NCBI GenBank assembly: GCA_003141555.1
Contig: PLMN01000012.1
Coordinates: forward strand, 79,707 to 118,468
Reading direction: 5' to 3'
Source: Candidatus Aminicenantota bacterium
GTDB lineage: Bacteria > Acidobacteriota > Aminicenantia > Aminicenantales > UBA4085
DNA length: 38,762 nt
Position numbers and translations under genes: made by a program. This document shows, piece by piece, positions 1 through 38,762 of the stretch (the stretch's first letter is position 1; every line of letters begins with the position of its first letter). The notes under the pieces are model-generated. The model searched no databases and was not told the DNA's origin. It saw only the letters and a list, made by a program, of their open reading frames with translations.

Positions 1-170
1 CGCCCGCTGGTAGGCTCGACGCGCGTGGTGAGGACGGCGATCGTGGTGGTCTTGCCCGCGCCGTTCGGCCCCACGATCGTCGTCAGCCCGGCCCCCTCGA
101 GCTCGAGCTCCGGGACCCGGAGCTCGAAGCCCTGGTAGCGGTAGACGAGGTTCCGGACGGAAATGCTCAC
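1..170 (-). CDS. ABC transporter ATPase, N-terminal fragment (BtuD/FecE type)
   Basis: Only the first 56 codons are present; the gene runs off the left edge. It starts at a GTG (168-170) whose last bases overlap the TGA of the permease (GTGA overlap), which implies translational coupling. The fragment carries a clear Walker A motif, GPNGAGKTT, about 36 residues in, preceded by the usual beta-strand of an ABC nucleotide-binding domain. Order and overlap with the substrate-binding protein and FecCD-type permease make it the energising ATPase of a metal-chelate (cobalamin, haem or siderophore) importer. Substrate cannot be read from this fragment. Confidence 0.85.
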   Translation of the reverse strand, partial: MSISVRNLVYRYQGFELRVPELELEGAGLTTIVGPNGAGKTTTIAVLTTRVEPTSG

Positions 171-1180
171 AGCCAGAGGCTCCTGGATTTCCGGAGGAGG
201 ACGATGAAAAAGGGGATGCCGATGAGGCTGGTGAAGATCCCGACGGGCAGCTCGAACGAGGCGAGGCTCCGGGCGAGATCGTCGGCCAGGACGAGGTAGC
301 CCGCGCCCAGGGCCGCCGACAGAGGCACTACCCGCCGGTTGTCCACGCCGACCATCATCCGGACGAGGTGCGGCACGAGCAGCCCGACCCAGCCGATGAT
401 GCCGGCGACCGAGGTCGCGGCGGCCGTCATCAGGGTCGCGGTCAGAATCACCAGGATCTTGTCCCTCTTGAGGTTGACGCCCAGGGCCCGGGCCTCTTCG
501 TCGCTCATGGACAAGACGTTCAGCCGCCAGCGCATCAGGATGAGGACGATGATCCCGAGCCCCATCAAGGGCAGGGCGATGGCGAGCTCGCCCCAGCCGG
601 GCCAGGTCATGTTGCCCATGAGCCAGTTGAACAGGGCCTGGAGGGCGTAGGGGCTGGCGAAGTATTCCACGAGAGAGAGAAGGGCGGAGAAGAAGGCCGA
701 GGTGATGACGCCCGTCAGGAGGAGGGAGATGAGGGGCGAATCCGATTTTCGGGAGATGGCCAGGACCACGAGCACGGCGGCCACGGCAAAAACAAACGCC
801 GAGATCTGGGGCGGGAAGGCGGCCCCGAGGAAGACGACGGAGATCGAGGCGCCGAAAGCCGCGCCGGACGAGATCCCGAGAATGGATTCGTTGACCAGCG
901 GGTTCTTGAACAAGGCCTGGAGCGCGGCCCCCGACACCGAGAGCGAAGAGCCGACCATCATGGCCAGGATGAGGCGGGGAAGCCGGACGCTGTAGACGGT
1001 GGCGATGTAGCCGCCGGCGTCGGCGAAACCCTTGGCCAGGGAGGGGAAGACCGGCGAAAGGAGGGCCTTGACGATGTCGCGCGGCGGGATGTGCCAGGAT
1101 CCGATGAAAAGCGAGACGGCAAAGGCTAGGAAGGGGAAAACGACGATCAACAGACTCAGGACCCGCTGCCTTCTAGTCAT
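167..1180 (-). CDS. FecCD/BtuC-family ABC transporter permease
   Basis: Inner-membrane permease of 337 residues, the usual length of the FecCD/BtuC family, with about ten hydrophobic segments. The family signature GAALQALFKNPL followed by LGISSGAAFG is near residue 95-120, and the conserved GLLVPHLVRMM stretch, the coupling region facing the ATPase, is near residue 265. An upstream in-frame ATG at 1282 exists but would overlap the previous gene by 100 bases and adds an arginine-rich non-homologous stretch; the ATG at 1180 overlaps the substrate-binding gene stop by only 8 bases and gives a normal N-terminus (MTRRQRV). It forms an operon with the binding protein upstream and the ATPase downstream. 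Confidence 0.9.
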   Translation of the reverse strand: MTRRQRVLSLLIVVFPFLAFAVSLFIGSWHIPPRDIVKALLSPVFPSLAKGFADAGGYIATVYSVRLPRLILAMMVGSSLSVSGAALQALFKNPLVNESILGISSGAAFGASISVVFLGAAFPPQISAFVFAVAAVLVVLAISRKSDSPLISLLLTGVITSAFFSALLSLVEYFASPYALQALFNWLMGNMTWPGWGELAIALPLMGLGIIVLILMRWRLNVLSMSDEEARALGVNLKRDKILVILTATLMTAAATSVAGIIGWVGLLVPHLVRMMVGVDNRRVVPLSAALGAGYLVLADDLARSLASFELPVGIFTSLIGIPFFIVLLRKSRSLWL

Positions 1181-2378
1181 GGCGCAGCTCCGCCGGCACG
1201 ATGCCTTCCTTCGCCGGGACATCGGCCCACTCCCCGCAACGGAGAATGCCGCAGAGCGTCGAGAACCCGCCCTCGATCCCATAGAAGGCGCGGAACACCT
1301 CGTTCCCCTCGCGGACCAGGTCGAAACCGGGAAATTTGTCGGGGTGGAGGAGCCGGGCCAGGTAGAGCGTCTCGATCGCCACCTCGGCCATGTCCCACCA
1401 GTTCCAGAACCCGAACGTGTAGCGCACCTTCCCGTTCCTGACCGCCTTGACCGAGGCCAGGCGGGGATCGGACCGGACGCTTTCGACCGTGACCTTCCGG
1501 TCCTGGGGCGGGTAGTTGCCGTGGACCAGGATCAGGTCCGGATTCCAGGCGATGAGCCGCTCGACGCTGACCAGCGTATTGATCTCCCCCGGAACGTCCG
1601 GGGCCGACTTCTCGGCGACGTTGATCCCCCCGGCTGCATCGACCGGGTCGTAATGGATCGGGGTCTTGGTCAGCACGCCCCAGAACGACAGGAAAACACG
1701 AGGCTTGGCGCTCTCGGGAATGTCCCGGAGCGCCTCCCGGACGTGCCCGATTCGGGCGTCGAAATAGGCCGTAAGCTCGGCCGCCCGCGCCTCTCGGCCC
1801 AGGATCCTTCCGAGAAGGCCCAGGATTTCGGCCTGGCGGTCGAATCGCCCCATCGAGGCGAGCGCCAGGACGGGAATCGACGTCTTGCGCTGGAGCGACT
1901 CGACGATCTGGCGCTCGAACGGCGAGGCGAAGATGAGGTCCGGCTTCAAGCGGAAGATCTCCTCCACGTTGACCCCGTTTTCGGACATCGAGACGAGAGG
2001 CAGGCGCGCCCCCGCCGGATAGATGATCCCGAACAGGTGGTCCTGGGTCCGGAGCGCGTATTCGATGCCGACCAGCCGGTCTCCGGCCCCGAGCGAGATG
2101 ATCATCCGCGAGATTTCGGGCTGGATGGACACGATGCGCCCGACCCTGGCCGGCAGGGCGACCGTTCGGCCCAGATCGTCCCGGACGGTCCAAGGGGCCT
2201 GGGGCGGGGTCCGGGGCCGGGCTTTCGCGGCGGAACCGGACATCGTCCGGGCGGGGTCCAAGGCCCCGGTCGACCGGGCCGATTCGGTCGTCAAGGACGA
2301 TTCGATCGACTCGGTCGTCGCAGACGTCGCCGACGCCGCGAGGGCCAGGACGGTGATGACGATATGGAGGACGCGCAT
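1173..2378 (-). CDS. Periplasmic substrate-binding protein of metal-chelate ABC importer (BtuF/FecB type)
   Basis: A 401-residue protein beginning with a short basic-hydrophobic signal sequence (MRVLHIVITVLALAASATSA). The body begins VRDDLGRTVALP, the typical opening of the TroA/BtuF helical-backbone fold, and contains ISLGAGDRLVGI and VNVEEIFRLKPDLI, characteristic of cobalamin, haem or ferric-siderophore binding proteins. The longer reading frame from 2480 is rejected because the signal peptide begins at 2378. A TATAAT element lies at 2399-2394. The gene leads the operon with permease and ATPase. Ligand is not determined by sequence; corrinoid is plausible because a B12-binding radical SAM protein is nearby, but that is only inference. 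Confidence 0.88.
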   Translation of the reverse strand: MRVLHIVITVLALAASATSATTESIESSLTTESARSTGALDPARTMSGSAAKARPRTPPQAPWTVRDDLGRTVALPARVGRIVSIQPEISRMIISLGAGDRLVGIEYALRTQDHLFGIIYPAGARLPLVSMSENGVNVEEIFRLKPDLIFASPFERQIVESLQRKTSIPVLALASMGRFDRQAEILGLLGRILGREARAAELTAYFDARIGHVREALRDIPESAKPRVFLSFWGVLTKTPIHYDPVDAAGGINVAEKSAPDVPGEINTLVSVERLIAWNPDLILVHGNYPPQDRKVTVESVRSDPRLASVKAVRNGKVRYTFGFWNWWDMAEVAIETLYLARLLHPDKFPGFDLVREGNEVFRAFYGIEGGFSTLCGILRCGEWADVPAKEGIVPAELRHD

Positions 2379-2393
2379 GATGATAAGCGATCT

Positions 2394-2422
2394 ATTATAG
2401 GGAATCCGCCGCGGAAAAGAAA
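2394..2422 (-). promoter_or_regulatory. Putative sigma-70 promoter of the ABC importer operon
   Basis: On the minus strand a perfect TATAAT (2399-2394) is preceded, 17 bases upstream, by a weak -35 (TTTCTT, 2422-2417). The predicted start of transcription lies about 10 bases before the ATG at 2378, so the leader would be very short. No Shine-Dalgarno sequence is obvious. Confidence 0.4.
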
Positions 2423-2427
2423 TCCGT

Positions 2428-2877
2428 TCAGTTTTCAGGAATGGGGGGCCAACCTTTCTTCCGGGCGATGAAGCCTTCAACCTTGCGGAGAACGATGAGC
2501 GTGATGACGATGACGGCCGTGAAGATCGCGGCCAGAAGGTAATAGCCCGCCCCCAGGATAAGCCCCATCCCGGCCACGGCCCAGATCGTCGAGGCCGTGG
2601 TCAAGCCGTGGACGGCGCCCCGTGACTGGATGATGGCCCCGGCGCCCAGGAACCCGACGCCGGTGATGACCCCGGCCGCCATCCTCATCGCCTCGCCGCT
2701 GAGGTCCTTTCCCCCGATTTGAAGCTGGGAGAGGGCCATCATCATGGTCGAGCTGGCGCAGATGAGGATGTTGGTCCGCAGTCCCGCCGGCTTGCGGCTG
2801 GTCTCGCGCTCGAGCCCGACCGCCCCGCCGAACAGGATGGACAGGAGGAGCTTCAGGGTGATTTCACCGATGTACAT
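2428..2877 (-). CDS. MgtC/SapB-family membrane protein
   Basis: A 149-residue membrane protein with four or five predicted transmembrane segments. The family motifs are present: GGAVGLERE with KPAGLRTNIL near residues 18-36, and GVGFLGAGAII near residue 73, then LTTASTIWAVAGMG. MgtC-like proteins are linked to Mg2+ homeostasis and F-ATPase modulation in pathogens; in environmental bacteria the role is usually unknown. A GGGAG ribosome-binding site precedes the ATG by about nine bases. The gene is on the same strand as the ABC importer but separated from it by about 50 bases, so co-transcription is possible. It lacks the C-terminal ACT-like domain of long MgtC forms. Confidence 0.88.
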   Translation of the reverse strand: MYIGEITLKLLLSILFGGAVGLERETSRKPAGLRTNILICASSTMMMALSQLQIGGKDLSGEAMRMAAGVITGVGFLGAGAIIQSRGAVHGLTTASTIWAVAGMGLILGAGYYLLAAIFTAVIVITLIVLRKVEGFIARKKGWPPIPEN

Positions 2878-3029
2878 GGCCGTTCTCCCTTCGAAGGATG
2901 GCTTTACTTTATCATATTTCCCCCCTTCAGGGGACTACCGCCCTGCGGACTGGAGCGGGCGAAGGGAGTTTTCTCCCCGGGCATGGCCTTCAAAATCCTG
3001 GGGGAACATGGTAAGATGAACGGCTTGAC

Positions 3030-4061
3030 ATGAAAAAAAAGTGGATTCGCGCCGCCCTCATCATCCTCGTGATGGCCGGTTTGCTTTTCCTGTCCTTCCG
3101 GAAGGTGAATTGGGCCGACGCTTACCGGTTCGGCATCCGCATCTCCCTGCCGGCCCTGGTCCTCGTGCTGGCTTTGGTCCCGCTCCATATGCTCACCCGC
3201 TCCGTGCGTTGGAAATACCTCCTGATCCACGAGAAGCGGGACGTGAAATTGAGGAACCTCCTGTCGGCGACCGCGATCGGCTTCGCCGTTTCCTACATCC
3301 TGCCGGGGCGGGTGGGGGAGATCGTCCGGCCGCTCTACCTGGCCCGCAAGGAGAACGTCAGGCCGGGGTTCGTCCTTGGGACGATCGTCGTCGAGAGGAT
3401 TTTCGACGTCATGACCATGTGCGCCCTGCTCGGGATCTTTCTGTTGGCCCGGCCCCTGATCGCCGCGGATTTTCTGATCAAGCCCGAAGCGGCCAAAATC
3501 CTGAACTTTTGGGGTCTGATCGGGGTGGCGTCCTCCATCGTCCTCATGGCCCTCTGCCTGTTGTTCTTTTTCTTCCGGGAGAAAGCTTTGGGCCTGGCCT
3601 CCCGCGTCCTCAGGCCCTTTCTCCCGGCCCGTTTACTGGAGAAAGTCCTGAAGCTCCTCCACGAGTTCATCGATGGCTTGAAATTCTTCCATTCGCTCGG
3701 GACCATGCTGATCTATATCGGTCTCTCGTTCGTCGTCTGGCTGGGCATCATCCTGTTCTACTGGGTATTTTTCCGGGCCTACGGGCTTTCTCTGCCCTAC
3801 GTCCTCCTGATCCCCTACGTCTTTGTCACGGGCGTCGGGGCGTCCATCCCCACACCGGGCATGGTCGGGGGGTTCGAATGGTTCAGCATCCTGGGGCTGA
3901 CCACGCTCTTCGGGATCGACGCCAACCAGGCGGCCGGCCTGACCATCGTCGTCCATGCTCTGCAGCTTGTGGTGACTTGCCTCCTCGGCTATGCTATATT
4001 GTGGAAAGAGGGGTTGAGCGTGTTCCAGTTGAGGAAACTCGGGGAGACGACGAAGCCATGA
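3030..4061 (+). CDS. YbhN/UPF0104-type membrane protein (lysylphosphatidylglycerol synthase TM-region family)
   Basis: A 343-residue polytopic membrane protein with about eight hydrophobic helices. Motifs of the LPG_synthase_TM family are visible: RSVRWKYLL near residue 58, GFAVSYILPGRVGEIVRP near residue 88-106 and GVGASIPTPGMVGGFEW near residue 265-285. Family members are the flippase part of MprF or stand-alone proteins tied to lipid or glycan handling; the substrate here is unknown. The terminal codons overlap the start of nrdR by four bases (ATGA), so the two are translated together, although no functional link is known. Confidence 0.85.
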   Translation: MKKKWIRAALIILVMAGLLFLSFRKVNWADAYRFGIRISLPALVLVLALVPLHMLTRSVRWKYLLIHEKRDVKLRNLLSATAIGFAVSYILPGRVGEIVRPLYLARKENVRPGFVLGTIVVERIFDVMTMCALLGIFLLARPLIAADFLIKPEAAKILNFWGLIGVASSIVLMALCLLFFFFREKALGLASRVLRPFLPARLLEKVLKLLHEFIDGLKFFHSLGTMLIYIGLSFVVWLGIILFYWVFFRAYGLSLPYVLLIPYVFVTGVGASIPTPGMVGGFEWFSILGLTTLFGIDANQAAGLTIVVHALQLVVTCLLGYAILWKEGLSVFQLRKLGETTKP

Positions 4062-4513
4062 GATGCCCGTATTGCAACCACCTTGAGAGCAAGGTCATCG
4101 ACTCCCGCGAGAGCAAGAAGGGCCAGTCCATCCGCCGCCGCCGGGAATGCCTGTCCTGCGAGCACCGGTTCACGACCTACGAAAAGATCGAAGAAATTCC
4201 GTATATGATCGTCAAGAAAGACGGCACGCGCCAGCTTTTCGACCGCCAGAAGCTCCTCAAGGGGATGCTCAAAGCCTGCGAAAAGCGGCCGATCGCCATC
4301 CGTCGCCTCGAGGAGATCGTCGAGGAGATCGAAAGCCGGCTCCAGGAGCGCCCCGACAAGGAAATGAAGGCCGCCGAGATCGGCCAGCTCGTCATGGACC
4401 GGCTCAGGGACCTCGACAAGGTGGCCTATGTCCGGTTCGCCTCGGTCTACCGCGAGTTCCGGGACGTAATCGAGTTCAAGCATGAGCTGGACGGCCTCCT
4501 CCAGGGGAAATAA
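4058..4513 (+). CDS. nrdR: Transcriptional repressor NrdR
   Basis: NrdR represses ribonucleotide reductase genes in response to the ATP/dATP balance. The 151-residue protein has the normal length and both domains: an N-terminal zinc ribbon with CPYC at residues 3-6 and CLSC about 28 residues later (RRRECLSCEHRFTTYE between), then an ATP-cone domain beginning IVKKDGTRQLFDRQKL. The start overlaps the previous stop by four bases. No NrdR box could be assigned in the window, so its targets lie elsewhere. Very secure identification. Confidence 0.97.
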   Translation: MRCPYCNHLESKVIDSRESKKGQSIRRRRECLSCEHRFTTYEKIEEIPYMIVKKDGTRQLFDRQKLLKGMLKACEKRPIAIRRLEEIVEEIESRLQERPDKEMKAAEIGQLVMDRLRDLDKVAYVRFASVYREFRDVIEFKHELDGLLQGK

Positions 4514-4537
4514 TCCCGCTTTTCCCGCTCTCCGAAT

Positions 4538-4566
4538 TTGACAAAACCGCATTCCGGTATTAAATT
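4538..4566 (+). promoter_or_regulatory. Sigma-70-like promoter of the hsp20-lon pair
   Basis: A consensus TTGACA (4538-4543) is followed after 17 bases by TAAATT (4561-4566). Predicted transcription begins about 40 bases before the Hsp20 ATG. No CIRCE inverted repeat or sigma-32-like box was seen, so heat control, if any, is not visible here. Confidence 0.65.
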
Positions 4567-4611
4567 CTAAAGTCGCGCTCCGGAAGCCCCATCCGGCAGG
4601 GACGGAAAACC

Positions 4612-5067
4612 ATGACGATAAAACGCATACGCCCGGTGACCCGAGTGGCTCGGATCGAGGGCGAAGTCCGCCGCCTGATGCGCCTGGCGCTGTCGGACCG
4701 GGCCGAGGATGTCGAGCTGCGGGGAGGGTGGATCCCGGTCGTCGACATCTACGAGACCGAGGATGATCTGGTCGTCGAGACCGAGCTCCCGGGCCTGGCA
4801 ACGAAAGACGTCGTCGTTTCGCTTTCGGTGAGCCGGATCGAGATCCGGGGCGTCAAGAAGGAAGCCTCGATCGCTTCGGGGCTGCGGTATCTCCGCCTGG
4901 AGCGCGAATACGGGGCGTTCCAGCGGAGCGTCGCCCTCCCGTGCGCGGTCTCGCCCGAGAAGACCCGGGCGATCCTCGAGAACGGCGTCCTCATCGTCTA
5001 TATCCGGAAGCTGCGCGGCGCCCGCGACCGGGACATCGTCGTCAAGATCAAGAAAACCGAAGACTGA
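4612..5067 (+). CDS. Small heat shock protein, Hsp20/alpha-crystallin family
   Basis: A 151-residue ATP-independent holdase chaperone. The alpha-crystallin domain runs from about residue 42 to 140: it opens VVDIYETEDDLVVETELPGL, has the typical EYGAFQRSVALP strand near residue 103, and ends with GVLIVYIRK, the GVLxxxxPK-like motif with arginine in place of proline. The short C-terminal tail lacks an obvious IxI/V motif, though IVVKI could serve. It lies ten bases ahead of lon and probably shares its transcript, coupling substrate holding with proteolysis. Confidence 0.93.
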   Translation: MTIKRIRPVTRVARIEGEVRRLMRLALSDRAEDVELRGGWIPVVDIYETEDDLVVETELPGLATKDVVVSLSVSRIEIRGVKKEASIASGLRYLRLEREYGAFQRSVALPCAVSPEKTRAILENGVLIVYIRKLRGARDRDIVVKIKKTED

Positions 5068-5077
5068 TCCGGAGGAT

Positions 5078-7465
5078 ATGATGGCTGAGAAAGATAACAA
5101 GAGCCCCGAGGGGCTCGAAGAGCTGATCGAGGAGAAGGAGGCCAAGCTCGTCGTGCCCGAGCGGCTGCCCGTCCTGCTGCTCCGGGACATCGTGGTGTTC
5201 CCGTTCATGATCGTGCCCCTGTTCGTCGGGCGCGACAAGTCCAAGACGGCGATCGACGTCGCCCTGTCGTCCCACCGGATGATCCTCCTCCTGACCCAGA
5301 AGGACGTGGAGACCGAGGACCCGAAGCGGGACGAAGTCTACGACATGGGCACGGTCGCCCTGATCATGCGGATGCTCAAGCTGCCGGACGGCCGGATTCG
5401 CATCCTGGCCCAGGGCCTGAACCGGGCGAAGATCGAGAGCTTCGAGGAAGAGAATGGGCACATGGTCGCCCGCGTCACCAATGTCACCGAGGCCGAAGGC
5501 TCCGAGAAGACGCTCGAGGGCGAGGCGCTCGTCCGCAACGTCCGCTCGGGACTGGAGAAAGCCACGTCGCTCGGCAAGACCATCCCCCCCGAGGTGCTGA
5601 TCATCGCGGCCAACGTGGAAGATCCCGGCCGCCTGGCCGACCTGACCGCGGCCAACCTCGAGCTCAAGGTGCCGGAAGCCCAGGCCATCCTGGAGATCAC
5701 CGACCCGGTCCAGCGCCTGAAGAAGATCCACGAGCTCCTGGCCAAGGAGCTCGAAATCCTCGATGTCCAGTCGCGCATTTCGACCGAGGCCAAGGGCGAG
5801 ATGGACAAGCTCCAGCGCCAGTATTTCCTCCGCCAGCAGATGAAGGCCATTCAGAAGGAACTCGGCGAGGGCAACGAGCTTCAGGAAGAGATCAAGGGCT
5901 ATCAGGACAAGCTCAAGAAGCTCAAGATCGCCGACGAGGTCCGCGAGGAGCTCGACAAGCAGATCGTCCGCCTGGCCCAGATGCACCCGGAGTCGGCCGA
6001 AACGACCGTCGTCCGTAATTATCTGGACTGGATGTTCGCCTTGCCCTGGGACAAGGGGACGGTCGATAACCTCGACCTCAAGAAGGCCCGGTCGATCCTG
6101 GACGGCGACCACTACGGGCTGGAGAAGATCAAGGAGCGCATCCTCGAGTACCTGGCCGTCCGGTCGCTCTCGAAGAAGATCAAGGGCCCGATCCTGTGCT
6201 TCGTCGGGCCGCCGGGTGTCGGCAAGACCTCGCTCGGGCGGTCGATCGCCCGGGCCTTGGGCCGGGAGTTCATCCGCATCTCGCTCGGTGGGATCCGGGA
6301 CGAGGCCGAGATCCGGGGCCACCGGCGGACATACGTCGGCGCCCTGCCCGGCCGCATCATCCAGGGATTGCGCCGGGCCGGATCGAACAACCCGGTCTTC
6401 ATGATGGACGAGGTGGACAAGATCGGGGCCGATTTCCGGGGCGACCCGTCCTCCGCCCTCCTCGAGGTCCTTGACCCCGAGCAGAACTACTCCTTCCGGG
6501 ACCACTATCTCGGCGTGCCGTTCGACCTCTCCAAGGTCATGTTCATCACCACGGCCAACCTCCTGGATCCCATCCAGCCCGCCTTCCGCGACCGGATGGA
6601 GATCATCCAGCTCCCGGGCTACACCGAGGAGGAGAAGCTCCAGATCGCCGTCCGGCACCTCGTGCCCAAACAGATCCAGGAAAACGCCCTGACGTCCAAG
6701 CTCATCGACATCTCGAGCGGCGCGATCAAGCGGATCATCGCCGGCTACACGCGCGAAGCCGGCGTGCGGAACCTGGAGCGGGAGATCGCCTCGGTCTGCC
6801 GCAAGACCGCCCGCAAGGTGGCCGAGGGCAAGCGGCAGCGCCACCGGATCACGTCCCAGAACGTCGAGACCTATCTCGGGCCGCCGAAGATCTTCAAGGA
6901 TGAGGTCCAGAAGAAAGACCAGGTGGGCGTGGCGACGGGGGTTGCCTGGACCGCGGCCGGCGGCGAGATCCTGTTCGTCGAGGCGATGAAGATGCCCGGC
7001 AAAGGCGGGCTGTCGCTGACCGGCTCCCTGGGCGACGTCATGAAGGAGAGCGCCCACGCCGCGCTGAGCTACGCCCGGGCCCATGCCAAGGAGCTGGGCA
7101 TCAACGCCAAGATGTTCTCCCAAAACGATTTCCACATCCACATTCCCGAGGGCGCGATCCCGAAGGACGGCCCGTCGGCGGGTATCACCATGGCCACTTC
7201 CCTGATCTCGGCCTGCACGAACCGGAAAATCCGCTGGGACGTGGCCATGACCGGGGAGATCACCCTCCGGGGGAACGTGCTGCCGATCGGGGGGGTCAAG
7301 GAAAAAGTGCTGGCCGCCCAGAGGGCGGGCATGACGGTCATGATCCTGCCCGCGGCGAACAAGAAGGACCTGATCGACATCCCGAAGGCGATCGCCAAGC
7401 AGATGGAGTTCCGCTTCGTGGAGGACATCAACCAGGTCTTCGCGATCGCGCTGAAGAAGAGATAG
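5078..7465 (+). CDS. lon: ATP-dependent protease Lon
   Basis: A cytoplasmic AAA+ serine protease of 795 residues, normal LonA length. The N-terminal substrate-recognition domain (about 25-230) opens ERLPVLLLRDIVVFPFM. The AAA+ module has Walker A GPPGVGKTS near residue 377 and Walker B VFMMDEVDKIG. The protease domain has the catalytic serine in PKDGPSAG (S700) and lysine in GGVKEKVLAA (K741). An excellent ribosome-binding site (GGAGG) precedes two tandem ATGs (5078 and 5081). It probably forms an operon with the Hsp20 gene, and converges on dapF with a short hairpin-bearing gap. Confidence 0.97.
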   Translation: MMAEKDNKSPEGLEELIEEKEAKLVVPERLPVLLLRDIVVFPFMIVPLFVGRDKSKTAIDVALSSHRMILLLTQKDVETEDPKRDEVYDMGTVALIMRMLKLPDGRIRILAQGLNRAKIESFEEENGHMVARVTNVTEAEGSEKTLEGEALVRNVRSGLEKATSLGKTIPPEVLIIAANVEDPGRLADLTAANLELKVPEAQAILEITDPVQRLKKIHELLAKELEILDVQSRISTEAKGEMDKLQRQYFLRQQMKAIQKELGEGNELQEEIKGYQDKLKKLKIADEVREELDKQIVRLAQMHPESAETTVVRNYLDWMFALPWDKGTVDNLDLKKARSILDGDHYGLEKIKERILEYLAVRSLSKKIKGPILCFVGPPGVGKTSLGRSIARALGREFIRISLGGIRDEAEIRGHRRTYVGALPGRIIQGLRRAGSNNPVFMMDEVDKIGADFRGDPSSALLEVLDPEQNYSFRDHYLGVPFDLSKVMFITTANLLDPIQPAFRDRMEIIQLPGYTEEEKLQIAVRHLVPKQIQENALTSKLIDISSGAIKRIIAGYTREAGVRNLEREIASVCRKTARKVAEGKRQRHRITSQNVETYLGPPKIFKDEVQKKDQVGVATGVAWTAAGGEILFVEAMKMPGKGGLSLTGSLGDVMKESAHAALSYARAHAKELGINAKMFSQNDFHIHIPEGAIPKDGPSAGITMATSLISACTNRKIRWDVAMTGEITLRGNVLPIGGVKEKVLAAQRAGMTVMILPAANKKDLIDIPKAIAKQMEFRFVEDINQVFAIALKKR

Positions 7466-7516
7466 CCACGTCCGGCCCGGGCGCCGGTCCTCCGCCCCGT
7501 CACATGGGCGGGGGGA

Positions 7517-8371
7517 TCAATTGAACAGGAACGACCCGACGAAGGCGAATTCCGCCGGGCCGGTCTGGAAGACCTTTTCGCCGTCCCCGGCCCATTCCAC
7601 GAGGGCGGTGCCCATGCTTGTCCGGACTTTGACCTTGGGGTCGGTCAGGTTCTTGAGGATGGCTGCCACCGCCGCCCCGCACGAGCCGCTCCCCGAGGAC
7701 AGCGTCTCGCCGACGCCCCGCTCCCAGAACAGGATCTCGATCTCCCCGCGGCTCAGGACCCGGACGAACTCGACGTTCGTCCGGCGGGGGAAGAAAGGGT
7801 GGGATTCGATCTCCTGTCCCCCCTGGTGCCATTCGATCCGGGCCGGGAACTCATCCACGAACACGACGCAGTGGGGGTTGCCCATCGAGACGACCGTGAC
7901 CGGGTAGGCCCTGTTGCTGATCATGAGGGGGTAATCGATGATCCGGTCGTGCTCCGCGCCGTCGTCGAACGGGATATCCCGCGAGGCGAAGCGTGGGATC
8001 CCCATCTCGATCCGGAAGGTGAACACGCTCTCCTTGCGCCCGATGAACGCGCACTCCCGCTCACCCGCCGGGGTGGAAAACAGGATCCGGGGGGGATCGA
8101 CCTTCTGCTGAGAGTAGAGGTAGGCCGCGGCGCAGCGCAGGCCGTTGCCCGAGATCTCGGCCTCGGAGCCGTCGGCGTTGAAAATCCGGAAGGCGGCCAG
8201 CCCCCGGGCCCGGTCCTTGACCGAGATGAGGAGCATGCCGTCGGCCCCGACGCCGGTGTGGCGCTCACAGATCTTGCGGGCCAGGTCCTCGTAGCCCCCC
8301 GTCTCGGCGACGAGGTCCTGATCGACGATCAGGAAGTCGTTGCCCAGAGCGTGGAACTTCGTGAACTTCAT
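7517..8371 (-). CDS. dapF: Diaminopimelate epimerase
   Basis: Converts LL- to meso-diaminopimelate for lysine and peptidoglycan synthesis. Family-length protein (284 residues) with both catalytic cysteines in their motifs: ISGNGLRC (C80) and SSGSGSCGAA (C231). The N-terminal FHALGNDFLIVD and the substrate-binding GNPHCVVFV near residue 164 are also present. The ATG directly follows the htrA stop codon (TGAATG), so the two are almost surely co-transcribed and translationally coupled. No pyridoxal phosphate site is expected or seen. Confidence 0.96.
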   Translation of the reverse strand: MKFTKFHALGNDFLIVDQDLVAETGGYEDLARKICERHTGVGADGMLLISVKDRARGLAAFRIFNADGSEAEISGNGLRCAAAYLYSQQKVDPPRILFSTPAGERECAFIGRKESVFTFRIEMGIPRFASRDIPFDDGAEHDRIIDYPLMISNRAYPVTVVSMGNPHCVVFVDEFPARIEWHQGGQEIESHPFFPRRTNVEFVRVLSRGEIEILFWERGVGETLSSGSGSCGAAVAAILKNLTDPKVKVRTSMGTALVEWAGDGEKVFQTGPAEFAFVGSFLFN

Positions 8372-9877
8372 TCACGGGATCCTGATGGAGACGATCGAAT
8401 CCTGCATCTGGCCGTCGGTCTCGCGCCGGATGAGGAGAAGCAGCGCCTCCCCCGATTTCTTCTTGCTCACCACCGCCTCCCATTCCTCTTCGGTGCTCAC
8501 TTTCTGGCGGTTGACTTCGAGGACGATATCGCCGGGCTGGAGGCCCTTTCGGGCGGCATCGCTCGAGGAGTCGACCTCGGTGATGAGGAGGCCCTTGATC
8601 GTCTTGAGGCCGTATCGGCGGGCGAGGTTCGGGGTCAGGGAGGCGACGCGGAGCCCGACGTCTGTCGTTGTGCTGACGGCGCTCGCTTTCTGCTGGGTGT
8701 CTTCCATCTCGGCCACCGTGACCGTCACCGTCTTTTCCTTGCCGTCGCGGATGATCTTGAGGGTGACGGCCGTCCCGGGCTTGATGTCCGCGATCTTCAT
8801 CCGCAGGTCGTTGTTGTTCTCGATCGGCTGGTCGTTGAGCTCGATGACCACGTCGTACTGCCGGATGCCGGCTTTGTCGGCGGGGTCGCCGGGCGTCACG
8901 GAATTGATCAGGGCGCCCTTGCGGTTAGGGAGGTTCAGGAGTTTGCGGGTGTCCTCGTCGATCGCCTGGTTGAGGATTGTGACGCCGATCTTGCCCCGCA
9001 CCACCCGGCCCTTTTCCTTGAGCTGGCTGACGACCTTCTTGGCCATGTTCGAGGGGATGGCGAACCCGATGCCGATGTTGCCGCCGTCCGCGCCGGCCAG
9101 AATGTTGCTGGTGATGCCGATGACCTCGGCCCGCATATTGACCAGCGGGCCGCCGGAGTTGCCCCGATTGATGGCCGCGTCCGTCTGGATGAAGTCCTCA
9201 TAAGTCTGGACCTCGCCGCCGAGGCCGAGCTGGCGGCCCTTGGCGCTGACGATGCCGGCCGTCACGGTGTGCTCCATGCCGAGGGGGTTGCCGATGGCCA
9301 GGACCCACTCGCCGACCCTGACCTGGGAGGAATCGCCCAGCTCGGCGAAGGGCATGCCTTTCGCCTCGACCTTGATCAGGGCCACGTCGGTCTGGGGGTC
9401 CGACCCGATGATCTTGGCCACGTATTCGTCGCTCTGGACGGTGTAGACCTTGACCTTCTGGCCGTTCTCGACGATATGGTTGTTGGTGATGATATACCCG
9501 TCGGCGCTGACGAAGAAGCCCGTCCCCTGGACGGTGACCTTCTGCGACTGGGGGCGCTGGCGCGGGCTGCCGAAGAACCGATCCCAGAAATCGTCGCCCG
9601 GACCGCCGCCGGGCAGGTTCGGCATGCTCTGGCGCTCGACTTTTTCGCATTCGATCTTGACGACGGCCGGGCCGACCTTGTCCGAGATCTTGACGAAATC
9701 GAGGTCGGCCTTGGCCTGAGGCTGGTCGGCATAGAGGTCGGAGCCGAGAGGCGCCGGGGAATTGTCGAGGAAGCTCTTCTGAGGAGCCCTCTTTTCGGGG
9801 AGATAAACGAACACATAGCCGGCTAAAAGGATGCCCAGCAGAAAGCTGGTCAGCGATATCCAGACAACCTTTTTCAT
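8372..9877 (-). CDS. htrA: Do/HtrA-type periplasmic serine protease with two PDZ domains
   Basis: A 501-residue membrane-anchored or secreted protease for misfolded envelope proteins. It starts with a basic-hydrophobic signal or anchor (MKKVVWISLTSFLLGILLAG). The trypsin-like domain shows the catalytic triad: histidine in TNNHIVENG, aspartate in QTDVALIKV and serine in GNSGGPLVN. Two PDZ domains follow, the first around GALINSVTPGDPADKAG, the second around GLLITEVDSSSDAARKG. The reading frame extends to 10072, but 9877 is chosen because GGAGG sits just upstream and the signal sequence starts there. A promoter-like TTGAAA/TATCGT pair precedes it. It leads the operon with dapF. Confidence 0.94.
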   Translation of the reverse strand: MKKVVWISLTSFLLGILLAGYVFVYLPEKRAPQKSFLDNSPAPLGSDLYADQPQAKADLDFVKISDKVGPAVVKIECEKVERQSMPNLPGGGPGDDFWDRFFGSPRQRPQSQKVTVQGTGFFVSADGYIITNNHIVENGQKVKVYTVQSDEYVAKIIGSDPQTDVALIKVEAKGMPFAELGDSSQVRVGEWVLAIGNPLGMEHTVTAGIVSAKGRQLGLGGEVQTYEDFIQTDAAINRGNSGGPLVNMRAEVIGITSNILAGADGGNIGIGFAIPSNMAKKVVSQLKEKGRVVRGKIGVTILNQAIDEDTRKLLNLPNRKGALINSVTPGDPADKAGIRQYDVVIELNDQPIENNNDLRMKIADIKPGTAVTLKIIRDGKEKTVTVTVAEMEDTQQKASAVSTTTDVGLRVASLTPNLARRYGLKTIKGLLITEVDSSSDAARKGLQPGDIVLEVNRQKVSTEEEWEAVVSKKKSGEALLLLIRRETDGQMQDSIVSIRIP

Positions 9878-9931
9878 TTCAAGACCTCCGAAGCGATTTT
9901 TGGGGCGTTTTCTGCTAGTTACCGAGGAATA

Positions 9932-9960
9932 ACGATAGCATAAATGCCGACTAATTTCAA
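9932..9960 (-). promoter_or_regulatory. Sigma-70-like promoter of htrA-dapF
   Basis: On the minus strand TTGAAA (9960-9955) and TATCGT (9937-9932) are separated by 17 bases. The expected start of transcription gives a leader of about 50 bases containing a GGAGG ribosome-binding site. Confidence 0.5.
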
Positions 9961-10093
9961 ACGCCGGACGGGCGGAATCGTTGCATCGTTCGTACCGGTC
10001 GCCCCACTTGCCGCGGCACTCATTCACGATTGTAGGCGTGAACGAGTGCGGTGGAACCGGTTCCCCAAGCAAGGCTTGGGGCCCCTACCACCG

Positions 10094-10122
10094 TTGCTTT
10101 TTCGGCTCCACCGGGCTAAGAT
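10094..10122 (+). promoter_or_regulatory. Putative promoter of tmk, predicted leaderless
   Basis: TTGCTT (10094-10099) and TAAGAT (10117-10122) are spaced by 17 bases. The predicted start of transcription, about seven bases after the -10, coincides with the GTG start codon at 10129. No Shine-Dalgarno sequence precedes that codon. Confidence 0.4.
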
Positions 10123-10128
10123 CGGCCC

Positions 10129-10770
10129 GTGCGAAAGACGGGCGTCCTGATCGTCATCGAGGGCATCGACGGGGCGGGGAAGTCCACCCAGGCGAGAGGG
10201 CTCGTCCGCCGGCTCCGGGCCCGCGGCTTCGACGCGATCGTCTTCCGGGAGCCGACCGGCGGCCGGTGGGGGAAGGAGATCCGGCGACGGGCCAAGACGG
10301 CGGGATCGCTAACGCCCGAGCAGGAGCTTGACCTCTTCCTCAAGGATCGGAAGGACAACGTCGAACGCCATCTGGCCCCTTCCCTGGCGGAGGGGCGAAT
10401 CGTGGTCCTCGACCGGTACTACTTCTCGTCGATCGCCTACCAGGGCGCCAAGGGCCTCGACCCGGCCCGAATCCGTCGTCTCAACGAGCGCTTCGCCATC
10501 CGGCCCGACCTGGTTTTCATCCTGGACCTCGGCCCCGGGCTAGGCCTCGCCCGGATCGGAAGCCGCAAGACCAGGGATGCGCTCTTCGAGCGGGAGGGGT
10601 ATCTTCGGAAGGTCCGCCGGATCTTCCGCTCGTTTCGAGGCCGCCTCTTCGTCCCGGTAGATGCCCGGCAGGATCGCCTGGCGATCGCGAAGGTGATCCT
10701 GGACAGAACGCTCAAAGTCATTGCGAGAAAAAGGGCCCTCGCGAAGGCCAAGCATCCATCGCATTCCTGA
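10129..10770 (+). CDS. tmk: Thymidylate kinase
   Basis: Phosphorylates dTMP to dTDP. The 213-residue protein begins with the P-loop GIDGAGKSTQ (about residues 12-21) and has the family DR[YH]xxSSxAYQ motif, here DRYYFSSIAYQGA, near residue 103. The LID region is arginine-rich (IGSRKTRDALFER). The start is GTG at 10129, only a few residues before the first beta strand, and there is no ribosome-binding site. The C-terminal tail is basic and slightly longer than usual. It stands alone, followed by a long structured intergenic region. A role as a paralogous or archaeal-like tmk cannot be excluded. Confidence 0.88.
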   Translation: MRKTGVLIVIEGIDGAGKSTQARGLVRRLRARGFDAIVFREPTGGRWGKEIRRRAKTAGSLTPEQELDLFLKDRKDNVERHLAPSLAEGRIVVLDRYYFSSIAYQGAKGLDPARIRRLNERFAIRPDLVFILDLGPGLGLARIGSRKTRDALFEREGYLRKVRRIFRSFRGRLFVPVDARQDRLAIAKVILDRTLKVIARKRALAKAKHPSHS

Positions 10771-10777
10771 CGATGGG

Positions 10778-11220
10778 CGCGGCGGGTCCTGTCGCCGACC
10801 AGCCCCACCGGCCTCCGGAAAAAGGGGACACAGAACTCCGAGGAATATCTGCTAAAAGTTGGCTGGCGTTCTGTGTCCCCTTTTTCCGTCCCATTCGCTT
10901 CGGCCGGCGGGGCGCCCCGGTCGGCGCCACCCGCCAGCAAATCAGAATTCTGTGCCATGGAGTTGTTCCGTTCGATCTCTCCGTGTCCATACGGCGATGG
11001 GACAGAGGGCAAGGAGGCCGTGTGGAGGCGAGCGAGCACGGTTCGACGCCCGCAGGGCGGCGTCGCACGCGCCGGAGGCGCGACGATGGCGACCCCGCAG
11101 GGCGGCGATCGCGAGCCGGAACCCGAGCCGGTTTCCGCGCTGGGGAAACCGGCGTGCCGACGGCTTTCTGTCCCATCGCCCCTTCCACGGTGGGGCTGGC
11201 CGGCGACAGGACGCGCCGCG
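10778..11220. repeat. Nested inverted-repeat region, possible non-coding mobile element
   Basis: The 523-base gap between tmk and the penicillin-binding protein gene holds no credible gene. It contains three inverted pairs: outer 33-base arms at 10778-10810 and 11188-11220 with two mismatches; a perfect 20-base pair at 10817-10836 and 10868-10887 with a 31-base loop; and a perfect 13-base pair at 10993-11005 and 11168-11180. The 20-base arms begin with GGAAAAAGGGGACACAG, the kind of GGGGACA palindrome common in REP-type elements. Reading frames here exist on all strands because of GC bias and lack protein-like character. Confidence 0.6.
10817..10887. repeat. Perfect 20-bp inverted repeat (REP-like hairpin)
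   Basis: Arms 10817-10836 and 10868-10887 are exact reverse complements around a 31-base spacer. The right arm ends in CCCCTTTTTCC, so the hairpin could also act as a terminator for tmk, with its mirror image acting on the other strand. Confidence 0.7.
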
Positions 11221-11255
11221 GCACGTCCTTTCGTCTTCACCGCTGGGGCGCATTA

Positions 11256-11285
11256 TTGGTTTTTTCCTCCCCGTTTTGCTATATT
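11256..11285 (+). promoter_or_regulatory. Putative promoter of the penicillin-binding protein gene, predicted leaderless
   Basis: TTGGTT (11256-11261) and TATATT (11280-11285) are separated by 18 bases in an AT-rich stretch. The predicted start of transcription lies within a few bases of the ATG at 11294. No Shine-Dalgarno sequence is present. Confidence 0.45.
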
Positions 11286-11293
11286 AATAATTC

Positions 11294-13726
11294 ATGGCCG
11301 AGCCGAAAAAATTCAAGATCAGGATCCTCAAAACCAACAGGAAGCGTCTGTTTAGGATTCTCCTGATCGGCCTCCTGTTCGCCACCGCTCTGTTCTTCGG
11401 CGGGCTGGCGGGGACGTATCTCGCCGTCCGGAAGACCGTCCCCGACATCACCGCCCTCGAGACCTACGAGCCCGCGGTCCTGACCGCGATCTACGGGGAC
11501 GAGGGCAAGATCCTCAAGGAGATCGGCCCCGAGAAGCGGATCATTCTGACGTATGACCAGATCCCGGAATCGGTCCGGAACGCGATCATCGCCACGGAGG
11601 ACCCGAATTTCTTCAAGCACAAGGGCGTCGACGTCCACGGGATCCTCCGGGCGGTCAAGGAAAACCTCCTCAATGTTTTCCGCAGCCGCCGCCTCGAAGG
11701 GGGGAGCACGATCACCCAGCAGCTGGCCCGGAAGCTCTTCCTCCATCCCCTGCAGACCGTCCAGCGCAAGCTCGTGGAGTGGTTCCTGGCCATCCAGATC
11801 GAGAAGAAGTATAACAAGCAGAAAATCTTCGAGATGTACTGCAACCAGTTCGAGTTTGGGAACGGCGCCTTCGGGATCGAAGCCGCCTCGCACCTCTTTT
11901 TCGGGAAGGGGGTGGCCGAGCTGAGCCTCGAAGAGGGAGCCATGATCGCCGGCATCCTTCGCGGCCCGTCGCGCTATTCCCCCTTCAAGAATCCGTCGCT
12001 CGTTGTCGATCGGCGCAACCACGTCCTCACCCGAATGGCCGACGAGGGATTTATCTCCGCGGCCCAGGCCGAGGAGGCCAAGAAAAAGCCGCTCGGCGTC
12101 CTTCCCCTGAGCCGGGAGGGATCGGATTTCGCGGGGCATTTCTTCGAGGAGATCCGCAAGCACATCGTGGACGCCTACGGCGAGGACGTTCTCTACCGGG
12201 GCGGCCTTAAGATCTATACGACCCTCAACGCCGACGACCAGCGCTTCGCCGAGGCGGCGATGACCAAGGCCCTGCGCGACCTCGACAAGCGCCACGGCTG
12301 GCGGATGGACAAGCTCAACCTCCTCCAGGACAAGGTCTTTATCCAGAAGCAGGAGAAGCTCGAGACGTTCTGGCTCAGGTCCTGGACCACCTCCCGGGCG
12401 GAAAAGGACGACCTGCTCGAAGCCATCGTCCTCTCCGCGACCAAAAAAGAAGCTATGGTCCGGGTCAAGGGCTTCCTGGGCAAGATGACGAGCGACGATG
12501 CCGACTGGGCGTTCAACGACTACCGGGACAGGACCAAGAGCCTCGATCGCCTGATCAAGCCCGGGGACGTCATCCTGGTCAAGGTCAAGAGCAAGAACGA
12601 GAATAAAAAGGAGGTCCAGGTTTCCCTGGATCAGGAGCCCAAGGTCGAGGGAGCCTTCCTGGCCATCGATCCCCGGACGGGTCAAATCAAGGCCATGGTC
12701 GGCGGCTATTCGTTCCAGCGAAGCCAGCTCAACCGGGCGCTCCAGACGCAGCGCCAGGCGGGATCGGCCATCAAGCCCATGCTCTACACGGCCGCCCTGG
12801 AGAACGGGTTCACCGCCGCGAGCCGCGTTTCGGATCAGCCGACCGACTTCGAGGACAAGTGGCAGAAGACCACCTGGTCGCCGCGGAACTACGATCGCCG
12901 GTACAAGGGCGTGGTCACGTTCCGGACCGGGCTCGAGGAATCCCGGAACGTGGTCACGGCCAATATCCTGGACCGCATCTCCCCCCAAGTCGGAGTGGAC
13001 TACTGCAAGCGCTTCGGGATCACCTCGACCGTTTATCCCTACCTGTCGCTCTCCCTCGGGACGTTCGAGGTCAACCTGCTCGAGATGGTCTCGGCCTTCA
13101 CCACGTTCCCCAACAAGGGCGTCCGGATCAAGCCGTATTACATCAGCCGGATCGAGGGCCGCGACGGGAGCATCCTCGAGGAGAACAAGGTCGAGGCCGA
13201 CGACGTCATCTCCCCGCAGACGGCCTATCTCATGACGTATCTCCTCCAGGGCGTGGTCGAGCGGGGGACGGCGGCCCTGGCCTCGCCGCTCCTGAACGAC
13301 AAGCCCCTGGCCGGCAAGACAGGCACGACCGATAACAACACCGACGCCCGATTCATCGGCTTCTCGCCGTCCCTGTGCGCCGGCGTCTGGATCGGTTACG
13401 ACGACAACAAGCCGCTCGGCGGGAACGAGGAGACCGGCGCCGTGGCCGCCCTCCCGGCCTGGATCGATTTCTTCAAGGCCGTCATCCAGGACGAGAAGAA
13501 GAAGGCCGAGGGGGCCGGAACCGACGTCCCCCGCGAGGAGTTCGAGGTCCCGTCCGACATCGCCTTTTTCCCCATCGACCGCCTGACCGGCCTGCTGGCC
13601 GCCCCCTTCTGCAAGTGGCGCTTCATGGAGGCTTTTCTCGCCGGCACGGAGCCGATGCGCTATTGCTCATACGAGGACCACATGCTGACCTTCGACTACG
13701 CCAACGGCGGAAAGATCAGGGAATAG
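11294..13726 (+). CDS. Class A bifunctional penicillin-binding protein (PBP1A type)
   Basis: An 810-residue peptidoglycan synthase anchored by one N-terminal membrane helix (about 20-43). The GT51 glycosyltransferase domain shows the catalytic glutamate in ATEDPNFFKHKG (E102) and GGSTITQQLARKLFL. The transpeptidase domain has the three penicillin-binding motifs: SAIK (serine near 490), SRN in EESRNVVTA, and KTGTT. A long insert between the two domains (about 335-440) resembles the OB-like linker of PBP1A. The start at 11294 is supported by the adjacent -10-like element and by the basic cytoplasmic tail before the helix. It ends shortly before a terminator shared with the convergent FecR gene. 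Confidence 0.95.
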   Translation: MAEPKKFKIRILKTNRKRLFRILLIGLLFATALFFGGLAGTYLAVRKTVPDITALETYEPAVLTAIYGDEGKILKEIGPEKRIILTYDQIPESVRNAIIATEDPNFFKHKGVDVHGILRAVKENLLNVFRSRRLEGGSTITQQLARKLFLHPLQTVQRKLVEWFLAIQIEKKYNKQKIFEMYCNQFEFGNGAFGIEAASHLFFGKGVAELSLEEGAMIAGILRGPSRYSPFKNPSLVVDRRNHVLTRMADEGFISAAQAEEAKKKPLGVLPLSREGSDFAGHFFEEIRKHIVDAYGEDVLYRGGLKIYTTLNADDQRFAEAAMTKALRDLDKRHGWRMDKLNLLQDKVFIQKQEKLETFWLRSWTTSRAEKDDLLEAIVLSATKKEAMVRVKGFLGKMTSDDADWAFNDYRDRTKSLDRLIKPGDVILVKVKSKNENKKEVQVSLDQEPKVEGAFLAIDPRTGQIKAMVGGYSFQRSQLNRALQTQRQAGSAIKPMLYTAALENGFTAASRVSDQPTDFEDKWQKTTWSPRNYDRRYKGVVTFRTGLEESRNVVTANILDRISPQVGVDYCKRFGITSTVYPYLSLSLGTFEVNLLEMVSAFTTFPNKGVRIKPYYISRIEGRDGSILEENKVEADDVISPQTAYLMTYLLQGVVERGTAALASPLLNDKPLAGKTGTTDNNTDARFIGFSPSLCAGVWIGYDDNKPLGGNEETGAVAALPAWIDFFKAVIQDEKKKAEGAGTDVPREEFEVPSDIAFFPIDRLTGLLAAPFCKWRFMEAFLAGTEPMRYCSYEDHMLTFDYANGGKIRE

Positions 13727-13736
13727 CGCTGGCGGC

Positions 13737-13765
13737 AAAAAGGGGACGGCCCCGCGGCCGTCCCC
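13737..13765 (-). terminator. Intrinsic terminator between convergent genes
   Basis: A perfect 10-bp stem (13742-13751 with 13756-13765, loop CCGC) is preceded on the plus strand by five A residues, which read as a U-run after the stem on the minus strand. It therefore fits best as the terminator of the FecR-domain gene, and may also slow transcription leaving the penicillin-binding protein gene. Confidence 0.75.
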
Positions 13766-13798
13766 CGATCCATGAAGGGAGAAGCCTGATTTAGCGGC

Positions 13799-15607
13799 TC
13801 ATTTCTTCCGGCTGCCGCTCCCGCTCGAATGCCCGCTCGAGGCACTGCCGGACGAGCCGTGCGAAGATGACGAGGTCGATGACGAAATCCGGGGCATCGC
13901 CTTCGGCGATGAGGAAGCCGACGACGAGCCGCTCGAGATCGATCCCCGGTTCGATGACGTGCCGCGGGACAATGAAGACCCGTCGCTGCCGGTGATCGAC
14001 CGGTAGAGCCGGCCGAGAACCGAGCCGGAATCCGTCCGGGTCGTAGTCCGGCCGAGCGAGCCCCGCGAATCCGTCATCCGGGAGGGATAGCCCATAATCT
14101 CGGTCTCTCCGCTCGTGCCCGAAGCTATGGGTCCGCTTTCGTCCACCCTCCGTCGAATCCTCCGTTCCGGCGGGGCGGATTCGCCTTTCTTCGAGGTGTC
14201 GACGACGTTGCCCGATCCGGATTTCGGATCGATCCTTCGGTCGCCGTCGCGAGCCCCCTGCCCGTCCTTCGATGCGCCGCCCGACGACGCGCCGGCGGAC
14301 GAGGTGTCGCTCTGGCCGCCGCCGTTGCGGAGGATGACCCGGCCGCCGCCCAGCGATTCCGTGGAGATCCGCGGATTCGAAGACGGTCTCACGTCCGGCG
14401 CCTGATCGGAGAAACTCATCCGGCCGACCGAGCGAAGCGCGTCGTTCTTGAGGGCCACGGCGCGGACGTCCCTCGCCGTGAGCTGGTCCCTGCGGACGAC
14501 GGTCAGCGCCCGCGAATTCATCGGATAGTTCCCGTAGTCGCGGTAGCCGCGCCCGTAGTAGAAGTTGTCGATGATGACCCCGGGGTAGCCCCAATAGCTC
14601 ATCGGCGCCCAGCCGTAGTAATCGTTATCCCACCACCAATCGACCCAACCGGGGCCCCAGCCCGCCATCGGGATCCAGAACCAGCCCAGGCCCAGGTCCC
14701 ACTGCCAGCGGCCGTAATGGTAGGTGCTCCAGCCCCAGGGCTCGTATGGCAGCCAGCTCCAGCCCGCCATCCCCAGCCAGGTCCAGCGGCCGTACGTGTA
14801 GGGCATCCAGCCGGCGGCCATGCCGCGGGGGATCCAGACATTGCCGAAGGGGTTCTGGTAGACCCAATCGCCGTTCTCGTCGAGCTCGCCTTCGTAGTTC
14901 TCGAGCTCGCCGCTCAGGTATTTCCGGGCGACTTGCCGGCCGACCTTGGCCTCGCGGCCGTCGTTGAACCGGTCGAACGCGTCGTCGAGCGCGGCGAAGA
15001 ACGAAGACGGCTGCCCCTGGAACCGGCCGTCGGCGACGGTCAGCTTCTGGTCCTTCTTGACGAGGGTCGAGCCCTCTTCACCCGAGGCTTCGACGACGCC
15101 CGAGAAGACCAGGATCTCGGTCTCCTTGTTTTCCCGGATATCGATCCTGTAGACGCCGTTCTCCAGGAAATAGAACGTCGCGTCCGAGGTGAGGAACTCG
15201 ATTTCCTTCTCCTTGGCCATCCCGCCGAGGTCCAGGTAGACGCTCCCGGCCCAGCCCCGCAGGCGGGTGGCGCCGCCGTCCTTCTTGGGAAGAGCCAGGA
15301 CGTCGATCTTGGAATTGTCATCGAGGCGCAGGTAATTCTTCCGGCCGAGGGAGATCTCGACCCGCCCCTCGGCGGTCCCGATCCTGTCGCCCGCGGCGAT
15401 GGGCGTATTGACGAGGAGATCTTCGTAAGCCAGGTCGGATGCGCGCTGGATGAACGCTTTCCCGTCCAGGAAGCTCAGCCGGGCGAAGGAGGCATCGGTG
15501 TACTTGACGTCGGCGGGCTTCTGGTCCGGCATTTTCGACGGCTCCTGGGCCAAGGCCAGGCAGGCCGCGGATATGATGATGATCGCCGTGAGTACTGCTT
15601 TTCTCAT
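13799..15607 (-). CDS. Exported FecR-domain protein with YxGRW (DUF6600-like) repeats
   Basis: A 602-residue protein with a signal peptide (MRKAVLTAIIIISAACLALA). Residues about 55-190 form a FecR-like beta domain, including GDRIGTAEGRVEISLG and LRLDDNSKIDVL. Residues about 245-345 are very rich in Trp, Tyr and Gly, with repeated motifs WMPYTYGRWTW, LPYEPWGWSTYHYGRWQW and YGWAPMSYWGYPG, the pattern of DUF6600 regions. The last 230 residues are low-complexity, rich in Ser, Gly and Arg, ending in a Ser-rich tail. AGGAG precedes the ATG. There is no FecI sigma or FecA receptor nearby, so it is probably a structural or surface protein, not a classical anti-sigma regulator. Function unknown. Confidence 0.8.
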   Translation of the reverse strand: MRKAVLTAIIIISAACLALAQEPSKMPDQKPADVKYTDASFARLSFLDGKAFIQRASDLAYEDLLVNTPIAAGDRIGTAEGRVEISLGRKNYLRLDDNSKIDVLALPKKDGGATRLRGWAGSVYLDLGGMAKEKEIEFLTSDATFYFLENGVYRIDIRENKETEILVFSGVVEASGEEGSTLVKKDQKLTVADGRFQGQPSSFFAALDDAFDRFNDGREAKVGRQVARKYLSGELENYEGELDENGDWVYQNPFGNVWIPRGMAAGWMPYTYGRWTWLGMAGWSWLPYEPWGWSTYHYGRWQWDLGLGWFWIPMAGWGPGWVDWWWDNDYYGWAPMSYWGYPGVIIDNFYYGRGYRDYGNYPMNSRALTVVRRDQLTARDVRAVALKNDALRSVGRMSFSDQAPDVRPSSNPRISTESLGGGRVILRNGGGQSDTSSAGASSGGASKDGQGARDGDRRIDPKSGSGNVVDTSKKGESAPPERRIRRRVDESGPIASGTSGETEIMGYPSRMTDSRGSLGRTTTRTDSGSVLGRLYRSITGSDGSSLSRGTSSNRGSISSGSSSASSSPKAMPRISSSTSSSSHGSSGSASSGHSSGSGSRKK

Positions 15608-15761
15608 CTCACTTCTCCTAGAGGCTTAATTTCAATGCAAAAAATATACCAAATTCCCCGCCTGATCTGGATTTTTTGAGCGGTTTGATTGTCCTCGATA
15701 GATGACGGTTGTCCTCCCGCCGGGGCTGAGGCCCGGAAGCCCGATGCCGGGAAAGAAGGGG

Positions 15762-16811
15762 TTATTTCGAAAGGGGCCAGAACCCTCCGTGGATGTCCCA
15801 GGCGGGGCTGATCTCGAGACGGGCGGAGGGGCTGATTTCGGCCGCGATATCGGGCGCCGGAGCCGTTCCGGAGATCTGGCCAAGGACCTCTTTGACCCCC
15901 GCGGCGAGGTTCATGAGGTCATAGCCGCCCTCGAGGACGAACAGTAGCCGGCCTCCGCAGAGCTCTCGGGCCAGGTCCTCGATCTCGGCGGCCAAGGCGG
16001 CGATGCCGGCATTCGAAACATGCATTCCCCCGAGGGGGTCGCCGTCCATGATGTCGAATCCGGCCGAAACGAGGATGAACTCGGGCTGGAACGCCCGGGC
16101 GATGGGAGCGAGGATGTTCCGGTATACGAACAGGTAGTCGCCGTCTCCTTTTCCTGCGAGGAGCGGGACGTTGACCGTGAATCCTTCCCCGGGACCGGTC
16201 CCGGTCTCATCCCAATACCCGCTTCCGGGATAGTGGGGGAACTGGTGCGTGGAAAAATACAGCACATCGCTTCTCTCATAGAAGGCGTGCTGGGTGCCGT
16301 TGCCGTGGTGAATGTCCCAGTCCACGATCAGGACCCGCTTGAGGCCGAAGTCGCGGACGAGGCGGGCGGCCGCGATGGCGATGTTGTTGAACAGGCAGAA
16401 TCCCAGGGCCCGGTCCTTCTCGGCATGGTGGCCGGGCGGCCGGACAAGAGAGAATCCGTTCCGGAGCTCTCCGGCCAGGATGGCTTCGGCGGCCTTCATC
16501 GTGCCGCCCGCGGCGAGCAATGCGGTTTCGAACGACTTGGCCGTCACGGTCGTGTCGGCGTCGAGCTTCAGGTACCGCTTTCCCGCCGTCCGGGAGATGA
16601 AAGCGGCGTATTCCGGCGTGTGGATATACTCGATCTCGGTGAGAGTCGCGGGCCGGGGCTCGACTACGGTTAAAGGAAGGCTTAGCTCGGCCCGGAGCAT
16701 GGCGTGGATGCTCTCGAGCCGTTCGGGTCCCTCGATGTGGCCCGCGCCGGAGTTGTGGTCGAGGAAGCGGGCGTCCCTGACGATGCCGGTCGCCGCGCCC
16801 CGTTCGTCCAT
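15762..16811 (-). CDS. Histone deacetylase-family amidohydrolase (AcuC/acetylpolyamine type)
   Basis: A 349-residue zinc-dependent deacylase of the arginase/deacetylase fold. Catalytic and metal motifs are intact: RPPGHHAEKDRALGFCLFNN with the paired histidines near residue 127, DWDIHHGNGTQ with zinc ligands Asp and His near residue 165, and SAGFDIMDGDPLGG with the second Asp ligand near residue 248. Bacterial members act on acetylated polyamines, acetylated lysine or other small amides. The only plausible ATG is 16811, but the GGGGAGG there is unusually close. It lies downstream of the symporter gene on the same strand, so it could act on an imported compound; this is inference. Confidence 0.9.
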   Translation of the reverse strand: MDERGAATGIVRDARFLDHNSGAGHIEGPERLESIHAMLRAELSLPLTVVEPRPATLTEIEYIHTPEYAAFISRTAGKRYLKLDADTTVTAKSFETALLAAGGTMKAAEAILAGELRNGFSLVRPPGHHAEKDRALGFCLFNNIAIAAARLVRDFGLKRVLIVDWDIHHGNGTQHAFYERSDVLYFSTHQFPHYPGSGYWDETGTGPGEGFTVNVPLLAGKGDGDYLFVYRNILAPIARAFQPEFILVSAGFDIMDGDPLGGMHVSNAGIAALAAEIEDLARELCGGRLLFVLEGGYDLMNLAAGVKEVLGQISGTAPAPDIAAEISPSARLEISPAWDIHGGFWPLSK

Positions 16812-16845
16812 CGCCTCCCCTTGTGAACCCCGCGCGCCGCTGCGC

Positions 16846-18321
16846 TTATCCTTGCTTCCGGGGAAAGAACTTTTCCAGCTCCTCGGGCGACTGCTTCTTG
16901 GTCAGGAGGCTGACCACGATGAGCGCTCCGAGGGAGGCGGCCAGGGCGGGATAGATCAGCGGGATGCCCCAGAGGTCGCCGTCCGGGACCTGGGCCGCGG
17001 GCAGGATCTTGGACAGGACGAAGAGGCCGATGCAGACGACCGACCCGGCGATGATCGAGGCCAGGCCGCCCTCCTTGGTAGCCCGCTTCCAGGCCAGAGC
17101 CGCGATCAAGGCGGGGGTGATGGCCGCCCCGTAGATGGTGTAGGCGAAGAAACTCATCTCCAGGACGCTCTTCAGCTGGGTCGCCAGGAGGAAGGCTACG
17201 ACACCGATGACGACGATCATGACCTTCTGGAGGGCGACCAGGGACTTGGGGTCGGCGTTTTTCTTCAGGAACCGCTGGTAGATGTCGCGCATGATCGTCG
17301 TCGAGGGCGAGAGGAGGTAGTTCATCCCCGTCGAGATAACGACGGCACAGGCCGCTCCGAGGAGCAGGACGCCCACGGGCGCGGGCACCATTTGCTTGGC
17401 CGCCATGAGGACGATCTTGCCGCCGGCCTTGGGGATCGAAAGGTCGATCTGACCCTGGAGCTTGCTATAGGCGAAGACGGCGATGATGACGACGAGGGAT
17501 TCGACGATGATCGTCCCGACCGTCCACCAGGCCACCGCCTTCTTGGCGTCCTTGCCCGACCGGGCGCTGTAGAACTTCTGGTACATGCTCTGGACGCCCA
17601 GGAGGAGGAACATGGTCGAGAGAGCGTATCCGACCGCCTTGAGCCAGGGATGGGCGCCGAAGTGGCTGTTGACCACGGCGAAATAGCCCGGGTCCAGGGC
17701 GGCCTTGGCCGTGGAGAGCCCGCCCGCGGCGTGGATGACGAACGGCACGGCCAGGAGGCAAGCCAGGACGATGATGATCCCGTTCGGCAGGTCGGTGTAG
17801 GCGATGGCGATCATGCCTCCGACGGCCGTGAAGAGGATGACGAACGCCGCGGCCAGGAACGTGCCCGTCGATTCCGAGATCTTGCCGTCGGTGATGACGT
17901 TCAGGATGAACCCGCCGGCCACGAACTGATACGAGACGATCGAGATGAACGAGAGGATGAGGGCGATCGCCCCGAAGAGCCTGGCCGCGGGCCCGTAGCG
18001 GACCTCGAGGACGTCCCCGACCGTGTATTGGCCGAAGGTATGGATCTTGGCCGCGAGGAAATAGATCAGGATGATGCCCACCCAGGCGCCGGCGGCCAGC
18101 CAGATCGCGGAGATCCCGGCCTTGGCCGCGAACTCAGCCCCGCTGATGAACGTGCCCGAGCCGATCCAGGTGCAGATCAGGGTGAAGACCATGACCTGCC
18201 ATTTCAGGCTCCGGCCCGCGACCTGGAAGTCGTCCTGGCTCTTGACCTTCCGGGCGCGGAGAAAATTGAAGACCATCAGGACGAGGAGATAACCGAGGAT
18301 GATGTAGACGTAGAATGACAT
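16846..18321 (-). CDS. Sodium:solute symporter family protein
   Basis: A 491-residue inner-membrane transporter of the SSS family with 13 or so hydrophobic segments, starting outside-facing with MSFYVYIILGYLLVLMVFNF. The family-typical opening is present: DDFQVAGRSLKWQ after helix 1, then CTWIGSGTFISGAEFAAKAG, which corresponds to the Na+-site helix. A PutP/PanF-like stretch VGDVLEVRYGPAARLFGA follows near residue 100. Substrate cannot be predicted; relatives carry proline, pantothenate, sugars or acetate. It sits between the radical SAM gene and the HDAC-like gene on the same strand with short gaps. Confidence 0.88.
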   Translation of the reverse strand: MSFYVYIILGYLLVLMVFNFLRARKVKSQDDFQVAGRSLKWQVMVFTLICTWIGSGTFISGAEFAAKAGISAIWLAAGAWVGIILIYFLAAKIHTFGQYTVGDVLEVRYGPAARLFGAIALILSFISIVSYQFVAGGFILNVITDGKISESTGTFLAAAFVILFTAVGGMIAIAYTDLPNGIIIVLACLLAVPFVIHAAGGLSTAKAALDPGYFAVVNSHFGAHPWLKAVGYALSTMFLLLGVQSMYQKFYSARSGKDAKKAVAWWTVGTIIVESLVVIIAVFAYSKLQGQIDLSIPKAGGKIVLMAAKQMVPAPVGVLLLGAACAVVISTGMNYLLSPSTTIMRDIYQRFLKKNADPKSLVALQKVMIVVIGVVAFLLATQLKSVLEMSFFAYTIYGAAITPALIAALAWKRATKEGGLASIIAGSVVCIGLFVLSKILPAAQVPDGDLWGIPLIYPALAASLGALIVVSLLTKKQSPEELEKFFPRKQG

Positions 18322-18362
18322 GCCGCCCTCCTGATTGATGCCTTAGCGGATGGGGCGCTCCC

Positions 18363-19862
18363 TCATTTCAGGCCCGTCGATCTGAGGGGTTCCCGTTTCT
18401 GCCGTGTCGCCTTGAGCTTCGCATAGACCCAGCCCATGATCGCGTAGCGCTTGAGGTCCCCGAAGGAGCGGATGTGCTTCAGCGCCTGCGGCGCCTTCCG
18501 GAGGAGCGGCGTCTTCCCGGCGCCGAACGACCAGAGGAGAACGAGCTCGCTGATCTGGCTCCAGGTCAGCTTGTCGACGTAGAGCGGCACGTCTCCTTGG
18601 GCCATGGGCAAGGTGATTATTTTTGAAAAGTATTTCTTTGTCCAGGAGAAATTTCGGGGGAGGACGCCGCTCTCCCGGGCCCGGGCCTCGAGGGGCGTGC
18701 CCGGGTAGATGTGGAGGATGGCGATCGAGCCTTCGATCCGGTCCCGATACTCCTCGATCGTCCGCATCGTCTCCCGGGCTTCCTCCCAGGTCTCGGTCGG
18801 ATGGCTGAAGATGAAGAAGACGTTGGGGATGACGTCGAGCTCGTTGCACCAGCGGACGAGGTTTCGGAAATCGGCCATATCGATCTTCTTGCCGACGATG
18901 TCGTTCCGAACCCGGTCCGATCCTGCCTCGAGGCCGAACGACAGGTGGAACAAGCCGGCCCGCTTCATCTTGGCCACGAGCTCGCGGCTCATGATGTCCA
19001 TCCGGACGTCGCACTTGAAGAAGACGTCGAGCTTCCGCTCGATCATGAGGTCGCAGATGGCCTCGGCCCGCCTGGGGCTGGCGTTGAACGTATCGTCGAA
19101 GAAGAAGACGACCTTGATGCCGTAGCGCTCCTTGAGGAGCTCGATCTCCCGGACCACGCTCTCCGGGCTCCGCATCCGGACGTGGCGGCCCCAGTTGATC
19201 GGTGTGGCGCAGAAGCTGCAGGCGAACGGGCAGCCCCGGCTGGTCATGATGTTGACGGCCGGGAGATCCCCGTGCCCGGGGACCGGGAATTTGAAATTGT
19301 ATTTCTCGAAGGGCACCAGGTGAAAGGCGGGGAAGGGCAGGGCGTCGAGGTCGGGGATCGGCGGGCGGGGCGCGTTGCCGCGGGGCCGGCCGTCGACCCG
19401 GAGGACGAGGCCGGGGATGCCGGCCAGCGCGGCCGGGTCGGGCCCGCGCTCCCAGGCGCGGCAGAGGTCGAGCATCGTGAGCTCGCCCTCGCCCCGGACG
19501 ACGACGTCGAGCTCGGGGATGTGGTCCAGGCAGTCCTCGGCGGCCATGGAGGCGTGAGGCCCGCCGAGCACGGTCAGGGCACCCGGATGGGCCCGTTTGG
19601 CGAGGCGGATGAGCTTGAAGCTCTGGAACCGGTTCTCGGTCGTGATGGTCACGCCGACGATGTCGGGCCGGTCCGCCCGGATCTTGCGCTCGATGTCCTT
19701 CCAGCCCAGGCCGAGGATGTTGGCCGGGACGATCTCGACGGGAATGCCTTCGCGCTCGAGGACGGCTCCGATGTAAAGAAGGCCGAGGGGCGGCATGGAC
19801 GAGCCCTGCGACCAGCGCTCGGCGAAATATCCCCCCGGGGGGACGTACAGCTGGACTTTAAT
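18363..19862 (-). CDS. B12-binding radical SAM protein, probable ATT start
   Basis: A cobalamin-binding radical SAM protein of about 499 residues. The radical SAM CxxxCxxC motif is clear (RGCPFACSFCATPINWG), preceded by a B12-binding Rossmann-like domain (SFKLIRLAKRAHPGALTVLG, GGPHAS). The first ATG in frame (19796) would begin at PPLGLLYIGAVLE, in the middle of a block normally preceded by a KVLLVNPP-like strand. The frame upstream reads KVQLYVPPGGYFAERW and then SQGSSMPPLG, which fits the family, and the only start-like codon there is ATT at 19862-19860, overlapping the smc TAA, with GGAG seven bases before. Substrate unknown; the family includes methyltransferases and hopanoid or lipid enzymes. 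Confidence 0.8.
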   Translation of the reverse strand: MKVQLYVPPGGYFAERWSQGSSMPPLGLLYIGAVLEREGIPVEIVPANILGLGWKDIERKIRADRPDIVGVTITTENRFQSFKLIRLAKRAHPGALTVLGGPHASMAAEDCLDHIPELDVVVRGEGELTMLDLCRAWERGPDPAALAGIPGLVLRVDGRPRGNAPRPPIPDLDALPFPAFHLVPFEKYNFKFPVPGHGDLPAVNIMTSRGCPFACSFCATPINWGRHVRMRSPESVVREIELLKERYGIKVVFFFDDTFNASPRRAEAICDLMIERKLDVFFKCDVRMDIMSRELVAKMKRAGLFHLSFGLEAGSDRVRNDIVGKKIDMADFRNLVRWCNELDVIPNVFFIFSHPTETWEEARETMRTIEEYRDRIEGSIAILHIYPGTPLEARARESGVLPRNFSWTKKYFSKIITLPMAQGDVPLYVDKLTWSQISELVLLWSFGAGKTPLLRKAPQALKHIRSFGDLKRYAIMGWVYAKLKATRQKREPLRSTGLK

Positions 19863-22800
19863 CGCTCTTCTCCGCTTCGGACTTCTTCTCGAGCTTCATC
19901 GAGAAGATGCGGGTGCAGTTCGGCTCCTCCATGGTCGTGCCGTAGATGTAGTCGGCGACTTCCATGGTCTTGTAGTTGTGGGTGATGATGATGAACTGGG
20001 TCTCGCTCTTGATCGTCCGCATGAGGTCGAGGAAGCGGGCTAGGTTGGCTTCGTCGAGGGCCGCGTCCACCTCGTCGAGGATGCAGAACGGCGTGGGCTT
20101 GTACCGGAAGAGGGCGAAGAGGAACGCCAAGCTGGTGAGCGATTTCTCGCCGCCCGAGAGGAGGCCCATGTTCTGGACCTTCTTGCCCGGCGGCTGAGCG
20201 ATGACTTCGACTCCGCTCTCGAGCGGGTCGGCCTCGTCGAGAAGCTTGACCTCGGACGAGCCGCCCTTGAAGAGCGTCTGGAACAGGTCCTGAAAATAGG
20301 TATTGACCTCGGCCAGGGCGGCCAGGAAGCGGTTCCGGCTCTCGTCGTCGATCTTGAGGATGGCCTCCTTGGCCTGGGCGATCGACGAGGTGAGGTCGGC
20401 CTTCTGCTGCGTCAGGAAATCGTAGCGCTCCTTCTGGGCGGCGTATTCCTCTTCGGCCATCAGGTTCACCGCGCCGTAGCGCAGGAGCTTTTCCCGGGCG
20501 TCCTCGAGCTCCACTTCGTAGTCGACGGGTTCGTCCGCGACGACCTGGCCGCCGGCCTCGAGGCCGGGCTCCGGCTCGGCGGGGGGGCCGCTCCTCGCGG
20601 GCACCTTTGTTGTCGCGGGCGGCGCCTCGGCCTTCACCTCCTGGATTGTCTTCTTGAGCTCCTGCCAGCAGGCCTCCTCGAGGTTGACCAGATCGCGGTC
20701 GATCTCCGCCTTCCGGACTTCCCACGTCATCCGCTCGTCCTTCTTCCTCTCGTACTCGTCCCGGAGCCCGGCCAGGGCCTCCTCGGCTGCGGCGGCTTCC
20801 TTGCGGATCCGGGCGAGCCGCTCTTCGGCCGTCGCGTTCTCGCCTTCCTGGCGGGCGCGCTCGGCTTCGAGGCCGGCCGCCTTGTCGCCGGCCTGGAGCA
20901 CGATATCGCGGAGCCGGGCTTCTTCGGCCTCGGACGTCCGGATCTCGTCCTGGATGGCGCTGATCCTCGCCCCGGCGGCATCCTTGCGCTGGGCGAGGCT
21001 GCTCTTCTGCGCTTCGAAATTGGCGATCCGCTCCCGGATGACGTCGATCGTCCCGCGGAGCTCGAGGAGGAGGTTGGCTTCGCGGTTGCCCTTTTCCCGG
21101 TGGCGGGCGAATTCCCGTTCCTCGTTCTCGGACCGGGCGAGGAGAGCCTGCGCCTCCTCCTCCAGGCCCCGGACGGCCTGGGCATGGGAGTCGCCCTTGG
21201 CCGTGAATCCCGTCCGGTCGAGGGCCAGGACCTCGAGCTCGTGGGTCGTCAGGGCCAGGTCATCGGCCAGATTGGCCTTCTCGGCCAGGGCGAGGGCCAG
21301 GTCCTTTTCGATCTGGAGGGAGGCCGTCCGGCATTCCGAAAGCCGGACCTGCCCGGCCTCGACCTCGGCTTCGATCCGCTGCTTCGCGTCGAGGCCGTCC
21401 TCGAGCCGCGCGGCGTGCGGGGCAATCTCCGCCTCCCGCCGTCCGATCCGCCCTTCGAGGTCCCGGATCTCCTGGCTGAGGGTGAACAGGCCTTCCTTGC
21501 GGTTGCCGAGCTTGAGCAGCCCGGACGAGAAGAGCACGTCGCCCTTGAGCGATACAAAATTGAGGTCCGGGTAGCGCAGCCAAAGGGGGATCGCCTCCCT
21601 GATCTCCCGGACGATGACGGCGTCGTGGAGGCGGGGCATGCGGCCGGTGAGCGGGGCCTTGGGCTTGAGGCGCGCGGCCAGCGCGCCGACGACGCCGGGT
21701 TCCCCTTGGAGCGCCTCAGGCGCGTGTTCGGGCGGGATCTCCGGGACGATCAGGAAGTTGCCCCGCAGCTCGCGGCCGGCGAGATTGGACAGGAGCTTGT
21801 CTGCGGAGATGATCGTCGCCCGGGCCTCGTCCTTCCAGAACACGTCGATGAGCGGGGCGTCGGACGGATCGGATTCGAGGAGGTCGGTGAAGAAACCGAT
21901 CGCGCCCTCGGCGTCGTAGAGAGGCTCGGCGGCCCGCTCCTTCTCTTCGAGCTTGCGGAGGGCCTGGAGGTGATAGGCATCCTCTTCCCTCTTGTCCTTG
22001 AGGCCGCGGATCGTCTCCTGCAGGATTTCGATCGAGGCCAGGAGCTCGAGGCGATGGGCCCCAAGAGCGCGGAGGGCCTGGTCCCGGTCTTCCGCCTCGC
22101 GCTCCGCGGCGGAGCGCCGCTCCTCGAGGGAGGCGATTTCGCGTTCCTTCTCTTCGATCCGCCTCCGGGTCTCTTCGCGCTTCTGGCCGAGGCGATCTTC
22201 CTGGCGGCGGATGATCTCGAGCTCCTTTTCGAGCTTGGCGCCTTCGTTCTTGGCGCCGGTGACGTCGCCGAACTTCAGGAGATACTCGTTTCGCGCGGTT
22301 TCGACCCTCCGGGCCCAGGGGGCGATCGCGGCTTCGGTTTCGCGGTGCGCCTCCTCGAGGTCGGCGGCCTCTTTCTCCTTACGGGTGAGGGCTTCGGCCT
22401 GGACGGCGAGGTCGTTCCCGGCCTGGACGAGGTCCTTTTCGAGGACGAGCAGCCCGGCCAGGAGATCGTCCGCGTCGACGCCGGCCTTGGCCCGGCGTTC
22501 GGCGAAGTCCTCGATCCTCCCGGCCTCGCGCTCCCGTTCGGCCTCAACGCGGGCGATCTGGGATTTCAGGGCGTAGAGGGCTTCCTGGCCCCGCGTCAAA
22601 GCTTGTTCCAGGTCCCAGGCCTCTTTGCGCTTGGCGTTGACGTCCTTCTCCTCTGCGGCGAGCCGGGCGGACATCTCCCTCTCGGCATCCTGAAGGGTGT
22701 CGTATTGGGCCATGACCTCCCGCTGTCCGGCGAGGAGCTGCTCGCTGCGGCGGCGGAAATGGAGGGCGGTGAGCTCACGGATCCTCTCCCGGAGCTTGCG

Positions 22801-23424
22801 GTATCGCTCGGCGGCGCCGGCCTGCCGGGCCAGGGAGTTTTTGGCCTTGGCGACCTCGGCGATGATGTCCTCGAGGCGGACGAGGTTCTGCTGAGAGTCC
22901 TCGAGCTTGTTCTCCGCCTGGCGCTTCTTGTCCTTGTAGAAAGCCGTCCCCGCGGCCTCCTCGATCAGTGCCCGCTTTTCGGTGGGCTTGGACGTCACGA
23001 AGGTGCCGATGGCGCCCTGCTCGATGACGAAATACTTGTTCTCGGAGATGGATTTCTTCCAGAGCTCGTCTTGGATGTCCTTGAGCCGCACGGTCCTGCC
23101 GCCGAGCCGGTATTCGCTTTCGCCCGTCCGGAAGACCCTATGGTTGATCTGCATTTCCTCGCCTTCGCCCTGGAGGACGAGGGTGACGTCGGCCATGCCG
23201 ATGGCCGACCTCTTGGCGTTGCCGGTGAAGATGGCGTCGTCGGCTTTTTCGCCCCGGACGGTCTTGACCCGCTGGCCGCCGAGGACCCACTGAATCGATT
23301 CGACGATATTGCTCTTGCCCGTGCCGTTGGGTCCGATGATGGCCGTAATCCCGGGGTGGAAGACGATCTTCGTCCTCTCGGGAAATGTTTTGAAGCCTTG
23401 CAGCTCGAGTCTCTTGATGATCAT
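19858..23424 (-). CDS. smc: Chromosome segregation ATPase SMC
   Basis: A 1188-residue SMC protein, normal length. The N-terminal head has Walker A GPNGTGKSN at residues 31-39; the C-terminal head has the ABC signature LLSGGEKSLTSLAFLFALF and Walker B FCILDEVDAALDEAN, followed by a D-loop. Between them lie two long heptad-rich coiled coils (roughly 165-495 and 670-1010) around a central hinge. It condenses and segregates the chromosome with ScpA and ScpB, which are not in this window. A short leader with GGAAAG precedes the ATG. Its stop overlaps the presumed ATT start of the radical SAM gene. Confidence 0.96.
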   Translation of the reverse strand: MIIKRLELQGFKTFPERTKIVFHPGITAIIGPNGTGKSNIVESIQWVLGGQRVKTVRGEKADDAIFTGNAKRSAIGMADVTLVLQGEGEEMQINHRVFRTGESEYRLGGRTVRLKDIQDELWKKSISENKYFVIEQGAIGTFVTSKPTEKRALIEEAAGTAFYKDKKRQAENKLEDSQQNLVRLEDIIAEVAKAKNSLARQAGAAERYRKLRERIRELTALHFRRRSEQLLAGQREVMAQYDTLQDAEREMSARLAAEEKDVNAKRKEAWDLEQALTRGQEALYALKSQIARVEAEREREAGRIEDFAERRAKAGVDADDLLAGLLVLEKDLVQAGNDLAVQAEALTRKEKEAADLEEAHRETEAAIAPWARRVETARNEYLLKFGDVTGAKNEGAKLEKELEIIRRQEDRLGQKREETRRRIEEKEREIASLEERRSAAEREAEDRDQALRALGAHRLELLASIEILQETIRGLKDKREEDAYHLQALRKLEEKERAAEPLYDAEGAIGFFTDLLESDPSDAPLIDVFWKDEARATIISADKLLSNLAGRELRGNFLIVPEIPPEHAPEALQGEPGVVGALAARLKPKAPLTGRMPRLHDAVIVREIREAIPLWLRYPDLNFVSLKGDVLFSSGLLKLGNRKEGLFTLSQEIRDLEGRIGRREAEIAPHAARLEDGLDAKQRIEAEVEAGQVRLSECRTASLQIEKDLALALAEKANLADDLALTTHELEVLALDRTGFTAKGDSHAQAVRGLEEEAQALLARSENEEREFARHREKGNREANLLLELRGTIDVIRERIANFEAQKSSLAQRKDAAGARISAIQDEIRTSEAEEARLRDIVLQAGDKAAGLEAERARQEGENATAEERLARIRKEAAAAEEALAGLRDEYERKKDERMTWEVRKAEIDRDLVNLEEACWQELKKTIQEVKAEAPPATTKVPARSGPPAEPEPGLEAGGQVVADEPVDYEVELEDAREKLLRYGAVNLMAEEEYAAQKERYDFLTQQKADLTSSIAQAKEAILKIDDESRNRFLAALAEVNTYFQDLFQTLFKGGSSEVKLLDEADPLESGVEVIAQPPGKKVQNMGLLSGGEKSLTSLAFLFALFRYKPTPFCILDEVDAALDEANLARFLDLMRTIKSETQFIIITHNYKTMEVADYIYGTTMEEPNCTRIFSMKLEKKSEAEKSD

Positions 23425-23579
23425 GGTCCGCTTTCCAGAGGCAGTATTGTATTCAAATCCGCCGCGATTGGAAAGGGAAATTCGAGGGGGAGAAGCCGGC
23501 CTCGGGGAACGGCCCGGGGCGCCGCGGCCCGGACAAGAAAGGACTTGAATTTCAATGGCATTCGTGGAAAAATCGGAGC

Positions 23580-23948
23580 ATGGGCGATGAGAAGAGGAAG
23601 TACCTGAGGTTTGAATGCCTCGTCCACGTCGACCTGATCGACGTCGGGGGAGAGGAAGGGGCGGCGCCGGGGGAGGCGGTCGTTGAGGATATTTCGCGCG
23701 AGGGGCTGCGCATGGTCCTCAGCGTCGGCCTCGACCTGACGCCCGGGGCCGAGATCGATCTCAAGCTCCACTCGCCGGATGATGTCGATTCCTGTTCGGT
23801 CTCGGGCGCAATCATGTGGTCCAAGGCGAAGGATGCCAAGCTCGAAGTGGGCATTAAAATCAGGAAGATGGACGATTGCGCCCGGAACAAGTTCCTGGAT
23901 ATCGGCTATGCGAAGTGGCTTGAATCGCGGCTCGTCGAAAAAAAATAG
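23580..23948 (+). CDS. PilZ-domain protein
   Basis: A 122-residue single-domain protein with both c-di-GMP-binding motifs of PilZ: RxxxR at residues 6-10 (RKYLR) and DxSxxG in EDISREGLRM near residue 40. The remainder forms the expected beta barrel (PGAEIDLKLH, SGAIMW). It is divergent from smc and stands alone, so its effector partner is not indicated. Binding of c-di-GMP is inferred from motif conservation. A GGAG lies only a base or two before the ATG, which is atypical. Confidence 0.88.
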   Translation: MGDEKRKYLRFECLVHVDLIDVGGEEGAAPGEAVVEDISREGLRMVLSVGLDLTPGAEIDLKLHSPDDVDSCSVSGAIMWSKAKDAKLEVGIKIRKMDDCARNKFLDIGYAKWLESRLVEKK

Positions 23949-23970
23949 GAAGAAGCCCTTGCTTCTTCCT
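23947..23970. terminator. Strong hairpin after the PilZ gene
   Basis: A perfect 10-bp stem (23947-23956 with 23961-23970, loop CCTT) overlaps the PilZ stop codon. The A-run lies on its left side, so as an intrinsic terminator it suits minus-strand transcription better. On the plus strand it has no U-tract. Confidence 0.5.
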
Positions 23971-24143
23971 GCGGATTGAACCCCCACCGAGTGGCGTGCC
24001 CTGGAAAGGCCTCACCTTATCTTGAGAAGTGATAATCGGTCGAGAATCCAGGGTTGTCAATGCTTTTGGGGGGAATGTCGCGTTACGTCGCTTCGTGTCG
24101 CTTTAAAAACGCCATCCGGGCGTGGTAAAGCGGCCTAATCGGA

Positions 24144-24172
24144 TTGACAGCCGGGGGGTTTTAGGCTAATTT
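24144..24172 (+). promoter_or_regulatory. Promoter of tRNA-Thr
   Basis: Consensus TTGACA (24144-24149) and TAATTT (24167-24172) are separated by 17 bases, placing the start of transcription about 15 bases before the tRNA. The -10 to +1 spacer is not GC-rich, so a classical stringent discriminator is not evident. Confidence 0.7.
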
Positions 24173-24193
24173 AGGGAACCTGAATCGCCAGCC

Positions 24194-24266
<73 letters not shown>

Positions 24267-24269
24267 CTC

Positions 24270-24600
24270 GTTTTCCCCTGATAAATCAACTAAAAAAATT
24301 GCCTTCCCAATAGAACAGGATCCGGGAAACAGCTCAGGGTACCGTAATATATGAGCTTCGAAATATTTTCTCGAGGACCAACGTTTATGTGCAAATTGGG
24401 CAATTGAGACAGGCTTTGCAAGTATAGATTTAGAAGAGCTGAATATATTTTATGCCAAGCGAATTCAAGAGGCGCGGGCGTCTTTCCATTCTTGACATCC
24501 ATCCGAGCGGCGAATATCCTTTTCCGTGAACAGCGGACTGATTCCGGGATTAAGGGGAGGGATCATCGCCTAGCGCGAAAAGCATGATAGCCGTCATTCC
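24270..24600. other. AT-richer gap between tRNA-Thr and the sensor kinase
   Basis: About 330 bases with clearly lower GC than the surroundings. A 70-codon minus-strand frame (24290-24502) lacks a ribosome-binding site and family features and is not called. The only supported element is the promoter at 24492-24520. The composition change right after the tRNA suggests acquired DNA. Confidence 0.5.
24492..24520 (+). promoter_or_regulatory. Putative promoter of the sensor kinase-response regulator pair
   Basis: Perfect TTGACA (24492-24497) and TATCCT (24515-24520) with 17-base spacing. It would give a leader of roughly 75 bases to the GTG at 24601 or 145 bases to the ATG at 24673. Confidence 0.55.
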
Positions 24601-27324
24601 GTGTTTCCCTTCACTTTCGATCAAAGAGCTGCCTCTGCGGCGGGAAGACGGACTCTTACCTCCGGGTTAGTGATGCCCTCCTACCTCTCGATCACCATCG
24701 GCGGCGTCATCATAACGGCGATTCTTGCCGGCTTATCCTGGCGGCACCGGGCTGCGCTCGGGGGGATTCTGCTCGGCTTCCTCATGTCCTTCCTGTTGTT
24801 CTGGTCCGCCACGGCCGCCTTGGAAATCTCGGCGGTCGGGCTTCCCGCCAAGATCTTTTGGTCCAAGCTTCAGTATTTGGGTATCGCCGGGACGCCCCTC
24901 TTTTTTATCCTGACCGTTTTAAGTTTCACCCGGATGAAGTCCTGGCTCCGCTTCCGCCGGGTCGTCTGGTTCTTTCCCGCCCCGGCGCTCGTTTTCTTGC
25001 TCGCCGTGACGAATGACCTCCATCGGCTCATTTGGCGCGAAGTCACTCTCGATCCGCAGAGCGGGCTAGCGGTTTATCATCACGGCCCGGCCTTTTTGGC
25101 TTGGGTTGGCGTCAGCTACCTCTACGTCTTCGTCGCCTCCGTGCTTCTCGTCAAGACCGCGCTCAGCGACAAGCGCTTGGCCAGAATCCAGGCGGTGGCC
25201 TTTCTGCTCGCCGTGCCTTGGCCTTGGGTCGCCAATGGTCTGTATTTTTTCGGCCTCACCCCCCCGGGCGAAGACTATACGGCCTCCGGCTTCGCCGCGA
25301 CCGGATTGTTCCTTCTCTGGGGCATCTACCGCCACCGCCTCTTCCATCTCATCCCGGTTGTTCACGAGGCCGTCATCTCGAGCATGGAGGACGGCCTGAT
25401 CGTCCTAGACACCGGCCACCGGGTCATCGACCTCAATCCTGCCGCGATCGCACTGCTGAGGACAATCGATTCGCCGGTTGCGTCTTTGGCCAAAGGCGAA
25501 TATATGGGAATCAGGGGACAGGACGTTTTCGCCCGCTGGCCCGAATTGGCCGGTCGCTTCATCGCGCTCATCCCGGCCGAGATCGAAACCGCCCTTGGCG
25601 AAGGAATGGGTAAGCGCGTTTTCCAACTTCGCTTCTCGCCCATCCTCGACCGGCGCGGGCGGACGACCAGTTGGTTGGTCATCCTCCACGACATCACCCG
25701 TTTGAAGAGGACCGAGGAGAACCTTCGTCAGCGCGACCGGCTCCTCGGCGGCATCGCCCGGATCGCGAACGAGCTGGTCGCCCAGACCGACCTCGACCGG
25801 GCGCTGGTCGACGTTCTCGGGACCTTCGGAGAAATGACGGACGCGGATCGGGTCTATATCTACCGGAATTCTCGCGACCCTAAGACGAACCGCCGGATCA
25901 TGAGTCATGTCGTCGAATGGACCCGGCCCGATGTGTCCAAACAGATCGATAACCCCGATCTCCATAATCGTTCCTACGACGACGTCCCGGGCATCTTCGA
26001 GGCGTTGAGCCAGGGGCGGCCGTATTCGGGAATCGTCGAGCAACTGGCTGCCTCGTTGCGGAGCTTCTTAGAAGCCCTGGCCATCCAGTCGATTGTTCTC
26101 GTTCCAATTTTTTCCGGTCGCGAATTCTGGGGCTTCATCGGCTTCGATAACTGCCGGACGAAGCGAGCTTGGCCCGAGGCCGAAATTTCGCTCCTCCAGA
26201 CAGGGGCGAGCTCAATCGGCGGAGCGCTAGAAAGGCGGCGAATCGATTCCGCTTTGATCGAGACCCATGCCCTCATATCCGCGCTCCTCGATTCCATCCC
26301 GGACATCGTCTTTTTTAAAGATCTCCAAGGGATATACCTTGGATGCAACCCGGAAATGACCCGTCTGGTCGGACGCTCCAGGGATGAGATCTTGGGCCGG
26401 ACCGATGACGACCTGTTTCCGAAAGACACGGCCGAGGTGTTCAAGGCGAACGATCGGCTCGTCCTGGACGAAAACATTCCCCGGCGCATCGAAGAATCCC
26501 TAGTCTACCCAGACGGGACCCGGGTGATAGTGGAAATGTCCAAGGCCCCCCTCCGGGATAAAAGGGGAAAGACCATCGGCCTTTTGGGGGTCAGCCGGAA
26601 CATCAACGAACGCAAGAAGCTCGAGATCGCCAAAGACGATTTCGTCAACATGGTCTCGCACGAATTGCGGACTCCCCTGACCGCGATCAAGGAGGCTATC
26701 ACCTTGGTGACCGAGGGAGCGGCCGGCCCGATCAACGACGAGCAGCTCGAATTCCTCGCCGCGGCCAAGCGGAATGTCGACCGGCTGGCCCGGCTCATCA
26801 ATGACGTCCTGGATCTCCAGAGGCTTCATTCCGGAAGGATCGAGTTCCACATGGCGCCGAGCGATATCAACGAGGTCCTGCGAGACGTCCACTCCCTGAT
26901 GCTCCCGGTGGCCCGGGACAAAGGCGTCGGCCTCGTCCTCGAGCTCGACCCGACGGTCCCCGAGGCCGTCATCGACAAGGACAAGCTCATCCAAGTCGTG
27001 ACGAACCTCGTCCATAACGCCCTCAAGTTTACCGACGCCGGGACGGTGACATTAGCCTCGGCGCGGGAGAAGGAGGGCGCGGTCCGGGTCACGGTCTCCG
27101 ATACCGGAATAGGCATCAATGAGCAGGAGATCGACAAGCTGTTCAAGGCGTTTAGCCAAGTCTCCCCCGTCGCTAGGCGGAAAAGCGGCAGCACCGGCTT
27201 GGGCCTGGTGATCTCGAAAGAAATCATCGCCGCTCACGGAGGGCGGATATGGGTCGAATCGCGTCCCGGACACGGGAGCAAGTTCCATTTTCTCATTCCT
27301 GAACCGGCGCGAAAGGAGATCTGA
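24601..27324 (+). CDS. Membrane sensor histidine kinase (7TM-PAS-GAF-PAS-HisKA-HATPase)
   Basis: A sensor kinase of up to 907 residues. Residues about 27-245 hold seven hydrophobic helices like the HisKA_7TM sensor region. A PAS domain follows (about 255-370, SSMEDGLIVLDTGHRVIDLN), then a GAF domain (about 385-545), a second PAS (about 560-680, LDSIPDIVFFKDLQGIYLG), the phospho-acceptor H box NMVSHELRTPLTAIKEA, and the ATPase boxes NLVHNALKFTD, DTGIGI and GSTGLGLVISKEI. The start is uncertain: GTG at 24601 or ATG at 24673, the latter giving a cleaner hydrophobic N-terminus; neither has a good ribosome-binding site. The stop overlaps the response regulator start by one base. Ligand unknown. 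Confidence 0.88.
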   Translation: MFPFTFDQRAASAAGRRTLTSGLVMPSYLSITIGGVIITAILAGLSWRHRAALGGILLGFLMSFLLFWSATAALEISAVGLPAKIFWSKLQYLGIAGTPLFFILTVLSFTRMKSWLRFRRVVWFFPAPALVFLLAVTNDLHRLIWREVTLDPQSGLAVYHHGPAFLAWVGVSYLYVFVASVLLVKTALSDKRLARIQAVAFLLAVPWPWVANGLYFFGLTPPGEDYTASGFAATGLFLLWGIYRHRLFHLIPVVHEAVISSMEDGLIVLDTGHRVIDLNPAAIALLRTIDSPVASLAKGEYMGIRGQDVFARWPELAGRFIALIPAEIETALGEGMGKRVFQLRFSPILDRRGRTTSWLVILHDITRLKRTEENLRQRDRLLGGIARIANELVAQTDLDRALVDVLGTFGEMTDADRVYIYRNSRDPKTNRRIMSHVVEWTRPDVSKQIDNPDLHNRSYDDVPGIFEALSQGRPYSGIVEQLAASLRSFLEALAIQSIVLVPIFSGREFWGFIGFDNCRTKRAWPEAEISLLQTGASSIGGALERRRIDSALIETHALISALLDSIPDIVFFKDLQGIYLGCNPEMTRLVGRSRDEILGRTDDDLFPKDTAEVFKANDRLVLDENIPRRIEESLVYPDGTRVIVEMSKAPLRDKRGKTIGLLGVSRNINERKKLEIAKDDFVNMVSHELRTPLTAIKEAITLVTEGAAGPINDEQLEFLAAAKRNVDRLARLINDVLDLQRLHSGRIEFHMAPSDINEVLRDVHSLMLPVARDKGVGLVLELDPTVPEAVIDKDKLIQVVTNLVHNALKFTDAGTVTLASAREKEGAVRVTVSDTGIGINEQEIDKLFKAFSQVSPVARRKSGSTGLGLVISKEIIAAHGGRIWVESRPGHGSKFHFLIPEPARKEI

Positions 27325-27695
27325 TGGCCGCGAAAAAAATCCTAATCGTCGACGATGAGCCCGATGTTCTGTTAGTCCTGGGCAAGAGACTGACGAACGC
27401 CGGCTATAACGTCGTCAAGGCGGCGAGCGGGAAGGAGGGCCTGATCAAAGCGAAAGCCGAGCGCCCCGACCTGATCATCCTGGACATGATGATGCCCGGA
27501 ATGAGCGGCGAAGAAACCGCCCAGGAGCTTAACATCAGCTGCGAAACCCAGTCGATCCCTATCTTATTCTTGACCGCCCTGTACACCAAGCGTGACGAAT
27601 CGACCAAGGGACATGGCGTCGGCGGGCAGACGTTATTCGCCAAGCCGTATGATCCCGAAGAGCTCTTGGCCGAGGTGAAACGGCGGTTGGCCTGA
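27324..27695 (+). CDS. Single-domain response regulator (REC only)
   Basis: A 123-residue CheY-like receiver with no output domain. The acidic pocket is IVDDEPD near residue 8-14, the phospho-acceptor aspartate is in LIILDMMMPGMSG near residue 52, the conserved Thr is in FLTAL and the Lys in FAKPYDP. It starts inside the kinase stop codon (TGATG), so the two are coupled and almost surely partners. As it has no DNA-binding domain it must act by protein contact or phosphotransfer, so it is not an obvious transcription regulator of the nearby microcompartment operon. CheY-type switch residues are not otherwise distinctive. Confidence 0.93.
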   Translation: MAAKKILIVDDEPDVLLVLGKRLTNAGYNVVKAASGKEGLIKAKAERPDLIILDMMMPGMSGEETAQELNISCETQSIPILFLTALYTKRDESTKGHGVGGQTLFAKPYDPEELLAEVKRRLA

Positions 27696-28069
27696 AAGGA
27701 AGCGGCTCCTCTTTTTAGGACCGGTGCAAGCCCCTAGCTCCATAACGGTTTGGGTGCCGGTCTACCCGTTGACTAGTGAGCGGCCCAGCCACCCCAGAGA
27801 AGCTCAGGGAACGCGCCTGGCAGGATGGGCAGGTCACCGTGCTCAGGAGACCGGCGACACCCCCCCACTGAGCTCGCCTGACATGCACCCCGGCTATGTC
27901 CTTGTTGGGGATATTGGCCTCCTACGCCAGCGGCATCGAAGCCTATAATTTTAACTTCGCAGGTGATACACTAAGTGCGGACAGGTCAGCCATGCCAGCA
28001 GATGGATAGTGGACATAATAGGCGTAAGGGGTGTACTACTCGGACGATATAAAAGAAGAGGAGAATTTC
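27696..28069. other. Gap of about 370 bases without a recognisable gene
   Basis: A small hairpin ending in CTCTTTTT (27699-27716) right after the response regulator may be its terminator. The rest has only short frames without protein-like character. A TATAAT at 27944-27949 lacks a well-spaced -35, so no promoter is called. Confidence 0.4.
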
Positions 28070-28588
28070 ATGGAAACGACGCGGAAAAGGTTGTTCTATA
28101 TTATGGTTGGCTTCATATTCGGCCAGCTTCTGATTGGGGCGAAGCCTCTGGCGGCTCAAGGCGATTGTAAACCGTGTTTCGATGCCATGAGCAAGGTCTT
28201 CGACATCCCATCTCACAGTTACGTCACTACCAACATGGGCGGCACAATCCAGACCATGGAGTTGATATACGTCGCCGGCGCTACTTATACGAAGTCCGGG
28301 GGCAAATGGAGTCCCGGCCTGACTTCACTGCAGGAAATGAAGGAGCTTGAACAAAAGAACCGGCAAAATAACAAGGTGACCTGCCGATATCTGGGTGATG
28401 AGCTGGTAAACGGCGAAATGGCGGCGCTATACAGCGTGCACGAAGAAACGCCCAAGAACGGTAAGTCCGATTCTCAGGTATGGATTTCCAAGGCAAAGGG
28501 ATTGCTGCTACGCTCGGAGATTGACTTGGGCGACAAGATGCATATCTCCACGCGCATGGAATACGGAAACGTCAAGGCGCCGATGTAA
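28070..28588 (+). CDS. Small exported protein of unknown function, possibly LolA-like
   Basis: A 172-residue protein with a signal peptide (MRKR-like basic start ETTRKRLFYIMVGFIFGQLL and AAQ cleavage site near residue 30). The mature part begins GDCKPCFDAMSKV, with a CxxC pair, and is rich in beta-strand-like segments (YVAGATYTKSGGKW, TCRYLGDELVNGEMAALYSV, SQVWISKAKGLLLRSEIDLG). This layout recalls LolA-like or outer-membrane-lipoprotein-sorting folds, but I cannot assign a family. The ATG at 28070 is chosen over the GTG at 28031 because GAGGAG precedes it. Base composition is lower in GC than the neighbours, supporting lateral origin. Confidence 0.65.
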   Translation: METTRKRLFYIMVGFIFGQLLIGAKPLAAQGDCKPCFDAMSKVFDIPSHSYVTTNMGGTIQTMELIYVAGATYTKSGGKWSPGLTSLQEMKELEQKNRQNNKVTCRYLGDELVNGEMAALYSVHEETPKNGKSDSQVWISKAKGLLLRSEIDLGDKMHISTRMEYGNVKAPM

Positions 28589-28655
28589 ACTGGCCGTTCG
28601 GGTGACGCAGCCTAACAAGCGCATAAAGCAGGTAATATGTGAGGGCCGTTGGTTC

Positions 28656-28748
28656 GCCGGGACATGGGGTCTGGTGGCCCCTCCGGACTTCAAATCCGGC
28701 ACGGCTTCTGACGAAGGGGCCGGGCGGCTTCGATTCCTCTCGCTGGCT
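28656..28748 (+). tRNA. selC: tRNA-Sec-like gene (anticodon TCA) with mismatched 3' half
   Basis: The 5' part has the diagnostic features of selenocysteine tRNA: an 8-base acceptor 5' strand (28656-28663), a 6-bp D stem with 4-base loop (GGGGTC-TGGT-GGCCCC, 28666-28681), an anticodon arm CCGGA-CTTCAAA-TCCGG with anticodon TCA (28690-28692), and a long variable arm (28700-28727). From the T loop on, however, the sequence is identical to the tRNA-Thr 3' end. It pairs with only the first five acceptor bases, and the T stem (GCGGC against CCTCT) does not form; position 53 is C. It is therefore probably non-functional or chimeric, unless the assembly is wrong here. Confidence 0.6.
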
Positions 28749-28751
28749 CTC
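28729..28751 (+). repeat. Direct repeat copy 2 (att-like, fused to tRNA-Sec body)
   Basis: Identical to 24247-24269 over 23 bases. It forms the T loop, T-stem 3' strand and acceptor 3' strand of the tRNA-Sec-like gene, although it matches the tRNA-Thr fold better. A T-rich stretch follows, as expected after a tRNA gene. Confidence 0.6.
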
Positions 28752-28876
28752 TTATTTCCTTTATCCTCCTTTGTTTTTCTCAGATTATGAACCGCCTGAT
28801 TAAGATCTTGAGCGATATGGGGATTTGAGCCCGAGCGTCGGAAGATTGTCATCGGCGAGGGTGATGATATTCAATG

Positions 28877-28894
28877 GGGGGCCTTTCGGCCCCC
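28877..28894. terminator. GC-rich hairpin in the accessory gap
   Basis: A 7-bp stem GGGGGCC/GGCCCCC with loop TTTC. It has no following U-run, so termination is uncertain. The surrounding gap from 28752 to 29061 otherwise shows no gene. Confidence 0.35.
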
Positions 28895-29061
28895 GCGAGG
28901 TAAGAGAATTGAAGAGTCCCTTGACTTGGTCTCACTAGAATATACGCAAGAGGCCATGAAAAGGTTACTGAGGGGGGAGAGACTCGAACGCTTCAATGCA
29001 ACCCCTGGCCGGCCGACTAAACCTTCTCAGGGAAACGATTGCCCGTTTGGGGAGAGTCGAA

Positions 29062-29265
29062 ATGTCATACCAGGTCGAAACCTACGACAGCAAATGGAAC
29101 GAAATAAGGGATGTCTCCGGGAATTTGCTCTACTGGGCGAACAGGCGCGGGCGGCAGATCTATCGTGTCGAGGCTGGGTATGTGGATGGGCCGATCAACT
29201 TGTTCCTGGGGGACAACGTGACGTGCCAATTCGGCGAGGAAGAAAGAAAAGAACTATGCCGATAA
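29062..29265 (+). CDS. Small hypothetical protein, 67 residues
   Basis: I do not recognise this protein. It begins MSYQVETYDSKWNEI and reads as a compact, soluble sequence with several aromatic residues and a charged C-terminus (CQFGEEERKELCR). The ATG at 29062 is preceded by GGGGAGAG five to six bases upstream, which favours it over the earlier in-frame ATG at 28996. Amino-acid make-up is protein-like and the gene lies on its own between the tRNA-Sec-like gene and the microcompartment operon. An imperfect hairpin at 29299-29320 may terminate it. Confidence 0.45.
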   Translation: MSYQVETYDSKWNEIRDVSGNLLYWANRRGRQIYRVEAGYVDGPINLFLGDNVTCQFGEEERKELCR

Positions 29266-29516
29266 ATAGAGGGATTCGCCGCTCCTCCCGACCGGGTCCC
29301 TGGCCTCCCCGGCCGGGATCAAACGAACTGACCTTTTAAAACATTCATTATTACCCGTAAGGAGTCCGATTAGGGCGATAAGAGAAACGGCTTCGGAAGG
29401 CCAGGATTGTGCTGGCTCAGATCCATGGTAAACAGCGTGGATCTTCCTCCTCTTTTGGCGACGCGATACCGATGAACCCGATAGGAAAAAGCGGGCCGGG
29501 GACCGGAACATACTGC

Positions 29517-29545
29517 TTGCAAAATCAGGGTATCCAGACTATTTT
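29517..29545 (+). promoter_or_regulatory. Promoter-like element at the head of the microcompartment operon
   Basis: TTGCAA (29517-29522) and TATTTT (29540-29545) are spaced by 17 bases. The predicted start of transcription coincides with the GTG start codon of the PduS-like gene at 29552. No ribosome-binding site is present. No operator or riboswitch is recognised in the 286-base gap before the operon. Confidence 0.5.
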
Positions 29546-29551
29546 ATCAAC

Positions 29552-30844
29552 GTGGAAGATTCCCTTTTTCGAAATGGCGTTGTGGGCTGCGGCGGGGCCG
29601 GGTTTCCCGCGTCGGTCAAGCTCTCCGGCCATGTCGACACGCTGATCGTCAACGCCGCGGAATGCGAGCCGCTTATTCACAAGGACAAGGAATTGCTCGC
29701 CGGTCGCCCGGACGAATTCTTTTCCGGGCTGGCCGAGGCGATGAAGAGGGTGGCTGCCCGGAGGGGGATCATCGCCCTCAAGAAAAAGTACGCGGATCTC
29801 ATCGCGGCCGTCGCCAAACGGTGCCCGGCCGAAGTCACGGTTTTTGCCTTGGATGACGTCTATCCCGCAGGCGATGAATTCGTCCTGGTTTACGAAGTCT
29901 TGGGCCGGATCATCGGACCCGGCGGACTGCCGAAGGACGTGGACGCGGTCGTCCAGAACGTGGAGACGCTGATCAATATCGGCCGCGGCCGGCCGGTGAC
30001 TCGCAAGACCCTGACCGTGGCCGGCCTGGTCCACAAGCCCCTGACCTTGGAAGTGCCCATCGGCACGCCGTTCAAGGATGTCATCGCCGCCGCGGGCGGC
30101 GCCGTCGACCCCGACTCCGGCGTCCTCGTCGGCGGGGCCATGATGGGCCGGCTGACGAACGACCTCTCGGAGCCGGTGACCAAGACGACCGCGGGGCTGA
30201 TCGTCCTGTCGAAGGATCATCCGCTCATCCGGAGGTACGACCGCAGCCCCCAGGCTGTCCGGCGGATTGCGCGGGCCGCCTGTGATCAGTGCACGTTCTG
30301 CACCGAGTTGTGCCCCCGCTACCTCCTGAACCATCCTGTCGAGCCCCACCGCGTCATGCGCAGCTTCGGCCTGGGGATATCCGTCGACGGGGCGGCCCGC
30401 TACGCCAGGTATTGCTCCGGCTGCAGGCTGTGCAGTCTGGGCACCTGTCCCGAAGGCCTCGATCCTTCGGAAATCTGCGGAATCATCAAGAAGGGAGCGG
30501 ACAAGGGAGGCTCTTCTCAAGGCGTCTCCCCGGTCCCAAAGCCCCATCCCTTGCGGTTCGCCCGGCGCATGCCCATGTCGAGGCTCGTCCGCAAGCTCGG
30601 GCTGGAAGGGCTGGATGATCATGCCCCGCTGCGGGACGTCCGGGTCACCCCGCGCCGCGTCCTCATTCCGCTTCGCCAGCACGCGGGCGTCGCGGCCGAA
30701 CCGGTCGTACGGGTCGGGCAGTCCGTGAAAGAAGGGGACTGCATTGGAGACATTCCGAAAGGGAAGCTCGGAGCGCCGGTCCACGCGAGCATCGACGGAA
30801 GAGTCGTGTCGGTCGCGGACGCGGTCGGGATCGAAGCCGCATAA
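29552..30844 (+). CDS. PduS/RnfC-like flavo-iron-sulfur protein of the microcompartment
   Basis: A 430-residue homologue of PduS, the BMC-associated RnfC-like protein thought to carry electrons from NADH through FMN and Fe-S clusters. The N-terminal flavin/NADH fold opens GVVGCGGAGFPASVKL and contains NAAECEPLIHKDKEL. An SLBB domain lies around residues 160-215. Two 4Fe-4S motifs follow: C244, C247, C250, C254 and C288, C291, C294, C299, the second with PduS-like spacing before CP. A barrel-sandwich segment (VKEGDCIGDIPKG) ends the protein. The GTG start gives a slightly short N-terminus without a ribosome-binding site. It is first in the operon, ten bases ahead of the BMC-T gene. It may reoxidise NADH made by the aldehyde dehydrogenase. 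Confidence 0.88.
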   Translation: MEDSLFRNGVVGCGGAGFPASVKLSGHVDTLIVNAAECEPLIHKDKELLAGRPDEFFSGLAEAMKRVAARRGIIALKKKYADLIAAVAKRCPAEVTVFALDDVYPAGDEFVLVYEVLGRIIGPGGLPKDVDAVVQNVETLINIGRGRPVTRKTLTVAGLVHKPLTLEVPIGTPFKDVIAAAGGAVDPDSGVLVGGAMMGRLTNDLSEPVTKTTAGLIVLSKDHPLIRRYDRSPQAVRRIARAACDQCTFCTELCPRYLLNHPVEPHRVMRSFGLGISVDGAARYARYCSGCRLCSLGTCPEGLDPSEICGIIKKGADKGGSSQGVSPVPKPHPLRFARRMPMSRLVRKLGLEGLDDHAPLRDVRVTPRRVLIPLRQHAGVAAEPVVRVGQSVKEGDCIGDIPKGKLGAPVHASIDGRVVSVADAVGIEAA

Positions 30845-30854
30845 GCCGAGAGAG

Positions 30855-31415
30855 ATGGGCAAGATCAACAATATCGGAATCATGGAGTTCAGCTCGCTCG
30901 CCGCCGGCTACCAAGTGGAGGACGCGCTCCTGAAGACGGCTCCCGTGACCATTCTGCTCGCCCGGCCGGTGTGTTCGGGCAAATTCCTGATCGTCGTCTC
31001 GGGCTCCGTGGCGGCGGTCAAGGCGTCCTTGAGCGGCGGCATCCGGGCCGGCGGCGACTCGATCATCGAATACCGGATCATCAACAACCTCCATCCCGCG
31101 GTTTTCCGCGCGCTGGGCCTGTCGGTCGAGCTCGGAAACGTCCTGCCGGGCGCGCTCGGCGTCGTCGAGACTTTCTCGGCGGCCAGCGCCGTGGAAGCCG
31201 CCGACGCGGCCGTCAAGAACGCCGAGATCACGCTTTTCCGGATTCAACTGGCCATGGCCATGGGCGGCAAGGGCCTGGTGCTATTTTGCGGCGCCCTGGG
31301 CGATGTCCGGGCCGGCCTGGACGCGGCGATCACGGCCATGGCCGAATCGGGCATGCTCGCCGGAAGCGCCCTGATTTCCGCACCCTCAGAGGAGCTCCTT
31401 CGGGAGTATATGTAA
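30855..31415 (+). CDS. Tandem-domain BMC shell protein (BMC-T, PduT-like)
   Basis: A 186-residue trimeric shell protein made of two BMC domains (about 5-92 and 99-180). It resembles PduT: IGIMEFSSLAAGYQVEDALL opens domain 1 and LGVVETFSAASAVEAADAAV opens domain 2. PduT trimers bind a 4Fe-4S cluster at the central pore through one cysteine per subunit in the second domain; here that position, by alignment with AACISAAD, is Ala112, with no cysteine nearby. Cys40 (VCSGK) in domain 1 is kept. So it may be an Fe-S-free pore. It is the likely docking partner of the PduS-like protein encoded next to it. Confidence 0.9.
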   Translation: MGKINNIGIMEFSSLAAGYQVEDALLKTAPVTILLARPVCSGKFLIVVSGSVAAVKASLSGGIRAGGDSIIEYRIINNLHPAVFRALGLSVELGNVLPGALGVVETFSAASAVEAADAAVKNAEITLFRIQLAMAMGGKGLVLFCGALGDVRAGLDAAITAMAESGMLAGSALISAPSEELLREYM

Positions 31416-31427
31416 GGAAGGATGACG

Positions 31428-32156
31428 ATGGCTGGGACGTTCGATCGGGGGATCGTCGAGAAGATCGTGCGCGATGTCCTGCGGGATTTTCAAAGGGATC
31501 AAAACGCCTCGGGTGACGATCGGGTGGCCTCGCCGCTCAAGGTCAATGTCTCCGCCAGGCACATCCATCTGTGCCCGGGGGATTTCGAGGCGCTATTCGG
31601 GAAGGGCGCCCGGCCGACTCCCTTTCGGCCGCTCTATCAGGAGGGCCATTTCGCGGCCAATGAAACCGTGACCCTCATCGGTCCCAAGAGCCGGATGATC
31701 ACGGGGCTGCGCCTCCTGGGCCCGTTGCGGGAGCATTCGCAGGTCGAGCTGGCCTTCACCGACGTCATCCTCCTGGGGATAGAAAACGTCCCGGTCCGCA
31801 TGTCGGGAGACCTGGAGGGCACGCCCGGGGCGTGGATCATGGGCCCGGCCGGAATGCTGGAATTGGAGCAGGGCGTGATCCGGGCGGCTTTGCACGTCCA
31901 TATGAACGAGCGCGATGCGGCCCGCATGGGAGTCGTCCACAGGGGCCTGATGGAGCTCAGGGTCGAGGGCGACGCGCCCGTCGTCTTCGAGCGCGTTCAC
32001 GTCCGTGTGGACCCGACCTTCAAGCTCGAGGTCCACATGGATACGGATGAGGCGAACGCCTGCCATCTGGCGGCGGCCAAGCACGTGTCCCTGACCGTGC
32101 CCAAAGGAAAATCCGACATCCCCGGCGATGTCATCAACAAAGGAGTGCATTCATGA
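31428..32156 (+). CDS. pduL: Phosphotransacylase PduL
   Basis: Converts acyl-CoA and phosphate to acyl phosphate and CoA, recycling CoA inside the shell. About 242 residues. The first ten to twenty residues (TFDRGIVEKIVRDVLRDF) form an amphipathic helix of encapsulation-peptide type. The two PduL repeats carry the zinc-binding HxH motifs VSARHIHL and ALHVHMNERDA, the conserved PVRMSGDLEGTPG, and HMDTDEANACH. The second HxH is preceded by Leu where Arg is usual. Of two ATGs, 31428 has the better spacing to AGGAAGG (31415-31421) than 31422, which abuts it. Its stop overlaps the next BMC-H start. Confidence 0.93.
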   Translation: MAGTFDRGIVEKIVRDVLRDFQRDQNASGDDRVASPLKVNVSARHIHLCPGDFEALFGKGARPTPFRPLYQEGHFAANETVTLIGPKSRMITGLRLLGPLREHSQVELAFTDVILLGIENVPVRMSGDLEGTPGAWIMGPAGMLELEQGVIRAALHVHMNERDAARMGVVHRGLMELRVEGDAPVVFERVHVRVDPTFKLEVHMDTDEANACHLAAAKHVSLTVPKGKSDIPGDVINKGVHS

Positions 32157-32440
32157 AAAAGGCACTGGGTATGATCGAGACGATCGGATTCGTTCCGATG
32201 CTGGAGGCCACCGACACGGCCTGCAAGGCGGCCCATGTGGTTTTTCTCCACTGGGAGCCCGCCGGTTCGGGCATGGTGACGGCGTTCTTCGAGGGTGAAG
32301 TCGCGGCCGTCAAGGCCGCCGTCGACGCCGGCGCCGAAGCCGCGGCGAAGCTGGGAAAGGTCGTTGCCGCGCAGGTGATCCCGAATCCTTACGAGGATCT
32401 CGAAGCGTTCACCGGGAAGCCCAAGCCCCGGACCGCCTGA
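32153..32440 (+). CDS. Hexameric BMC shell protein (BMC-H) 1
   Basis: A 95-residue single BMC-domain protein (PduA/EutM family): ALGMIETIGFVPMLEATDTACKAA at the start, GEVAAVKAAVDAGAEAA in the middle and VIPNPYEDLEA near the end. The pore loop is EPAGSG, with a proline and an acidic residue in place of the usual KI/KV before GSG. The C-terminal tail is Lys/Pro-rich. The start overlaps the pduL stop (ATGA). Confidence 0.95.
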   Translation: MKKALGMIETIGFVPMLEATDTACKAAHVVFLHWEPAGSGMVTAFFEGEVAAVKAAVDAGAEAAAKLGKVVAAQVIPNPYEDLEAFTGKPKPRTA

Positions 32441-32488
32441 GGCGGGCCGGAAGCGTTGAATCGGCAAGGGCAGAAAGAGAGGATTGAA

Positions 32489-32770
32489 ATGAGCAATCTA
32501 GCCATCGGCATGCTGGAGACGAGAGGCAGGGTCGGACTGGTCACGGCCGCGGACGCCATGTGCAAGGCCGCCGACGTGATCCTAATCAGGACCGTCGAAA
32601 TCGGCGGCGGCTACGTCACCACCCTGGTCAAGGGCGAAGTCGGGAACGTCAAGGCTGCGGTTGAAGCCGGCCTGCTGACCCTGAAGGCCGTCGGGGCCGA
32701 TATCGTCGCCGCGCACGTGATCCCGCAGCCGCACGATTCCACCCTCGGACTCGTGGACAGGAAGTCCTGA
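32489..32770 (+). CDS. Hexameric BMC shell protein (BMC-H) 2
   Basis: A 93-residue BMC-H: LAIGMLETRGRVGLVTAADAMCKAA opens it, and GEVGNVKAAVEAGLLTL and HVIPQPHDSTL follow. The pore loop reads VEIGGG, so the central serine of GSG is glycine and the preceding lysine is glutamate, which should give a wider, less basic pore. An in-frame TTG at 32456 is rejected because the ATG has AGAGAGG seven bases before it. Confidence 0.95.
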   Translation: MSNLAIGMLETRGRVGLVTAADAMCKAADVILIRTVEIGGGYVTTLVKGEVGNVKAAVEAGLLTLKAVGADIVAAHVIPQPHDSTLGLVDRKS

Positions 32771-32783
32771 GCCAGCGGTTGCC

Positions 32784-33956
32784 ATGAAGATTCTCGTGCC
32801 GAACATCGGCAGCACGTCGTTCAAGTACCGCCTCATCGATATGGACACCGAGGCCGTGCTCGCCGAAGGAAAAATCGAGCGCATCGGCCAGGCGGGGGGC
32901 GACTGCCCCGATTATCCGACGGCTATCGGCCGCTGCCTGGATTCGCTTATCGGCGCGGGAAAACCCTTGGCCGCCCTGACCGAGCTTTCAGCCGTGGGCT
33001 TCAAGGCCGTTCACGCCCGCGGAATTACGGGCGCCGTGAAGGTCACTCCGGACGTGCTGGCGGCCATGGAAGAATACGCGTTTCTGCTGCCGGCCCATAA
33101 CCCCCCGTATGTCGCGGCCATGAAGGCCTTCGCCGCGGCCGCGCCCCAGGTCCCGTCCGTGGCCTTGTTCGAAACGTCCTTCTTCATGAATATGCCCAAA
33201 GCGGCCGCTATCTACGCGGTGCCGTGGTCGTGGGGAGAAGAGGAAGGGATCCGCCGTTTCGGCTTTCACGGCGCCAGCCATCGCTACGCCAGCGATCGCG
33301 TGCGGAGCCTGATCGGCCGGGCCGACATCACCCACATCTCCTGCCATCTGGGCGGCAGCTCGAGCGTGGCCGCCGTCAGAAACGGCCAGGGCGTCGATAC
33401 GAGCTTCGGCATGACGCCCCAGAGCGGCATTCCCCAGAACAACCGGGTCGGCGACATCGACGTTTTCGCCGTTCTGTACTTGATGAAAAAATACGGGCTC
33501 AGTCCCGAGGCCATGGCCGGGAAGCTTTCCCGGGAGTCCGGGCTGGCGGGGATATCGGGAATGAGCGGGGACGTCCGCGATCTCGAAGCCGCCGCGGCGC
33601 AGGGAAACGAGCGGGCCCGGCTCGCTCTCGAGGCCTACGTCTACTCCGTTCGCCGCTATGTGGGGGCGTTCCTGATTGAGCTCGGCTCGGCGGACGCGAT
33701 CACGTTTTCCGGAGGCATCGGCGAGCATTCGGCCGAGATCAGGCGCCGGGTCCTCCGGGGCCTCGAGAATTTCGGCATCCTCCTCGACGACCGGCGGAAC
33801 CGCGAGGCGAAGAAAACCGCGCGGATCTCCGCCGACGCCTCGAAAACGGGAATCTGGATCGTCGAGACCAACGAAGAAATCGTCGTGGCCCGGGCCGCGG
33901 CCGAAATCGTCAAAAAAAGCAGCTTGGGAAAATCGGCGGGACGCCCGGCGTCCTGA
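32784..33956 (+). CDS. ackA: Acetate/propionate-type kinase, divergent (BMC-associated)
   Basis: Makes ATP from acyl phosphate and ADP. A 390-residue ASKHA-fold kinase with the AckA landmarks: N7 in NIGSTSFK, FHGASHRYAS (about 161-170), SCHLGGSSS (H188), NRVGDID and TNEEIVVA near the C-terminus. Two residues known to matter in AckA differ: the Arg of GHRxVHGG is Lys74 and the catalytic Asp of VFDTAFH is Glu130 (LFETSFF). Both changes are conservative, so activity on a slightly different acyl phosphate is possible. It lies between two BMC-H genes and probably works with PduL. No encapsulation peptide is apparent, so it may act outside the shell. Confidence 0.9.
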   Translation: MKILVPNIGSTSFKYRLIDMDTEAVLAEGKIERIGQAGGDCPDYPTAIGRCLDSLIGAGKPLAALTELSAVGFKAVHARGITGAVKVTPDVLAAMEEYAFLLPAHNPPYVAAMKAFAAAAPQVPSVALFETSFFMNMPKAAAIYAVPWSWGEEEGIRRFGFHGASHRYASDRVRSLIGRADITHISCHLGGSSSVAAVRNGQGVDTSFGMTPQSGIPQNNRVGDIDVFAVLYLMKKYGLSPEAMAGKLSRESGLAGISGMSGDVRDLEAAAAQGNERARLALEAYVYSVRRYVGAFLIELGSADAITFSGGIGEHSAEIRRRVLRGLENFGILLDDRRNREAKKTARISADASKTGIWIVETNEEIVVARAAAEIVKKSSLGKSAGRPAS

Positions 33957-33974
33957 GACAAAGGAGTCATAACC

Positions 33975-34250
33975 ATGGTGAAACCGGCGATTGGAATGAT
34001 CGAAACGAGGGGCCTCACCGCGCTCGTGATGGCGACCGACGCGATGCTCAAATCGGCGGCCGTGGAATTCATGGGCTGGAAAAAAGTCGGCAGCGGCATG
34101 TGCTCCTGCTACATCCAGGGCGACGTGGCCGCCGTGAGGACCGCGCTGGACGCGGGCGTGGCCATCGCCCGGGAAGTGGGCCAGATCGTCTCCTCCCAGG
34201 TCCTGCCCCGGCCGCACGAAGAAATCCAGAGCATGGTCCCGAAACGCTGA
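33975..34250 (+). CDS. Hexameric BMC shell protein (BMC-H) 3, PduA-like
   Basis: A 91-residue BMC-H closest to canonical PduA: AIGMIETRGLTALVMATDAMLKSA at the start, pore loop KKVGSG, GDVAAVRTALDAGVAIA, and QVLPRPHEEIQSMVP at the end. An AAAGGAG ribosome-binding site precedes the ATG. It is probably the main facet hexamer. Two cysteines (MCSCYIQ) sit next to the pore loop. Confidence 0.95.
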   Translation: MVKPAIGMIETRGLTALVMATDAMLKSAAVEFMGWKKVGSGMCSCYIQGDVAAVRTALDAGVAIAREVGQIVSSQVLPRPHEEIQSMVPKR

Positions 34251-34272
34251 TCGGGCCGACAGCGGAGAAGCC

Positions 34273-34569
34273 ATGTATCTCGCCAAAGTGATGGGGACGA
34301 TCGTCGCTTCGCAGAAATACCCGAAGTTCCAGGGCATGAAGCTCCTACTCATCCAGCCCTACGTCAGCGCCGACAAGGCGCTCGTCCCGCAGGGGAGCAG
34401 CATCGTCGCGGTCGACTGCGTGACCTGCGGCGTCGGCGATCTGGTCATGTTCACCCAGGGAAGCTCGGCTCGGATGACGGAGTGCACCAAGGACAGCCCC
34501 GTCGACGCCGTGATCATCGGCATCGTCGATTCCGTCGAGGTCAACGGCAAAGCCCTGAAAAACCCCTAA
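34273..34569 (+). CDS. BMC vertex protein (BMC-P, EutN/CcmL family) 1
   Basis: A 98-residue pentamer-forming vertex protein. Family features: MYLAKVMGTIVASQKYPKF at the start, GMKLLLIQP, VAVDCVTCGVGDLVMFTQGSSAR in the middle and VDAVIIGIVDSV at the end. A GGAGAAG ribosome-binding site is present. First of three BMC-P genes in the operon. Confidence 0.94.
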   Translation: MYLAKVMGTIVASQKYPKFQGMKLLLIQPYVSADKALVPQGSSIVAVDCVTCGVGDLVMFTQGSSARMTECTKDSPVDAVIIGIVDSVEVNGKALKNP

Positions 34570-34593
34570 TCACGGAAGGGAGTACGTTTCGAC

Positions 34594-36063
34594 ATGATGA
34601 GTTCCTCTCCTCCTCATATTCCTCCGTACCGCGACCTCGATATCTCGGCCATCGTCGCCGAGGTCACGCGCCGGCTGTCCGCCGAGCGGCCCGCCGAAGG
34701 CGCCGGGGATAACTCCACCCGCGACGCCGTCCGGAGCGCCGGGTCGGACGGCGTCTTTCCGACCGTCGACGACGCCGTGGCGGCCGCGCTCCGGGCCCAG
34801 CCGAAGCTCGCCGCGCTATCGCTCGACCAACGGGGCGTCATCGTCGACATCATCAAGACGTATTGCCTCGAAAACGCGGCAGAGCTGGCCCGCATGGAAT
34901 ACCGGGAGACCCGCATCGGCCGCGAAGACCACAAGATCCAGAAGCTGACCATCATGAACAAGGTGCTCGGCGTCGAGGCCCTGAGGACGAAAGTCCGGGT
35001 GGGAGACGCCGGAACGGAATTCATCGCGGCCGCGCCGTTCGGTGTGATCGGAATGGTCACTCCGGCGACGCACAGCGTCCCGACCATGGCCGGCAACGCC
35101 ATCAATGTCCTGGCGGCCGGGAACACGGCCGTTTTTTCGCCCCATCCGGCAGCCTCTCGCTGTCTGACCCACGCCCTGCGCCAGATCAACCAGCGGATCC
35201 GGGCCAAGACCGGGCTGGAGAACCTGATCACGGTCATGGCCAAGCCGTCCATCGAGGCGGCCGGCGAGCTCTTCAAGCATCCGGATATCGCCCTCCTCAC
35301 GATCACCGGCGGCCCGGGCGTGGTCAAGGCGGCCATGAAAGCGGGCAAGAGGGTAATCGCCGCGGCGCCGGGCAATCCGCCCGTCGTCGTCGACGAGACC
35401 GCGGATATCCCGGCGGCCGTGAAGAACATCATTTTCGGGGCTTCGTTCGACAACAACCTCCTCTGTCTCGGCGACAAGGAAGTGTTCGTCGTCGAGGCGA
35501 TCGCGGACGAGTTCCTGGCGGCCATGCGCCGGGCGGGCGCGGTCGAGCTCACCCCCGCCCAAATCGAATGCCTGACCCGGGCCGCGTTCGTCCCCGACAA
35601 GGCCTCCGGCCTCCGGGTCGTGAACCGCGAATACATCGGCCAGAGCGCGGCCTTCCTGGGCCGGGCGGCCGGCGTGGTCGTGCCCGACAGCGTCGACCTG
35701 CTGTTCGGCGTGACGGACGAAAGCCATATTTTCGTCCAGGAAGAACAGATGATGCCGTTCCTGCCGATCGTCCGGGTCAAAGACGTCGACGCCGCGATCG
35801 CGGCCGCCCTGAGGGCCGAGCACGGATACCACCACTCCGCCCTCATCCACACCCGGAACGACGAGACGGCCCGGCGGATGGCCCGGATCATGAACACGAC
35901 CCTCTTCATCCGAAACGCGGCCTGCACCGCCGCGCTCGGCGTGGACGGACCGGGGTACCTGAGCTACAGCATCGCCACGGCCACCGGCGAGGGCGTGACG
36001 ACGCCGCTGACCTTCACCCGCCAGCGGCAGATGATCATCGGCGGCCGATACGACTATTTTTAA
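34594..36063 (+). CDS. CoA-acylating aldehyde dehydrogenase (PduP/EutE type) with N-terminal encapsulation peptide
   Basis: Oxidises an aldehyde to acyl-CoA with NAD+ inside the shell. A 489-residue protein. Residues about 13-30 (RDLDISAIVAEVTRRLSAE) form an amphipathic helix of encapsulation-peptide type, followed by a flexible Gly/Ser/Asp linker to residue 50. The dehydrogenase body has VTPATHSVPTMAGNAINVLA and the catalytic cysteine in DNNLLCLGDKEV (C291), with a PNP/ITGGPGVVKAAM cofactor loop near 238-250. GGAAGGGAG precedes tandem ATGs (34594, 34597). The aldehyde (lactaldehyde, acetaldehyde or other) is not determined by sequence. Confidence 0.94.
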   Translation: MMSSSPPHIPPYRDLDISAIVAEVTRRLSAERPAEGAGDNSTRDAVRSAGSDGVFPTVDDAVAAALRAQPKLAALSLDQRGVIVDIIKTYCLENAAELARMEYRETRIGREDHKIQKLTIMNKVLGVEALRTKVRVGDAGTEFIAAAPFGVIGMVTPATHSVPTMAGNAINVLAAGNTAVFSPHPAASRCLTHALRQINQRIRAKTGLENLITVMAKPSIEAAGELFKHPDIALLTITGGPGVVKAAMKAGKRVIAAAPGNPPVVVDETADIPAAVKNIIFGASFDNNLLCLGDKEVFVVEAIADEFLAAMRRAGAVELTPAQIECLTRAAFVPDKASGLRVVNREYIGQSAAFLGRAAGVVVPDSVDLLFGVTDESHIFVQEEQMMPFLPIVRVKDVDAAIAAALRAEHGYHHSALIHTRNDETARRMARIMNTTLFIRNAACTAALGVDGPGYLSYSIATATGEGVTTPLTFTRQRQMIIGGRYDYF

Positions 36064-36085
36064 GGGCAAGCAAGAAAGAGAATCC

Positions 36086-36376
36086 ATGTATCTGGCGAGG
36101 ATCGAGGGATCGGCGGTGACGACGATCAGTCACAAGAGCCTCCGGGGGCGCAAGCTGCTCATCGCCAGGCGCTGCGAGCCCGACGGCCGGCTGGCCCGGG
36201 AGCCGATCGTGGCCCTCGACGCCGTCGGGGCCGGACTGGGAGATCTCGTCTTGATCTCGACGGACGGCGAGCTTGCCCGGATTCTGACGGGCATGCGGAC
36301 GGCGCCGGTGCGCCTCACGGCCGTGGGCATCGTCGATCACGTGACGGCCGCCGGAGTGTCCGGAGAAGAGAAATGA
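36086..36376 (+). CDS. BMC vertex protein (BMC-P) 2
   Basis: A 96-residue EutN/CcmL-family protein: MYLARIEGSAVTTISHKSLRG at the start, IVALDAVGAGLGDLVLIS in the middle and LTAVGIVDHVTA at the end. More basic in the loop after strand 2 (ARRCEPDGRLARE) than the first BMC-P. Its stop overlaps the start of the next BMC-P (ATGA). Confidence 0.94.
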   Translation: MYLARIEGSAVTTISHKSLRGRKLLIARRCEPDGRLAREPIVALDAVGAGLGDLVLISTDGELARILTGMRTAPVRLTAVGIVDHVTAAGVSGEEK

Positions 36377-36666
36377 GATTGGGCATCGTCAAGGGGACCG
36401 TGGTCTTGAGCCGGGGGCTCAAGAGCCTGGCGGGAACCCGCTATCTCATCGTCGAGCCCGTAACGGCGGAAAACCTGAAGGCCGGCAATTTGAAGGGGGG
36501 CGGCCGGGAGGTCGTCGCCGCCGATCATCTGGCTCCCGGACAAGGCCAGATGGTCTGCTTCGAGGAGGGGCGCGAAGCCTGCAGCCCCTGGCTTCCGGCC
36601 AGCGTTCCGGTCGACGTCTATATCAGCGGCATCATCGATTCGGTCACCTACGAACCCACGGAATGA
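36373..36666 (+). CDS. BMC vertex protein (BMC-P) 3
   Basis: A 97-residue, more divergent BMC-P: MRLGIVKGTVVLSRGLKSLAG at the start, VVAADHLAPGQGQMVCFEEG in the middle and VDVYISGIIDSVTYE at the end. The GxGD motif of typical members is GQGQ here. The loop after strand 2 is longer (VTAENLKAGNLKGGGRE). Translationally coupled to the previous gene. Confidence 0.92.
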   Translation: MRLGIVKGTVVLSRGLKSLAGTRYLIVEPVTAENLKAGNLKGGGREVVAADHLAPGQGQMVCFEEGREACSPWLPASVPVDVYISGIIDSVTYEPTE

Positions 36667-36670
36667 AACC

Positions 36671-37789
36671 ATGAAACAGCTCCATCTGCGCGGCACGAAC
36701 GTGATTTCGGGTCCGGTCGTCGACCAGGCGGCCCGCGATGGCTACGCGGAGATCGTCGTGGACGAAGACGCGGTCATCACCTCCGTCGCCCTGGATTCCG
36801 CCGCGGTGGCGGGTGTCCGTATCATTCGCGAGGGCGGCCGCAAGGTCGGCGCTCCGGCCGGGGCCTTCTCTTTCTCCGGCGGATCGGGGAGCCCCGAGGC
36901 CCTGTTCTCATCCGCCGAGGCGCGGGCCCTTAAGGACGAGATCGTGGCGACCGGGAAAAAGCTCTGGATGCGCTCCTACGTCGACGGCAACGGCGGCAAC
37001 ATTTCGTGCCGGATCGGAGAGAAATACGTCCTGTGCACGCCGACCCTCGTCAGCAAGGGGGATCTCACGCCGGACGACATCTGCCTGGTCGATCTCGACG
37101 GCAATCAGCTCGCGGGCCGCAAGAAAAAGACCAGTGAAATCCTCCTCCATCTCGAGATCATGAAAGCCCAGCCCAAGGCCAGGGCTTGCGTCCACGCCCA
37201 TCCCCCCCACGCCACGGCCTACGCCATCACGGGCATGGTGCCGCCCGTGGGCGTCATTCCCGAGGCCGAGATCTTCGTCGGCTACGCCGCCTTCGCCCCG
37301 TACGGCACGCCGGGCACGAAAGAGATCTCCCAGAAAGTCGTGGGACTCGTCTCCGACCACAATGCGATTCTGTTGGGCAACCACGGTGTCGTCTGCTGGG
37401 CCGATTCGCCCCTGCATGCCGAATGGTGCATCGAGATCCTCGAGACCTACTGCCAGACTCTCATTATCGCCGCGGGGCTGAGCGTCCCCATCAAAATGAT
37501 TCCCTCGGACAAATCCGAAGCCCTGCTCGACGTCAAGAGGAAGCTGAACCTTCCCGATCCCCGCTTGAGCGGCCGGGAGTGCACTCTGGCCGACATGCCG
37601 GACACTCTGACCAGCATCACGGTCTGTCCGGGCGCCTGCTCCGGCGGCACCGGGCCGTGCGGGCTCCAGGGGTCGACGAGCTGCCCCCGGTCGGGCGGCG
37701 GAGCGCCGGCTCCCGGTCCCGAGAACAATGAGACGGAAGTTCTGATCGGCCGGATCGTCGACGAGGTCATGAAGACGCTGAAGAAATAG
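36671..37789 (+). CDS. Class II (zinc) aldolase, extended, with C-terminal encapsulation peptide
   Basis: A 372-residue relative of fuculose-1-phosphate and rhamnulose-1-phosphate aldolases, whose usual length is about 215-275. The core (about 85-275) has the zinc ligands H175 and H177 in CVHAHPPHAT and H238 in GNHGV, with the likely catalytic E156 in SEILLHLEI and GNGGNISCRI for phosphate binding. It has an extra N-terminal segment (1-80) without recognised family, a cysteine cluster near the C-terminus (C319, C323, C330, C338) and a final amphipathic helix (ETEVLIGRIVDEVMKTLKK) of encapsulation-peptide type. It would supply the aldehyde to the dehydrogenase. It is last in the operon, four bases after the BMC-P stop. 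Confidence 0.9.
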   Translation: MKQLHLRGTNVISGPVVDQAARDGYAEIVVDEDAVITSVALDSAAVAGVRIIREGGRKVGAPAGAFSFSGGSGSPEALFSSAEARALKDEIVATGKKLWMRSYVDGNGGNISCRIGEKYVLCTPTLVSKGDLTPDDICLVDLDGNQLAGRKKKTSEILLHLEIMKAQPKARACVHAHPPHATAYAITGMVPPVGVIPEAEIFVGYAAFAPYGTPGTKEISQKVVGLVSDHNAILLGNHGVVCWADSPLHAEWCIEILETYCQTLIIAAGLSVPIKMIPSDKSEALLDVKRKLNLPDPRLSGRECTLADMPDTLTSITVCPGACSGGTGPCGLQGSTSCPRSGGGAPAPGPENNETEVLIGRIVDEVMKTLKK

Positions 37790-37863
37790 CCGGCGGCGTC
37801 GGGGAAGATCCCGGGCTTGGCGATGCCCTCGTCGAAACGGTCGCTCGTCTCCTGAACCGCTAG
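37790..37863 (+). other. Out-of-frame extension encoding a second encapsulation-peptide-like helix
   Basis: Directly after the aldolase TAG, the -1 frame stays open and reads IAGGVGEDPGLGDALVE then TVARLLNR and a stop at 37861-37863. The last 15 residues form an amphipathic helix like those that target cargo to BMCs. This frame is open only from 37732 and has no ATG, GTG or TTG, so it can be reached only by a frameshift near 37783-37789. Its stop and the phosphoketolase stop share the palindrome CTAG (37860-37863). Confidence 0.5.
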
Positions 37864-38762
37864 ATCGGGCTCCACGTCCAATGGCGGATTTCGGGCAAAT
37901 CCTCGCCGTATTTGTCGATGTACTGCCTGTGCTCGATCAGCTTGTCCTTGAGCTGCTGCTTCAGGTAGACGCCCTTGTCCCCGGTCTGGGGCAGGCGGTC
38001 GATGACGTCCATCACGAGGTGGAAGCGGTCCAGATCGTTCAGGACCGTCATGTCGAAGGGCGTGGTGATGGTGCCCTCTTCCTTGTAGCCGTGAACGTGG
38101 ATATTGTCGTGGTTGGCCCGGCGGTAGGTCAGCCGGTGGATGAGCGACGGATAAGCATGGAAGGCGAAGATGACGGGCTTGTCCCGGGTGAAGAGCTCGT
38201 CGAAATCCGGATCGCTCAAGCCGTGCGGGTGCTCGGTTTGGGGCTGCAGCTTCATGAGGTCGACGACGTTGATCACCCGGATTTTCAGGTCGGGCAGGCG
38301 CTCGCGCAAAATGGAGACGGCGGCGAGCGTTTCCAGCGTGGGCACGTCGCCGCAGCAGGCCATGACGACGTCGGGCGTGACATTCTGGTCATTGCTGGCC
38401 CATCGCCAGATGCCGATGCCTTCGGTGCAGTGCTTGACCGCCGCGTCCATCGTCAGCCACTGCGGCGCCGGGTGCTTGCCCGCGACCACGACGTTGACGT
38501 AATGGCGGCTGCGGAGGCAGTGGTCCATCACCGAGAGCAGGCAATTGGCGTCCGGCGGAAGGTAAACCCGCACGATCTCGGCCTTCTTGTTCGCGACGAG
38601 GTCGATGAACCCGGGATCCTGGTGGCTGAAGCCGTTGTGGTCCTGGCGCCAGACATGCGAGGCCAGGAGGTAATTGAGGGAGGCGATCTTCCGCCGCCAG
38701 GGCAGGCGCGACGTGACCTTGAGCCACTTGGCGTGCTGATTGAACATCGAATCGACGATGTG
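37860..38762 (-). CDS. Phosphoketolase, C-terminal part (truncated by window edge)
   Basis: Cleaves xylulose-5-phosphate or fructose-6-phosphate with phosphate to acetyl phosphate plus glyceraldehyde-3-phosphate or erythrose-4-phosphate, using thiamine diphosphate. About 300 C-terminal residues are present; the gene extends beyond the right edge (full proteins are about 790 residues). Typical XFP sequence: [82 protein letters not shown] and [17 protein letters not shown]. It converges on the microcompartment operon, and the stop codons of the two sides overlap at CTAG. Its product, acetyl phosphate, is also the substrate of the neighbouring acetate kinase. Confidence 0.95.

Follow-up and report, generated by a model that had tools for sequence, protein, structure and literature searches.

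A chimeric selC/tRNA-Thr sequence, very probably a pseudogene, in a genome of Candidatus Aminicenantota

The tRNA-Sec gene selC is an integration site of genomic islands in enterobacteria. Islands regenerate and displace their tRNA targets (PMC4383910), and there is good documentation of displaced tRNA fragments being accepted by automated tRNA finders (PMC9897764). Extra tRNA-Sec copies were predicted in many genomes by Secmarker; G73 is reported as essential for tRNA-Sec, and predictions with another base at this position may in part be pseudogenes (PMC5330540).

The window analysed here is a stretch of 38,762 nucleotides (C4:79707-118468) of a genome of 3.79 Mb in 33 contigs. Positions 28656-28751 of the window, termed the chimera in the following, comprise a 75-nt selC-like body, followed by the last 23 bases of the tRNA-Thr(CGU) gene located 4.5 kb upstream. 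A near-intact selC 5' part is joined within TTCGATTCC to a tRNA-Thr 3' end and the left end of an integrative element. The features of this part of the window are as follows.

24194-24267, plus strand: intact tRNA-Thr (CGT) in its ancestral place beside smc, the donor-like copy of the 3' end (ARAGORN; Rfam, 74.1 bits)
24247-24269, plus strand: 23-bp repeat, copy 1, from the T loop to the tRNA-Thr 3' end plus 2-3 bases
24268-28655, plus strand: interval of 4.4 kb between tRNA-Thr and the chimera (ORFs and Pfam)
24601-27324: histidine kinase
27324-27695: response regulator
28031-28588: hypothetical secreted protein
28655-28749: tRNA-SeC (TCA) call (ARAGORN)
28656-28662, plus strand: GCCGGGA at the start of the chimera, probably composed of upstream flank and a selC acceptor strand without GGG (alignment with relatives)
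28663-28737, plus strand: selC-derived body with D arm, UCA anticodon (28690-28692), long variable arm and damaged 5' side of the T stem (75 nt, of which 4 differ from the intact selC of the same genome; Rfam RF01852, 50.1 bits)
28729-28751, plus strand: 23-bp repeat, copy 2, tRNA-Thr T loop and 3' end
28729-28737: switch zone common to selC and tRNA-Thr, TTCGATTCC
28752-28783, plus strand: L-end1 remnant (element left end) to the right of the chimera (93.8% identity over 32 bp to sister species G001, 92.6% over 27 bp to contig C2 of the same genome)

As in Islander-type islands and miscalled fragments (PMC9897764; PMC4383910), a partial tRNA 3' end is duplicated beside an element end, and the product passes tRNA finders; unlike in the fragments described there, that of the chimera is fused to the body of another tRNA gene, and the switch is located in the T loop, not at the anticodon-arm cut usual in this family. 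Like the non-G73 tRNA-Sec predictions of Secmarker that are read as pseudogenes, the chimera is an additional copy in which the discriminator base is wrong and acceptor pairs are disrupted, with one good gene present elsewhere; unlike the human tRNA-Sec pseudogene, which is attributed to retrotransposition, it has a 3' end from another tRNA (PMC5330540). The fusion of two different tRNA genes is the less usual part, and the explanation is otherwise ordinary.

The tRNA-Sec hallmarks named in a preliminary description of the locus (6-bp D stem, UCA anticodon, long variable arm) are present in the Rfam alignment, and the body is about 94% identical to the selC on contig C31 (4 of 75 positions differ; two of these lie in the 5' strand of the T stem). 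The D arm and the anticodon arm are free of mutations, which indicates that decay of the chimera is slight or recent. T stem and acceptor were confirmed to be poorly paired: in the Rfam register, five of eight acceptor pairs and three of five T-stem pairs form (two of the latter are G-U), compared to 7/8 and 5/5 in the intact selC of the same genome. The covariance model gave no normal full-length fold; the match to RF01852 (tRNA-Sec) runs end to end with broken pairs, and its 50.1 bits narrowly pass the cut-off of 47. With the same model, 51.6 bits were obtained for the tRNA-Ser(TGA) of this genome and 73.3 bits for its intact selC; hence, the score of the chimera is no evidence of function.

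The 8-base acceptor strand that had been listed as a further hallmark, GCCGGGAC, does exist as a stretch of sequence, but it is probably not an original acceptor strand. The selC starts of relatives read CGCCGGGAGGGCATGG or GGCCGGGAGGGCATGG, with the gene beginning at GGGAGGGC; in the alignment, the start of the chimera looks like the relatives' stretch with GGG deleted and the upstream GCC pulled into register. A compensatory repair of the acceptor, by pairing of GCCGG with the Thr end, was also considered and rejected as unneeded: in relatives, ordinary selC genes are directly preceded by CGCC or GGCC, one deletion of GGG is enough to explain the acceptor, and the changes in the T stem restore no pairing.

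The intact anticodon, D arm and variable arm, and the five acceptor pairs that form with the Thr 3' strand, would also suit a functional tRNA that combines a selC body with an acceptor of the Thr type and decodes UGA or acts as a regulator. We regard this as scarcely credible: the T stem is broken, with the G53-C61 pair lost by a change of G53 to C, base 73 is T where intact selC copies have the reportedly essential G (PMC5330540), no promoter-like site was found, and in relatives ordinary selC copies already carry CGCCGG or GGCCGG at their start, so that the pairing needs no selection. By the Secmarker criteria (PMC5330540), the chimera is a tRNA-Sec pseudogene; we consider it as very probably a pseudogene, for which, judged by its sequence, neither charging nor use in translation is expected.

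The search for an intact selenocysteine (Sec) system was positive for all of its parts, on contig C31: selC (48296-48388), selB (51869-53761), selD (54007-54930) and selA (55107-56483), all on one strand. The earlier suggestion of a selC decaying after loss of Sec use is thereby refuted, and the selC copy in the window is redundant beside this complete, separate system. The Sec trait of the genome rests on these four genes; in a selenoprotein search with Fdh-alpha, no in-frame stop was found in Fdh-alpha and no selenoprotein gene was identified. The selC gene follows selB by about 7-12 bp in relatives G013, G003 and G007, whereas the distance is 3.5 kb in the genome of the window, which indicates that its selC was moved or displaced. 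The named relatives that share this selC are mostly Candidatus Aminicenantes MAGs.

Two further selC copies were observed in other genomes. The one in relative G004 (contig C26; locus L066, 7203-7297, minus strand) is of full length with well-paired stems and G73, but its anticodon is UAA, in a CTTAAAA loop, and its D loop is altered; several more selC copies or halves are found in G004 (C38, C203, C26, C139). The other (L100, 4088-4222, minus strand), in a MAG labelled Deltaproteobacteria (UBA8936), resembles the selC of Aminicenantes and has a 3' flank of the same kind, which reflects either a mislabelled bin or a transfer.

That selC, tRNA-Thr and other tRNA genes serve as integration sites in this Candidatus Aminicenantes family is strongly supported: displaced 3' halves of selC, tRNA-Thr, tRNA-Ala and others are located beside element ends in several genomes. 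In the genome of the window, tRNA-Thr 3' halves are located on contigs C2 and C11, the latter of which also carries a selC 3' half, and in G003, G007 and G013 halves are found a few kb from the full copies. A common sequence ending in ..GACCACTG..CGTATT..GATCGA.., which we read as the putative right end of an element, lies before both Thr halves of the window genome and before one in the sister species G001. In G003, a full tRNA-Thr and a Thr half lie 10.8 kb apart, and the ORF beside the half looks, by eye, like a putative tyrosine recombinase. The sequence on the right flank of the chimera also follows the tRNA-Ala on C2 and a tRNA-Thr half in G001. On C2, this left end carries repeated TTTAAGCC and TGTCAAA motifs and follows tRNA-Ala at 115.06 kb; an integrase gene (PF00589, 102 bits) is located 36 kb further on, at 150.6 kb, and after it come a TGTCAAA motif and an exact tRNA-Ala 3' half of 45 bp. 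By its anatomy, the segment of about 36 kb looks like a classical, putative tRNA-integrated element.

Other arrangements of this kind were observed. The C2 segment (about 115064-151335; loci L016 and L132) is an apparently complete element in tRNA-Ala(GGC), with the integrase at its right end and a tRNA-Thr half 1.1 kb inside its left end. Near the end of C11 (L015, 9130-9742), a full tRNA-Asp with repeat motifs, a Thr 3' half and, 130 bp on, a selC 3' half occupy about 600 bp in total; such a tandem of halves from different tRNAs is odd for ordinary tandem islands. In G001 (C87; L080, 7259-7515), a full tRNA-Thr is followed by a spacer of about 130 bp of the type found on C11 and by a tRNA-Leu 3' half. 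Contig C16 of the window genome (L131, 6330-7175) holds an integrase gene, a putative tRNA-Lys 3' half and a left end of the kind seen after the intact C31 selC. The repeat GACCTCATCCCTGAAAAATGGTCC has many copies near these element ends (C2, C16 and C27 of the window genome and several relatives).

The start of the match to the full gene was measured for 12 tRNA halves (five Thr, five selC, one Ala, one Leu), all of which begin between -12 and +4 nt relative to the first position of the anticodon loop. The Thr part of the chimera begins at +22, in the T loop. As an attachment-site remnant, the chimera has the duplicated tRNA 3' end and the adjoining element end, and lacks a bounding integrase and a cut in the anticodon arm. 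The use of selC as an attachment site in Aminicenantes is like that in enterobacteria; unlike there, the crossover is inferred to lie in the anticodon arm, and several selC copies persist per genome.

The last 23 bases of the chimera are, as was noticed early, exactly a tRNA-Thr 3' end: the repeat TTCGATTCCTCTCGCTGGCTCTC occurs at 24247-24269 and 28729-28751, and no further copy was found in the window even at three mismatches (none is expected from shuffles). Its upstream copy belongs to the tRNA-Thr beside smc, a neighbour also found in G003 and G007. An exact tRNA 3'-end direct repeat at both ends, with an intact tRNA on the left, is the textbook picture of an island, and the 4.48 kb between the copies might be read as a small island in tRNA-Thr with the selC body as its right end. 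We find this very doubtful, since no integrase was found among the ORFs of 24268-28728 (ORFs and Pfam), the other tRNA-Thr halves in these genomes are 38-48 nt long in comparison to 20-23, and this reading gives no reason why an island should end in most of a tRNA gene.

A misassembly at the 23-base repeat, i.e. a wrong assembly or a chimeric read joining two loci, had also been proposed. The genome is a draft (33 contigs, 2.3% contamination), and tRNA copies may trouble its assembly, as on C11, which ends 133 bp past its selC half. However, the selC body differs from that on C31 by four substitutions and the acceptor changes and has no counterpart among the assembly's other selC sequences, and the right flank is different from those of the other three Thr ends. 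With unique DNA to either side of the join and only 23 bp in common, a misassembly is improbable.

The preliminary description had further proposed recombination by an integrase at the T loop. The context of integrative elements is strongly supported, as described above; the T-loop join itself is probably not the product of an integrase, considering that the other halves are cut in the anticodon arm. In its specific form, which is the main rival explanation, an attP with a tRNA-Thr 3' end and L-end1 would have entered a copy of selC through a T-loop strand exchange, and the left junction would remain from an element that later eroded. The order selC 5' part, Thr 3' end, L-end1 is exactly that of a left junction, and crossover in a T loop is on record elsewhere, e.g. 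for phage Ms6 integrating into tRNA-Ala (PMC1762012). The DNA to the right of the chimera would fit as well: a microcompartment-type, accessory operon (window 29552-38000) is about 82% identical to DNA of relative G008, where it stands in a different neighbourhood, and had no comparable DNA match in 12 other relatives (1 of 13 searched positive). Direct integration is nevertheless unlikely, as none of the 12 measured halves starts in the T loop and neither a selC 3' half nor an integrase domain was found on contig C4.

The T-loop switch of the chimera, set against 12 of 12 halves cut in the anticodon arm, favours recombination of a selC copy with a displaced tRNA-Thr half rather than direct integration, and we consider it probable that the chimeric pseudogene originated in this way. 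A spare copy of selC and, in the same orientation, a displaced tRNA-Thr half carrying its element end would have come together, and recombination or deletion between identical T-loop blocks would have fused the two. The identity of these blocks is 9 bp at present and may have been 11 bp (GGTTCGATTCC) before a later mutation; the fusion product would later have lost GGG in the acceptor strand, and G53. Against this account, the match to the element left end at the chimera extends over only 32 bp, neither an integrase nor a complete element borders it now, and the unmutated D and anticodon arms show little decay. The reciprocal product (Thr 5' part with selC 3' part) was not found, and the parental array, a full selC upstream of a Thr half, was not seen in the window genome.

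Integrative elements of this family might also swap ends and tRNA halves, so that arrays form within a few hundred bases and the target tRNA changes; the chimera would then be a swap that took place in the T loop and not at the usual position. The arrays of tRNA-Asp, Thr half and selC half on C11 and of tRNA-Thr and Leu half on C87 of G001 exemplify this reading, which we consider quite unlikely for the chimera.

The chimera pattern was found in none of the other genomes (1 of 94 genomes of the order), no match to the selC 3' body was found in viral contigs, and no synteny across the join was found in relatives. The kinase pair to the left of the chimera had no close DNA match in the relatives searched.

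Under the favoured origin, by recombination of a selC copy with a displaced tRNA-Thr half, a plausible second tRNA-Sec that passes ARAGORN and the Rfam cut-off can be a dead recombination product, and the case cautions against inferring a loss of Sec use, or a new suppressor tRNA, from such a sequence. It also draws attention to a lineage whose selC integrative elements have repeatedly hit, duplicated and moved away from selB, and which allows the shuffling of tRNA sites between elements to be studied.
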